Below, piece after piece: positions 1-64,000 of a stretch of 64,000 nt of DNA. The notes beneath the pieces were generated by a model. It made no database searches. It worked only from the letters and a program-made list of their open reading frames with translations, and had not been told where the DNA came from. Positions within the stretch are counted from its first letter, which is position 1. Each line of letters starts with the position of its first letter. The stretch is from Tubulanus polymorphus (Eukaryota > Nemertea > Palaeonemertea > Tubulaniformes > Tubulanidae), in assembly GCF_964204645.1 (NCBI RefSeq), contig NC_134034.1, forward strand, positions 12,591,962 through 12,655,961, written 5' to 3'. A program made the translations under genes and the position numbers.

Positions 1-376
1 TATGCTGATTAACGGGTTATATCGATCATAGAAATAAATTATTTTCACTCTAATATATTTATTCCTTTTGTTTTATATTGTATGGATTTTAAACAGGAGA
101 ATAAAAAGGCATTCTTTAATACTTTTCATGGAAAGTCACCATATTGAATGGGACAGGCAACCAGTCTATCTTGAATGGGGCAGGCTACCAGTCTAGTTAG
201 CTGTCAGTCGGGGTTTTCCAGAATCAGCGGCCTTTGGGATTTCTTCGGAAATCCCCGTCCAGAGTTCTCGCTGACGTCATCTCAGCTCGGGCGTCGGCTT
301 CACTCTGATCAATTTGTCACTTTCTCTCGAACCATTGTGGAATTTGGATCGTTTCGCAGCAGAATTGATAGCAAGA

Positions 377-3088
377 ATGAGCTGGACGCCGAAAAGCGAC
401 GAAGTAAGTTTAAGAATACTGTAGAATTTATGACTGACAAAATCTAAAAACGGATTTAAGTTATCAAAAACAGCGAAAAACTAGCAAATTCAAATCAGCT
501 TTATTGTTTGATCTAAATTTAGTAGGCCTAAATCATATACTATATTTGAACCACAGTCAAAACAAGTATCAATAACCAACCCCAGTAAATCAGTATGACC
601 AACTCCAGTATAATATTCCTGTAATCGATTTTTTGAAACATGGTCAGGGTTAGTTACCTAATCGTTGGTGGTAAGCTTTTTATAATCGGATGGGCTTATA
701 TGTGGTTTGTGAAAATATCCGATCGTGAAACTAAACCACAGACAGGTTACTGACTAGGCTCTATGATGGTGTAGGTCTAGTGGAGTATCTAGCTGTTTTT
801 CCTTAAACAAGGGGACCGTAACAACGTCTGGTGTTCAGATTAGGGTTTGGGTCATACTGGTTTTATCCATTCACTATATCAATAACTGCTAGAAGTCCCT
901 ATGATTTGAAACGTTCTGATTCTGATTTTTACTGTTCCGTTTATCGTGATTAAGGAGTTTAAAATTTGGTTTTGTTTCTACGACACACAGGAGTTGGATT
1001 ACCAATACGCCTGCAGTAAATGGACCAAACGTGTCGATGCAGAAACTCTTCGCGCTGATCCAGATGTTCTTCTAAATACTCATTTCGATCTTCTTAAAAA
1101 AAGTATTGTACCTTATAGTGATACTCCTTGTCGATATAGAGCACTTTACAAACCTGATTTCCTGGGCCTTGTTTCTGTTGTCAAAACTCCCGTATAAGAA
1201 TGATTATGAACCTGCAACCCTGGGCCCGGTTTTATAAACTGGAATCAACTTTAGCCCGGGGGTTAACTCAATTCATTATCAATTGTGTTAGCCCCAGGGT
1301 TAAAGTTTATACCAGTCTATGAAACTGGGCCCTGGACATCAATGCCATCGGTCTCCGATGTATTTCTAGATGAAATCACCGATGGCAGTATTCCGTGCGA
1401 AGTTTTATCCTACGGCGAATCGGACCGTCAAAAAGTGGCAGTCTACGTACCGAAAAATCTACCAAAAGGTCATTTAATTTAGTTTATACTCTTCCATCCA
1501 TTTCTCAAACAACAGTTAACCAGTAAAAGCGGAAATTCGTTTTCAATCTGATTTTATTTCAGATGCACCGATTCTGGTATTCATACACGGAGGATATTGG
1601 CAGACACATTTGTAAGTCGCAATAATGTTTTTCAAAACAAAACAAAAAAAAACTCCTTCCAGCGTGAATCGAACTCAGTAGTCCGTTTATCATATCATAT
1701 ATCACATATCGTATCATATATCATATTATTATTTACCATCAAAGAAGGCTATAGGCCTCATATACAGACAGCCTCTTATAGTTCAGATATTTAGTGTCTT
1801 TTCTGATGTAGTCTATTTATCATATCATATCATATATCATTATACAGACAGCCTCTTACAGTTTAGATATTTTGTGATCATTGTGAAGGAAGTATTCAAT
1901 GCACCTGTCTTAAATTGTTATCAAATTCGCCGGGGTTTGTTACAGTATAACTCACGATATGTACGAGATCCTCGCGAGAGCCTTCGCTCCGTTCGGGGTA
2001 GCCGTCGCGTTGCTAGGTTACAACCTGTGCCCGGATATCACCATGGCGACAATGGTCGACGAAGTCCTGACGGGAATGGATAAGGTCGTGGAGTTCGCCG
2101 AGAAAAGAGGCTCCAGGTAAAAGACCGAAGACAAGATCGATTTGAGATATCAAGTTTTATTCTGGTAATGAATGATTTTGATCATATTTAGAGGTGTTTA
2201 TGTGAGTGGACATTCTGCCGGGGGACATTTATCGGCTATGGTCCTTGCTAAATCTAGTCATCAACTGATCAAAGGTATTCTTACATCTATTGCAGATGAA
2301 CCTGAGGCTTCATTTAAGAAAAAAATAATTTGCTAATTTTCTGTCGTTTCAATTTTCAGGTGGGATCCCAGTTAGTGGTCTTTTCGACGTTCGAAGATTG
2401 GTTCCGACTACTATTAATAAGCCGCTTTATCTAAACGAGTAAGGACGACATTGTTCTTGCTGGGATCTCATCAAGAATTCGAATTGAATCGCATGCTAAA
2501 AAATTTCCTTTTTGATTAGATATCTAAGTGTTTAATGTAGTTGTTGGTTGTTTATTACAGTGATACGGCGTGGGAAGTGAGTCCCTTGAATCAGTTGGAT
2601 TCGTACAAGAAAAACTGCGCCGATCGTAAGATTCTAATCACTTATGGAATGAACGAATCTCCGGAATTCGCTGATCAATCCTCGAACTTAAACCAGGTAT
2701 GAATCGATCGCCCCATCAGAAGCTGGTAGCGCCCTCTATAATTCCCTCCTATCAGTTTCGTAACTGTTTGTTTATTTCAGGCTTTAAAGAATCTGGGAAT
2801 CGATAGCGTTCTGCTTCCTGTTCCCGATGTCGATCATTTCAACATTATTGAAAATCTTATCGACCCGGAATTTCTGCTGACAAAGGTATGTATAATACTA
2901 CGGACCATTCGGGGCTAAATCCCCCCTATGACATCATTAATCACTTTTCAGCAAATTGATGATGTCATAGGAGGCATTATGGAATCATCCTGCAGTGTGA
3001 CATTAAAACTGTAAGATTTATTTTGCCTGGGGATTTATATTTCATTTTTTTTTCCTTCCAGGAAATTTTCAAGTTGATGGGTCTTTAA
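377..3088 (+). CDS. AFMID: Kynurenine formamidase (arylformamidase), 10 exons, 295 aa
   Basis: Hydrolyses N-formylkynurenine to kynurenine and formate, the second step of tryptophan breakdown, in the cytosol. Exons: 377-403, 991-1102, 1370-1468, 1563-1611, 1946-2116, 2192-2274, 2360-2438, 2561-2696, 2781-2885, 3062-3088. All junctions are GT-AG and the frame stays open to TAA. It is an alpha/beta hydrolase: the oxyanion motif HGGYW is at residues 88-92, the nucleophile elbow GHSAGG puts Ser at 161, and the DVDHF motif puts the catalytic His at 271. The length fits the family (about 300 aa). Where vertebrate enzymes have GQxDSPEF this protein reads GMNESPEF, so the acid residue looks like Glu239 instead of Asp. 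The start gives MSWTPKSDE and joins in phase to exon 2. Exon 1 is short and is the least certain part. The gene faces KIF28 tail to tail. Confidence 0.93.
1222..1332. repeat. Inverted-repeat element, family A (GGGCCCGGTTT ends)
   Basis: The ends GGGCCCGGTTTTATAAACTGG-like and its near complement enclose a CCCGGGGGTTAACT...TTAGCCCC core, giving a fold-back of 111 bp in AFMID intron 2. A second copy at 6208-6512 is split by another element. Confidence 0.65.
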
Positions 3089-3335
3089 ATATTCGTCTGT
3101 TAAAATGGAAAGTTGTCTGCTGTCCGTTTCATGCGCAGTATTATCATGGAATATATAGCTTTAAATCTATACAAATCGTGAAAAACTTTGTTTTGATGAT
3201 TTTTAAAATTTTATACAATGAATGAAATTTACTCAATTTATTAGTTTTAAAACGCACAGAAATTAATGAAATATTTAAACAGTTTTCTGTTTCTTATACA
3301 CATGTACCAGTAGTGTCTTTAAACTCGATCGTGGA

Positions 3336-3341
3336 AATAAA
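3336..3341 (+). promoter_or_regulatory. Likely AFMID polyadenylation signal
   Basis: A canonical AATAAA lies about 250 bases after the AFMID stop codon, in AT-rich sequence, with no other strong candidate closer. Assigned by position only. Confidence 0.5.
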
Positions 3342-5700
3342 TAATTATTTTCCCTATAAGGCTTGAGAAAATTGATATCTTGTTTCTCATTTTTGTTGAA
3401 CTTAAAAGTTAACCCGGCCGGCCACCTATCTACCCTGTACATTAATTTTGATTAAATCATGATCAAGCTAAAAATAGCCGACCTGGCAGTTATAGAAATG
3501 AACTGATTACAAATTCTATTGCAGTGACCCAGCCGATTAGGGGAAACAAGGTATATTTTCATTTCAACCTGATGAGAGACATTGATAATGTATTATTCCT
3601 GTTGTCTTATATTTTATATTGCATGGATTTTCAACAGGTTTTCATTGATAATTTCAATAGAGCATTTGACAAGTCACAGCGACTAATGGTCACCAGTTTC
3701 CACATCTGACCGATTATCACAGCTAAATGGTCACCATACTGCTGACTAGATAACCTTATTACGAACTCGTTCAGTTACCAAAAATTCAGTGTTCTGAATG
3801 GTTGCGATTTATATCCCGCCATGGCTAGGTTCAATTCTAGGGTTAGCAGTATATTTTAATCATACCCTACTTTTGAAGGTCACGAAGTATCTAATCAGGT
3901 CTCATAGGAAGTCGTGAACTTGTTTGTGTCTATATTTCACCAGTTCATCAGACAGATAAACAACCCATTTATCATCGCAGGTCATGATAGTTGGTCTCAT
4001 TTATTTGACCCTGGAATCACCCGAATGTTTTTGTGATTTAATTTTATCCTATGTACAAGAGCTACATATTGTGTTACAGTTGGAAGGGCTTTTATTAGCA
4101 ACAGTTCTTGAGTTGTTTGATAACTTTTTAGAGATTCAGAATTCTGCCAGGGACATGTCAGGCAACTGTGGAACTAAGGTCCAGAATCAAATCAAATCCA
4201 CCAAACTGAGGAACTGGGTCGACAAGAGTTGAATCAAAACGATACAACTGTCGAACTGTCCTGGACCCAGTTGCTCAAAGTGATTAAAGTTTGTCAACCA
4301 GTGGATAAATGATAAAAGATATCCGACGATTGCCTTGACCTTTCAGCGACAATTGGGCAATTTTAGAAATTTATGTCAAATTGTCATTGGTAGTCTACAT
4401 TCAAAATAAAGACAGACAGTAAAGGGGTAGTGACCTCATTATCTGACAGAGATAGCCCTAGTTATGTCCCATTATCTGGGGCCCACTTTTACTACTCTTA
4501 ACAAATCTATATGATTAGTCAATTAACCTTTCAGTCTCATGAACTCAGTCAAACAATTACTGGTAATCATAGTCTCGTAAAACCAGGACCAGACGTGGAT
4601 TTATTTGATCCCTACCTATTTAGGTGTATTACCTTTCTAAGCTTCGCATCTCCAGTTTAAGTTCCTTTCAAATCCAAAATAGACTCACCACCGTGAACAT
4701 TCCAATAGAATAATAAAATAATTTCCCGACAATGATACTCACTACAAACGAGCAGATAAATCAATAAATATTCTTATTTAGTATGACATATTTATATATA
4801 ATAATTCAGTGATATAATAGAAAAACAGGTTTTCCAATTTTCATTATGAGGACGGAATTTTATGGATCACAATTTTTACAGACATGTACAGAAAACCCTG
4901 ATTGAATAGAAAACAGTTCAAGTTCAAAAGCTGCCAGAAAACGTTTTCGTAGAAATATCTAACATAAGAACATGAGCGAAAAACATCGGGTCAAAAGGAA
5001 GCATTTTTTTTAAGTGCAGTTAACTGCTCACAACAGTACTGACACCTAGTGAGTAAAATGAAGACTATAAACAGTATTGCTTTACAAATATGTGTCATGT
5101 GTCTACACTATTAATATATATCTACAGTTTAAAAAGTGATTCGATTCTCCCAACAAAAACAGGGTCCCCCAGGTCACATTTGTAGTTAAAAATACATATA
5201 ACCAAATAAAATTTGTATTAAACGAAGAGGAAACAATGTCAACATTCAGTCAATATTCAAACTATTCATTTCTGTGTCACGTTTTAATATAGAGTACACA
5301 ATCTACGAACGCCCCCTAGTGGAGAAACGATGATTGTAGTCATGGAAAGCGTTACCAGGCGTAAACACCATAGCAACAATGCAATTGTCCTCATTTTTAA
5401 TTCAGCTGCTTTTTTTCTGTATCCAATTTCATGGAACGGGCACAAGGATCTAGGCCCAAATAAATAATGCTTTCGGTGCTGTGTTACACTAGTTCTAAGT
5501 CTAATGCAGATAGACAGACGTTGAATTCAAAAAGTTAAACCAACTTAAGACTAATTTGATCGTACCAGGAATTGAAAAATTATGAACTGTGATTGGTGAA
5601 ATCCTGCCATCTAGCGACACTTGGAGTAAGTATTAATTCAGGATTGTACGTTTTGAATTCTCAGGCAAACGGACGGATCATCTACAGCCGACGCCCTCTA
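3342..5700. other. Intergenic region and 3' UTRs between convergent AFMID and KIF28
   Basis: No exon or convincing coding frame was found. The 61- and 82-codon frames at 3524 and 3984 have no splice context or recognisable motifs. Part of the right side should be KIF28 3' UTR. A stretch near 3585-3650 weakly resembles 55-110 on the other side of AFMID; both carry a TTATATTG..ATGGATTTT..AACAGG core. Confidence 0.5.
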
Positions 5701-8700
5701 TTATTGTAGTATACAGGCTTGCGAGGTATTCTGACCGAGATTGTCCGAACGGGCGCGGTTCATCTGTTGTATCATCCGAACGGCTGCTCGTAATCTGTGA
5801 CTGTTCTGACGTAAACTTTCCTCGACGTCCTTCAACTTTGAACAAAACAATCGCACGAAACATTATTCTAAATTTCACGTCTAAATTACGATGAATATTT
5901 GACGATGGTATAACGACTGATTCAATACCTGCAGTGTGTTCTTTTTCTTGCCTTTTGCATCTTGTATCAACGAACGAATTTTACTCTGAAAAATTGTGAG
6001 AAAATTTAGTTCAGTCAGCAGACGGACAGTTGAACGATATACGGCAGTACAGTAATTCAACTTACAACTTTAGCCTCAGAGCGTTCTGCTCGTCGTTTGT
6101 ACATGCTCAATTCAATCATTAACTTCTCTTTTTCCGACGTGGCCTAAAAATAACGAAATCAACTAATTATTCATTACACCATATCGCCCTCTAGGTCCTA
6201 ATCACCAGGGGCCGGTTTTATAGACTGGTGTTAACTTTAACCCGGGGGCTAACTTAATTCATTTTCAATCGAGTTAAGCCCCTTGGGCCAGTTGCACAGT
6301 CGTGACTTAAGTCCAAAAGTGGTCTTAAATCTTAAATGGCTTAGACTTAAGACCAGTCTAAGACCAATTTAGTTCTATAGGGTTAGGGTTAGGGTTAGGC
6401 CAATCTAACAACTTAAGATCAGTCTTAAGATTTAAGACCACTTTTGGACTTAAGTCGTGACTATGCAACTGGCCCCAGGTTAAAGATAATACCAGTCTAT
6501 CAAACAGGGCCCAGATAAACGTAAAAAAGAGTTGCATTAATTACAGTGAAATGTTATAGAGTTCATGTTGGAAAAGTATAGACTCCTCCTTCCGATTAGA
6601 TAAACCTCATCACCCGAAGATAACTCATCGTTTCAATCGATCGAGGATTTAAAACGTGCTTGTTGAAAGTGCGGTATAACTGACAGTGATAGTGGAGTGT
6701 GACGATTGTATAACGGGGAGCATCGCGTAATATAATAGATTATGAAGGGAGAATATCGTGTTAAGACTCACCGCGTCGCCTCCGGTCGCCTAAAATAATT
6801 ACAGTTTAAACAATTTATAGAGAAAAAAAAAACATCTTCGGTTTTGACATTTCACTATGCGCAGAGATGGATAGGTGCAAAACATATAGACTCAAGAATT
6901 AACCCACCCCCCTGTGACAAATACTAACTATCCACTAAAAAGCATCTTTCAACCCTACCCCTAACAAATACTATCAGCTAAAGCCTCTTATTCCACAAAT
7001 CAATCCTTCACTTACCCCTTTATTAACTTTATACACAGTTTTCTCGCGCGCCATCAACGCTTTAGTCGGACCAGTTCCAACTTTACCGAGACCTTCTTCT
7101 TTCTGCCGGCCCCAGATTTCAATCACAAGCGGTGATGTCGATAAATACTCCAACAACTAGAAAACAAACCAGGAGTCAATTAGAATGACTCGGGAGTCAA
7201 TTAGAATAACTCGTGTGTTAGCCTTAATGTGAGTTGTATGAATGAACTCAATTTCATAATTTGATGATGTCATAGGGAGATTCATGTAGGCCGCCGTATT
7301 TTAGAAAAGTCATAGATGATTCACTAGGCAAGTTTATGACATCACGACGGAGGCGGCCATCTTTTTGTTTGGTTCGGTTCAGTTTAGGTTATTCGATGAT
7401 ATCTTCAGGGAGAGGCAGCCATCTCATTGTTGATCTATTTGGGCGATTCGATGACATCATAGGGGGATTCATAGAGGCGGCCATGTTGTCAGTATTTACC
7501 TGTTTAGTGACAGCTTTGAACGAGAACAATTTCTCGTATTTGAAGTCCGGATTCGAGGTACCGGTCACCTCTTCGGTTATCGTGTATTTATCATCCAAAT
7601 AAAACTTGAACTGACAAAAACTCTGTAAAAACAAGAACAGCGATATTTGAAAACCCGCGTCGAGAACCTGCGATAAAACTGAGAAACTGACACTGACCTT
7701 GTTAAATTTAACAGGAAGTCCTCGAGCGTGTATTATACACACTTTGAAATACAGACTTTTGCCAATCTTTAAAAAATACAAAACATGTACATTTCAAAAT
7801 TACAAAACATGTACATGCCAAAAATACAAAACATGTACAAGCCAAAACATTTTCAAAACATGATATAAACATGTACATGTCAAAAATACAAAACATGTAA
7901 ATGTCAAAAAATTACAAAACATGCACATGTCAAAAATACAAAACATGTACATGTCAAAAATATAAACATGTACATGTCAAAAAAATAAACATGTACAAGT
8001 CAAATAGAAACGGGTTCACGTTGATGAGATTTGGTATCTATGACTAATGCTTACCAGTTCATCCGGGTCTTCAACAAAATCATCTTCGTTGTCTTTACCA
8101 TCTTTGTTGCAAGGGTTGATTGCAATGGATAAATGTCCTGTAACGCAAATGGAATAACTATCGTAACCATCGACAACAAATAACAACCATAACTATTGAT
8201 AGTTGAACCTAAATCTATATTTTTTTTTGCTCTTCTTTTTTGGTAGAATCGAAGCGTACCTTGTTCTTGTCCTTTAAAATCCGTAATCGCCAAATTCTCT
8301 TCGACTTCGATTAAATACGCCAAAGACTGTAGGTATATATGTACGCTACCGATGAGTACCTCGGAGTTAGCCGGCTCCCAGAAAGGATCCTGTTCCTATA
8401 GTAACGACAACAATACAACAATATCATCGATCGGAAACCCGCGGCGGATATTCCGGGTTTTTTTTTTTAACCGACTGCGTACCTTAGCGACGTCCCAGTC
8501 GTTCCCTTCGATGAAATTCTGATACATCTCCTGCATCAGATATTTACGATTGATGAATTTATTTCGATCCCACATCCATTCGTTACCGTTCTCTAAATTA
8601 CGAACTTTCACGCACACCTGAATCAGAAACAAGCGTTGTTTCGCTTACGAGGACTTTGCTGCCGCAATCGGATTAGGATTCCAACAATTACCAGGATTAC

Positions 8701-11700
8701 AATGAGAATTACGAGGACTCCGCCCGTCTGCTGCGGCAATCGGATTAGGATTCCAACAATTACGAGGATTACAATGAGAATTACGAGGACTCCGCCCGTC
8801 TGCCGCGGCAATCGGATTAGGATTCCACTTACGAGGATTACAATGAGAATTATGAGGACTCCGCCCGTCTGCCGCGGCAATCGGATTAGGATTCCAACAA
8901 TTACGAGGATTACAATGAGAATTACGAGGACTCCGCCCGTCTGCCGCGGCAATCGGATTAGGATTCCAACAATTACGAGGATTACAATGAGAATTACGAG
9001 GACTCCGCCCGTCTGCCGCGGCAATCGGATTAGGATTCCAATTACGCGGATTACAATGAGAATTACGAGGACTCCGCCGTCTGCCGCGGCAATCGAGGAT
9101 TTCACAAGGATCCACCTGGTGGCAACAGTGTGCATTAGGACAATGCTGCCGAACATCTGGAGCCAATTGCTCAAAGGTCGGTTAGAGTTAACCAGTGGAT
9201 AGTTGGCATAGTTACAATTAAAACTTCATTGTTACTTTGGTATTTATCCGTCAGTTATATTTAAATAACCTTTGACCAACCACAGCCCTGGTGGACTAAC
9301 TGGGAGCACGGGGTCCTTATTGTTAGTTATGGATTCTAAAGGGTTGAATTTGAAAACGAATCAAGTTTTGACTAGTTCGCCATCTTGGATAAATACTATA
9401 GTAACAATGAACTTTTAACTGTCACTACATCAACTATCCACTGGTTAACTCTCATCAACCGCAGCCCCTATACAGCAAGCGTTAATGGTCATTCATAAGA
9501 GGCTGATGTGTTAGTGAGTCGTACCTCTGTGCGGCCGCCTTGTTGACCGCGAGCTTGAGGTGAAATCAACTCGATATCGAATTTCACTTTTTTATCGAGT
9601 TCCTCGGACATCGCGTTAGCTTCGTTCACCATCGGCATCATTTCGATTAGATCTTCTTGCAGTAACAAATCCTCTACAACGAACAACATATATTCATTGA
9701 ACAGATCAAATTCTACCTGGGTCGACTAGGAAAGAATTCTACCTAGTTGATTTAGGAACCTATTGTAGGTTCCCAAGTCAACTAGCTAGCATTAATGGGG
9801 TAACACGGTTAGACTTTGGCAGTTCTGCTCATGAAGATAATGCTCAGTAGTCAGTTGCTGAAAAAGTTGGTTAAAGATAACCAGCGGTAAATACCATAGT
9901 AATAATGAATTTTTAATTGTCAACTATCCACCGATTAACTCTACACCAAATTTTGAGCGACTGGGCCCTGAATTGCATACTATACATGGGATCTTGAAAC
10001 ACAGCTAGATTTCAAGTAAATACAAGAACTGCCGTAAGGTCGATATTTTCCATACCTGCGCTTTTTCCTTTCGCAAGTTTCATCAGTCCGACGTTTTTAG
10101 CCATCTCCGCCTGAGCGTCCTCGTACGTCGGCGGCTCGACTTTCTTTTTCTTCGCTAGTTTCGCGTATTCTTTCGGATGAGAAAACACATACAGATGATT
10201 CGATCCGAACAATACCCTGAGGAGAAAAAAAATTAACATCTCATCACTGATTGGTTCAATTTCCTCACTAATTTACATCTAATTTGCATCTAAGCTTCCT
10301 AAAACTACTATTTTCTGCCTTTTTCTGAATTCAGGGTTTCAGTGCCTTAGATTTCTAAGTAAAGCCTATTGGCTCGCACTGTATCCCTCGGAAACAACAT
10401 CATGTAGAAATATTTAAATTTAAAAAATTGTATCGATGATCATTTATATTGTATGTACGGTTTACGAAAAATAAATATCTATCTATCTTAAAAAAACTAG
10501 ATGCGTTAAAAAAACCAGCTACTGTCGTTTTTACACCTGAAAGCAGCATCACCCACACCTGATACCATTTACATAAAGTGGTCTTAATCTTAGCTTAAGT
10601 AATTGTCGGATTGGTTTAACTAAATTGGGCTTAAATCGGTCGTACGTTGTTAGAACTAAGTTGGTTTCAGATTGGTCTTAACTCTAAGCCCTGACCGTGT
10701 AAGTCGACCCTGTGTTATTTACAATACCTGTCGTTGTGGTGTAACAGTTTCTCCACCTTCAGATCCTCCCCGTTGAGTACTATCTTAGCTCCGTGACACG
10801 GCGCTATGGTTACCGTATCCTTCTTGTTCGTAACGATCGCGTGTTCTTTCAGTAAACTACAACGAACAAATCGCAAACGTCAGACTTCGTAATAATCGAC
10901 ACCGGTGTTACTACGGTTACGTACGTACTTGAGACCGTTTAATTGAATATCGGCGGGAGGTTCGGCGGTTTTATTTCCGACGCGAGATTTTCCCTTATCG
11001 GCGAAATGGACGACCATCCCGTTCAGCGCCGGATCCGGATTCAAATTCCAGAAATGCGGAATCGTTTTCATTTTCTCCGTCTGCTGTTTTTGTTGTTCGT
11101 TGCTTTGCTGAAAAATTTCAAATTTCGAATCGTTCGTAAACCGTTTCTAAGAATTCAAACAGTTTTACATTCCTGTAAAATCTATCTTTAATTTAGTATC
11201 TAATTCGAATCTATCTCTAATTTTGCGGGATAAAGGTGAAGGTCAACTTGCAGTACGTCTGCTCGGTGGTCTCTGTACCTGATTAGTAGCGTTAGCCTCG
11301 TTCATACGTTGTTCCCACGTCTGTTTCATCATTTCCAGTTCTTCTTGATTCTTTTTCATCTGTTCTTCCATCGTGCGTTTCATTTCTTCGATTTCTGAAA
11401 ATTCGAAAGTTCATTCTATGAACACCGATGTCGTCTATAAACGTCGTAATAACAGTTCGTTTTCTACGTAATCTACAACAAAGACTTTTACTAAATCAGG
11501 ACCCAGTTGTCCATGGAAAAAAATTCTGAGATTTTTCCGACAAGTAATTTGTCTGAAAACTATGAGAATCTATGATTAATAAATGACTGGTTTTCTATGA
11601 TATATTTCAGAAGAAAAGATCTATAAAGTTGAGGAGAGACCTATCGCTAGTTGGATCTCACCTAACCCGTCCTCATCATAGTCTGTAACAAACCACACAA

Positions 11701-14700
11701 ATTACGATCAACGCATTTTATCATTAGGAGTAAAATACTGAGTTTATCTTATAGCAGACGTTACCTTCGGATGATTGCGACGCCACCTGTCCGGCGGCTA
11801 CCGCACCAGCAGCAGCAGCAGCAGCTCCGCCACCGCCGCCACCTTTTAGCATTTCTTGTAAACGTAAATTCTCTTCGCGTAATTCTCGAATCAGTTTATC
11901 CGTCGGGCTTTCGTTTATCATCGCTTGAGTTTTAATAGATTTCGCTCGATCGGCTGCAGATAAATCAATATACACTGTACAGGTGCATGTTACAGGTACA
12001 TGTTACAGGTGCATGTTACCAATGAATGTTTAACTTACCAAAACGTAACGTAGAAAGCGTTTCATCATAGTTAATGTCTGCAGGAGACAAAGCAGCGATC
12101 TGAAAACGTTTAAACTGCGGTTTTAGATAATTGTTTCATGCTATAAAAAGATCTGGACTCAGTCCCGCAGTTGTTGGTTTAGATTTTGGTGCCAGTTGCA
12201 CAATCGTGACTTTTAGGCCAGTGTGAGACCATTTTAGTTCTATAGCTTATACAACGAGTCGGAACCAGTCTTCAGAGTTAAGACCACTTAGGGACTTAAG
12301 TCCAGACTGTGCCCAGGGGCCGGTTGCATAGTCATGGCTTAGACTAAAGACTGGTTTAAGACCATCTTAGTTCTACAGCTAATCTAACAGTTTAAGACCA
12401 GTCTTAAGATTTAAGACTACTTTTTGACTTAAGTCTTAACTATGGAACTGGCCCCAGGGTCCAGTTCCACAGTTCTGAGTTAAGAATTGACCCTGGGTTA
12501 AAACATTGAAAATGAACTAACTTTAACTCAGAGTTAACTCTAACTCACAACTGTGGAACTGGGTCCAGGAGCTTACTTTAGATCTAGAGTCTCAAATTTA
12601 ACCGGCAATTATGAAACCGAACCTGTTGATCTGAGGATGAATCAGGTTGTATATAGTTACCATGATAGTTTTACTGTTTCCACCGAGAGCATTCTTCAAT
12701 AGTTTTGTCAATACTGAATCTCTGTACGGAACTGAAATTTACACAATTTCATCCTAAATTCCATCGAAACGGTTAGAATTATTTTCTGTATTTTAAAAAT
12801 CGAGCTACGACGAACCTTGCGCGCCTTTTTTCCCCGAACCCAAATCGGCTAAAGCTTTGATAACGTTGCCGAGCGTACTCAACGACTGGTTGATGGCAGA
12901 GCCCTCTTTTAACCGGTCACCGGTCGCACCGGTCGAATCAGCGCGTTCACTAAACGATCGAACAGACGTTAAAACTACGAGTTCGAAAACGAAATAATCG
13001 CGAGAAGAAATAGAAAGGTTTTTACGACGACGACTTACCTTCCGGCTAAATCGACCAGGTTTATACTGGATGTTTTAGTCATGCTCTGTCCGTCTGCTAC
13101 GGTCTTCTGAGTGAAGTTTATCGTGACGATCGTGTGAGCGCGACTACAAAAAACAAATCCCTAACAAATTACGAACAAACCCGTGTTCTCCGTATACCCG
13201 GTTTTTAGACGGGGCTGTATTCATAGTTTAGTCTGAACATCGACATAAACTCATGTAGCTGATACCGATATCTGATAGCTGGATCAGGGGTGGATGTAAA
13301 AAGTTACAGGGATGGCCGGCGTTTTAAGGCCTAAATCGATTTAAGATAAACTGAATTAATGAATTAAGTCGATTTAAGCGTCAAACCTTTTTTTGCGAAA
13401 CTGGGCCCTGGTGGAGAACATCGCATGTTATAAATGTTAATAGCGAAAAATTTTTGAAAAGACAGTTTTCATTGCACCAGAGATTGGCTTCTAAATATCA
13501 CCTGCTTGTCGCGTTCATATTAGTAGCGGCGACCGTCCTGTTGCGGGTTCCTTCCTGAATTTTACCATCGATATCCGCGTAACTATCGACGGGAGCAACA
13601 ATCACACCGTCGACTACAAACAAACGCTACTGGTAATTAACTGACATCATTGTTGATTTTATACATTGAAGTAAAAACGCTTTCAGATTTCAGAAATGTC
13701 GCGGTGCTATTTACCGTAGAAGCCTTTAGAAGGATGCTGCCGCACTTTAAGACCACCTTTCGGCGCACTTTTTGAACTCAACAGATCGCGCACTTGTTCG
13801 TTGTATATTTCCAGCATAGTCAACGTCACCTGCAAGGATCGCAATCGAAAATCATCGACAAATAATTAAGTATTCTCAAAAAAGTGTCACTCTCCGTATA
13901 AGTACGGTTGTTTCTTGACTTATTTACCCGATGAAGCTAATTCTGTCCAATAAATAAAATCAGTTGATGCACACATAAGGCTAAACAAAAATGATACCTT
14001 GTTTCTCCGCAGCGGCCGGGTCATTTTTTGTAAAATATGATAAAATTTATAAACAGTTCATTTCTATAGCGGCCGGGTCTGTTATGGTAAAATTGATCAC
14101 GATTTTAAAAAAAGTAATGTATAGGGTAGATAGGCGGCCGGCCGGGTCAACATTTAAGCTCAGCAGAGCGGAGAAACAAGGTATCAATTTTTTTTAGCCT
14201 AACTACTTGGCTTTGTGATTGATTTGACAACTATAACTTAAATGAGTTTTACATCTTAAACAATGAAGCCCGGAATGATTTAGGTCTAGCGGGTTTTTTT
14301 TTTACCTGATACTCGTTTCCTTTTTCTGCGTTTTTGCGTTTTTCTTCAATTCCTTTAAACAACTCTTCGCAAGATATCGGCACGATACCTGAAAATATCA
14401 ACAAAAAAACAAATAGCTTCTTGTTTTCATCAGAAATAAAAACGACGAAATTCCGACAGAACAGGTGAAAAATCTCGAGTTGACTGATTGCGTCCATTAG
14501 AGATACAGTACCTTTATTAGTGCCGTAGCCGACCATAGAGTAGGATTTACCACTTCCTGTTTGACCATACGCGAATAAACTGCAGTTATATCCCTTCCAA
14601 GCATTCGCCAAAACTCCTTTACCGAGATCGTTAAACACTACCATCTATCAATTCAAAATATCGATATCGTCTAGATTTTTCAATTTTAGTTTTTCGGTAT

Positions 14701-16368
14701 TATTTTCGCTCGTTAAGTTAGAAATCTTCCTTATTCTAAACGAGATATTGTAACCGGCTGATGATATTGCAAACATTTTAATATGAAATTGTAGATGTGA
14801 CGATATCATAAAGGGGATGTTACGAAGCAACTTTTGACAACCTGTGGAACAATTAGGCCAACAACCGTGGAATAATGAGGCCAACAACTATGGACCAATT
14901 AGACCACAATTAGAAGTTTGGAATGAAGTCTATTAAAACCTATAGTCTGAGGAGGTAAATTCAGTCATTAACACTACCACTGAATGTTTTAGTACAATCA
15001 ACTATGGCTAATTGAAATGTTGTTTGTGTTCATTGTGAATTCAACGCAATAAAATATTGACACAATAATAGTGAAGTTCAGCAGTGAAAGTGTTTGTTCA
15101 GAGTTCTCACACACACAAACAGTAGTGCATTACAACTGAGGAGTAAATATATAGGCCTACCGACCGGCCGCTCTAAACCACTCGGTCTAATCAACTAGCA
15201 AAACATCCAGTTCCACAGTAATGTGAGTTAGGGTTAACTCTGAGCTAAAATGAGTTTCAATGAGTTAACTCTGAGTCAAATCTTAACACAGAACTGTGGA
15301 ACTGGGTCCTGTGTCCTACCTAGCAGCTAGCCTGAATACAAGACATTCTTTGGGAAACAATGGGGTAGCTACTGGTACTCACAATATCAACTTAGGGCAT
15401 TATTCCCTAGACCACTGAAGTCAATAGGTCATTGAAATTAATTTTGCCCAGATGCATGCCGCCCGCCCGCCTGATTTTTTATTCACCTGATCGGCATATT
15501 TCGACGCTGTTGGTTTCAAGTAACCGTTCGCTTCCTCCGTAAAACCGTCATGTGACCAGTACGAATAATCGAATGCAAATTTTTTCTTGTTGCCCTTGTT
15601 TGCCGGGTCGGAAATTTCGGTCGTGCTTCCAGACATCGAAATGATGAGTTTCGCGTTGCGAGCATTTTCACGTTGGTTGTGAGGAGAAGGGAGTTAAGGG
15701 TATTTCGAAAAATCATCGACACAGACAGGGGTTCACCCACTCCCGCAGTGGTTCTCTGTCACCAACCACCCAGACACAGGATCATTCAAATATTTTCAGC
15801 ATCCGTGGTACATCTGACAAAGGTTCTTGGTGAACACAGGGGATCGAGTCAGTAGGCCAGGGCTCGGGTCACTTTCCAGGACACCCAACCTGCTGACTTA
15901 ACAACCCACAGGGACTCGACACAAAAGAATTTTGACCCTAGAGTATCCTAGGTACGATATATAAAAAGCCTTTTTATATATCGTACCTAGGATACTGGGG
16001 TCAAAATCCTTATGGTTAGGTGTCAAGTCCCTGTAATACCAACCTGCAACTGAGACGCAGTTATAGTTGCAGGATCACTTTCCTGACTGTCTAAAAGTTA
16101 GTTTATCATCAAAAATTTATATTTATCATCATTTACACGCGGAATCCCTTATTAATTAGCATTCAATCATATCAACAAGTGATTAACATCTACACAACTG
16201 AATGGAAAACGATCAGACTACATTTTTGCGTTTATTTTCACGCTCGACTTCGTCGCGGTTCCAATTTGTCGCTGTAAAATCAAAAGATATTTAATCCCTA
16301 TAAATGATTAATGGATAAAAGGATATGAATGGTCTGACCCTGACGGCTACTTTCACGTTTTCACCCAT
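5701..16368 (-). CDS. KIF28: Kinesin-3 family motor, KIF28-like, 26 exons, 977 aa
   Basis: Plus-end microtubule motor of the KIF28/KIF1 group. Exons 5' to 3': 16368-16327, 15678-15487, 14644-14512, 14388-14306, 13829-13715, 13613-13502, 13143-13039, 12949-12816, 12731-12661, 12099-12039, 11953-11765, 11394-11279, 11107-10929, 10856-10728, 10216-10056, 9673-9525, 8617-8483, 8395-8260, 8137-8055, 7766-7698, 7610-7500, 7156-7016, 6789-6772, 6143-6066, 5985-5929, 5835-5701. The motor domain covers about residues 1-350: VAVRVRPF at the start, P-loop GQTGSGKS at 105-112, switch I NMNATSSR near 220, switch II LVDLAG at 255-260. An FHA domain follows (about 470-565), then a KIF1-like central region (DPFWEP near 705) and a coiled-coil tail. 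A Gly6-Ala6 tract sits at 387-398 just after the motor. The 18-nt exon 6789-6772 (ATGGDA) may be optional. The start has good context and no competing upstream ATG. KIF28 identity rests on remembered resemblance; another kinesin-3 is possible. Confidence 0.9.
6208..6512. repeat. Family A inverted-repeat element interrupted by a family B element
   Basis: The outer sequence matches the 1222-1332 copy at both ends (CCGGTTTTATAGACTGG ... CCAGTCTAT). It is broken in the TTAGCCCC region by a family B element at 6285-6475, which begins GGGCCAGTTGCACAGTC and ends in its near complement. The insertion order is therefore A first, B later. Confidence 0.75.
6378..6399. repeat. Short interstitial telomere-type run (TTAGGG)3
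   Basis: A little over three TTAGGG units sit at the centre of the family B element. Other B copies (22424, 57848) read straight from AGTTCTATAG into CCAATCTAAC at this point, so the run looks inserted. Confidence 0.7.
7256..7480. repeat. Cluster of TGATGTCATAGGGG-type inverted-repeat ends
   Basis: GATGATGTCATAGGGAG and GATGACATCATAGGGGGATTC occur in the KIF28 intron between exons 7156 and 7500, with shared flanks (TTCATGTAGGCCGCC, TTCATAGAGGCGGCC). The same core recurs near 2925, 22380, 39986, 40045, 40120, 57745, 59508-59950 and 62270. Confidence 0.55.
7775..8005. repeat. Minisatellite, about 24-bp unit (ACATGTACATGTCAAAAATA)
   Basis: Roughly ten degenerate copies lie just upstream of the acceptor of KIF28 exon 7766-7698. 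Read on the minus strand, the unit ends TTTTGTATTTTT, so the last copy doubles as the pyrimidine tract of that acceptor. Confidence 0.8.
8639..9105. repeat. Minisatellite, 72-bp unit, about six copies
   Basis: The unit runs from ATCGGATTAGGATTCC through ATTACGAGGATTAC to CGCCCGTCTGCCGCGG. Copies differ by few bases and one is shortened. It lies just upstream of the KIF28 exon 8617 acceptor. The unit is a multiple of three, which produces long but meaningless open frames on both strands. Confidence 0.9.
9160..9305. repeat. Inverted-repeat element, family C (GCCAGTTGCTCAAA ends)
   Basis: Contains the family landmarks GTTAACCAGTGGATAGTTG, ACAATTAAAA.TTCATTGTTAC and GGTATTTATCCG. Similar copies lie near 9851-9968, 23213-23328, 24602-24956, 26375-26492, 48322-48440 and 61966-62221, with a partial copy at 37370-37433 and the first bases of another at 63991. 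Confidence 0.65.
12190..12568. repeat. Three fold-back elements in series
   Basis: Two family B copies (about 12190-12317 and 12316-12457, with GACTTAAG arms) are followed by a related fold-back at about 12462-12568 whose ends read CCAGTTCCACAGTT and its complement. All lie in the KIF28 intron between exons 12099 and 12661. A further copy of the last type is at about 15208-15308. Confidence 0.65.
13979..14199. mobile_element. 221-bp MITE with TAA target duplication, copy 1
   Basis: Terminal inverted repeats of about 33 bp begin GGCTAAAC and include GATACCTTGTTTCTCCGC at both ends. The element is flanked by TAA at 13976-13978 and 14200-14202. The inside holds three GCGGCCGGGTC-type blocks. 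A 3-bp TWA duplication is typical of PIF/Harbinger elements. It has no coding capacity and lies in a KIF28 intron. Confidence 0.85.
15679..16326 (-). other. U12-type AT-AC intron (KIF28 intron 1, 648 nt)
   Basis: On the minus strand the intron begins ATATCCTTTT, an exact U12 5' splice-site consensus, and ends CTCCTCAC. A branch-site-like CCCTTAAC lies about 15 bases before the end, within the U12 spacing range. No GT-AG alternative gives an open frame. This junction joins VAVRVRPF to NQRENARN, restoring the invariant kinesin N-terminus. It should be spliced by the minor spliceosome. Confidence 0.9.
15910..16032. repeat. Near-perfect palindrome inside the AT-AC intron
   Basis: Arms 15943-15968 and 15970-15995 are exact 26-bp complements around one central base. 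Pairing continues outward with a few mismatches (TTTTGACCC with GGGTCAAAA; AGGGACTCGACAC with GTGTCAAGTCCCT). It is probably a small fold-back transposon; no target duplication was identified. Confidence 0.85.
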
Positions 16369-16893
16369 GTTTCAACTGCTACCGTTCATTCAAGTGCTTT
16401 GGGATGTAAACAGCAGTATTGCTATGCCGACGTCCAGTATTGGTTTAACGGAACCACGCGCGCTGACGCGGGTGGAGGATTCCGAATCTGACAACAGCCG
16501 CAACTGGCGTCTCAATGCACCGTCAGGTGCTGCCGCTATGCTAGAGCAAGCCCTCGCATGCCAGGGTAAAATCTTTAAGTTAGAAACCCTCGCATGCTTG
16601 TTTAAAAGCTGTACACACTTTCCTGATGGTCAGTTTTACACAGGGATAAACTGATAAATCAAATCGACTTTACATTCGACTTTGAGAGTTAATCATGTGT
16701 TTGCTGAACTCTGCTGGGTGGGATTCGGCTATCCATGCTTATGATGCGAGGTTCAGTCATGAGTCAACCGAATTAGTCTTTAGAAAATCCAAACCAGTCA
16801 CCAGTCATTTGCAAAAAATGAAGCTTGATAAGTCCCTTAGCGACTGATTGCTGAACACAAAAATGATTTCCATTGAGAAAGAAAAAATGGGAG

Positions 16894-16900
16894 AAAAAAA
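16894..16900 (-). terminator. Pol III terminator of tRNA-Asn
   Basis: A run of seven T on the minus strand starts five bases after the tRNA 3' end, the usual RNA polymerase III stop signal. Confidence 0.85.
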
Positions 16901-16905
16901 CAGAT

Positions 16906-16979
16906 CGCCCCTGGGTGGGCTTGAACCACCAGCCTTTCGGTTAACAGCCGAACGCGCTAACCAATTACGCCACAGAGGC
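16906..16979 (-). tRNA. trnN-GUU: tRNA-Asn, anticodon GUU
   Basis: The 74-nt cloverleaf has a 7-bp acceptor stem (GCCTCTG with CAGGGGC), discriminator G, and anticodon loop CTGTTAA with GTT at 16943-16945. The anticodon stem is TTCGG/CCGAA and the T-arm contains GGTTCAAGCCC. The internal A box (TGGCGTAATTGG) and B box are intact. No intron and no encoded CCA, as expected for a eukaryotic gene. Confidence 0.96.
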
Positions 16980-17113
16980 ACTTGATACACGAGGCCGATT
17001 CGAGATGAAATAAAGGTTGAAGTCAAGTGAATCCTTCCCGAGAACAGTAGCGCCTGACATCACTTCCGTCAAATGAATGATGATATTCTTTGCGTTGTTT
17101 CGATGATTATTTC

Positions 17114-19943
17114 ATGTCGACTTTTAAACGATTTCATTCGTTTATCGGTCATATATTCACGACAGGTACATCAGCAGTAACCGCACCAGCAGCAGCAGCT
17201 ACGGCACCAGCAGCGCGGGACACTACTACCGCTTCAGCAGCAGACGGCGCCATGAAATCTGAATTATTATCAAATTCAAACCAACAACAACAACAAAAAC
17301 AACAACATTTACCACCACCACCAACAACTCCCGATCAGTGTCAGAAAATACGATCCTCTATTTCCACGAGTTCTCTTCTTCCTCCTTCTCCCGTGTTATC
17401 ATTATCGCTCTTATCATCGCCATCATCGCTTTGTTTAGAATATGATTCGCCACTGACGACGACTGCTTCCACCAACAATAATCTAGTCGAATCTCCTAGC
17501 AACCATCATCGTAAAAATTACAACAACAATAAAAGCGGTGTCTCGACGACGACGGATATGTTGACGGTCGTTAACGGACACGCTGCGGCAAGCGAGGATC
17601 AGCGGAATACGTCGGCCGGAGGAGGAGCGGCCGTCGCTACGAAGGAGAGCGCGCCGGTCGTCGTGGACGAGATCAACGACGTCAAACAACTGAAAGAGTT
17701 GCTGTTACTGCACCTCGATATGATACAACATCAACAACAGCTTCTGATCGCGAGAGATCAACAGATTAAATCATTATCAACCGAGAAAGAGAATGTGAGT
17801 ATTCGACCTGCACGAGGGGGGGGTGGCGAGGAACTGGGGATGACCCCCCTAGTTCCCGGGGGGAGGGTGAAAGCTTGTCTTGTAACCAGGTTGGATACAG
17901 AGGCCAATTTTGAAGAATTTGTCACATAAAATTGGCACTTTGAAGTCGAAAAAAAAAACTAGTTTATAAAAATGGCGTCTCCACACCTACTCCTGAACTG
18001 AAATGCGCCTATTATCTTTGTTGAGACAAAATAAATGAGAACACTGAATAAAAGTCCCCCGGATCGGTCAACGGTTCACTGCGACCGGACTCGTGATCTC
18101 TCGTCAATGGGTCGTCGGTTTTAAAATCGTTGATTCATTTTCAGTTGATGTGTCGTCTGGAGCGCATGGAGAGACGTTTGGCTCTGATGAAAAAAGAACA
18201 AGGAATTCTCGACACTCCGGAGAAATTACAGCAGACGCCGCGAACTCCGACGAACGCTGCTCCGGAGAAAAACACTTCTAAAAGGTAGGCCTACATTTGA
18301 ATTATTATTAGTACTGATACTTTCTGATAGGTGGCGAACTAGTCTTCAAATTTGAAAGTAGAATCAAGTACAAAGAGGATTAGTACTTGATTTATCGGAT
18401 TGATTTCGAGCTGATATTCGTCACTTGTTTCGTATTTTTTTCAGGAAAGCCGAGCACGGCCCGTGGTCGAGTAAACGCACCGTATCGGCTCGATTGTTAG
18501 AACGGGCGCGTAGCAACCAAACACCGTCGAGTAGCATAAAAAAACGCGAACGCTTCCTCAATCGACGACGAATTTTAGACGAACGCAATCCGTTGTCATC
18601 GGCGACCGCGACGACGGCGGACGACGTCGTTAAAACTGAAACGAACGACGACGCGAAGGAGGAACGATGCGTCCCCATGCAAACGGCGTCGACAATGTTG
18701 AAGCCGGTCGCCGAGGACGCGAACGACTCGAATATTCTACGCACTCGAACGGAATACTACGTGCCGTGTGAAGAGTTTACCGAGGAAGAGACTCCGGATA
18801 GTCCTAAACCTACAGCTAAAGTAGAAGGTAAGAGACTCCAAATAGTCATCAAAACGAACAGCTTAAGTAGGTCAGAGACTCTTAACTCTTTGCCTGCCAG
18901 GCCTTTTTTTCAGGAAATGCCGCGCTTTGCCAGGATTTCCATGTTTTTCAGAGATTCATAAAACAAAAACTAAAAGAGATATCATCATCAAATTTGTTTT
19001 ATTTTGTTCTTCTGGTTTTGCTTTTTCATGTAAAATAAGCAGCATTTCTTCTAAAAGTGTTGTTCTTGCCTTCGGATAAATTTAAACTGATAATCCTGGA
19101 TTTTGCTGAAATAGTGGATGAATAATTTGTGTAATTATGTTTCCAGTTCCGTCTTGGAGATATCATCCAATCAGTAACAGTTGGACGTTGGAGGGTACGG
19201 AGAACTTGGAGGATGAAGTTTATATTAAACGCCATCAAAAACCGGAGATCGACGAAAAACGTCGAAAAAGGTAAAAACAAAAAAAACGACATCGGACCGC
19301 TGTTAAATACGTTTCACTTCACCGTCGTTTCGGCTATTAGTTTTAATTTTGCGATATTTTCGTAGATGGGACATACAGCGATTGCGAGAACAAAAAATTC
19401 GCGAGAAATTAAAATCGGGTCGAAGCCGAGATGAGTCGGCGACCAGTTCGCGACAGTCGACCAGTTCGCGCCAATCTCATAACAATAATAAACATACGTT
19501 TAACTCATTTCTACCGGACGTCGACGATCGTAAGTTTTATTAGGAGTTTGATTGACAGGTGGTGGGCGTGGCCCCGTATAAGGAATTCTAATGAAATGTT
19601 GATTTCATGTTGTTTCAGTATTGTATATAGAAATGAATGATAATTTACCAGTTTGTGCATTTGGATATCCAGTTCCTAAAACATCATCACAGTAAGTATA
19701 ACACAGTTCCACCCCTGCTTCGAGTTCCACACATCCACGCATAGTTCAAACCTTGCTTCCAGTTCCTCAGTTCCACCCCTGCTTCTAAGCACCGGTTTAA
19801 AATCAATAATTTGAATTTCAAATTTCAGGCAGTTTCATTTACCGTGGCGTAAAGACAGTAAACCGGAGACGGTCGCTACGACAACGGCAACAACAACGAC
19901 GAATACTCCGCACAAACAAAGAGGGCGCCCTCGTAGAACGTAA
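17114..19943 (+). CDS. MSL1: MSL complex subunit 1 (male-specific lethal 1 homologue), 7 exons, 559 aa
   Basis: Scaffold of the nuclear MSL complex, which acetylates histone H4 Lys16. By family knowledge its coiled coil binds MSL2, and its C-terminal PEHE domain binds the acetyltransferase MOF/KAT8 and MSL3. Exons: 17114-17794, 18145-18284, 18445-18827, 19147-19270, 19366-19529, 19619-19691, 19829-19943. Residues 1-190 are low complexity (Ala, Gln, Pro, Ser). A coiled coil runs from about 200 to 260 (LKELLLLHLDMIQHQQQ ... LMCRLERMERRL). PEHE starts near 402 (VPSWRYHPIS, EIDEKRRKRWDIQRLREQ) and continues to LYIEMNDNLPVCAFG near 498-515. The protein ends GRPRR, an AT-hook-like core. ATG 17114 is the first good in-frame ATG; an earlier start or upstream exon is possible. 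It diverges from KIF28 with tRNA-Asn between. Confidence 0.92.
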
Positions 19944-21901
19944 GACAGCTTTAATCATTCATTCACCACCAGTCATGGAGGCTATTACCGGTGCAATTAT
20001 TCGAACTGTAACTGTAACACGATCGCCTGCGTGCTGCGCTTACAGTCGCGCTGCTTCTAATGGTAACGTATGACACGTTTGTTGGATTAAATCGCGACGG
20101 TCGCTTAGCAACTTCTTAAAATCGGAAATATATTAATCAGAAATAACGAAGATTCGCGAAAAAAAAACAACCAACTGATCTTTCTATCGATAATGTTATA
20201 AATGCTTGTATAATATTGAGAAATAATGATAAGGTTTAACGTACAAAGTTAACTGAATTAAAATGGGATACCGGTAAGGCTACGGGAGGGAAGTGAGAAT
20301 TCAGCGATAATCCACCAGGTGTCGCGCTTCCATCTCTTCTACATTTCAATTAGATTCTCGAGTCAACTTTTCTGATTAGTGAAATCAATTTTCAGTGAAA
20401 TCTATACCATACACTGAAAGGCAATCTGATATCTATCCGATGACTTGTTTGATGATAATTTTTGGATTTGGAAGCGTAAAGATCTTCGCTCGGAATGAAC
20501 CAGTGTTTTGTTGAGCCATCTGGTGAGTGCTGCTGCTGGTATCCATTGTATTGAATATGTATTGGTTACTCGAATATAGAGACGACTTCACCGAGCCGCA
20601 ATTTATGAAAGGAGTTTGACTGAGGAAGGAGGGGGGAAGTGTAGACGCCTCTTCCCTGGTTTGAATATGCTGATTTGGTGTCTAAATCGATCACCAGATG
20701 GAGCTGTTTTTCTACGATCGTCTGCTAACAATGTTTGTATTATAGTTGATTAAGGTCACACTAAGCCACGATCAATTGTTACGTTACCCCGTTACAGACT
20801 GGGCCCGGGTTTTATAAAGCTTATGAGCCTCGACCCTACAGCGTTAGACCAGAGACTACGTCTCAAATTAGTTCTAGTTTAGTTTGAGTTCGTGTTTGGA
20901 TTAAATCCAATTTTCTCTATTCAAGAATCGTTAGAATTTTTGGGTTGAAGTCTTACCCAACAAGGGACAGCAATTAATGTTCGATTATTTTATTGGATTT
21001 TCCGATATAGCGAGATAGGTTTTAATTTGTTTTTAAAAATAAGTTCGAATCGTTCGATGTTTGTTACCGTTTAACGGGATTATGGGGTCGTGAGGGGTGG
21101 GAGGTGGGAGGGGCTCACCAGGGGTGGCAGCTGGAGGGGTGACAGGCAGAAGGGTTTTTACCAGACCGCGCTTGGTCGTACTTTTGCATAAAATCAAAAA
21201 GATGAAAATTGAGAAACATGCTTTTAAATATTAGAGGGTTTGGATAGAGATCTCCTGTAACAGGGGCATTAGGAAGGGGAGTTTGTGGGGATAGAGGGGA
21301 GGATGGGGTATCGAGGGGGGCGAGGGGGAGGATGGTTATCGAAGGGGTAGGACAGGCATCAAGGGGAGACTGACACATTCTTTGCATTTATGTAAATAAA
21401 CCGGAATATTTGTATTTGATTTGATTGATTTTCGTCGCTTTGTAAAAAAGATTTGATTTTAACCGTTGAATTTTGTAAATAAAACGCGCACATATCGTCA
21501 TTAGTTTATGTCAGAAAAAAAAATAATATGTATTTTTTTTATCAATTCTACGGTTCGTCGGTTATCTCAGGAAAATTGACGCTCGCCTCAAATCTCATGG
21601 GACCAACAAATTTCAGATAGCCTCTAGGGGGATAAATCCTCAATCCGGGTGACGACCGCCTTAGTAACAATCAGAAACCATGGTTATAGCTGACATATTT
21701 CAAATCAAAATGTTCTCAGTGATTATTTGCTTCCGCGAAACCAACTTAGCTGAGGTCCTTAAAATTGGACCCAAATGTCTAAAGAAAAACAAAAAGCTAG
21801 TCGTTTTCTCTGCTAGTCAATATAGTTTTGTTTGCTTTCTTTCATGATATTTACATATAGGTCCAGTGTGTGATTTTCAAGGATAAAATGCGGCTCTGTC
21901 G
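19944..21901. other. Convergent 3' region between MSL1 and WDR12
   Basis: No coding exon was recognised. The region is probably mostly MSL1 3' UTR, with WDR12 3' UTR at the right. A G-rich block at 21085-21345 gives the 90-codon minus-strand frame, which is low complexity and has no splice context. Confidence 0.5.
21395..21483 (+). promoter_or_regulatory. Two candidate MSL1 polyadenylation signals
   Basis: AATAAA occurs at 21395-21400 and 21478-21483, about 1.45-1.54 kb after the MSL1 stop and before the WDR12 3' end. If used, the 3' UTR is long. Assigned by position only. Confidence 0.4.
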
Positions 21902-24900
21902 TTATTTCTGCGAGTGTTTGAATATTTTCAAATGATTATCCGCCCCACCCGACAACATCAGGTCGGGTATCGACCAATCGGTGCACAGCACTCGGTCCTC
22001 GTGACCGGTCATATCGTACATCGGAGCCTTCGGGCTGAAAATAGAAAATATTGGACGATTTAAGTTCCTTCCTGCCCGAAACGGTCGAAGACACGCAATT
22101 GGTTAGATCGCAATATCTAAGCGATGAATCAACGATGAATGTGAAATCCAACGATCGTTGAAAAACTAAAAATTTTAATCTAAAATACTGGATATATTTA
22201 GGGTGGTTTCTAACGCCCTTCTTCGGTCTAAAAGAATTTCTCAGACTGCAGAAGCCAGTAGAAACCACCCGAAATATTTCTTATATTTTGAAACAAACTT
22301 TTTAGCCTGTCATGGGATTTTACATTAGTAGGAGCCATATCACTAGTCAATCCCTAAAACATGACTACCTTCATTAATCCCCCTATGATATCACATTATC
22401 TACTACATGTAGTTAGTCATCAGGTGCCGGTTGCATAGTCATAGCTTACACTTAAGATCAGTCTAAGACCAACTAAGTTCTATAGCCAATCTAACAACTT
22501 AAGACCAGTCTTAAGATTTAAGACCACTTTTTGACTTAAGTCACGACTGTGCAACTGGCCCCTGATCTATAGACTCTTCTAGAAAGTAGATACCGGTATG
22601 CAGGGTGCGATCTAAGCACTTATCCGATTGCCCGGGACAAGTATATTATTATAGGGGCAAGTAGGTTATCATTATCACTTGTCCCCCGGGCTAGTGTAAT
22701 TTCATGACACAGAGCTTTTTTTCCCACTCGATACAACGGTGAATTGTGGCCACAAATTGGAATGCCTGTGAAGGGCAAGTAGCTTTTGGAGGGGGCAAGC
22801 GAAATTTCAGATATGCTTGCCCCTCCGGCAAGTGGATTTGGTTCCTTAGATCGGACCCTGGGTATGGCAGTCTTTACAGATCCCCCTACAACGTCATGAG
22901 AAATTAATTGCAATAACGCTGATCTTACCTTCTGACGTCCCAAAGTTTTAACACTGAATCGTAACTGCCGGAGATGAATAGGTTTGGATTGTGTTGAGAC
23001 CAGGAGACCGAGGTCACCCAGCCGGTGTGAGACGTGAATGTACTAGTCACAATACTGTCACCTGAAAAATTACATCATTTATTTATCTAGCTAGCTATGG
23101 GTGCATCAGTTACGGAATCGGGGGAAATAGGTGGGGATCTCGAAGTGGATCTAAATTCACTGATCTTCCCTGCAGGGTATTCGAAATCGACCATTGATTC
23201 TTAGGAACCAGTGGAGTTGCTCAAAGAAACCAGCGGATAAATACCATAGTAACGATGAACTTTTAAGTGTCAATTATGTCAACTATCCACTGGTTAATTC
23301 TAACCAACAACTGAGCAACTGCAGCCCTGCACTCGGAATTCTTTTGACTTAAACCATCACTATTTGCTGATAACAGGGTGCGATCTAAGCACTTGTCCGA
23401 TTGCCCGGGACAAGTATATTCTCATCAGGGCAAGTAGGTAATCATTATCACTTGTCCCCCGGGCTAGTGTAATTTTATGTCACAAAACTTTTTTCCCTCT
23501 CGATACAACGGATGATAGTTACACCAATCGGACTGCCTGTGTAGTAGGGCAAGCAGCTTTTGGAGGGGGCAAGCGAAATTTCAGATGTGCTTGCATTCTA
23601 ATAGGGGAGAGGAGAGAGAAGAGAAACGTAGTTATATTGTTTTGTGGATGCCACAGACTGATGGAGGAGAGAGAAATGTTGATACCTTCGTTTCGTGGAT
23701 CCCACAATCTGATGTGACGATCGGCAGACGCTGAAAGCACCATTTTATTCGCAGTCGAGTACGAAATATCTAAAAACACTTTTACACCATTCTACAAAAT
23801 ACAAAATACTATTCCGTAAAAACCGAACCGCGTAACCAACACCACCTGGCGGCCCGGGAGTGTAACAGTCCTAGAGTAATTAGCTAGAATTAGTTAACTT
23901 TGTCTAATATCTGTGTTACTTTACGATTAAAAAGATTTCATTTGGGGGGCAATTGTCCTGATACCGTAACCAGCACCACCTGGCGGCCCGGGAGTGTAAC
24001 TTACCAACGTAGATTTCTCGCAGCCCTCGTGCAGATCCCATATTTTCATCGTGTGATCCCACGAAGCCGTCAGGATATCCTTATCGTCCAACCATCGAGC
24101 GGACGATATCGATTCTTTATGACCGGAGAACGTCATCACGGGAACCTGCGTCGATACTTTGTGATCCGATTTACGTTTTTTATCCGTATGTTCGTCTCCG
24201 TCTGCTTCCTGATTGGTCGAATCGCTGCTATCTAAAAATCAACACCAAAATTCAAGAGTTAAACCCTTTCAGTGCGTCTACACCGCAGTGTGGTGTATGA
24301 ATCAGTGATGGATTTTGCTAGTACGCCGCACTGCGGTGTATTGATGTAATTAGTAATTATCTCTAATCTAAAGATTAGAACCGTGACATGAATGGTTCGT
24401 CTGCCAATCAACTTTACCTGTATTCCAGATCTTTAATAACGCGTCCCAGGAACCACTGCAAAACTAACACAAAACATCGTAATCATTAATAATCATTCAA
24501 CTGAATCTTGTAACAACAAACTTCAAGGCATCAGAATCTGTTCGTTTTAACCAATATTTATATACACATTGGAATCTTGTCACAACAAACTCCAAGAGAC
24601 CTGGGGCCAGTTGCTCAAAAGTTGGTTAAAGGTAACCGGCCGTTAAATACCATGGTAAGGCTAAACAAAAATGATACCTTGTTTCTCCGCAGCGGCCGGG
24701 TCATTTTTGTAAAATATGATAAAATTTATAAACAGTTCATTTCTATAGCGGCCGGGTCAGTTATGGTAAAATTGATCACGATTTTAAAAAAAAGTAATGT
24801 ATAGGGTAGATAGGCGGCCGGCCGGGTCAACATTTAAGCTCAGTAGAGCGGAGAAACAAGGTATCAATTTTTTTTAGCCTAACAATGAAATTTCATTTGT

Positions 24901-27900
24901 CACCATATCAACTATCGACTGGTTAACTCCAGCCAACTTTTGAGCAACCGGCCCCAGAAATCTATTCGTTTTCACCGATAGTTCAATACAGTTGAACGTC
25001 GTTACAACGAAATTCAGGGCACCAGAAAATACGTTCGTTATATATATATATATATATATAATTTATTTTTCATCATTATGTCATGCAAGATACAATATAG
25101 GAGTTAAACATAGTTTTTAAAGACATAAGATGAGGGACACAGTGCGAGTCTAGGGCTGTACTTATAATTACTAAGGCACTGTGCCCACGTGCATTATGTG
25201 CAAGGTGCAATACAAATAGATATATATGTCACTTTATAATATATGAATATCGTTAACATTATAATATCCATCCATATTCATAATAATTAGAAGGATTATG
25301 ACCGATAGTTCAATATACATGTATCTAGGGCCAATTACACAGTCATGTCTTACATGTAGGTTTAAGACCACTTTCGTTTAGAGGGCCAATCTAACAACTT
25401 AAGACCAGTTTTAAGACTACATTCGATCTTTCGCTTAAGTCATGACTGGACTACTTGGTCCAGTATCGTCCTATTTAAGCCGAACAAGGTTAATTTGAAA
25501 TGTAGTAAGTAATTTCGTACCCGTGTTTTTTGTGGGCTGACCGCGACGCACTCGATACTTCCAGCGTGACCTTTACATTGCGTCAAACATTTCACCGAAT
25601 TCGTCTTCGGATTCCAATGCCATCTCAACAAAACCTGGTCATGTGACCCGGTGACGAATGTCGCCGATTCCTCATCTAAAACGAGTAACAACAATATAAT
25701 TTCGGCGGAGTATCTCCAGATAGTTCGATAAGCGTTAAAACGCAACTATCAAAATCTCCTTTATGATTATGATTTTATTTACATGAATCAATCGATTTCG
25801 ACTCATCTCTTCCAAGTCCTTTTCAAGAAATGAATAATATATATAGTTAGTTTCTATCTATTCATTTCTTGAAAGGGGTAATTCATTTATTACGTACGGA
25901 TTGAGGGGGGAGGGTTCAGAGCAATTGCGTACTGTAATGCTTAATGTATATGAAAAAATGGCCGATTTTGCGTACAGAGGGGGAGGGGGGGTTGAAAAAT
26001 ACAAATTTTATGCGTACGTAATAAATGAACGATCCCAAAAGGACTCGGAGAGATGAGTCGAAATCGATGGAATCATGAAACATGTAAATAAAATCATCAT
26101 GAAGATTTTGATAGTTGCCTTTTTACTTTCGAATCAAAACAAATCAACATCAGAAATTCGACGCGACGAACTCCAGACGTCGATTCCCGATTCGTCGGTT
26201 ACCTTGTTCGACCCACGCGAGACATTTTACCGGCGCCGTGTGTCCGGGTATCGTCACCAAATTATCGCCGTTCGTGTTCCAAATTTTAACCGTATTGTCG
26301 TAGCAACCGCTAAGAATGCTGTAAAAACATCGATTGAAAAATTTAACTTCCAAGATTTTCAAGTTCGAAAATTCAGGGGCTGCGGAAGTAGGTTAGAGTG
26401 GATAGTTGACAAAGTAACAATTAAAAGTTCATTGTTACTATGGTATTTATCCGCCGGTTATCTTGAACAAACTTCAGAGCAACCGCAGCCACTGATATCT
26501 CCCCAAAAACTGTCATTTTCGTACTTACAAAGAATTCGACCCTTCTACGCAGCTGACCCAATCATCGTGTTGTAAAGAATCCTCAGGAGAGGGCGCCGCT
26601 TCGCGTTCTAAAAACTCCACATCTAACACGGCTTCCTAAAATCGACAGAATGAAATCGGACACATTTAAAAAAAAATTTCTCAACAATTCGCACCCGACG
26701 TACGGAGCTAGAACTGCAGATAACAGACGGATCCCATCAGTTTATAGCAGTTTCTTAGAATCGATGGAATAATCAAGAAATAAAAGTTTGCTCGCGAAGA
26801 ATTTTCTAAGACATCTCGTCCGACAATAAGAGAGAAGAACAACGTTATTCTTTTATTATAAAAGGTTTTTATTTTTTAGGAAATTTCTTGAAAATATATA
26901 CATTTTAAAAGTACATGTTTTTAGACACAACTGTTCGGTGGATTATGTAATTCAGTTTCTCAATCCTCTCGGATTTCATTATGATTGAGAAAGTTTTTTT
27001 TTCATCGAATCTCAAAAACTCCATGAGAATTTGTCTGATTTTACGAATCGTATCATTTTTCAATTTTAGAGCAACAATTAACAGTTAACCAGCGAGAGAG
27101 AAAGGGTGAGGGATGAGAGAGGTGATGAGAGGAGGGGGAGAAAGGAATGGGGCGAAGGGAGGAGAGAAGAATGGTGAGAGGGGAGGGAGGGGAGAAGAGC
27201 GGTGAGAAGGGATGAGAGAAGCGTGGTGAGAGGGGAGGGAGGAGAAAAGCGTGGTGAGAGGGGAGGGAGGAGAGAAGAGCGGTGAGAAGGGATGAAAGGG
27301 GAGAAGGGAGGAAAGGGGAGAAGGAAGGAAAGAAACAGTGAGAACAGATTGATTTATGAAGAGAAAGTCTCGTGAAATCTCGTCAAATCTTTCAGTTGTT
27401 TCTGATGTTGTGGAAGTAATTTCAGACAGTTTTTAAACTCCGATGAATCGTTTTCAAATAATATCGCGGCAACTCTTGATTTCTGCAGTAAAACCTCCTC
27501 GTTTTCCGTTTTCAAACATTTCGAGTTAAAGTGAAAAGCCGGCCACCAGTCCGCACGCGATTTCCACAACGTTTTCACGTGCTCGATTTCCGCCCGCTTT
27601 TTGTTGGTCGCCACGGTAACGAGATCGTCCGCTAGTAGTTTCCACGGTCGCGACTCGATCCGGCGACCCGCCACGTAATCGAGCGCGTTGAACAGAACGG
27701 CGACCGCCGGACGAGCGTTGCCCGGCGACTCGCGACGATACTCGTCGTGTAAATCGATCGCCAGTCGATGAGACGGAACGAGTCGAACGAGATCCTCGAC
27801 CGGTTTTAACCGGTGAGTCGACGAGTCGCACATCTCCGGGTGTCGTTTATAGAACTCGTACAACAATACGTGAGCGTTCGGATTGTCGCTATTCGAATCG

Positions 27901-29905
27901 GCATTTTTAATTAATGTCTTCTGCGCCACCGAAAACTCTTCGAGATGTTCCAAAACTTCGACGTACACCGCGATGAAAATATCCCAAACACGACCGGCGA
28001 CGCCATCTGTAATCGGCGCGAGAGCGTCCGCGGCGTCCATAGCGAGGATATCGACGGCTTCTTCCCCTCCGTCTGCCAACTGTACGTTATATTCGTTATA
28101 CTCGCGTCTGGCGCGTCGGTATTTAACGTACGCGATCAAACCGCGATAGAACGAGATAATGTCGAATATCAGATCGCTGTCCGTCTGCTGCAGCGGGCTA
28201 CGCATCCAACTAACCCGCGGCGACCGTAGAATATCGTCGGCCTCGTTTAAATCGACGGGACTCGAACGCCGCAACGCCAACAGCGCTAGCGCTTCGTCGA
28301 GCAGCACTTCCTGCTCGGAAATTCCGGCCCTCACACCGAGTAACGGCCGGAGACGTTTCTCGAAGCGCGATCGCAAACCGACGCCGAACTCGCCGTATTG
28401 TAACAATATCTCGCTGCCGAGTCGCCATAGAAACGCGAGCGACGTACTCGGTTCGTACACGCAGCGCGAGAATACGTGCAACGCGTCGACCCAACGGTGA
28501 TCGAGAACCTGTTCGCGCAGCAGGTTCAACAACAACACCAACAATCGAAAACGACTGTTGGTACGCGCGAGGGTCTGACGCAACCAGTTATGACTGAAAT
28601 CGATTTTATCGAGAGTTTTCTCGTTCCATTCGTCGACCCAATTCGCGTGCTCCGTAACGAACTTACGAAATTCTCGTTCCTCCTCCGCGAGGTCGCCGTC
28701 CGCCGACGTCGACACGCGATCGCGTTCGATTATAAAGCACAGTAGCTTGATGACATTATCGCACAGTTCGTTCGTGTCTTCTTTTACGTTCGATACGGCG
28801 GCCATTTTGTCTCGGAATTCTAGCGCGATTGTTCGTCTCTGCAAGATACAATTAGTTCCCGGTTAGCGGTTGTCGTCTGACGCTCTGTTTTTATCTTAAT
28901 CTCTTTCCCAAATTAATTACGGCGACGAAGAAGGTTCTACTGGTAATTTTAGACAATTTCAGACAGTGGAAAGAACCGGCGATTCTAATGCGCTAAATGT
29001 TCGAACTCGGGGCCAAAAAACGGACAAAATCTCTACCGAAGACGACATCCCGGCATCAAACCAAGCTCTGACAGGGCAAATACGGCTGATTTCGCTTGCG
29101 ATTTAAAACTTTACGAAAACCTGAAACGGAAGATGAATTCTGAACGTTGCTTACCGTAGATTTACCGCTATTTTCGATGTATTCTTGTAGACTCGATCGC
29201 AGAAATTCGCCGTCGATCAAAAAGTCGAACGAAACTTTACGCCCTTCGCCGGAACCTGAATCGCAAAATTTCAGTCAAGTAAAAATAAGCGGCTTCGATC
29301 GTCGAGATGAAAATAAGCGACTCACGAAAATAAACGAACCTTGTTTGATGAGTCCATTAATCAGGTCACTTAATTCATTGATCGTTACGTTTGAAGGTAC
29401 AGAAAACGGATCATCAGGAACTGAATACCTGAAACAGAGTTTAATCGTTCAGAAGTACGTTGACCCGGCCAGGGGGTGAAGGGTATGTTTATTAGCCGGT
29501 TTCCAGGATGTAGGACGGGTCACGTATGTAATTTCGTTATCACTCGGAAGTAATTAATCTTCATTGAATTGAATTGGTTTGATTTTTCGATCAATTCTTC
29601 TTCTTTAGAATAATGTGGAGGACCCATAATTGGGTATTGTCCCACAGCGTTTGACAGCGATGCTCGGACTGGATATCAGTTAGGTTAAAATTCAAATATG
29701 TACAGTTAAAACGGTGTAGGTAGAAAGAGTATTTAAGACTTTCAGCGAGAATCGATTAGAGGAAACCTCCCGGATTCGGATGCTCCGGTCGGTCGGGATT
29801 ATTTTCAGTTTATTGCCGATTATTCTAGAATACTTACTGTTCTTGTTTCGTAAAGAATTTAACTTGCACATGTGCAATATTCGACTGGTCAGTGGACGCC
29901 GCCAT
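21902..29905 (-). CDS. WDR12: Ribosome biogenesis protein WDR12, 11 exons, 426 aa
   Basis: Subunit of the nucleolar PeBoW complex (PES1-BOP1-WDR12), needed for 60S subunit and 27S/32S pre-rRNA processing. Exons 5' to 3': 29905-29838, 29428-29340, 29255-29155, 26635-26529, 26318-26203, 25675-25521, 24463-24418, 24231-24005, 23791-23686, 23061-22929, 22034-21902. All borders are GT-AG and the frame is continuous. The start reads MAASTDQSNIAHVQVKFFT. The N-terminal NLE ubiquitin-like domain spans about 10-90 (DPFSVPSNVTINELSDLIN), followed by WD40 blades such as LSGCYDNTVKIWN, FCSGSWDALLKIWN, LTASWDHTMKIWD, SASADRHIRLWDPR and LSGGADNHLKIF at the C-terminus. Length matches the human protein (423 aa). 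The 2.5-kb third intron contains TAF1A. A 38-nt version of the 24463 exon would break the frame, so the upstream TAG acceptor is chosen. Confidence 0.95.
22605..22860. repeat. Dispersed repeat (GGGTGCGATCTAAGCACTT), copy 1
   Basis: About 250 bp shared with 23373-23600, including GATTGCCCGGGACAAGTAT, CACTTGTCCCCCGGGCTAG and AGCTTTTGGAGGGGGCAAGC. It lies in the WDR12 intron downstream of exon 23061-22929, in the same orientation as copy 2. Confidence 0.8.
23373..23600. repeat. Dispersed repeat (GGGTGCGATCTAAGCACTT), copy 2
   Basis: Direct repeat of 22605-22860 on the other side of WDR12 exon 23061-22929, with scattered substitutions. The right end diverges after the GGGGGCAAGCGAAATTTCAG block. 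Confidence 0.8.
24602..24956. repeat. Family C element interrupted by a 221-bp MITE
   Basis: The outer family C ends (GGGGCCAGTTGCTCAAAAG and its complement) are intact. The expected CCATAGTAACAATGAA is split by the MITE at 24659-24879. Confidence 0.8.
24659..24879. mobile_element. 221-bp MITE with TAA target duplication, copy 2
   Basis: Same length and nearly same sequence as 13979-14199 (two substitutions and two one-base length changes in homopolymers seen by eye). Flanked by TAA at 24656-24658 and 24880-24882. The interrupted family C sequence shows the empty site contained a single TAA. Confidence 0.9.
25741..26120. mobile_element. Composite fold-back element in a WDR12 intron
   Basis: Outer arms 25741-25825 and 26036-26119 are imperfect complements of about 85 bp (shared CAACTATCAAAATCT, GATTTTATTTACATG, ATCGATTTCGACTCATCTC). 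Inside lies a hairpin (about 25819-25839 with 25856-25876) and a second inverted-repeat element at about 25879-26033 with TTCATTTATTACGTACG ends. The 166-codon plus-strand frame here is an artefact. Confidence 0.8.
26852..26857 (-). promoter_or_regulatory. Candidate TAF1A polyadenylation signal
   Basis: AATAAA on the minus strand about 500 bases past the TAF1A stop, and about 220 bases before the next WDR12 exon (26635). It would let TAF1A end inside the host intron. Confidence 0.45.
27090..27345. repeat. Purine-rich tract (GGAGAGAAG-type)
   Basis: About 250 bases of nearly pure A/G on the plus strand with repeated GAGAGGGGAGGGAGGAGA blocks, directly after the TAF1A stop. The transcribed RNA here is a long pyrimidine run. 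Confidence 0.85.
27354..28805 (-). CDS. TAF1A: TAF1A, RNA polymerase I SL1/TIF-IB subunit, single exon, 483 aa
   Basis: Subunit of the TBP-containing selectivity factor that recruits RNA polymerase I to rDNA promoters in the nucleolus. The protein resembles human TAF1A (450 aa) along its length: LWRLGSEIL near 140, an NPNAH block near 315, LVPSHRLAIDLH near 340, VLFNALDYV near 370, and SRADWWPAFHF near 415. The start is MAAVSNVKEDTN at an ATG in strong context (ACAAAATGG). The open frame runs 13 codons further upstream without an ATG and includes a possible acceptor (TTGCAG, exon from 28838), so a non-coding first exon may exist. There are no introns in the coding region. The gene lies wholly inside WDR12 intron 3 in the same orientation, and its sequence is richer in CpG than the surrounding intron. 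Confidence 0.9.
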   Translation of the reverse strand: MAAVSNVKEDTNELCDNVIKLLCFIIERDRVSTSADGDLAEEEREFRKFVTEHANWVDEWNEKTLDKIDFSHNWLRQTLARTNSRFRLLVLLLNLLREQVLDHRWVDALHVFSRCVYEPSTSLAFLWRLGSEILLQYGEFGVGLRSRFEKRLRPLLGVRAGISEQEVLLDEALALLALRRSSPVDLNEADDILRSPRVSWMRSPLQQTDSDLIFDIISFYRGLIAYVKYRRARREYNEYNVQLADGGEEAVDILAMDAADALAPITDGVAGRVWDIFIAVYVEVLEHLEEFSVAQKTLIKNADSNSDNPNAHVLLYEFYKRHPEMCDSSTHRLKPVEDLVRLVPSHRLAIDLHDEYRRESPGNARPAVAVLFNALDYVAGRRIESRPWKLLADDLVTVATNKKRAEIEHVKTLWKSRADWWPAFHFNSKCLKTENEEVLLQKSRVAAILFENDSSEFKNCLKLLPQHQKQLKDLTRFHETFSS

Positions 29906-29908
29906 CTT
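29898..29908 (-). promoter_or_regulatory. YY1-type motif over the WDR12 start codon
   Basis: AAGATGGCGGC on the minus strand matches the YY1 consensus exactly and overlaps the WDR12 initiator ATG. This arrangement is common in vertebrate housekeeping genes for ribosome and transcription factors. Binding is inferred only. Confidence 0.5.
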
Positions 29909-30251
29909 CTCTCATCGCTTGCCACAGCTGGGGATTTTCATTTTTGCTACAATATATATTTATTTGATTGAATTGATTCACTTGCCGGAGGTGGAATTTT
30001 CAATTCAATTAAGTTATGTTTTCAAATATTAGTAATCTGTTTTCTGGCAAAAATTTTTCACCTGTTATCAGCATTTCATATCAGAGAAACTGAAATCAGA
30101 GACGGGAAGTCTAGTTTAAAGTTGAATTTCGTTTGAATATAGTTTTAGTTGAATTTGCTCGCTTGCCATAGTTGGAATTTGAAGCGGTTCGAATCATCGC
30201 CTTCGAATTAGAGACGATTTAAAGGGATTAACCGGATACAAAAACGTGCAG
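29906..30251. other. Divergent promoter region between WDR12 and the first NOSTRIN candidate exon
   Basis: About 350 bases separate the WDR12 ATG and the candidate first exon at 30252. No TATA box was seen; no other feature was recognised. Confidence 0.35.
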
Positions 30252-30350
30252 ATGTTTTCATTTAAAAGGAAATCGTCGGTCAGACAGCCTGACTTAGTAA
30301 GAAGAGAAAGTTCGTGTCCAGGAATTAATTTCGAAGAACATTTCACGGAG
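30252..30350 (+). CDS. NOSTRIN: Candidate alternative first coding exon 1 of NOSTRIN
   Basis: ATG followed by 33 open codons (MFSFKRKSSVRQPDL ... EEHFTE), then GTAGGC as a moderate donor in phase 0. Basic and Ser-rich, with no known domain. Assigned to NOSTRIN because no other plus-strand gene body follows for 18 kb. It could also be a chance frame; the donor is the weakest of the six. Confidence 0.4.
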
Positions 30351-31799
30351 GTAGGCTACCAAAAACCATTCAATACAAATCAATTAAACTTTGTTCCTTC
30401 TTTAATGGCTCGTTTTTTACAGGATGCCAATTTTTTATTTGTCGTTTAAATCATAGACGTCGTACGTTTTTTTGTCATGTGAAATAGAGACAGGTCAGGG
30501 CTTCTGGGGAAGAAAAGCGAGCTGCTGATTATCCTATTTGGCTATAGTATAAGCCTCTCTGACTCTCACGTCAAAAAAAGTGCTCTTTTTTAGTTTTAGT
30601 CTTTTTCCCTAAAATCTTTTAAATTCCTTTATGGTAACAATCTGATTATCCCACTAGGTTACCAATTGATCTATTCTCATGTAGGTTAGAAATAAATTCT
30701 GGATATTAAACACTAAATTTAGACCAACGCCGGCACAGTGTCTGTGCCATCAATAAAGATGGATGATAAGGGCCTTATTTCGACATCAGGTTATCAAGTT
30801 CCTTAATGATAAAATCAGGAAATGTTTGGACAATGGTCTAGGAAAATCAGGGAGAAATTAGAGAATTTGGATTTCCTGATCTGTAAGAACAAGATCTGTA
30901 AGGTTTTTTTGGTTCAACTTCACAGACTTAAACCGGTAGATAATGTTTATCCATTGTATTGTGTATTTCACACTCATATATAGGCCGTTCTACAATCAGG
31001 GCAGGCAGATATATGAACAACCCATTTTTTGCAGACAGATGAAATAGATCGAAAAAAAAAACGGTCTATCGAAGAAATGATGCTGCACTATATCTGTCAA
31101 TGATTATTAATCAATGTCTGTATCTCTACGCTAGCTCGTAGTGACATCTACAGGCAGAAATCTAAACCAATTCCAAGTCTCTGTATTACGTAATAACCGA
31201 TATTTAATAGGGTGATGCTACAAGGGTGGTCCGTCCGACCATCTGGCTTGTTATAGGTTTCTTGGAATTCTTGAATAGCGACCAACACTGAATCTGCTGA
31301 GATTTCATCCGAAAAATAAAAAGGCTTTTTTTATTGAAATTTATATAGAAAATTTATCAGCTATTTGAAAATCTGAGATACGGCCTTAAATTATGTGACT
31401 AGGACGTCAATGTTGTTCAGTTCGCCTCAGGCTTTAGTTCAACAAAAGAAAAAAATCTCGGCTGGGTCGCCACCAATTTCACGAAAATGTTTAATCCAAA
31501 AAAACTATTCGTGGTTTCATTGCGACGATTCATATCTGATTGTTCTCAAGCTTAAACTCGCTCAGAAATAACTGGAGCCTCGCGTCGCTTGATATGAGCA
31601 TCAATGCTCATGTTCGCATTTAACGAGCATCAAGGTTTCATCAGGTTGATAGGAATTTATAGAAACATATTCCGTATAAATTCATCGATATTTTTGCGCT
31701 TGAAAATAAGAAATATAATCGGGTTCAATTTGATTATAGAAATTCAGTTTATTGCTTGATTAACTGGATAGAGGATCCATACATCAGTACATCTCTACA

Positions 31800-31884
31800 A
31801 CAGCAGCAGCAGCAGCAGCAGCATCCTCCATCATCATCATCGTCATCCACGCGCTCTCCCACCATACAGCAGCAGCAGCAGCAG
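31800..31884. repeat. CAG and ATC microsatellites
   Basis: (CAG)n at 31800-31822 and 31866-31884, with (ATC)n between. They lie 190-270 bases upstream of the ATG at 32072, probably in that exon's promoter or 5' UTR. Confidence 0.85.
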
Positions 31885-32071
31885 TGTACACACACAGTGT
31901 ATAGAGTCGTGTTGTAAAGAGCTGTCGGAATATTGTGTTTGGATCTATTCCGCGTCTGCTACTAAAATACCGGTCTATTCTTCTGTTACCGCCGCGATTA
32001 AACCCGGTTTATTATAATCGTCGTCGTCGTCATTGTCGCTAAGTCTGGATTAACTGGAAATACGAACGCAA

Positions 32072-32185
32072 ATGCTTTCCAATGTCGGGTATAAAATGTG
32101 CTCGATGATGTTATGCATGAAGAGTACGCCCGAGGAACCTACATACTCGGAACGTGAAACCTATCTGAAGGTCGGTTTGGCGAAG
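32072..32185 (+). CDS. NOSTRIN: Candidate alternative first coding exon 2 of NOSTRIN
   Basis: 38 codons (MLSNVGYKMCSMM ... LKVGLAK) ending in phase 0 at GTAAAT. Met- and Cys-rich, no recognised domain. Same splice phase as the other candidate first exons and as needed by the exon at 48042. Confidence 0.45.
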
Positions 32186-32496
32186 GTAAATACTCGGTCT
32201 CTTCCTCATTCCTCGGTGTTTGTCGTTTTGGTTTTTTGTATATTTTCTTTATTCGGTAATCGCGGGGAAACCCCCGCCGCGATCGTCGTTTTGTGTCGGC
32301 TTTCGATGTTGTTATTGTCACTGTTAGTATAGAACCCATAGAAAATGCCTGTGTACCATGGAAGATATCGTGAAGTAAGTATATCCTTGGAGTAATCACT
32401 CCAAGGTGAAACAGAGATTGGTGTAAGTAGAACTATGTTGATGCTATGAGGTCAGTTTCACGGTGTGGTCTGTGACACAGAGACTGGTAGAACTAT

Positions 32497-33192
32497 AGGC
32501 TCTACAGGAGGACTAGGTTCGGCAGGAGGACTAGGTTCGGCAGGAGGACTGTAGGTTCGGCAGGAGGACTAGGTTCTACAGGAGGACTGTAGGTACTACA
32601 GGAGGACTGTAGGTTCTACAGGAGGACTGTAGGTTCGGCAGGAGGACTAGGTTCTACAGGAGGACTAGGTTCTACAGGAGGACTGTAGGTACTACAGGAG
32701 GACTGTAGGTTCTACAGGAGGACTGTAGGTTCTACAGGAGGACTGTAGGTTCGGCAGGAGGACTAGGTTCTACAGGAGGACTGTAGGTACTACAGGAGGA
32801 CTGTAGGTTCCACAGAAGGACTGTAGGCTCCACAGGAGGACTGTAGGCTCCACAGGAGGACTGTAGGCTCCACGGGAGGACTGTAGGTTTTACAGGAGGA
32901 CAGTAGGTTCTACAGGAGGACTGTAGGTTGTATAGGATTAGGAGGACTGTAGGTTGTATAGGATTAGGAGGACTGTAGGTTGTATAGGATTAGGAGGACT
33001 GTAGGTTGTATAGGATTAGGAGGACTGTAGGTTGTATAGGATTAGGAGGACTGTAGGTTGTATAGGATTAGGAGGACTGTAGGTTGTATAGGATTAGGAG
33101 GACTGTAGGTTGTATAGGATTAGGAGGACTGTAGGTTGTATAGGATTAGGAGGACTGTAGGTTGTATAGGATTAGGAGGACTGTAGGTTGTA
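32497..33192. repeat. Minisatellite that changes unit from about 20 to 26 bp
   Basis: The left part repeats AGGAGGACTGTAGGTTCTAC with variants (CGGC, CCAC). From about 32920 the unit becomes 26 bp, GTAGGTTGTATAGGATTA plus GGAGGACT, very uniform for about ten copies. It lies about 310 bases after the candidate exon at 32072-32185. Confidence 0.92.
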
Positions 33193-36100
33193 AGAGAATT
33201 CGAAATCCATGCACGAGTACACCACCAGTAGCCTACCAATCAAGGCCTATGTATCTACTGTATCTGGTATTACCTACTTGATCTGCCGATGACAGATCGT
33301 CACTTCATCAGATGCTTCCATTCTTCATGTGACCCTAATTTGTGACTAATCGCTGAACGCCGAATCGAGGATATACATATATTTATGATATGTCTATTTT
33401 TTAGCGTTGCCGCTAATTTCGAACTTCCAGTTTTTGACTAACAACAGGCAGAGGTCATTCAGCTACCAGGACCTTGTCTTTCTGTACAGATGAAACATTC
33501 GGGAATCAGAATTAACTGTAATGTCAAAATAGGGAATTGGATGCTGACTGTTGAACCGTTTCCGGGACCCCATCGAAGACTGTCGGCTTTAGCAGGCACA
33601 GAGACCGGGGGGGGGGGGGGAGGTCAGACCTTCACTCAGACGTTCTACGATAAAACTCGAGAAGAAACCGGATCCTACGTCTGGTAGTATTTCCGAGAAT
33701 TTTATGGTCTGTTTGAGTTGTTTGTTAGAGACAGGAGAAAGAGAGAGAGAGAGGAGAGAGAGAGAGAGGGGAGAGATTGCTGTCGGCTATAGACGTATAT
33801 AATACACATACTGAGTTCAGAAGATTCATTTGAATACAGGGGGATGATTGGTTACACCCATTATAAATTTACAGAACTAAAAACTGTTTGATTTATCTAT
33901 GGTTGTTTTGACTTCAGTGAGACCTGAGGCGGGTATCATCACCTCACCTCGACGCGTTCACTTATATCTCAACTTTCAACTTCATCATCAACGCTTAATC
34001 GTTTTTCAAAACTTAAAACCTCGTCAGACTTAGTTCCGGTTCACCTAACGCCTGGCCCTCAGGTAATTGACCCTCTGAGGTTGTGGATCCACTCAGAGTG
34101 AATCCCCTCAGGTAATTGACCCTCTGAGTGTGTAAGCACTACTCCACTCAGGTTACAATGAGAGCGAGCATGGGTTATTACGTAATATTATTGATGAATT
34201 GATTTGCACTGTTGAGGTTGACCAGGGTTATGACCTTCGAGTGTGGAGCATATTGGATTAGATGTTTTATACCCATCAGGGAAAACTATATACCTCAATA
34301 TCAAAATCAACGGTTTGTTTCTATTTTTGCGAGGAGTTCGTTCTTTTCGAGATGATTCGATTAAATGGATTGTGTTGAACTGGATGATGTCCATGTTTGT
34401 AGATACTTTTTTCTAAACGTACGACAAAGAGGTCGATATTAAACTAGATGTCGGTATAGTTGAGACGATATGAATAGATGGTGTCATACAGCAGTATATA
34501 CACACACAGTATCACACGACACACGCCGTCCGGCTGGCTGTTAACGGTCATCCAGCATCAGTTGTCACTGACAACCGTCTATTAAGCGGTTCAAGAATTG
34601 AGCTCTGGGAGATTCAGTCGACCGATTCGACGCTGATTCGTTTATCTACGTTTCGAAATGCCCGCGAGGGAAAGTTTGAACGAACGTCGCGCGCGCGGCT
34701 TTCTCAGACATTAACAGAAAACTGGACTTTAAGCCGTGATAATTTATCCGGATTTTAGTGGGAAGGATTTCTCTATAGCGGCGCGTGTAATGATTCTGCA
34801 GTCGCGGTTCTCAGTTCAACCGCTCTCTAAAACTTCTAAAGCTTTTGAGTTCGTGGTTGTCCTCGGTGCGCTGATGATAGCCAGGAGAGGGTTAATACGA
34901 GCGATTGAAGATAGGCTCCCCGCGGCAGGGCGTCGAACCTGATGGCATCGCTACGTTCAGCCACGGTACGAAACCCCGCCGCACTAGACCGGGTGCGCAG
35001 GTTTACCGTTCGATAACTTGCGGCTCCAATCAGATTGCTCGTTGTATAATCGCCCGGTCAAATTTAACGGATAAACTATAAATGGGAAAAACCCGGGCTA
35101 GAATAAAACAGGATTTCTGATTGGTTAATAGTGACATCATCTAAGCTGCGCGCTCGCGATTAGTGTGACAGGTACGATGGCGAGTCTCGACACCATCAGG
35201 TTCTCGAATCTCTGTCACGGTAGGAGGATGATATAGGGTTAATATGAGTGATATATAAAACCGCTCTATAGAAATCAATACACGTAGAATTGAGTCTAGT
35301 GTTGGCGATGAGTCGAGCGACGCGCGTGTTCGCGCTGTCCACTTATCACATACACTGTGTGTGTGTAATTAATGTGTAAAACAGCTCACACACCGTGTGA
35401 TGGATCTATCCTCATCTGTTTTCATTCTTTCCGACCTCGAACGTCTTTCGGAACTGCGGTTCAAATTTAGGTCGAGCGACCGGATATCGAAATCGGGTCA
35501 GACGTAGAAGCCGCGGACACCCGTCAACAATGCAATAACTGACCACCGGTCAACAATATAACTGACAGACAGCCGGTCGACGAATCGACAATGAAATAAC
35601 TGACCACCGGTCAACAATATAACTGACCGAGATTCCCGGACTATTTTTAACAGTAAACCTAATCAGATTATCTTTGTGAGATTCGGTTTGGAATAAAAGT
35701 CGCTGGAAGAGGCCCGGGGGCATGGGAGGGGCAGACATTGCACTAACACGGGTCAGGTCATTTTTTGGTCTCGTGAATCTGATTAAGATCTGGAATAAAA
35801 AGATTTTTGCTGGGTCATGTTTTGGACGCGCGCGCGTGAGATATAAACGTCTCTGTTTTTTGCGGAATGCGGCCCTCTGCGAATTTCACCTGTTCCGTAG
35901 TAGTTTTCTTACAGCGCGGCGTCTGTCGTCATTGTCTATAATTATACTATGGCGTCTAGTTTTTGAGATGTAACACGTTTCAAAAGCAGTTTTTGTTAGT
36001 GTAAAATCACCGGGTTTTAGTTTCTCACTCAACTGCGCGTTATAACGTTTACTGTTTTTGTCGTCGTTATGTCACGTATTGATTTCGTTCGTCGTTTCTG

Positions 36101-36560
36101 CCGGCATTAATCACGTTCTGAATCAGTCTGCTGCTGCAGTTCAATGTCAAGGTCGTGTACGTACCGAGCGAGCGAGCGAGAGTACGCGTCGTTCCCTTAT
36201 AAGGAGATTTTCATTTTTCGCAAGAAAAAAAAAACGAATATTTCGTCGACGACGTTTCTGATCGCGAGACGTCGACGGGTGATGTGTAAGACGACGGGTA
36301 TTGTTGCCGAGGAGGAAGTTGTTGCTACGGCGATCGTTATAGCGATGTTTATCGTAATCGATGAGATTGATTTATCGTAGCGATCGGTTTTGGTAAACCA
36401 TTGTTGCGAACCGGTATAAATTAGTGGTTTTACGATCGTGTTATGATGTATGGTGACCGACGAACGGACCACCAGACCGACCGGTCGCGAGCTGTGATTC
36501 ATGTTCTACCACTCACACTCACTTAATCAATGATTTATGTCGGTTTCCTCTGTCGCAAAC
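33193..36560. other. Presumed intron or promoter sequence, no supported gene
   Basis: Holds a G-run (33607-33621), a GA microsatellite (about 33733-33776), GGTAATTGACCCTCTGAG repeats near 34066-34120, and a tRNA-derived SINE-like block near 34915-35005. Short frames at 33490, 34736, 35722 and 36058 lack credible donors or motifs. Confidence 0.4.
34915..35005 (-). repeat. tRNA-derived SINE-like head
   Basis: On the minus strand it has an A-box-like GGTCTAGTGCGGCGGGG and a B-box-like GGTTCGACGCC, preceded by GATGCCATCA. The last block is shared (GATGTCATCA) with the tandem copies at 46004-46236. No complete cloverleaf forms. Confidence 0.4.
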
Positions 36561-36582
36561 TTCCTTCGCTTGGCTCATAAAG

Positions 36583-37033
36583 TACTCCCTCTCCCTCCCT
36601 CTCCCTCCCTCCCTCTCCCTCCCTCTCCCTCCCTCCCTCCCTCTCCCTCCCTCTCCCTCCCTCCCTCTCCCTCCCTCTCCCTCCCTCTCCTCCCTCTCTC
36701 CTCCCTCTCTCCTCCCTCTCCCTCCCTTTCTCTCCTCTCCCTTTCTCTTCTCTCGCTCCCTCTCTACTCCCTTTCCTCTCTTTCTCACCCCTCTCCCCCT
36801 CCTTTCACTCTCCTCTCTCCCTCTCCCTCTCTCCTCTCACTCTCCCCTCTCCTCTCCCTCGCCCCTCTCCATTCGCTCTCCCTCTCTCCTCCCTCTCCCC
36901 TCTCTCCTTTCACTCTCCCCTCTCCTCTCTCTCCCCTCTCTCCTTTCGCTCTCCCCTTTCCTTTCTCTCTCCCCGCTCCCCTCTCTCCTTTCGCTCTCTC
37001 CCTCTCCTTTCATTCCTCTCTCTCTCTTTCCCT
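36583..37033. repeat. 450-bp pyrimidine tract (CTCCCTCCCT and variants)
   Basis: Almost pure C/T on the plus strand, moving from regular CTCCCTCC units to irregular CTCTCCTTTC units. It produces a 168-codon frame made only of Ser, Pro and Leu, which is an artefact. Confidence 0.95.
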
Positions 37034-37252
37034 GTACATGTAAATATAAGCCTGCATCCTTTCACATAGAATAAATCGGCAAATTGTTCAATTATTCATT
37101 TCATTCATTCATTTGTTCATTCATTCATTCATTCATGAAGCCATTGAGTAAAAATGCTATTTTTTACCCGTAACATTTTTTACCAAGCCGGTATTTTATA
37201 ACCCAGTGCAACTATATATTGTACATAAATATCTGGCGATTTGAATAAACAT

Positions 37253-37560
37253 TTTAACCCTTTGTCCATGATGTGTTTAGCAGCTTGATTTCGATACCCA
37301 AGAGGGGGAGGGGGGGTCAGTTGCCCTAAAATTTGTTCCAGTGGACAAATACCTAAATAACAATTCATGTATAATCTTCATTGTCACTATGTCAACTATC
37401 CGCTGGCTCCGAGGTTTGAACAATTGACTGGGGCTCATTTTAACCCTTTATCCATGATGTGTTTAGCAGCTTGATTTCGATACCCGAGAGGTGGAGGGGG
37501 GTCAGTTACCCTAAAGTTTGTTCGAGTGGACAAATACTTCAATAACAATGCATTCATTGT
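37253..37560. repeat. Direct duplication (TTTATCCATGATGTGTTTAG)
   Basis: The block CCATGATGTGTTTAGCAGC ... GGTCAGTTGCCCTAAA at about 37253-37440 recurs at about 37440-37560 with few changes, just before the 28-bp array. Confidence 0.75.
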
Positions 37561-37602
37561 CACTTCATCAACTATGGTTAAAGGTTCGAGCGATTGACCG
37601 GG

Positions 37603-37876
37603 CCCAGATCTGACATCCACTCGGGCGGGGCCCAGATCTGACATCCACTCGAGCGGGGCCCAGATCTGACATCCACTCGAGCGGGGCCCAGATCTGACAT
37701 CCACTCGAGCGGGGCCCAGATCTGACATCCACTCGAGCGGGGCCCAGATCTGACATCCACTCGAGCGGGGCCCAGATCTGACATCCACTCGAGCGGGGCC
37801 CAGATCTGACATCCACTCGGGCGGGGCCCAGATCTGACATCCACTCGAGCGGGGCCCAGATCTGACATCCACTCGA
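37603..37876. repeat. 28-bp minisatellite, about ten nearly identical copies
   Basis: Each unit contains three six-base palindromes: GGGCCC, AGATCT and CTCGAG (CTCGGG in two or three copies). Since 28 is not a multiple of three, all three minus-strand frames read the same peptide series in rotation; none is a gene. Confidence 0.95.
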
Positions 37877-38555
37877 GGAAATGTTAGTGAAACAATGCAA
37901 TTAACAATTAGATATATAAATGTAGTTAATTACTAGTGATGATGTAGGGCGACTGTACTGAGACCTACGACTCGCGACCGACAGACGATATGTGCTGGAA
38001 TGTTCCCGTGATATCTGAGGAGAGAGAGACTGATTCATAAATATTCATTAGATTCTTCTTTGCCTGCTGTTGTTATAAACCATTAATACATAATTGTATG
38101 AGGTCTATATGCATAGTGACAGACACACTGACAGACGGACCGGGCAGACACACTGACAGACGGACCGGGCGATCTGACTATTGTTTTATATCCTGCTCAA
38201 CCTGCATGCGTACAATGTGACAGAGGCGACGGCCCTGTATTTTATTGGATTAAGAAACCTGAGGAATTACGGATAAAACTGATTGTTTGAACTAAGGCAA
38301 GTGCTGATGATGCTAATTCTGTTAATCTTGTATGAAATAAGGGACCGGACCGGACCTCGAGGACCGGGATTTTATTTTAGGTGACAAAAACTGATGATGT
38401 TGATTAATTAATTTTCTTTGCTTTTGTTGTTGTTGAAAACTTGGCGAGCGTATTGATTGAAAGTCATCAAATAATCTAATAAGTTGTTAATTTTGACCTT
38501 CCTCACATGTTCGCGGTTTCAACAAAGCCCATCGCGTATAGTTTGTAGACGTATA

Positions 38556-38854
38556 AGCCGCGATCACACGGAGAAGATTTGGCCAGGGCCAAATTGGCAT
38601 GGATCAGGCTCGAGCCTTATTTGGCCCGTCCCTAATAAGAGAGGGCGTTTACACGTAAACCATTCACTCGATGCTCAACAATGTTCAAAACAAAGTGCAT
38701 CATTTCGGGAACCAGTTGCAATTCAAACGCTATCATTTGACCTCTGTTAAAATTTAAATTCGACGTTGCTTTTGGCCCGGGCCAAACAGGCTCACCCATT
38801 TGGCACCCGTGTGAACAGTTGTTCCGGGCCTAAAACGCTCGTACGATCGCGGCT
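38556..38854. mobile_element. Inverted-repeat MITE, family F, 299-bp copy with ATA duplication
   Basis: Ends AGCCGCGATCACACG and CGATCGCGGCT with internal GGCCCGGGCCAAA palindromes. Flanked by ATA at 38553-38555 and 38855-38857. A shorter copy is at 62019-62142. Confidence 0.75.
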
Positions 38855-40544
38855 ATAGACCTAATTGAGTTTTGACAGTGATCTTGATTTTCTTTGTTAC
38901 CCCTGATATTGGTAGTCTATGAGTCTCCTCAGCCGACAGTGCGTGTATTCTAATATACGCACACACATGATACATCACTTTGTTCTCAAGAAAGAAAAAT
39001 TGATGAAGTAACTTCGTTAGACGCTGAAGTATCTCTTCATAAGCAAACGAGAGGTCGATTTAATTAAAAATCATCCTCGCGACTATTTCCATGTTTCCGC
39101 GCGTGAAGTGTTTGAAGTGCGTAGAGATACGTGCTATACGTGTATTCTATTCGAAAAATTTTCAATTTTTTTTAGAATATGTGTAATAAATAGAATAGTA
39201 GTTGAATTACTCGGAAGAAAATGATAACGAAATAGCTGAATAGCCAAAAGAGGAGGGTCTTTGAATGAGGAGGGTCTCTTAATGAGGAGGGCCTACGATA
39301 TATTTTTGATAGCAGAAATGAATATTTTAAGCATATTTCTGACAAGAAAAACGGATACAAATCCATTTATTGACGATATATAATTGGTAGATTCCAGTTT
39401 GGACCGTTTAACCGGTCGGTGGGTTCATCGATGATATCTACCAACTTCAATGAAATATATGCTTCAATTGATAATATCGTTCTAATCGAGATATGATTAA
39501 CGAAATGTTCGTATTCATGGATTCGAAATTCCGATGGAAAAACTGCGTAGAACGAACCAGGGTTCGCTGTATATACACAGAGTATTCATTGATTAATAGA
39601 GGCCTACTATAGAACAATATAGAGTGTGAGAGTGAGAGAGAGTTATGCGTAAATTACAAATGTAAATGAGTTTGAATTATTCCGTATGCGCACACGTGTT
39701 TGTGTTGAATAGTTCATAGTAGGTTTAAACTGTGGATAGAGTGGAATGTATGATGTGGATACGTGTGTGATTATTTCGTGAATGAAGTTCAGGTAAGAAA
39801 CGTGACAGACGTGGAGTCCGTCTGCTTGTGAGAGTCCGTCTGCTAAACGCGGGAGAGCGAGGTCGCCGAAGGTCAACCCCTCGTCGGGATACTGTAAATA
39901 TCTGAGAATACGTCCACTTTTTATTTTTCACGTTCTTTTCAACACCTCCCGGAGAAAATATGACCGCTTCCGTTAAATCCTCCTATGACATCATCGCCGA
40001 TTCTTAGACCCCTTCACAAAGTATGGACACCTCGTTAGATTCCCCCTATGACATCATTGGGCGATTTAAAAATCAGAGACTGGACTTTTTGTTGCGATAG
40101 GATACAAATTCATGGTAGTTTATGATGTCATAGGGGGATTTATGAAGGCTTCCATATTTGCTGGTGTATATTGGGTAACTGGTTTAACCTGTAATCAATG
40201 CTTTGATAATAATGTGTGCAATAGATACTGTTTTAACAGATAACATCTTCATTCATTTCCATAATTATAACGATTTTCATTTTATTGTGTATCTTAAGAA
40301 TTTTTTTAATGAAGTCTGTAACGGCTGAACTGACCCCGTTTCATAGGACAGTAATTTTCGGGCTCAGCTATCTTTCACTAACTAGCGATGGAAATATAGA
40401 AGAATATTTCTGATATCGAAAGAAACATTTTTTTGGAAAAGTTTCACCAAAAAATAAGCCCATCGGATGTCCTTAGGTCAACCACAACCAGCTCCTCAGT
40501 AGCCCCTAACTCTAGCTCCACTGTGACTGTGACCCGTAACCCTA

Positions 40545-40622
40545 GGCATGGCCATGGCAGGATTTGAACCTGGGTCTCTAACTTGCCAGCCCTCTGTCCT
40601 AACCACTAGACCACTGAGTTCT
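40545..40622 (-). repeat. tRNA-derived SINE head
   Basis: On the minus strand: TGGTCTAGTGGTTAGGA (A box) and GGTTCAAATCC (B box) at tRNA spacing. The acceptor arms do not pair and the anticodon arm is degenerate, so it is a SINE or tRNA pseudogene, not a functional tRNA. Confidence 0.6.
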
Positions 40623-40646
40623 TGACGACTGACTGAGTTTGTAAGT

Positions 40647-40768
40647 TTGTCTGGTCAGTGTAGTGGTGACCAGTCAGGTGTGGTGACCGCTGACCAGTCA
40701 GGTGTTGTGACTGGTGGTCAGTCAGGTGTGGTGACTGGTGACCAGTCAGGTGTGGTGACCTGTGACTG
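40647..40768. repeat. Short tandem repeat (GACCAGTCAGGTGTGGTGAC)
   Basis: About five degenerate copies of a unit near 24 bp. The 67-codon frame over it is an artefact. Confidence 0.75.
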
Positions 40769-41539
40769 GTTATCATTATCACAAAGCCTTGTGCATTTGA
40801 ATTTTCAGGGAAAATTCTTAAAGTACATTTTTAGGGCAATTATCTTTTAAGCTGTAGAATGTTTAAAAAAAAGATAGCAATGCTTTTTTCAGCTTTTATA
40901 AATTTAACTAGATTTTCCCCGATCAAGAGATTTCAATCAAACTCTAATCAATCGCCACACATTCTCAACGTACACTGTTTGAGCTTCAATCGCTATCCAC
41001 TTCCTGTTACAGATGGCTTCCTGTTATACGCAGCTACTGCGCGTGCACTGTCAAACTGTTATTCATCAAAACAGCGAATCCTGTTCATTCATCAATGTAT
41101 CTATTATACCCTGGTACGAAAATATTCGCTTTGTTTTTCCAGCGCTCGTATCGTATCTAAACATATACAGCAAACATTGATATATCTTACTGCCGCTTCT
41201 CATAAACTACGATATATCAGTTTAGAGATATTCATCTTAATTTCCAATAAACTCCTAACCCTCGATTAATTATAATTAATAATAATTACTGATTATTTAT
41301 TTAACTATAATTTACTATAATTAATTACGCACAAGGATCTAGTTTATCGGTCGGGGTTTTTTCGTCGAGACGCGAATTTTTTTTCTAAAGTCGGATGAAA
41401 ATTTCTATATTTACAGTATCCCGTCGCCCTGAACGGCTAATCGACACGGTGTCCGAGAGCGCCACCTACAGTATCCCGTCGCCCTGATCGACTAATCGAA
41501 CACAGCGCCACCTATAAATAAACGCACGCGTGCTAAACA

Positions 41540-41668
41540 ATGTATCAAACGTTGCGACGACGGTCGTCGCTCGGAGGAAAGTTTGAATATTCCGGACGAC
41601 GGAATAATAAAGAAGAATGGGACGACGATGATAAATATAAAGCAACGTGCGGACTCGAAATGTTAAAG
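41540..41668 (+). CDS. NOSTRIN: Candidate alternative first coding exon 3 of NOSTRIN
   Basis: 43 codons (MYQTLRRRSSLGG ... CGLEMLK) ending in phase 0 at a good donor, GTATGT. Basic start followed by an acidic EEWDDDDK block. No recognised domain. Linked to NOSTRIN by phase and strand only. Confidence 0.5.
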
Positions 41669-41691
41669 GTATGTTTGAAAATTGTTTAAAA

Positions 41692-42012
41692 CCCGGAGAT
41701 AGTGCTGCCCCCTATACCTGGAGCTAGTGCTGCCCCCTTAACCTGGAGCTAGTGCTGCCCCCTTTACCTGGAGCTAGTGCTGCCCCCTTTTCCTGGAGCT
41801 AGTGCTGCCCCCTATACCTGGAGCTAGTACTGCCCCCTCTACCTAGAGCTAGTGCTGCCCCCTTTCCCCCTGGAGCTAGTGCTGCCCCCTTTACCTGGAG
41901 CTAGTGCTGCCCACTGCCTATGGAACTAGTGCCCCCCAAAGCTAGTACTGCCCCCTCCCCCTGAAGCTAGTACTACCCCCTCCCCCTGAAGCTAGCGCTG
42001 CCCCCTCCCCTG
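41692..42012. repeat. 25-bp minisatellite (CTGGAGCTAGTGCTGCCCCC)
   Basis: About twelve copies, increasingly degenerate to the right, starting some 25 bases after the donor of the candidate exon 41540-41668. Confidence 0.92.
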
Positions 42013-43933
42013 GACACCTTCCTCCCGCATGGCTCAGTTTCATATGCATTCCATGTTTACTGCTTGGCAGCCATTTTGTGTAAGTTACAACGCCACCTAC
42101 TGGTGACGTACTTGTCTACGCTGATGAAGCCCTGCTTGTCGGCCATTTCGGTTATATCGCTATCTACTAGTGTAACTGACTGTTCACGATCCCGCTTACT
42201 CCGGGTACAACGCCCCCTATTGGTCATAAAACCATTTACCGCTGATTTACGCACCGCGAATGAGCGCCACCTACTGACGGCGGCGTTAAAACGAGATCAC
42301 TACTCGAACTACTGACCCCGTTATAACTAATAATCACTAATTGCGTGTTGTTTGTATCCGCCTGCGGCAAGTGAGTGTGTGTATGTGTGCTGATAGTTTT
42401 GATGAGATGATTAACTTATTTTTCGCGAATACAAAATACAGTTTGTACTACAGTAACTATACGTGCATGTATACAGGCGCAGTAATTACTGAGAGAGAGA
42501 GAGAAGTGTTTATCAGAGAGAGAGGGAGAGAGAGAGAGAGTTCATTCTCTGCCGGTGACGTGAAATACAATTTAAAACTTTAACACGAGTTGTTTGTTAT
42601 CGCGAGATACGATTCATCTTTTCTAATTCCGGCGAGTTTTGTTTATGAAGGGATATTTTTCAACTTGTCGCGTCCCTCGCTCGGTGAAGGAGGCGCGTAC
42701 GGTACCCTCGGAAGCTGATCGAGTTGAAGGCTGTTAGATCGATTCAGACGTGCCCCTTACTCATAACTGGCTGCTGATCAATAGCCGGGCGAAATCTGTA
42801 ATAATATTGATCTAGTCTATCGGTGGATTATCTCAGCTGAATGTGGATTATCTCCGGATTATCTGTCTGTGTTTTAGTCTATAGCGCGTTCGATAAACCG
42901 AGTGTTTGTTTAGATGATGTTTAGTCTGACCGGTAGTGACCCCTAGTGGCGAGTATTACATTAACCCGTCAGGTATTCGGTCGGTACTCATCGAGCGAGT
43001 CCAGCCTACAGGCTCCCACCACCCCCTGATAGGTAACCAGTAGACTCTCATTACCTGAGAGTGATACTTTGTGTTGACCTATTGAGCGGGTATTTGATAG
43101 CTCAGCATCAGTAGTGTATATATATATATATATACTGACGGTACCGGCCTATACCGCGGTAATCTTATGTATACAGTTATATAGGAGATAGCGCATACCG
43201 CGGTTATAACTGAGTTATAACAGCTTGTACCTCTCTATCTATCGTTCATTACATTTCATCGATTTAAATTCATTGAAAACTTCGATTCGACGATCGACGT
43301 ATTTCAGTGACGAGTTCTGGAATAAAGCTGCCGTGTTCTGTGAGTGATCGAGTGAATCAGGTGTTGTGAGGTTCACGAGGATAAAACAGCTGTGAGAAGT
43401 GAAAGACGACTAGCTGGAATTCTTTCTATGTCTTCAACTGAGGAATTAACAGTAGATGTTTTCCAAATTCACTCGATGCGACTGTTGAAACTGTAGGTAG
43501 AGTTCGCCGACGTGTTGGGTACGAGGACCGACCGATGCGCCTCTGTACCGCCCTCTGGTGATATATCTCAGGAGAATTCGACGATAAGCCAAACTGTGAA
43601 AAAATCATCATCATCAAAACAAACATGTGAATTTTTTGCGTAGTTTGTAAGCTATGTCGGAGAGTTATAGCTGGATGCTGTGTAGAGGTTTATACATCAG
43701 GCCACAGAAGTAAACAACAGTGCAATACACCAACAGGAATAAAACACAGTGATATGTTATCAGAGGATTGTTTGAAAGAGAGTTTGTCGCTGTAAGATTT
43801 TATGATTTGATGATATCTCGTGTGATTATTGTGAGATTGAGATTTGAGATAACAGTGAAATTTGATATTAATGAGATGTGAGATTAACAGTGATATCGAG
43901 ATTTGATATAATGTTTACCGGTATGCGGTAATA
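42013..43933. other. Presumed intron or promoter sequence
   Basis: Contains a GA microsatellite (about 42491-42540) and a TA run near 43120. Short frames at 42064, 42341 and 43426 show no splice context or motif. Nothing else recognised. Confidence 0.35.
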
Positions 43934-44008
43934 ATGGGTGAAGGCTGTTTTCAACCGATGTCTACAATGTGGACCTTACGTTCAACAAAATTCTATCGGA
44001 AACATGCT
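43934..44008 (+). CDS. NOSTRIN: Candidate alternative first coding exon 4 of NOSTRIN
   Basis: 25 codons (MGEGCFQPMSTMWTL ... FYRKHA) ending in phase 0 at a strong donor, GTAAGTAT. Gly2 and Cys5 are compatible with N-terminal lipidation, but the context is not diagnostic. Confidence 0.5.
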
Positions 44009-44024
44009 GTAAGTATCTTCAATA

Positions 44025-44260
44025 TTACTGGGTTCAGGCTAGGGGTGGGGTGGGGGTATTACTGGGGGTTCAGGCTTGAGGGGAGCTATAGTAACTGCAA
44101 TATTACTGGGTTCAGGCTGAGGGGTGGGGTGGGGGTATTACTGGGGGTTCAGTCTTGAGGGGAGCTATAGTAACTGCAATATTACTGGGTTCAGGCTGAG
44201 GGGGGTATTACTGGCTACAGGCTGAGGAGGCAGGAATTACTGGGTTCAGGGGTCAGTTAC
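44025..44260. repeat. Tandem repeat (ATTACTGGGTTCAGGCTGAGG), about 80-bp unit
   Basis: Two to three copies of a block with GGGTGGGGTGGGGGTATTACTGG-like sequence, beginning some 20 bases after the donor of exon 43934-44008. Confidence 0.8.
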
Positions 44261-44389
44261 ATTGATCAAGGCTTAGATTTAAGACCATCGTAGTTTTATT
44301 GTCAATTTGATGACTTAAGGTCAGTCTTAAGTCATGACGGTTCAGCTGGGCACCAGCCTGTAGGGTTCAGAGTCAACCAGTAGTGAATG

Positions 44390-44665
44390 AGAACCCTCAG
44401 CTGACTGAGCAGTCATCAAGGACACCCTGGACCCCTCACTGACTGACACCCTGGAGGACTGAAGGTCTCCCAGGTGACTGACATCCTTGAGGACCCTCAG
44501 TTGACTGAACAGTCGAGGTCACCCTGAAGCACCCTCAGCTGGAGGACTCCTAGCTTACGGTCACCCTGGAGGACCCTCAGTTGACTGAACAGTTGAGGTC
44601 ACCCTGGAGCACCCTCAGCTGGAGGACTCCTAGCTTACGGTCACCCTGGAGGACTGGAGGACTCC
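44390..44665. repeat. Degenerate tandem repeat (CACCCTGGAGGACCCTCAG)
   Basis: Units of about 60-95 bases share CCTCAGTTGACTGAACAGT and GGAGGACTCCTAGCTTACGG. No coding frame persists. Confidence 0.75.
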
Positions 44666-45395
44666 AGTTTATCGAACGTGGATGCCTCGTGTAGTAAACA
44701 TTAATTAATAGGACAATTTTTTATCCGCAATAGAAAAACATGTTTTTGAACACGTGTTTTAAAGCAGGAATTAATCACCACTTCAGACGAGTTTCATTCT
44801 AATTATTGGTATTTTATTTTTCGATTGAAAACGTTTCGGTGCGTCTGCCAATTATCAGTAGTATAATCCGGTACGACCCCCCACCCCTCACAGAGACGTA
44901 GCTGCTTATAAGGAACCGGTTTGTTTTGTGAATTGCCAAGTAGTAGATCTCAGTAGATCTCAGTGGATCAACAGGATCTCAGTTCAGTTTTTTCAAGTAG
45001 GAAAAAGTGTACGAACCAACGAGGGCTTTAACTAGAAGTGAAGCTAAGATCGGCCTCTACTTCAAGCGGTTCAAACTGGGCTGGATTTATTCCGGAAAGA
45101 GGATCCTCTAAATGTTTTAGTGATTTAATGATTTATAGCGCGGAAACTATTAAGTTTTCTGTCTAATAGAGGAATAAACTCTCAAGAGTTTGTGAGACGT
45201 TGTTTGAGAAAGTTTGTTGAATTTTGATCTTCGAAGTGTTTCATCTTGTGGCAAGAAAATGCTTTTGTTGTGACTGCGATAAATTTGGAAATTTTTCCCT
45301 CCCGAAGACAAATAAAACTGCTGTTCACGCCGGTAACAAATTTGGGAAATCTTAAATCGTTTAATTTTTCGGTTGGATTATATTTCCGTTGAGAC

Positions 45396-45617
45396 ATGTC
45401 CGACGAAGAAGACGCGGAATCCGTCTGCTCGTCTCGACGCCGGACGTCCAGTTCGAGCGATGGAACCGGACGCCGCGTCTCCATCTGCAGCGTCAAACGA
45501 CCGAAATCGTCGGCGATCGAGGTCGAAGTTCCCAAGGTCGTGTGGAAGACCGTCCAACACTGGAATCAGTGGACGCAATCACGTATCGAGTTCAAAGGCG
45601 AATATAAAGAACTATGC
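45396..45617 (+). CDS. NOSTRIN: Candidate alternative first coding exon 5 of NOSTRIN
   Basis: 74 codons, the longest of the six: an acidic start (MSDEEDAESVC), a Ser/Arg-rich stretch with possible phosphorylation sites (RRVSICS), then VVWKTVQHWNQW, ending in phase 0 at GTAAGT. Coding bias is clear (CpG-rich, as in TAF1A and MSL1). No known domain. Confidence 0.6.
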
Positions 45618-46003
45618 GTAAGTAGATCGTCGCCGCTCGAGGATCAGGTGAGCGAGTGTGTGTTAGGTTTTAAAGGGTTAATTCTCAGTCGGCATAGCGA
45701 TATATAACAGTACTGGTCGCGATTGTTGTTGCTGATGATAGATTTTATTGATTTTCAGTATTGATTCGTCTAATTCAATGTATATTCTCTTATATCAATC
45801 AAGTGTTGTATTGATGAGGTCGATTGCGAGGTCAATCGTGAGGTCGTATTGTCGTTGATGAGGTCAACTCAGCGGACGGTACTTGATGAGGGTTGTCGGC
45901 GTGAGGTCATCTTGTCTGACTTCATATCTCACGGTGTACGGTTTGACTGTTTCATAGCTCCATCAGTGTCTGGGACGCTGAAATTAGTGCCTGATGGCTT
46001 ATT

Positions 46004-46236
46004 CACAGTACAAACCCCTGTCCTAGTAGACACATCCTCCCTCACAGGGAATTGAACCTGATGACATCACGAGACTCTGTCACAGTACAAACCCCTGTCC
46101 TAGTAGACACATCCTACCTCACAGGGATTTGAACCTGATGACATCGCGAGACTCTGTCACAGTACAAACCCCTGTCCTAGTAGACACATCCTCCCTCACA
46201 GGGAATTGAACCTGGTGACATCATGAGACTCTACCC
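46004..46236 (-). repeat. Three tandem 77-bp copies of a tRNA-like SINE fragment
   Basis: Copies begin near 46005, 46082 and 46159. On the minus strand each has a B-box-like GGTTCAATTCC or GGTTCAAATCC after GATGTCATCA. No A box at tRNA spacing was found. Confidence 0.65.
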
Positions 46237-46239
46237 GCC

Positions 46240-47326
46240 TGGCCTATCATTCCCTATAAATAAAAATACCAGCCTTTAAACAGCAATCAACGATGGTTAT
46301 TAAAATTATAGAGGTTATAAAAATAAGTGGATTATTCGTCAGTTTGTTTGTACTCCTGCCTGGGACGAATTCAAATTCATATCTGAAGCCAATAACTGAA
46401 TTCCTATATGCCAAATGACTAACACCTGTTCAAAATTAATTCCCAATAGTCATTTATTTTCGTCAGCTATTTATTTACGTTACGACCAAAATTTCCTATC
46501 TCGAATTTAAAAATCGGATGGAATTTGGAAAATTTCGACTAGAATTTCAAATTTTCGTACGGAATTTATTTTCGAAGGGCTTTTCGACGATCTTTTCGAG
46601 CGGATGTTTTTTCGTGAGTTTGTTATTTTCGCTATAGTTGTAACATATAAGGTATAAATGTAGTGATGTTCTAGTGTATCATTGCTACAGTACTCCTCGT
46701 ATGGAGAACATGTCAATACAAAGTTGGATAAGGATTATAGATTTTGAGGAGGTTTGAATATCTCGAGTGTTGGATTATCCCGAGATTATCGTGAGATTAT
46801 TGGATGGATTAATTCAACACGCACTATAACGGTTCCGAACCACTTACGTCATTGCGTTCTGTTGACAACTTACACTTAGTGAATTGAATTACACTTAGTG
46901 AATTGACTTAGAAATACAAATTGGGACGAAAGATAGGGACGACTTCAGTAACGTGACGTCTTATCTGATGACAACTTTTAAACGAGGTCGACTGTAGATA
47001 GATTTCATTTTTTCATGCGAATGACTTTGTTCAATATCTCTGAATAGATAACGAGGGTTTGAGGGTTTATTCACCCAGCAGATACAATATTGCGTAAATG
47101 ACAATTTTGACTTCTATAAACTGAATTGAAAAAATGCGAATCGGGACTCAAAAATACTGGTGACTTTAGTAATTTGACGACTTATCTGTGAGTTTGAATG
47201 TATTGTAACCTTTTCATATTGGACTATTTGGTGTTGGTTAAGTAGTTGAGAACTGCTGGTCTCCGTTCGTCATCAGTTAGTTTTCAGACAATTTCGAGGA
47301 CTACTTTTTTTTTCGGTACGGTTAAA
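46240..47326. other. Presumed intron or promoter sequence
   Basis: AT-rich, no repeat array and no supported exon. It probably contains the promoter of the exon at 47327. Confidence 0.3.
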
Positions 47327-47440
47327 ATGGCGCAGGAATACATCAAACGTAAACTCGAACGAAAGCGTAGTCGGGTTTTAGTCGAAATGAAACAGAAGTT
47401 TGGAAGCACTGATTGGTTAGAATGCGACCTGATGGATCAG
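47327..47440 (+). CDS. NOSTRIN: Candidate alternative first coding exon 6 of NOSTRIN (GC donor)
   Basis: 38 codons (MAQEYIKRKLERKRSRVL ... CDLMDQ) from an ATG in strong context (AAAATGG). It ends in phase 0 at CAG followed by GCAAGT, which is the ideal GC-AG donor. Strongly basic, helical in appearance. It is the first exon nearest the body of the gene and may be the main one. Confidence 0.55.
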
Positions 47441-48041
47441 GCAAGTTCTCGGATTCACTGATGAGTTTGACGGGACTTTGAGTTCGGTGTTCAACTTGTT
47501 TGTACCGATAGGAGAAAATGTCCAATTGGACGTAAACACAATTCAAAGGTTCCGTTTTTCCTACGTGCATCAACGATTTCCGATCTCTTTTGACTGATAC
47601 CAGGGGTCGGGGGGGGGCTTTTGGGGTAGATTATTATTTGTAATTTACAGTAAATTGATGAGAATGGAATGAAAACTCACAAACTATAGCGGGTTTTAAT
47701 CTGACTAATATCTATTTTCCACACCTGAGGAGGTACAGGGGGGGGGGTTATTCCTATTCTGCTATGAATCAAGAATGAATTAAATCTAAAAGGTTTTTGT
47801 TCATAAGTCGCATGTTTTGTTGTTTTTACTGTTGTTTCTTAAAGTCGTTTCTTCCCTTTGATTTTAATGTTGTTGAATATGAACTGATAGTTTTTTTTTT
47901 TCAGAGAGAACTGAAAAACTTGAAAGCCAAACACGTTTATAAACGTACAAACTTTATTTTCGAGAAAAGCGCTCTAAATGTTTTGATACGAAAAAGACTT
48001 CACTGAACGCGTTACGAATGAATTGTTTATTTTTATTTCAG

Positions 48042-51000
48042 GGTTTAAACGGATTCGATGAATTGCGAAGGTATATCAAATCCGGGAATGAATTCTGTAA
48101 AGAGGTGTCCGCTATTATGCAGGACAGGTAAAAACTATATTTTATTTCAACTCTCGAACTCAAACTTGGGATAAACTGTCACTCAAAATTTCACGCGGAA
48201 CTTAACTCACAGCTATGGAGCCCGCTGATCGGACCGTGACCTGAGTCCATTTTCGATAGGTTACCCGCAGTGCTACTGTGGCAGTTGAGGACTCCATGTC
48301 TTGTGGCAGGCGAGGAAAAGGGCAGGGGCTGTCGGTTACAGATAACCAGCAGATAAATACCGTAGTAACAATGAACTTTTAATTGTCACTGTCAACTATC
48401 CACCGGTCGACTCTGACCATCTTTTGAGCAACTGCAGCCCCTGCCTGTTCTATAGGTTATAACAATAATATTTGGAAAAATGGCACTCCTGCTAAATACG
48501 CCCTGCCAAACCGGCTGCCTGGTCTACAAAACCATCACCTGCATTACACTTGGCCTGAATCAATTTTCAATTGGAAATTTCACTAAACGTGTTTCACCTT
48601 ACAATGACTGAAGTTCTACCTCACGACTCTAGAACCGTTTCCTATAATGTTGTGATTGTGTCGTTGATTTTTTTTTTCAGGTCGGAAATCGAATTGAATT
48701 ACGCCAAAAATTTATCAAGATTGAGCTCAAAACTGCAGAAATTAGCGGCAACATGTATCGGGTAAGAGATATAGAGGGGGGTTGATGTTTTATCGGGTAA
48801 GAGATATAGAGGGGGGTTGATGTTTTATCGGGTAGGAGATATAGAGGGGGGTTGATGTTTTATCGGGTAAGAGATATAGAGGGGGGTTGATGTTTTATCG
48901 GGTAGGGGATATAGAGGGGGGTTGATGTTTTATCGGGTAAGAGATATAGAGGGGGGTTGATGTTTTATCGGGTAAGAGATATAGAGGGGGTTTGATGTTT
49001 TATCGGGTAAGAGATATAGAGGGGGTTGATGTTTTATCGGGTAGGAGATATAGAGGGGGGTTGATGTTTTATCGGGTAAGAGATATAGAGGGGGTTCATG
49101 TTTTATCGGGTAGGGGATATAGAGGGGGGTTGATGTTTTATCGGGTAAGAGATATAGAGGGGGTTTGATGTTTTATCGGGTAAGAGATATAGAGGGGGTT
49201 GATATTTTATCGAGTAGGAGATATAGAGGGGGGTTGATGTTTTATCGGGTAAGAGATATAGAGGGGGGTTGATGTTTTATCGGGTAGGAGATATAGAGGG
49301 GGGTTGATGTTTTATCGGGTAAGAGATATAGAGGGGGGTTGATGTTTTATCGGGTAGGGGATATAGAGGGGGGTTGATGTTTTATCGGGTAAGAGATATA
49401 GAGGGGGGTTGATGTTTTATCGGGTAAGAGATATAGAGGGGGTTTGATGTTTTATCGGGTAAGAGATATAGAGGGGGTTGATGTTTTATCGGGTAGGAGA
49501 TATAGAGGGGGGTTGATGTTTTATCGGGTAAGAGATATAGAGGGGGTTCATGTTTTATCGGGTAGGGGATATAGAGGGGGGTTGATGTTTTATCGGGTAA
49601 GAGATATAGAGGGGGGTTGATGTTTTATCGGGTAAGAGATATAGAGGGGGTTTGATGTTTTATCGGGTAAGAGATATAGAGGGGGTTGATGTTTTATCGA
49701 GTAGGAGATATAGAGGGGGGTTGATGTTTTATCAGGTAAGAGATATAGAGGGGGGTTGATGTTTTATCGGGTAGGAGATATAGAGGGGGGTTGATGTTTT
49801 ATCGGGTAAGAGATATAGAGGGGGGTTAATGTTTTATCGGGTAAGAGATATAGAGGGGGTTGATGTTTTATCGGGTAAGAGATATAGAGGGGGGTTAATG
49901 TTTTATCGGGTAAGAGATATAGAGGGGGTTTGATGTTTTATCGGGTAGGGGATATAGAGGGGGGTTGATGTTTTATCGGGTAAGAGATATAGAGGGGGTT
50001 TGATGTTTTATCGGGTAAGAGATATAGAGGGGTTGATGTTTTATCGGGTAGGAGATATAGAGGGGGGTTGATGTTTTATCGGGTAAGAGATATAGAGGGG
50101 GGTTGATGTTTTATCGGGTAAGAGATATAGAGGGGGTTGATGTTTTATCGGGTAAGAGATAGAGAGGGGGGTTGATGTTTTATCGGGTAAGAGATATAGA
50201 GGGGGGTTGATGTTTTATCGGGTAAGAGATAGAGAGGGGGTTGATGTTTTATCGGGTAAGAGATATAGATGGGGGTTGATCTTTTATCGGGTAAGAGATA
50301 AAGAGGGGGGTTGATGTTTTATCGGGTAAGAGATATAGATGGGGGTTGATTGATGTTGTTTTATTGGGTAAGCGGTAGAGAGGGGGGTTGATGTTTTATC
50401 GGGTAAGAGATATAGAGGGGGGTTGATGTTTTATCGGGTAAGAGATATAGAGGGGGGTTGATGTTTTATCGGGTAAGAGATATAGAGGGGGTTTGATGTT
50501 TTATCGGGTAGGGGATATAGAGGGGGGTTGATGTTTTATCGGGTAAGAGATATAGAGGGGGTTTGATGTTTTATCGGGTAAGAGATATAGAGGGGTTGAT
50601 GTTTTATCGGGTAGGAGATATAGAGGGGGGTTGATGTTTTATCGGGTAAGAGATATAGAGGGGGGTTGATGTTTTATCGGGTAAGAGATATAGAGGGGGT
50701 TGATGTTTTATCGGGTAAGAGATAGAGAGGGGGGTTGATGTTTTATCGGGTAAGAGATATAGAGGGGGGTTGATGTTTTATCGGGTAAGAGATATAGAGG
50801 GGGTTGATGTTTTATCGGGTAAGAGATATAGATGGGGGTTGATCTTTTATCGGGTAAGACGGGATGAGAGAGAGGGGTGGGTGATGTTTTATCGGGTAAG
50901 AGATATAGAGGGGGGTTGATGTTTTATCGGGTAGGAGATAAAGAGGGGGGTTGATGTTTTATCGGGTAAGAGATATAGATGGGGGTTGATTGATGTTGTT

Positions 51001-54000
51001 TTATTGGGTAAGCGGTAGAGAGGGGGGTTGATGTTTTATCGGGTAAGAGATATAGAGGGGGGTTGATGTTTTATCGGGTAAGAGATATAGAGGGGGTTGA
51101 TGTTTTATCGGGTAAGAGTTAGAGAGGGGGGTTGATGTTTTATCGGGTAAGAGATAGAGAGGGGGGTTGATGTTTTATCGGGTAAGAGATAGAGAGGGGG
51201 GTTGATGTTTTATCGGGTAAGAGATATAGAGGGGGGTTGATGTTTTATCGGGTAGGAGATATAGAGGGGGGTTGATGTTTTATCGGGTAAGAGATAGAGA
51301 GGGGGTTGATGTTTTATCTGGTAAGAGATATAGAGGGGGTTGATGTTTTTTCGGCTAAGAGATATAGAGGGGGGTTGATCTTTTATCGGGTAAGAGATAA
51401 AGAGGGGGGTTGATGTTTTATCGGGTAAGACGGGATGAGAGAGAGGGGTGGGTGATGTTTTATTCATAGTGCGCGTCTAATAGTAAAACCTGTCTAATAG
51501 AGTTGTAGTAAAATCATGTTTCATCCTACGCAGTCTAGTAGTAGTCTACCCCTGGCGAGTGATGTTTACCTCCTACTCTCTTCGATTGTTGTCGTCGGAA
51601 TCATTGACAAAATATATTTTCCAAAATCTTTGATGTTCTCGTAAACTGTATTTTTACTATCGTCCAAAACTCCTCTCTCCCTCTCTCCTCTCTCCCTCTC
51701 TCCTCTCTCCTCTCTCCTCTCTACTCTCTCCCACTCTCCCTCTACTCTACTCTCTCTTTCTCTCCTCTCTCCTCTCCTCTATCTCCGGTCTCCTCTCTCC
51801 CTCTCTCACTTCTCTCTATTCACAGCCACTTTGTTGGATAAATATTTTCTCAACCCACATCAATGCTTTCATGAATTCTGCTCTAGTTTTTAACGACCTA
51901 CTTCTAATTGTGTCGATTTTAACTATCAAGAGTAAAAACAATCCAATAACTGCCCATATGAGCCCTACACCCCGGGGAGTTAGCAGTGTGAGCCCTACGC
52001 TCCTTCGGGGCGCTTGTCGGTCGTGGTTGGATTTAATGCTCCGACAAACGGTTCCCCTCCAAATCTTATCATCTCGTTATCTCTGGTTACCGCGGCTACG
52101 ACGAACAATGTCGTCGACCCGTTTTAATTTTCCGCACGTTTCTATCGTATTTCAGCACGATGGCTGGTGCATGGGTTGCCGTGGCAACAGAAATGGAAGC
52201 CGAGGCAGAATTGCACAGGTTCGTAGATCTAAATAAAACCGTAGTAATTCGTCTGCTCGTCTGCTAGAACTGCGTCTGCTAGAGCTGCGTCTGCTCCAGT
52301 GTGTCATCGTCGTTGTTGTGCACTTATTTTTAGCAGACGGATATTTTAATGATGAGGGCGTGAGACGTATTACGTAATCAGTTGTGTCGTCGCGACGACG
52401 TGTGCATGTCACTTGTATCACTACTCGCGCTGTATATGAATACTTCTAGAATCAACCAGAACTCTGAATCTCGCACCGTTACAAATAACAAATTATTACA
52501 CATTTGTAAATTGAAATCGAAATGAATGATTAAAACCAGAAATACTAAAATGATGACTGCATTTTCTGATTTGAGCTACTGCAGCAGGGGGGGTTTCGGG
52601 TCGCGACCCCCCTCCCCACCTGCTCAGCTACCAAAAAATTTTAAAAATTTGTTTTCGTGAAGGAATCTAAGCGCTTACTCAAGATAAAGTGGGCTAACAG
52701 TAACAAAAACCGGTACCATGTCATCTTATGTTTGGCCAAACAATATGCCGTATAGGCCCCCTATCTTAGCAGGCGGTTTAACATTAACATTCTTTATTAA
52801 CACCCTCCTTGATCGGCGCTGGTGCAGATCTGGTTCAATGAACCCAAATATGAGAAACGACGATAAACTATTGAGTCATTAGTTGATCATATTTCTTCAT
52901 AATGTTTGTATTGATTATTGATTTCAGGACGTTGTGTTCGGCGTTATTAGAAGATATTAATAAACCTTTAAAAACGCTGACGGAACACGTGCATAAAAGT
53001 CGCAAACCGGTAAGAGTACGAACGACCCTGAATTCACTATTCTACCTCGCGCCGCGATGATTTACGTTTTAAACGTTTGAATTTAACGGTTGTTTTTCAG
53101 ATCGAGGCAGCAGTCGATAAATCAATCAAAAATTTACTAGAAAAACGAAACGAGGAAGGAAAGGTAAACAATCGAGCATTCTGGGTAACAACTGCGTGTA
53201 TTGATATGAATTCTGGGTAATCGTGCCTTATGAACCCTGGGTAATCATACCTCAAGAATTCTGGGTAACTTTCAACAAGGACAATAGGAATTCTGGGTAA
53301 ATATACCTTTGAGGAATCCTGGGTAATTAAATCACAGGAATTGTGGGTAACTATTCCGCTTCGACATCAGGGCTCGGTTTCATAGACTGAGTATCAAAGT
53401 TATCCCTAAGGGTAACTCCTAAATCTGGTTAACGACCACCATAGTAACAATGAGAAACCATGGTTATAACTGACAAATCTCAAAATGTTCCCAGGGATTT
53501 TTTCGGTTCCACATATAAGAAACCCAGCCCAGGGTCCAGTTTCATGAAAAAGTTTAAGCCTAAAACGGTTAAGTTTGAATTGTTGTCCTCATCGAAAACA
53601 CGAAGTAACCAATAGCAATTAAACCAAAAATTTGAGTTTAACTTGTTCGTGAAACTGGGCCCTGGGGCCAGTTGCACAGTCGTGACTTAAGTCAAAAAGT
53701 GTTCTTAAATCTTAAGACTTGTCTTAAGTTGTTCGATTGGTTATAGAACTTAGTTGGTCTTAGACTGGTCTTAAGTCTAAGCCATGACTATGCAACCGAC
53801 CCCAGGAGTTCAGGGAAATTATTCTAAGAATGATGGGTAATAAGACAGTAGGAATGATGGTTAATTCGTATTGTTTGTGTTTGTAGTGTAAAAAGAATGC
53901 GTTCACTCTGGCGCGAGATAGCGAAAAAATCATGGACCAGTTAACGGACGCGAAGGCCGGTAAAGGTCGGTTCGGAGAGAAGGATATATCGAAACTGGAG

Positions 54001-57000
54001 AAAAAGAGTAAACAATTAGAATCGGGAGCGCGTAAAGCTGATAAAGAATATCACGATCATTGCCTTAAAGCGGAAGCTGCCAGACAAGAGTGGGAGGGAT
54101 CTGTGTATAAGGTACGTGACACCAGGGGGAGCTGTCGTCGTCATACCGACCGGTCAACTGACGGTATTGTTGTATATTGTAGGGTTGTACTCAATTACAG
54201 TCGTTAGAGGAGGAACGTTTGAGTCAACTTCACGAAGTGTTAAATAAATATAGTAACCATTTATCTGTGATAGGTCCTAAACGCATCAAGGTACGTCTAA
54301 CCCCGGTATGCTCTGGTCGATCAAGTGCGGATTTAGAGGGTGGTCTCGGGGGTGCGGGGACCCACTGAGGTTGATCCTCATGATCGTTAAAACCTTCCAA
54401 TTTTACACACATCCTCTCGGAATTTGTATCTTTAAGGATGTATTTCCGGGTAGGACCCCGCTAGTGGCCGTTGCCCTGGGTGCTGTACCCGAGAATTACC
54501 TTTTCTTTTCATCTGGAACCCGGCCTCCCAATCTTCCTCCCCTTATTACCGGGGTACCTTTCAAAATTGTCATTTTCATCTGGAACCCGGTCTAGCAATT
54601 TACCTCGATAAACCCCTGGCCCCTCTCCCCTGCCTGCTCCCCTCCCGGCTGAATTCATCGTTTGAATATTGTATTTATAGAGCGTCGAGCGAATGGAAGA
54701 GTCGATAATGATTGTAGATATGAGCGCCGATCTACAAGCCGTCGTCGAACAAAAAGGAACCGGTCAAAACCAACCTGAACAATTACTGTTCGAATGCTAT
54801 GTACGTTGAAACAGCTCGTTTAAACTCATCTCTCAAATCTCATATCGTAAACTGCTCGTTTGAACTCATCTCTCAAATCTCATATCGTAAACTGCTCGTT
54901 TGAACTCATCTCTCAAATCTCATATCGTAAACTGCTCGTTTGAACTCATCTCTCAAATCTCATATCGTAAACTGCTCGTTTGAACTCATCTCTCAAATCT
55001 CATATCGTAAACAGCTCGTTAAAACTCATATCTCAAATCTCATATCATAAACAGCTCGTTTAAACTCATATCTCAAATCTCATATCATAAACAGCTCGTT
55101 TAAACTCATATCTCAAATCTCATATCGTAAACAGCTCGTTAAAACTCATATCTCAAATCTCATATCGTAAACAGTTCGTTTAACAAACTCATCTCTAAAA
55201 TCTCATATCGTAAACAGTTTGTTTAAACTCATCTCTCAAATCTCATATCGTAAACAGTTCGTTTAAACTCATCTCTCAAATCTCATATCATAAACAGCTC
55301 GTTTAAACTCATCTCTCAAATCTCATATCGTAAACAGTTCGTTAAAACTCATCTCTCAAATCTCATATCGTAAACAGCTCGTTTTAAAATCATCTCTTAA
55401 ATCTCATATTGTAAACAGTTTGTTTATTCTCAAATCTCATATCGCAGAATCGAATAATTTGATGCGTTGTTGTCACGATTACAGGCAGAAGATCTCAACA
55501 ATACGATGAACCGTGAACGGAGGTTACATTGGTTACGCAACGCGCTTTATTTCCTAGAACAAGACATGGATATAGAAAAGAAAGGAAGAGAAGGTGAGTC
55601 CGATATTAATCGCTATTTCATTATCGGTCGAAATTATCATGAAAATTTATAAATTAGATTTGACTAAACATTTTTAGAACCAATTTTTGGCATTTCTTTA
55701 ATCGGCAATAATTTGTTACCTTAAATCTGCTCATGAAAAAGTAATTTCTGTAGTTTCAGTTGTGAATTCAGAATCTAAAATCATTGGGACATTGAAGCTA
55801 ATTCAACTTTAAATTTAAGCCCACGACTGTAGAATTGGATCCACAACTGCAGAACTGGATCCACAACTGCAGAACTGGATCTCCAGCTGTGGAGCTCATT
55901 CCACAACTCTGGAACTGGGACCACAACTGCAGAACTGGATCCACAATTGTAGAACTTGTTCCACAACTGCGGAACTGGATCCATGACTGTAGAACTGTAT
56001 CCATAGCTATGGAGCTTGTTCCAAAACCCTGAAACTGGATCCCCAGCTGTGGAGCTCGTTCCACAACTCTGGAACTGTGGAACTGGGTTTACAATTGCAG
56101 AACTGGGTCCACAACTCTGGAACTGGGACCACAACTGTGGAACTGGTTCCACAACTATAGAACTGGATCCACAACTGCAGAACTGGATCCACAACTGTGG
56201 AACTGGGTCCACTACTCTGGAACTGGATCCATAACTGCGTCTTATTCTGTGTCGTCTGAATGTTGTATGCATAAATATATCATAGTTTAGATATTTATAG
56301 TAACGAGGCTTAAATAGATGTTTTCTTTTTAAATTTTCTCCATTTTTTGTAATAAATCGTTCAATTTCAGCGATAATCACGCAGCATATAGAAACTGATT
56401 GTCATCAAACCGATCCTCAAAACGATGACGATGACGATGATCTTTATATTAATTATAGTAATACCAATGGTCTACGATATCTTATTTCACTTCCTTTTAT
56501 TTCGGTTTTTCTTCAGAAATTTCAGAAATTGCGGTAATTTTTAGGGATATGTTTTTCGCTTAAACGAATTGCCATGAAAAGAAAAATTTGCGCTAAAATA
56601 GTTTGAAGATTTTTTTTTTCGGCTTGACTCGCAATTTACAAATGCCACAAGTTTAAATTCAGCGCTTGCTTTAATTTAAAACTCAATAAGGAACATACAA
56701 ATGTAACTCAAGAATTTGAAGGTCTATAAAGATTTATAAGATGATTTATTTTTGATTATGAAAATTGAAGTAACTAATCATGACTAAACCTTTTATAAAC
56801 TGAGCCCGTGGTCTAGGATACAATTGCGCACAGTTCTGTCAGTTAACATTTGACTCTGGTCGTTATCAACTCAAATAAAGTCAAATTTAACTGTCAACTG
56901 TGGAGCTGGATGTAATTTTGATACAAGATATATTTAGACAGATTTTGATTGAGCGATTATGGAATATCGATTCCGGATTACAAACTCTCTACCGGCCGCT

Positions 57001-60000
57001 TCTAATGTCTATTTCAACCTGACTTGAGAGCATTCCGGGTGGCCTAGCTCGCTAATTTTTGGTAGTACATACCTGATAAAGGTCTTAATGGGACCAGAAA
57101 GGACGGGCAGTCGAACTTAAACATCGTTTTTTAATCCATTTCAAACTGTATTGAAGGAAACGAACGCATCAGAAGAGAATTCTGTAATCGGTAGAGAGAC
57201 CAATCAAAACCTGCCTAACTAAAACTGGACCCGGGCGTTATTGATGTTGTATTCTATGTTGTTGTTGTTGTTGTTTTGTTTTTTGCGTAAATTCTGTGTC
57301 GTATTTTAGGCGTTGAGAAATTAATGGAGGTTTACCGAAATCGACCTAATTTTGCAGATAACGAATCACAAGACGACGCGAAACGTAAACTGTTAAGCGT
57401 AAGTTCAACAATCCGTTAAAAAAAACACTGTCTGCTACTCGTCCCGGTCGCTAAGAAACGAGAAAATATTCTATGAATAAACTGAATTTGAAACGCAATT
57501 CAAATCAAATAAATTACGTTGTATAGAAAACAATTCAAATCAACTAAATTTATTTCATTTTGAGCGAGTGAAATTAACCATTTATTGAGGCGCCTAATTC
57601 TCAAAATTTAGCGACTGGGGCAGACGCTTCATCGACTCTCATTTTAACCGTTCGTAGATCGCTTCCGGAAAATGGCTGTCTCTATGAACAATCCCCGAAT
57701 GACATCGTAAATTAGCCAACACCTTCGAATTAGTCGTTAGTGATGTCATAGAGGGCGGTTTACAGAGGCAGCCATGTTTTCTAGCAGGTTTATGACCTAC
57801 CGTAGGCCTCTAGATCAACGACGATGATATTATCATTGTAATCAACAGGGGCCGGTTGCATAGTAATGGCTCAGACATAAGACCGGTCTAAGACCAGTCT
57901 AAGACCAACTTAGTTCTATAGCCAATCTAACCAGTCTAAAGATTTAAGACCACTTTTGGACTTAAGTCACGACTGTGCAACTGGCCCCAGGTTTAGTCTT
58001 TAACAGGAGTCGTATTAACGACTTTCAACTTTTGTCATCTTAGATTTATCTTCCTGAGTCCAGGGCCCAGTTTCACAAGAAAAGTTTAAGCCTAAAACGG
58101 TTTGAATTGTTGTCCTCATTGAAAACATGAAGTAACCAATGGCAATTACACCAAACATTTTAGTTTAACTTTTTTGCGGAGCCGAGTCCTGAATTTTCTA
58201 TATATTACCTTTGATATTATTCTGAAAAAAATTCTCCGCCCCCCGTAGAAAAAAACAAACATTTTGCAACGAAAAAAAAACCTGTATTCTAAAATGGTGT
58301 TTTATTTGATTTTTAAGACTCGAAACGCGGCGGCGTCGCAGGTCCTGTAACAAATATTACATTCCGCATCGGTGTATGCATGAGACTTAATTATAATAAC
58401 ACGAATCAAAATATATCATTAAACGAATTCTGAAAACAGTTGTTATCATTAATATATCCCACCCAGTTTTATCTGATCAGTTTTACTTGTGTTCAGTTAG
58501 TTCTCGGTTTAAACCAAGGCCATTGTTTTTATTATTAGTTGGATTACAGATATTCAGAATTTTTCCTATTCTAGGTAAAGAAAAAATTTTTTTTGCCATT
58601 TCCCTTATTTTTATCTCTATTGAAAGATGGCAGCACCAGTCAAACATAGTGAAATATTAGTAACTAACGATACACCGCGCCGCGGTGTAGACGCACTATA
58701 GTGGTATTCCCGTTATTCAACACACTAGGGTGTAATTATTCAAAATTTTCAAATTATCACCAGCACTAAAGGGTATTATTAAGTCAGCACTGAAAGGGGT
58801 TAAGAAAAAAAATGATTAAAAGAAAATGTTTAAAAAAATTCTTTTCCTACCTCCACAATTATCTTGAATCCATCAAATCCGTAATCCAACTTATAACAAA
58901 TAACCGGCCTGTTATTTATATATCTATGTTTCCCCCACTATACAACCGATGGCATCATTTTTTACTGATGATTATTTTCTAAAATCTGAAATTAATTGTT
59001 ATTTTGCGTCCGCACATATTCGCTCGCGACCCGTGTTACTGCAAACCTGCAAACGTTTTATTCCCGCCGGTTTTCTTTTTCGAATCCTTGTTTGAAATTT
59101 GAATTTTAACGAACTGTTCTGTTGAATCAATAAAAAATAACCGTCGTAGACTAGTTAAAACTGTTTCGAATATATATATCTCTCGATGTTAGCTTCAGTG
59201 TTAGAATATTATAACTTCACGAATACGATATCGAATTTGAGTTACGCACAAATTAGAATTGACTGAATTTCTGAATTTGAATTTCAAATTTCCAACTGTC
59301 ACAACCGGCAGACGCGTGCGGTTTAATTAAGGCTAAACGATGTAATTTGTTCGTATTTACAGGTGAACGCGATGATGAACTATCTCGAAGCGAGTCACTA
59401 TAAATTGTCGTGCGCTCAGGCCGCCGTCCACGGGCAATCTAAACCAACGCATCGATTCTCTGAATACATAGAACATTCGAAAGATAAACAGGTACGCTGC
59501 TATCAATCCCCCCTATGACATCGCAAGGTGGCGCCACTTACCTTCGAAATCTGGGAGAAGTCATTTAATTAAAAATCAGGGAATTTTGTTTTAAAAAAAA
59601 GTTAAAAATCAGGGAAATTTCTTTAAAAATATCAAGGTATTTTGCTTCAGAAGAAAGCTTAGGAAAAGCTAAAAATTCGGGAAATTTGTTGAAATTGCTA
59701 GATGGCGCGTAGACAGTACCTGGCAAGAATCGTTGGCTGCCTCCTTAAATCCTCCTATGACATCATCAAATTGTCTTGTTATTTGATTTATGCATACAGC
59801 AAGAATTAAAGGAAGCCTCTAACAATCCCCCTATGACATCATCATTGTGATCGAGAAAAACCTCTCAGAAAAGATAGCAGCTTGTGATTTGATATATGGG
59901 GAGCATCTAAAATGAATGGCTGCCTCTATTGACTCCCCCTATGACATCATCATCTGTTTATATATTTCAGGGTCTTCCTCAAAGCGTTCTGCGACTTCCT

Positions 60001-63000
60001 CTATCGATGATAAATAATGATATGTCAGATTACGGCTATATGTCGCAAGGGGATCGACCTCAACCGGCCGGCGGTCAGTCGTCTGGTCAGTCGGACTGCT
60101 CCGATAATCCTTACGGTGAGCATCAACTCTACGTAGTGTGACCGCACCTCAGTACTCTAACAACTCCCCTTCCGACACCCCTACCATCTATTTTAACTAG
60201 TCCTCCTGGGACCCCGTTAATAAAATGGACCAGTTCCGTAGTTGTAATTCTAATCAGTTCATTTTCACTGTTTTAACTTTCTAAAGATAAATTGAAATCA
60301 GAACTATGGAGCTGGGTTCAGAGTTTAATACGTGGACTGTTAGCCAAATCTATAACAGTTACAAATGGCAAACTAACTAAATTTCTGATCATTATGACAT
60401 CTGGAGCGGGTTCCACTGTTTCACGGTTCTGTTCACAGAGTCGAACTGAACCGGGAACCGAGTCCGGGAGTCCTGATTCCTTGTTTTCAGTTATTTAATG
60501 CTTCACGCTGCGACGAGCTCCAAAACAAACAACCAAACGATTCTTTTTCTTTCCTTTCCGTTTTTTATTTTCGATTTATTTATTTTTTTCATTTCGTTTT
60601 CACCGTTGCCAGAAATTCTCGATCCGTTTGCGGTGGATTTATGCGACAGGTGCTGCCACCTGGAGACAATGAGCAGCAGTAGCAGTGGGGTTATCAAAGG
60701 TGCGCCGTCTAGTGGGCATGTCGTTTTACAGCATCTTATATACAATCAACGATGTAGCTCTACTTATGAAGAGAACCCTTTAAGCAGACGGCATTAAACT
60801 TTTGACCAGTCGGTTTATTGGGGTCGAGTTCTGACTGGATGAACCCCATAGAACACCTATATGAACTATTTAACCCCTCAAATTTTGCGAAATTGGATTA
60901 AGACCTGGTTTTTGTAATAACAGTGTTCTCGGACATTGTTCCCTTAAGTGACAGGGTTCTCTCAGTTGCAAGGTTCCCTGGCTGGGTTCTCTCAGTGACA
61001 GGGTTCTCTCAGTTGTAGGGTTCCCTGGCGTGACAGGGTTGGGTTCTCTAAATGAAGTAGGTTGTTACATTGTTGTTTATGGGGTAATGGTGAAAACTGC
61101 TGCATGAACCAATTCTACTCTGTCTAACTCACTCACGGCTGACTGACTGTCTCAATCTGTCCTCAAGTGTCCCTCATTGTCTAACTCAATACTGTGAGGG
61201 GCTGTCTGAATCTGTGTCCCTCATTGTCTAACTCATTACTGTGACTTGAGGGACTAAATTGTATACTGTGTCCATACTAACATCGAATCTGCTTGTAGGT
61301 TGTCTGTCTATTTAGAACCGGCCCCTCCTCCTCCCTCCTCCCTCCTCCTCCTATTCAGCCAGACAATTGCTTTATTTTCCGCTGAATATTTCTAGGTTTG
61401 CAGGTTCCCACCTATTTCACAGAAAAAAAGGAATTCTACTATTCATATATAAAACACCATTTTTTGTGAAAAGCCCAAATATTGACCTCTGGTCATTTCT
61501 CATTATGTAATCTCTGTACAGGTTATTAGCAGACGGCTAAACTCGAAATAAATATCGGATTAGAAATTCTGATTACCTGTTTAGACCCTATTATAGTCTG
61601 CTATACTCTGCCATTATATAGAGCATGATGCTTACCTATATATAAATATATATATATATATGAATCTAATGAAGTGCGTCTGTTCTCTCCTGTGCTGCCA
61701 CCTATTGATAGACGATGTCGATTCAATACGATCGTTGGATGAGTTGAAAACCTACACGTGTAACGCTAATTCTACCAACAAGTGCAATGGTAATGGTATG
61801 TCCATATGTTTCTGTGGTGTGTACCTATATTCTATTGTTGTACAATTTTTTCCGGTTTTTTTTTTCTTACATTTTTCGACGATGATCTTTTTCGTTTTTC
61901 GTACACGTGTGGAAGTCATACCAGACGGATCGCTACGCTTGATAATGTCTTCGGTTGAAATTTAGCGGCTGCGGTCGCTGAAATGTTAGTCAGACTTAAC
62001 CAGTGGATAGTTGACATAAGCCGCGATCACACGTGCATTTTTGGCCCGTGCCAAATTTGGCCCGGAACAACTGTTCACACGGTTGCCAAATGGGCCGGGG
62101 CTTGTTTGGCCCGGGCCAAAAAGTCTCCGTGTGAACGCGGCTATAGTGACAATTAAAAGTCTATTGTTACTAAGGTATTTATCCGCTGGTTATCTTTAAC
62201 CGACCTTTGAGCGACTGACCAACTGATTGGAAATAAAATGGTTTCCTTACAACGGGATCCTCTCAATTTCCTCCTATGACATCACCGATCACTGACAGTT
62301 TTGATGATGTCATAGTGGGGTTTATGAACGTGAACGTGGCCATTTTTCTGCGAGGCTTTATGCATATATACAGGGACTCGGTCGTTTATTTGTGAATCAG
62401 TCGCGATCGCTGCATTCGTTCATCGATTCACAAATATTTGAACTGAAATTGAATTTTAAAATTAACGGTCGTTTAACTGTAAAATTTAAATGTTTAGCTA
62501 GTTATCGACGTCCGCTTACTTACAGAGATATTGTCGTCCGAGACGACGCGATAAAGTTTTTTGCGTTTCAATTCTTCTATCTTTAGATGTCGAATGGTTT
62601 CTTTCGGGCCAGTTGTTCGGTCACATGACTCGAAGTTAATTCTTGATACGCGTTGTAGATCGAAGTCGCTACTGAACAACTGGTGCCCGAATCTTTAAAT
62701 TTCAGTCTTACAAATTCGTTTAAGTTTTGACTATAAACATAAAACTAAGAATTCAACTAAGAATTTCAGATTCATTTGATTAAATAAAATTTGTACCGGT
62801 AAATGTCAGAAATAAACTTGTCACGATGCTTGAATGAATTTCACATATAGGCTATATATACATGTACGCGTGCGCATAATTAGCACACTAGCGCCATCTA
62901 TCTACGACTATATGAATTAAAAGCTGATCACGTCTGCTCTGTTCTCACTGTATCTCACTCACTCTCTCACTGTTACTCCTCACTCACGCAGATCGACTCG

Positions 63001-63099
63001 GCTCGTACACTGAGTCCGTCGACGGCAGCCAGTGGTCGCTGAAAGAATCCATGAAGTCACACGACGGCGACGACCTTGACGATGACCTTGACAAACAGG
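48042..63099 (+). CDS. NOSTRIN: NOSTRIN-like F-BAR protein, body exons (3' end outside window)
   Basis: F-BAR membrane-bending adaptor; in vertebrates it moves eNOS off the plasma membrane and works in endocytosis with dynamin and N-WASP. Exons: 48042-48127, 48681-48761, 52156-52218, 52928-53009, 53101-53163, 53887-54111, 54183-54290, 54681-54800, 55485-55593, 56371-56469, 57310-57398, 59363-59491, 59971-60115, 60613-60699, 61712-61789, 62992-63099. They give 557 codons in one open frame. The F-BAR starts GFDELRRYIKSGNEFCKEV and continues through LNYAKNLSRLSSKLQKL and ALLEDINKPLKTL. A second helical region (NALYFLEQDMDIEKK, VNAMMNYLEASHYKLS) fits the HR1-like part. The last exons are acidic and Ser-rich. 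Exon 56371-56469 has a weak donor (GTCTAC), is phase 1-1 and could be optional. The expected SH3 domain should lie beyond 64000. A CIP4/FBP17-type gene is less likely. Confidence 0.88.
48755..51465. repeat. 2.7-kb minisatellite, 35-bp unit, built on a splice donor
   Basis: The unit is GTAAGAGATATAGAGGGG plus GGTTGATGTTTTATCGG, about 75 copies. The first copy overlaps the end of NOSTRIN exon 48681-48761 (TATCGG) and its donor (GTAAGAG), so most copies carry TATCGG-GTAAGAG. Variants GTAGGAG and GTAGGGG recur. Larger blocks are themselves repeated (an odd TTGATTGATGTTGTTTTATT unit at about 50346 and 50990; a GACGGGATGAGAGAG unit at about 50859 and 51429). Confidence 0.97.
51660..51830. repeat. 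CT-rich tract
   Basis: About 170 bases of CTCTCTCC-type sequence inside the NOSTRIN intron after the 35-bp array. Confidence 0.8.
53664..53804. repeat. Family B inverted-repeat element
   Basis: Starts GGGGCCAGTTGCACAGTCG and ends in its near complement with GACTTAAG arms. It abuts a related fold-back at about 53530-53662 (GTCCAGTTTCATGAAAAAG ends). Further B copies: 22424-22562, 25327-25452, 57848-57987. Confidence 0.7.
54808..55445. repeat. 40-bp minisatellite (CTCATCTCTCAAATCTCATA)
   Basis: About sixteen copies starting some ten bases after the donor of NOSTRIN exon 54681-54800 and running almost to the next acceptor at 55485. Confidence 0.95.
55806..56245. repeat. 21-bp minisatellite (GAACTGGATCCACAACTG)
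   Basis: About twenty degenerate copies carrying GGATCC and CTGCAG palindromes in the intron before exon 56371. The 21-bp period keeps frames open on both strands, giving long Trp/Ser/Cys-rich artefact frames. Confidence 0.93.
57848..58190. repeat. Family B element followed by a related fold-back
   Basis: Family B copy at 57848-57987, then a GGGCCCAGTTTCACAAG element at about 58066-58190 resembling 53530-53662. The same pair of families is adjacent in the opposite order at 53.5-53.8 kb. Confidence 0.6.
59505..59955. repeat. Four CCCCCTATGACATCATC motifs in one NOSTRIN intron
   Basis: Copies near 59508, 59752, 59829 and 59936, all in the same direction, each preceded by AAT or GACT and followed by AT-rich sequence. 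They probably mark decayed inverted-repeat elements. Confidence 0.5.
61966..62221. repeat. Family C element interrupted by a family F element
   Basis: The family C sequence GTTGACATAGTGACAATTAAAAG is split after ATA by the F element at 62019-62142; ATA is repeated on both sides. Confidence 0.75.
62019..62142. mobile_element. Inverted-repeat MITE, family F, 124-bp copy with ATA duplication
   Basis: Ends AGCCGCGATCACACG and GTGTGAACGCGGCT; internal GGCCCGGGCCAAA and TTGGCCCGTGCC. Flanked by ATA at 62016-62018 and 62143-62145. Confidence 0.8.
62267..62324. repeat. Compact inverted pair of the TGATGTCATAG motif
   Basis: CCTCCTATGACATCACC and GATGATGTCATAGTGGGG face each other 20-30 bases apart, the clearest example of this family. 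A similar pair is at about 2916-2976 in AFMID intron 9. Confidence 0.6.
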
Positions 63100-64000
63100 G
63101 TATGTCGTTATCTATATTTGGTAGGTGTTGTGAAACTCCCGTTTTTTTTTTAATTTCATTTTTCCGCCGTCGCCAGATGCACGCCGTCCAGATGCACGCA
63201 CTGTGCTAGCGTAGCAGACGCGCTGCACTGGTGCAGCAGACGCTCTCAACACTCCACGCATGTTCGTAGATGTAGTTTGATGTGATGTTTAGAACCCTTG
63301 AATCCAGTTCTTCAGTTCACACGGTTCAATGTGACTCTCTTAATGTTAAAATCAGTTCATTCGCGAATGTTTTTAATTTCGGGAGTCGAATTCTAAACCG
63401 AAGAACCGAGATTTAAAAAAAAGCATTTCAACTTTATTTGTATCATTGCAACTATTTGTGTTTGTTCATTGTCTCCGTCAATATACTACCCCTCCCCTCC
63501 TCCAGTCTGTTTCGTTTTGATTTAATCACTCCACCTATTGACAAATGATGGTACTATAAACCCGGCTATGTAACCCCCTCCCTTAGTGAATATAAGTGGC
63601 CTGTTTGTCTTGGTGATTGGTATTTTATGTCTATGTCTGATCTCAGGTTTCTGAATATATTTTTATATTTTTATTCTTGTGTTTGTAGAGGCAGCTATTG
63701 TTGTATCGATTCCCGTTTCAGTCTGTTTTTGTGTATTGCATCGAGCACGTATCACACCTATCCGTCGCACGGCTTGCTTCAACGCAACTCAGTAGAATAT
63801 TGTCTAGTTCAGAAATTCACCAAATTTTACAAAACTTTTTCTTCTTACAGAGCAGGGAATCGATAAGAATTGGTTTGATAGTTTGATTTTAATCAGTCTG
63901 GATCCAGTTTCACGGTTCGTGATTAGAATTCGACCGTTTGAGGGTTAAATCGTAAATTAAGAACTGTAGGACTGGATCCCGACAATACAGGGGCTGCGGT
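63100..64000. other. NOSTRIN intron or further exons at the window edge
   Basis: Two AG acceptors with coding-like openings exist at about 63690 (EAAIVVSIP) and 63851 (EQGIDKNWFDS), both in the right phase, but neither has a clear donor before a stop. The window ends in the first bases of a family C element. Confidence 0.3.

Follow-up and report, generated by a model that had tools for sequence, protein, structure and literature searches.

A 35-bp minisatellite spanning a 5′ splice site of a NOSTRIN-like gene in Tubulanus polymorphus

The 64,000-nucleotide stretch of Tubulanus polymorphus DNA analysed here (the window) contains a 35-bp minisatellite of 77 units (counted by hand) at 48756-51465 on the + strand, which spans a 5′ splice site of a NOSTRIN-like gene and makes up about 80% of the 3394-bp intron. 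The repeat unit joins TATCGG, the last six bases of the exon, to the donor GTAAGAG. The array is probably a "mirage"-type minisatellite that was born across the splice junction and is tolerated, with the first donor used and mis-spliced RNA destroyed, and we regard this as the likeliest of the readings considered.

Host gene and the authentic splice junction

The following features of the NOSTRIN-like gene were located in the window.

48042-48127, + strand: F-BAR exon preceding the array exon (in-frame spliced translation; FCH domain match)
48681-48761, + strand: 81-nt F-BAR exon, whose final TATCGG opens repeat unit 1 (homology, frame)
48759-48767, + strand: authentic donor CGG/GTAAGA, with the exon end at 48761 (donor score; junction frame)
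52156-52218, + strand: next exon, acceptor partner of the authentic donor (in-frame splice CIG/TMAGAW within the FCH match; added by hand)
52928-53009, 53101-53163 and 53887-54111, + strand: further exons (translations, splice signals; F-BAR and TOCA-family HR1 matches across the downstream exons)
54183-54290, 54681-54800 and 55485-55593, + strand: further exons (same evidence)
54809-55426, + strand: second array, 40 bp x 15, starting 8 bp past the exon end at 54800

The second array is a flush intron array and not a splice-site array, as the donor lies outside its units. The earlier note on this DNA had assigned exon 48681-48761 to NOSTRIN, and both the gene type and the exon border are borne out by FCH/F-BAR homology and by the frame. 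The match to the FCH domain (E 4e-17; residues 4-77, profile positions 1-77 of 78) crosses the 48761/52156 junction, as do the F-BAR structure alignments, and the authentic donor outscores 75% of the predicted-exon donors of the region. The junction reads ATC-GG/G-TAA in the F-BAR frame, and exon 52156-52218 joins in frame. Exons were predicted with a home-made exon finder, seeded from long open reading frames and from assumed splice-site frequencies. Its border at 54800 was wrong and 52156-52218 escaped it, both of which were corrected by hand for a list of 170 exons, and it gave 48681-48761 correct borders in a wrong reading frame. That other frame might suggest that the true exon end lies elsewhere and that the array is an unremarkable repeat within the intron, but a misplaced border is scarcely credible when the FCH match and the structure alignments cross the junction and the frame joins exactly.

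The prediction that use of a downstream copy would add an in-frame TAA proved correct for every choice: in the F-BAR frame, each of the 75 downstream donors leads to a stop right after ATC-GGG. These stops favour a length-dependent decoy, in which the use of downstream donors would rise with copy number, the premature stop would lead to decay, and array length would tune NOSTRIN output. However, among predicted donors of the same codon phase in the 256 kb around the window, 20 of 34 read a stop within two codons (in the exon finder's frames). The stop is therefore found at the downstream donors largely because the donor consensus in this codon phase gives one, and its immediacy is not a sign of special design. 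Weighed together with the evidence given below, a decoy of this kind is unlikely.

The array repeats a 5′ splice site in almost every unit

The anatomy of the array was demonstrated by Tandem Repeats Finder (48756-51430, period 35, 76.3 copies, 92% matches) and by the hand count, in agreement with the roughly 75 copies of a 35-bp unit at the exon-intron border given previously. GT is intact in 76 of the 77 units, the remaining one reading GCTAAG at 51354 (hand count to 51465). Exact copies within the array, the authentic site included in each case, number 53 for TATCGGGTAAGAG, 55 for TATCGGGTAAGA and 40 for TATCGGGTAAGAGATATAGAG, and none of these three words has an exact match outside the array on the + strand of the window. 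The 13-base junction match occurs in 53 of 77 units, the real site included, which agrees with the claim that the unit holds TATCGG and the donor and that most copies match over at least 13 bases. The authentic 9-base donor CGGGTAAGA is kept in 55 of 77 units, a point in favour of decoy use.

Unit 1, which carries the authentic donor, is identical to unit 2 and to the consensus over all 35 bp. Sequence comparison of 76 units yielded 22 distinct sequences, and unit-to-unit identity peaked at lags 13 and 16, the pattern expected from block copying. Changes per column were similar in the donor (2.6) and in the rest of the unit (3.2), a comparison that says little about selection because block copying leaves few independent events; for the same reason, the weaker G at +4 in 17 of 76 units is no test of selection on decoys. 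In the array polarity test, the increase in divergence with distance from the exon was not significant (rho 0.20, p 0.09). There was no sign of selection wearing down decoy donors, with GT in 76 and CGGGTAAGA in 55 of the 77 units. Folding the RNA of units 1 to 5 gave a z of -2.2.

The array holds 73 runs of at least five G, which, together with its 76 GT-bearing donor copies, could point to a U1 snRNP sink or to a platform in cis from which U1 shields the intron from premature polyadenylation (telescripting). U1 is far more abundant than the transcripts of one gene, so a sink is unlikely, and the array-bearing intron contains neither AATAAA nor ATTAAA, which argues against the platform. Thus, a U1-binding role in either form is very improbable.

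The exact 24-mer TTTATCGGGTAAGAGATATAGAGG matched the forward strand of the 268-Mb assembly at least 39 times, always inside the array; counts for this exact word are lower bounds, and it gave no match on the reverse strand and none in a reversed control. As TTTATCGGGTAAGAGATATAGAGG is unmatched outside the array in the assembly, the array probably arose at this locus; it is real, and place-specific as far as this word tells. Other repeat families are dispersed in the region, for example a 20-bp unit at several places, in keeping with a dispersed repeat or mobile element inserted beside the exon. The confinement of TTTATCGGGTAAGAGATATAGAGG (exact word only) and the membership of six exon bases in the unit both argue against such an insertion, to which we attach almost no credence.

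Neighbouring arrays and predicted splice sites

Within the 256 kb around the window, tandem repeats make up 16% of the sequence, and two more arrays span splice sites; each lies at a 3′ splice site of a DHX8 gene some 120-130 kb away from the NOSTRIN array. They contain 20 and 11 extra acceptor copies, the exons at them match solved DHX8 (E 7e-19 and 1e-32), and the tested exact words of both were found in their own arrays only. These acceptor arrays suggest indifference to which splice site gets copied, which argues against a decoy at the NOSTRIN donor. Very roughly, three splice-site arrays in 256 kb would scale to hundreds or more across the genome.

Of the 170 predicted exons, 7, 9 and 23 have a donor no farther than 10, 20 and 50 bp, respectively, from where an array starts, while means of 2.5, 4.8 and 11.9 were expected; of 1000 shifts, 15, 52 and 0 gave at least as many. 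The corresponding acceptor counts were 2, 7 and 14 (means 2.5, 4.9 and 11.9), equalled or exceeded in 724, 234 and 290 of the shifts, and the difference between donors and acceptors was itself not significant (p 0.18, 0.80 and 0.19). The donor excess persisted when the set was limited to 115 stronger exons or to 112 stronger arrays, and also with arrays jittered up to 1.5 kb. Near predicted donors, array starts occur at about double the expected frequency (within 50 bp, 23 of 170 donors as against 12); this excess is a lead because the exons are predicted, and it counts for decoy use. An earlier count with 169 exons and 178 array groups had given 8 donors (mean 4.9) and 7 acceptors (mean 4.6) within 20 bp, against 300 shifted sets; the statement that arrays show no enrichment at splice sites, made on that count, was dropped, as the hand-corrected 170-exon list shows the donor excess.

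When 104 arrays were scanned for phase without regard to genes, 21 array-strands showed recurring donor-like sites. The site lay no more than 8 bp after the array start in three, one of which is the array at 48756-51465; the other two have related units, and no predicted donor lies within 50 bp of that edge in either. A 50-kb sample of contig C3, with just 2 exons predicted and tandem repeats at 3.4%, carries no weight.

Known systems, proposed origin and meaning

Copied splice sites in arrays have been described before, in lancelets and in a single human gene, IFI6 (6-16), whose minisatellite was reportedly treated by Turri in 1995. The novelty suggested in the earlier note, which knew of no described example of this form, falls with them, since both the amphioxus "mirages" (PMC3087553, PMC3902484) and human IFI6 (PMC4526556) share it. 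Mirages are minisatellite-like tandem duplications across exon/intron borders, 5′ or 3′, known in Adh, the globin genes BflGb6 and BflGb9, TnC and PGBD5, with many units carrying splice signals; RT-PCR and Adh data suggest that regular splicing is undisturbed (PMC3087553, PMC3902484), which argues against the decoy. Like them, the NOSTRIN array is a tandem minisatellite in a gene, with exon and intron junction bases in its unit, though with 77 units at one donor as opposed to 6 and 3 units in the two haplotypes of BflGb6 (PMC3087553). Among markers bearing on the animal group, the exact let-7 word was present once, COX1 gave no match, and a GFP-family search, run with no positive control, gave none either. 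In human IFI6, two downstream repeat units serve as donors and give three mRNAs (PMC4526556), a precedent for decoy use. Several repeat units bear a donor there as in the NOSTRIN array (GT in 76 of 77), whereas the downstream NOSTRIN donors would all lead to a stop at once (75 of 75) and add no coding isoforms. One model holds that tandem duplication of a segment carrying a splice signal may seed new intron borders (PMC3087553); intron gain of this kind is reportedly also the subject of PMC4974935 and PMC2891723. The duplicated segment bears a splice signal here too, but the NOSTRIN array multiplies an existing border.

The tolerated mirage may have started with a tandem duplication across the exon/intron border of the NOSTRIN-like gene and then expanded through slippage or unequal exchange, reaching about 77 units, almost all of which carry an apparently functional 5′ splice site. 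The first donor is assumed to be normally used because, paired with a strong acceptor upstream, it marks out the usual 81-nt exon. As a later donor adds a stop at once, nonsense-mediated decay would, on a further assumption, clear the transcripts made from later copies. The unit embedded in the exon, constrained by coding and splicing, would not drift freely, which may explain why the array remains homogeneous up to the exon.

The tolerated mirage is supported by the identity of unit 1, its six exon bases included, with the 35-bp consensus, by the presence of TTTATCGGGTAAGAGATATAGAGG only in the array, by the two DHX8 acceptor arrays and the 16% of tandem repeats in the same 256 kb, by the undisturbed splicing at amphioxus mirages, and by the block-copy signature (22 sequences in 76 units, lags 13 and 16). 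When two donors are equal, splicing frequently picks the intron-proximal one; this would give a late NOSTRIN copy the advantage and so speaks against this reading. The unworn decoys (GT in 76 of 77 units) also speak against it, as does the use of downstream repeat donors in human IFI6 (PMC4526556), and the enrichment of array starts near predicted donors speaks against pure chance placement. Taken together, we infer that the array is for the most part neutral and is tolerated.

The array constitutes a natural experiment, in which the spliceosome chooses one 5′ splice site among dozens identical over at least 13 bases in one intron. Together with the two DHX8 arrays, it indicates that long tandem copies of real splice sites are compatible with conserved animal genes. 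A broader generalisation, which we consider improbable, is that minisatellites arise preferentially at intron 5′ ends and that those capturing splice sites form a recurrent genome-wide donor/acceptor class; their copy number, unstable between individuals, would then be an inherited control on productive splicing, exerted by way of decoys and decay, and NOSTRIN, with its 77 donors, would be the most extreme example. Alleles of differing length would offer a direct test of the rules of proximity, of exon definition and of decay-based quality control. Should the clustering of array starts at donors be upheld with transcript-based borders, it would bear on how transcription or splicing shapes the birth of repeats.

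Host exon and anatomy of the donor array

The F-BAR region of the host gene has an open frame across spliced exons from 48042 onward. A 385-residue product, with two exon borders mended by hand, generated hits in Pfam on FCH (E = 4e-17, residues 4-77) and a TOCA-family HR1 (E = 3e-13), and among structures it matched the F-BAR of PSTPIP1 (E = 6e-17), PACSIN and others. As these matches bear other names, the name NOSTRIN is presumptive, taken from domain order and comparison with the human protein. Exon 48681-48761 joins exon 52156-52218 in frame (CIG/TMAGAW junction). The exon border and gene type proposed in the earlier note were both supported and, as judged from sequence, exon 48681-48761 is real. 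Separately, CAG/GCAAGT at 47436-47444, after an ATG-led open stretch from 47328, may mark a GC-AG intron of the NOSTRIN-like gene.

The array over the 5′ splice site of exon 48681-48761 was defined by a tandem repeat call and by unit dissection.

48756-51465, in the plus-strand NOSTRIN-like gene: 35-bp tandem array (main array)

The repeat call gave 76.3 copies up to 51430 with 92% matches, and dissection gave 77 units, 76 with GT and one with GCTAAG, occupying about 80% of the 3394-bp intron. Unit 1 starts 6 bases inside the exon and contains the real donor, CGG/GTAAGA. Counting the authentic site, CGGGTAAGA is kept in 55 of the 77 units and the 13 junction bases TATCGGGTAAGAG in 53, which bears out the splice-site minisatellite described from the sequence. 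The 21 other GT-bearing donors comprise the weaker-scoring CGGGTAGGA (n = 9), CGGGTAGGG (n = 6), CGAGTAGGA (n = 2) and TGGGTAAGC (n = 2), one CTGGTAAGA scoring about equal to the authentic donor, and one CAGGTAAGA scoring stronger.

The 24-mer TTTATCGGGTAAGAGATATAGAGG, searched as an exact word only in the 268-Mb assembly (267,791,593 bases, 77 contigs), gave 39 matches, all within the main array, and unit 1 equals the consensus across 35 bp, 6 of them coding; therefore the unit was most likely born at its own exon border. The 76 units compared fall into 22 distinct sequences, and identity rises for units that lie 13 or 16 positions apart, the pattern expected of block duplication.

Splice-site arrays and array starts in the surrounding region

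The window and 20 neighbouring stretches (L009-L028) were joined into a 256-kb region, 16% of which is tandem repeats. A simple exon finder predicted 169 exons, or 170 after hand correction. Allowing at most 3 mismatches, the search looked for the 22 bases around each donor in 3.5 kb of downstream sequence, and for those around each acceptor in 3.5 kb of upstream sequence. Donor segments recurred at least once in 4 of 170 exons and at least twice in one (exon 48681-48761, 72 copies); acceptor segments recurred at least once in 4 and at least twice in two (20 and 11 copies). Among controls, exon centres recurred at least once in 2 cases downstream and 2 upstream, and reversed segments in 0 and 0. 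Single recurrences being no better than controls, only the three multiple cases count, two of which are acceptor arrays in one gene on contig C10.

L026:2406-3551 (C10:12768406-12769551): 55-bp array, about 21 units, repeating the 3′ splice site (acceptor L026:3543, C10:12769543) of one exon of DHX8
L026:5803-6301 (C10:12771803-12772301): 43-bp array, about 12 units, repeating the 3′ splice site (acceptor L026:6290, C10:12772290) of a second exon of DHX8

These exons matched solved human DHX8 (E = 7e-19 and 1e-32, respectively); a Pfam search with the two short exons gave no match. The 55-bp unit combines TTGATTGGTTGTTTTCTAG with nine bases from the start of the exon, of which one varies, and the 43-bp unit combines TATTCGTGTAG with the exon's first 12 bases, in which the decoy consensus shows no change. 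Words tested from both arrays were found in their own arrays only. That DHX8, a splicing helicase, also carries acceptor arrays is probably coincidence.

Array starts lay within 50 bp of 23 of the 170 predicted donors (mean 11.9 over 1000 shifts, none of which gave as many), within 10 bp of 7 (mean 2.5; as many in 15 of 1000) and within 20 bp of 9 (mean 4.8; 52 of 1000), and the excess persisted with 115 stronger exons, 112 stronger arrays and local jitter. Acceptors had no clear excess (14, 2 and 7 within 50, 10 and 20 bp; reached by 290, 724 and 234 of 1000 shifts), and donor and acceptor counts of nearby array starts did not differ significantly. An earlier version of the donor test looked negative at 20 bp, and a second sample from another contig was nearly gene-free and uninformative on donor proximity. 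Most arrays close to donors begin 6-13 bases past the exon end, and in those read that were flush with donors, the donor was not repeated. The roughly twofold excess of array starts near donors in C10:12540001-12796000 is a lead rather than a result, because the exons are predicted and one region was sampled.

Other arrays were also observed. In the NOSTRIN-like gene, a 40-bp array at 54809-55426 starts 8 bp downstream of a donor, which it does not include, and takes up almost all of the intron. The 26-bp array at 32914-33192 (10.7 copies, 100% identity), beside a 20-bp array, looks very recent. Arrays of a 20-bp unit of CCAGTTCCACAGTTCTGGAC type, in both orientations, at 55821-56237 and several places in L009-L028, form a dispersed minisatellite family. 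Two 69-bp arrays adjoin in opposite orientation at L021:8608-9204 (C10:12724608-12725204).

Probable use of the donor copies and known systems

All 75 downstream donors would place a stop directly after ATC-GGG, as the earlier note had predicted. The stop is nothing special, because GTAAG in that phase contains TAA: in the exon finder's frames, 20 of 34 same-phase predicted donors in the 256-kb region meet a stop within two codons. At its upstream end the 81-nt exon has a strong acceptor (score 15.6), whose expected partner under exon definition would be the nearest donor, the first copy; later donors would give longer exons carrying the stop, and such RNA would therefore be subject to decay. 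We infer on this basis that the array is tolerated. Action as a U1 sink is unlikely because U1 is very abundant, and a role for U1 in cis is disfavoured by the 3394-bp intron, in which no polyadenylation signal was seen. Two points count against tolerance. Given a pair of equal donors, splicing in vitro favours the intron-proximal one. Downstream repeat donors are in use in human IFI6, according to PMC4526556.

The earlier note knew of no described example of this form, a view that does not hold: in amphioxus globin genes, PMC3087553 describes exon/intron borders that are tandemly duplicated and calls them "mirages", following the Adh study by Canestro and colleagues (2002) that it cites; PMC3902484 adds PGBD5 and cites TnC. 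According to PMC3087553, Adh3 data and the authors' own RT-PCR suggest that regular splicing is undisturbed, many units carry AG/GT signals that could act as cryptic sites, and copy number varies from one haplotype to another. The paper also notes somatic instability, for which it cites the Adh study. The assembly examined here has one exact let-7 word, which suggests a bilaterian; COX1 and GFP families had no match in it, the GFP search having no positive control. The literature consulted, spanning minisatellites and mirages as well as splice donors and intron gain, contained no case with as many donors. The main array is real, striking in scale and of a known kind. Its anatomy, frame and recurrence are demonstrated, as are place-specific units for the exact words tried. 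The array lends itself well to a natural test of how donors are chosen.
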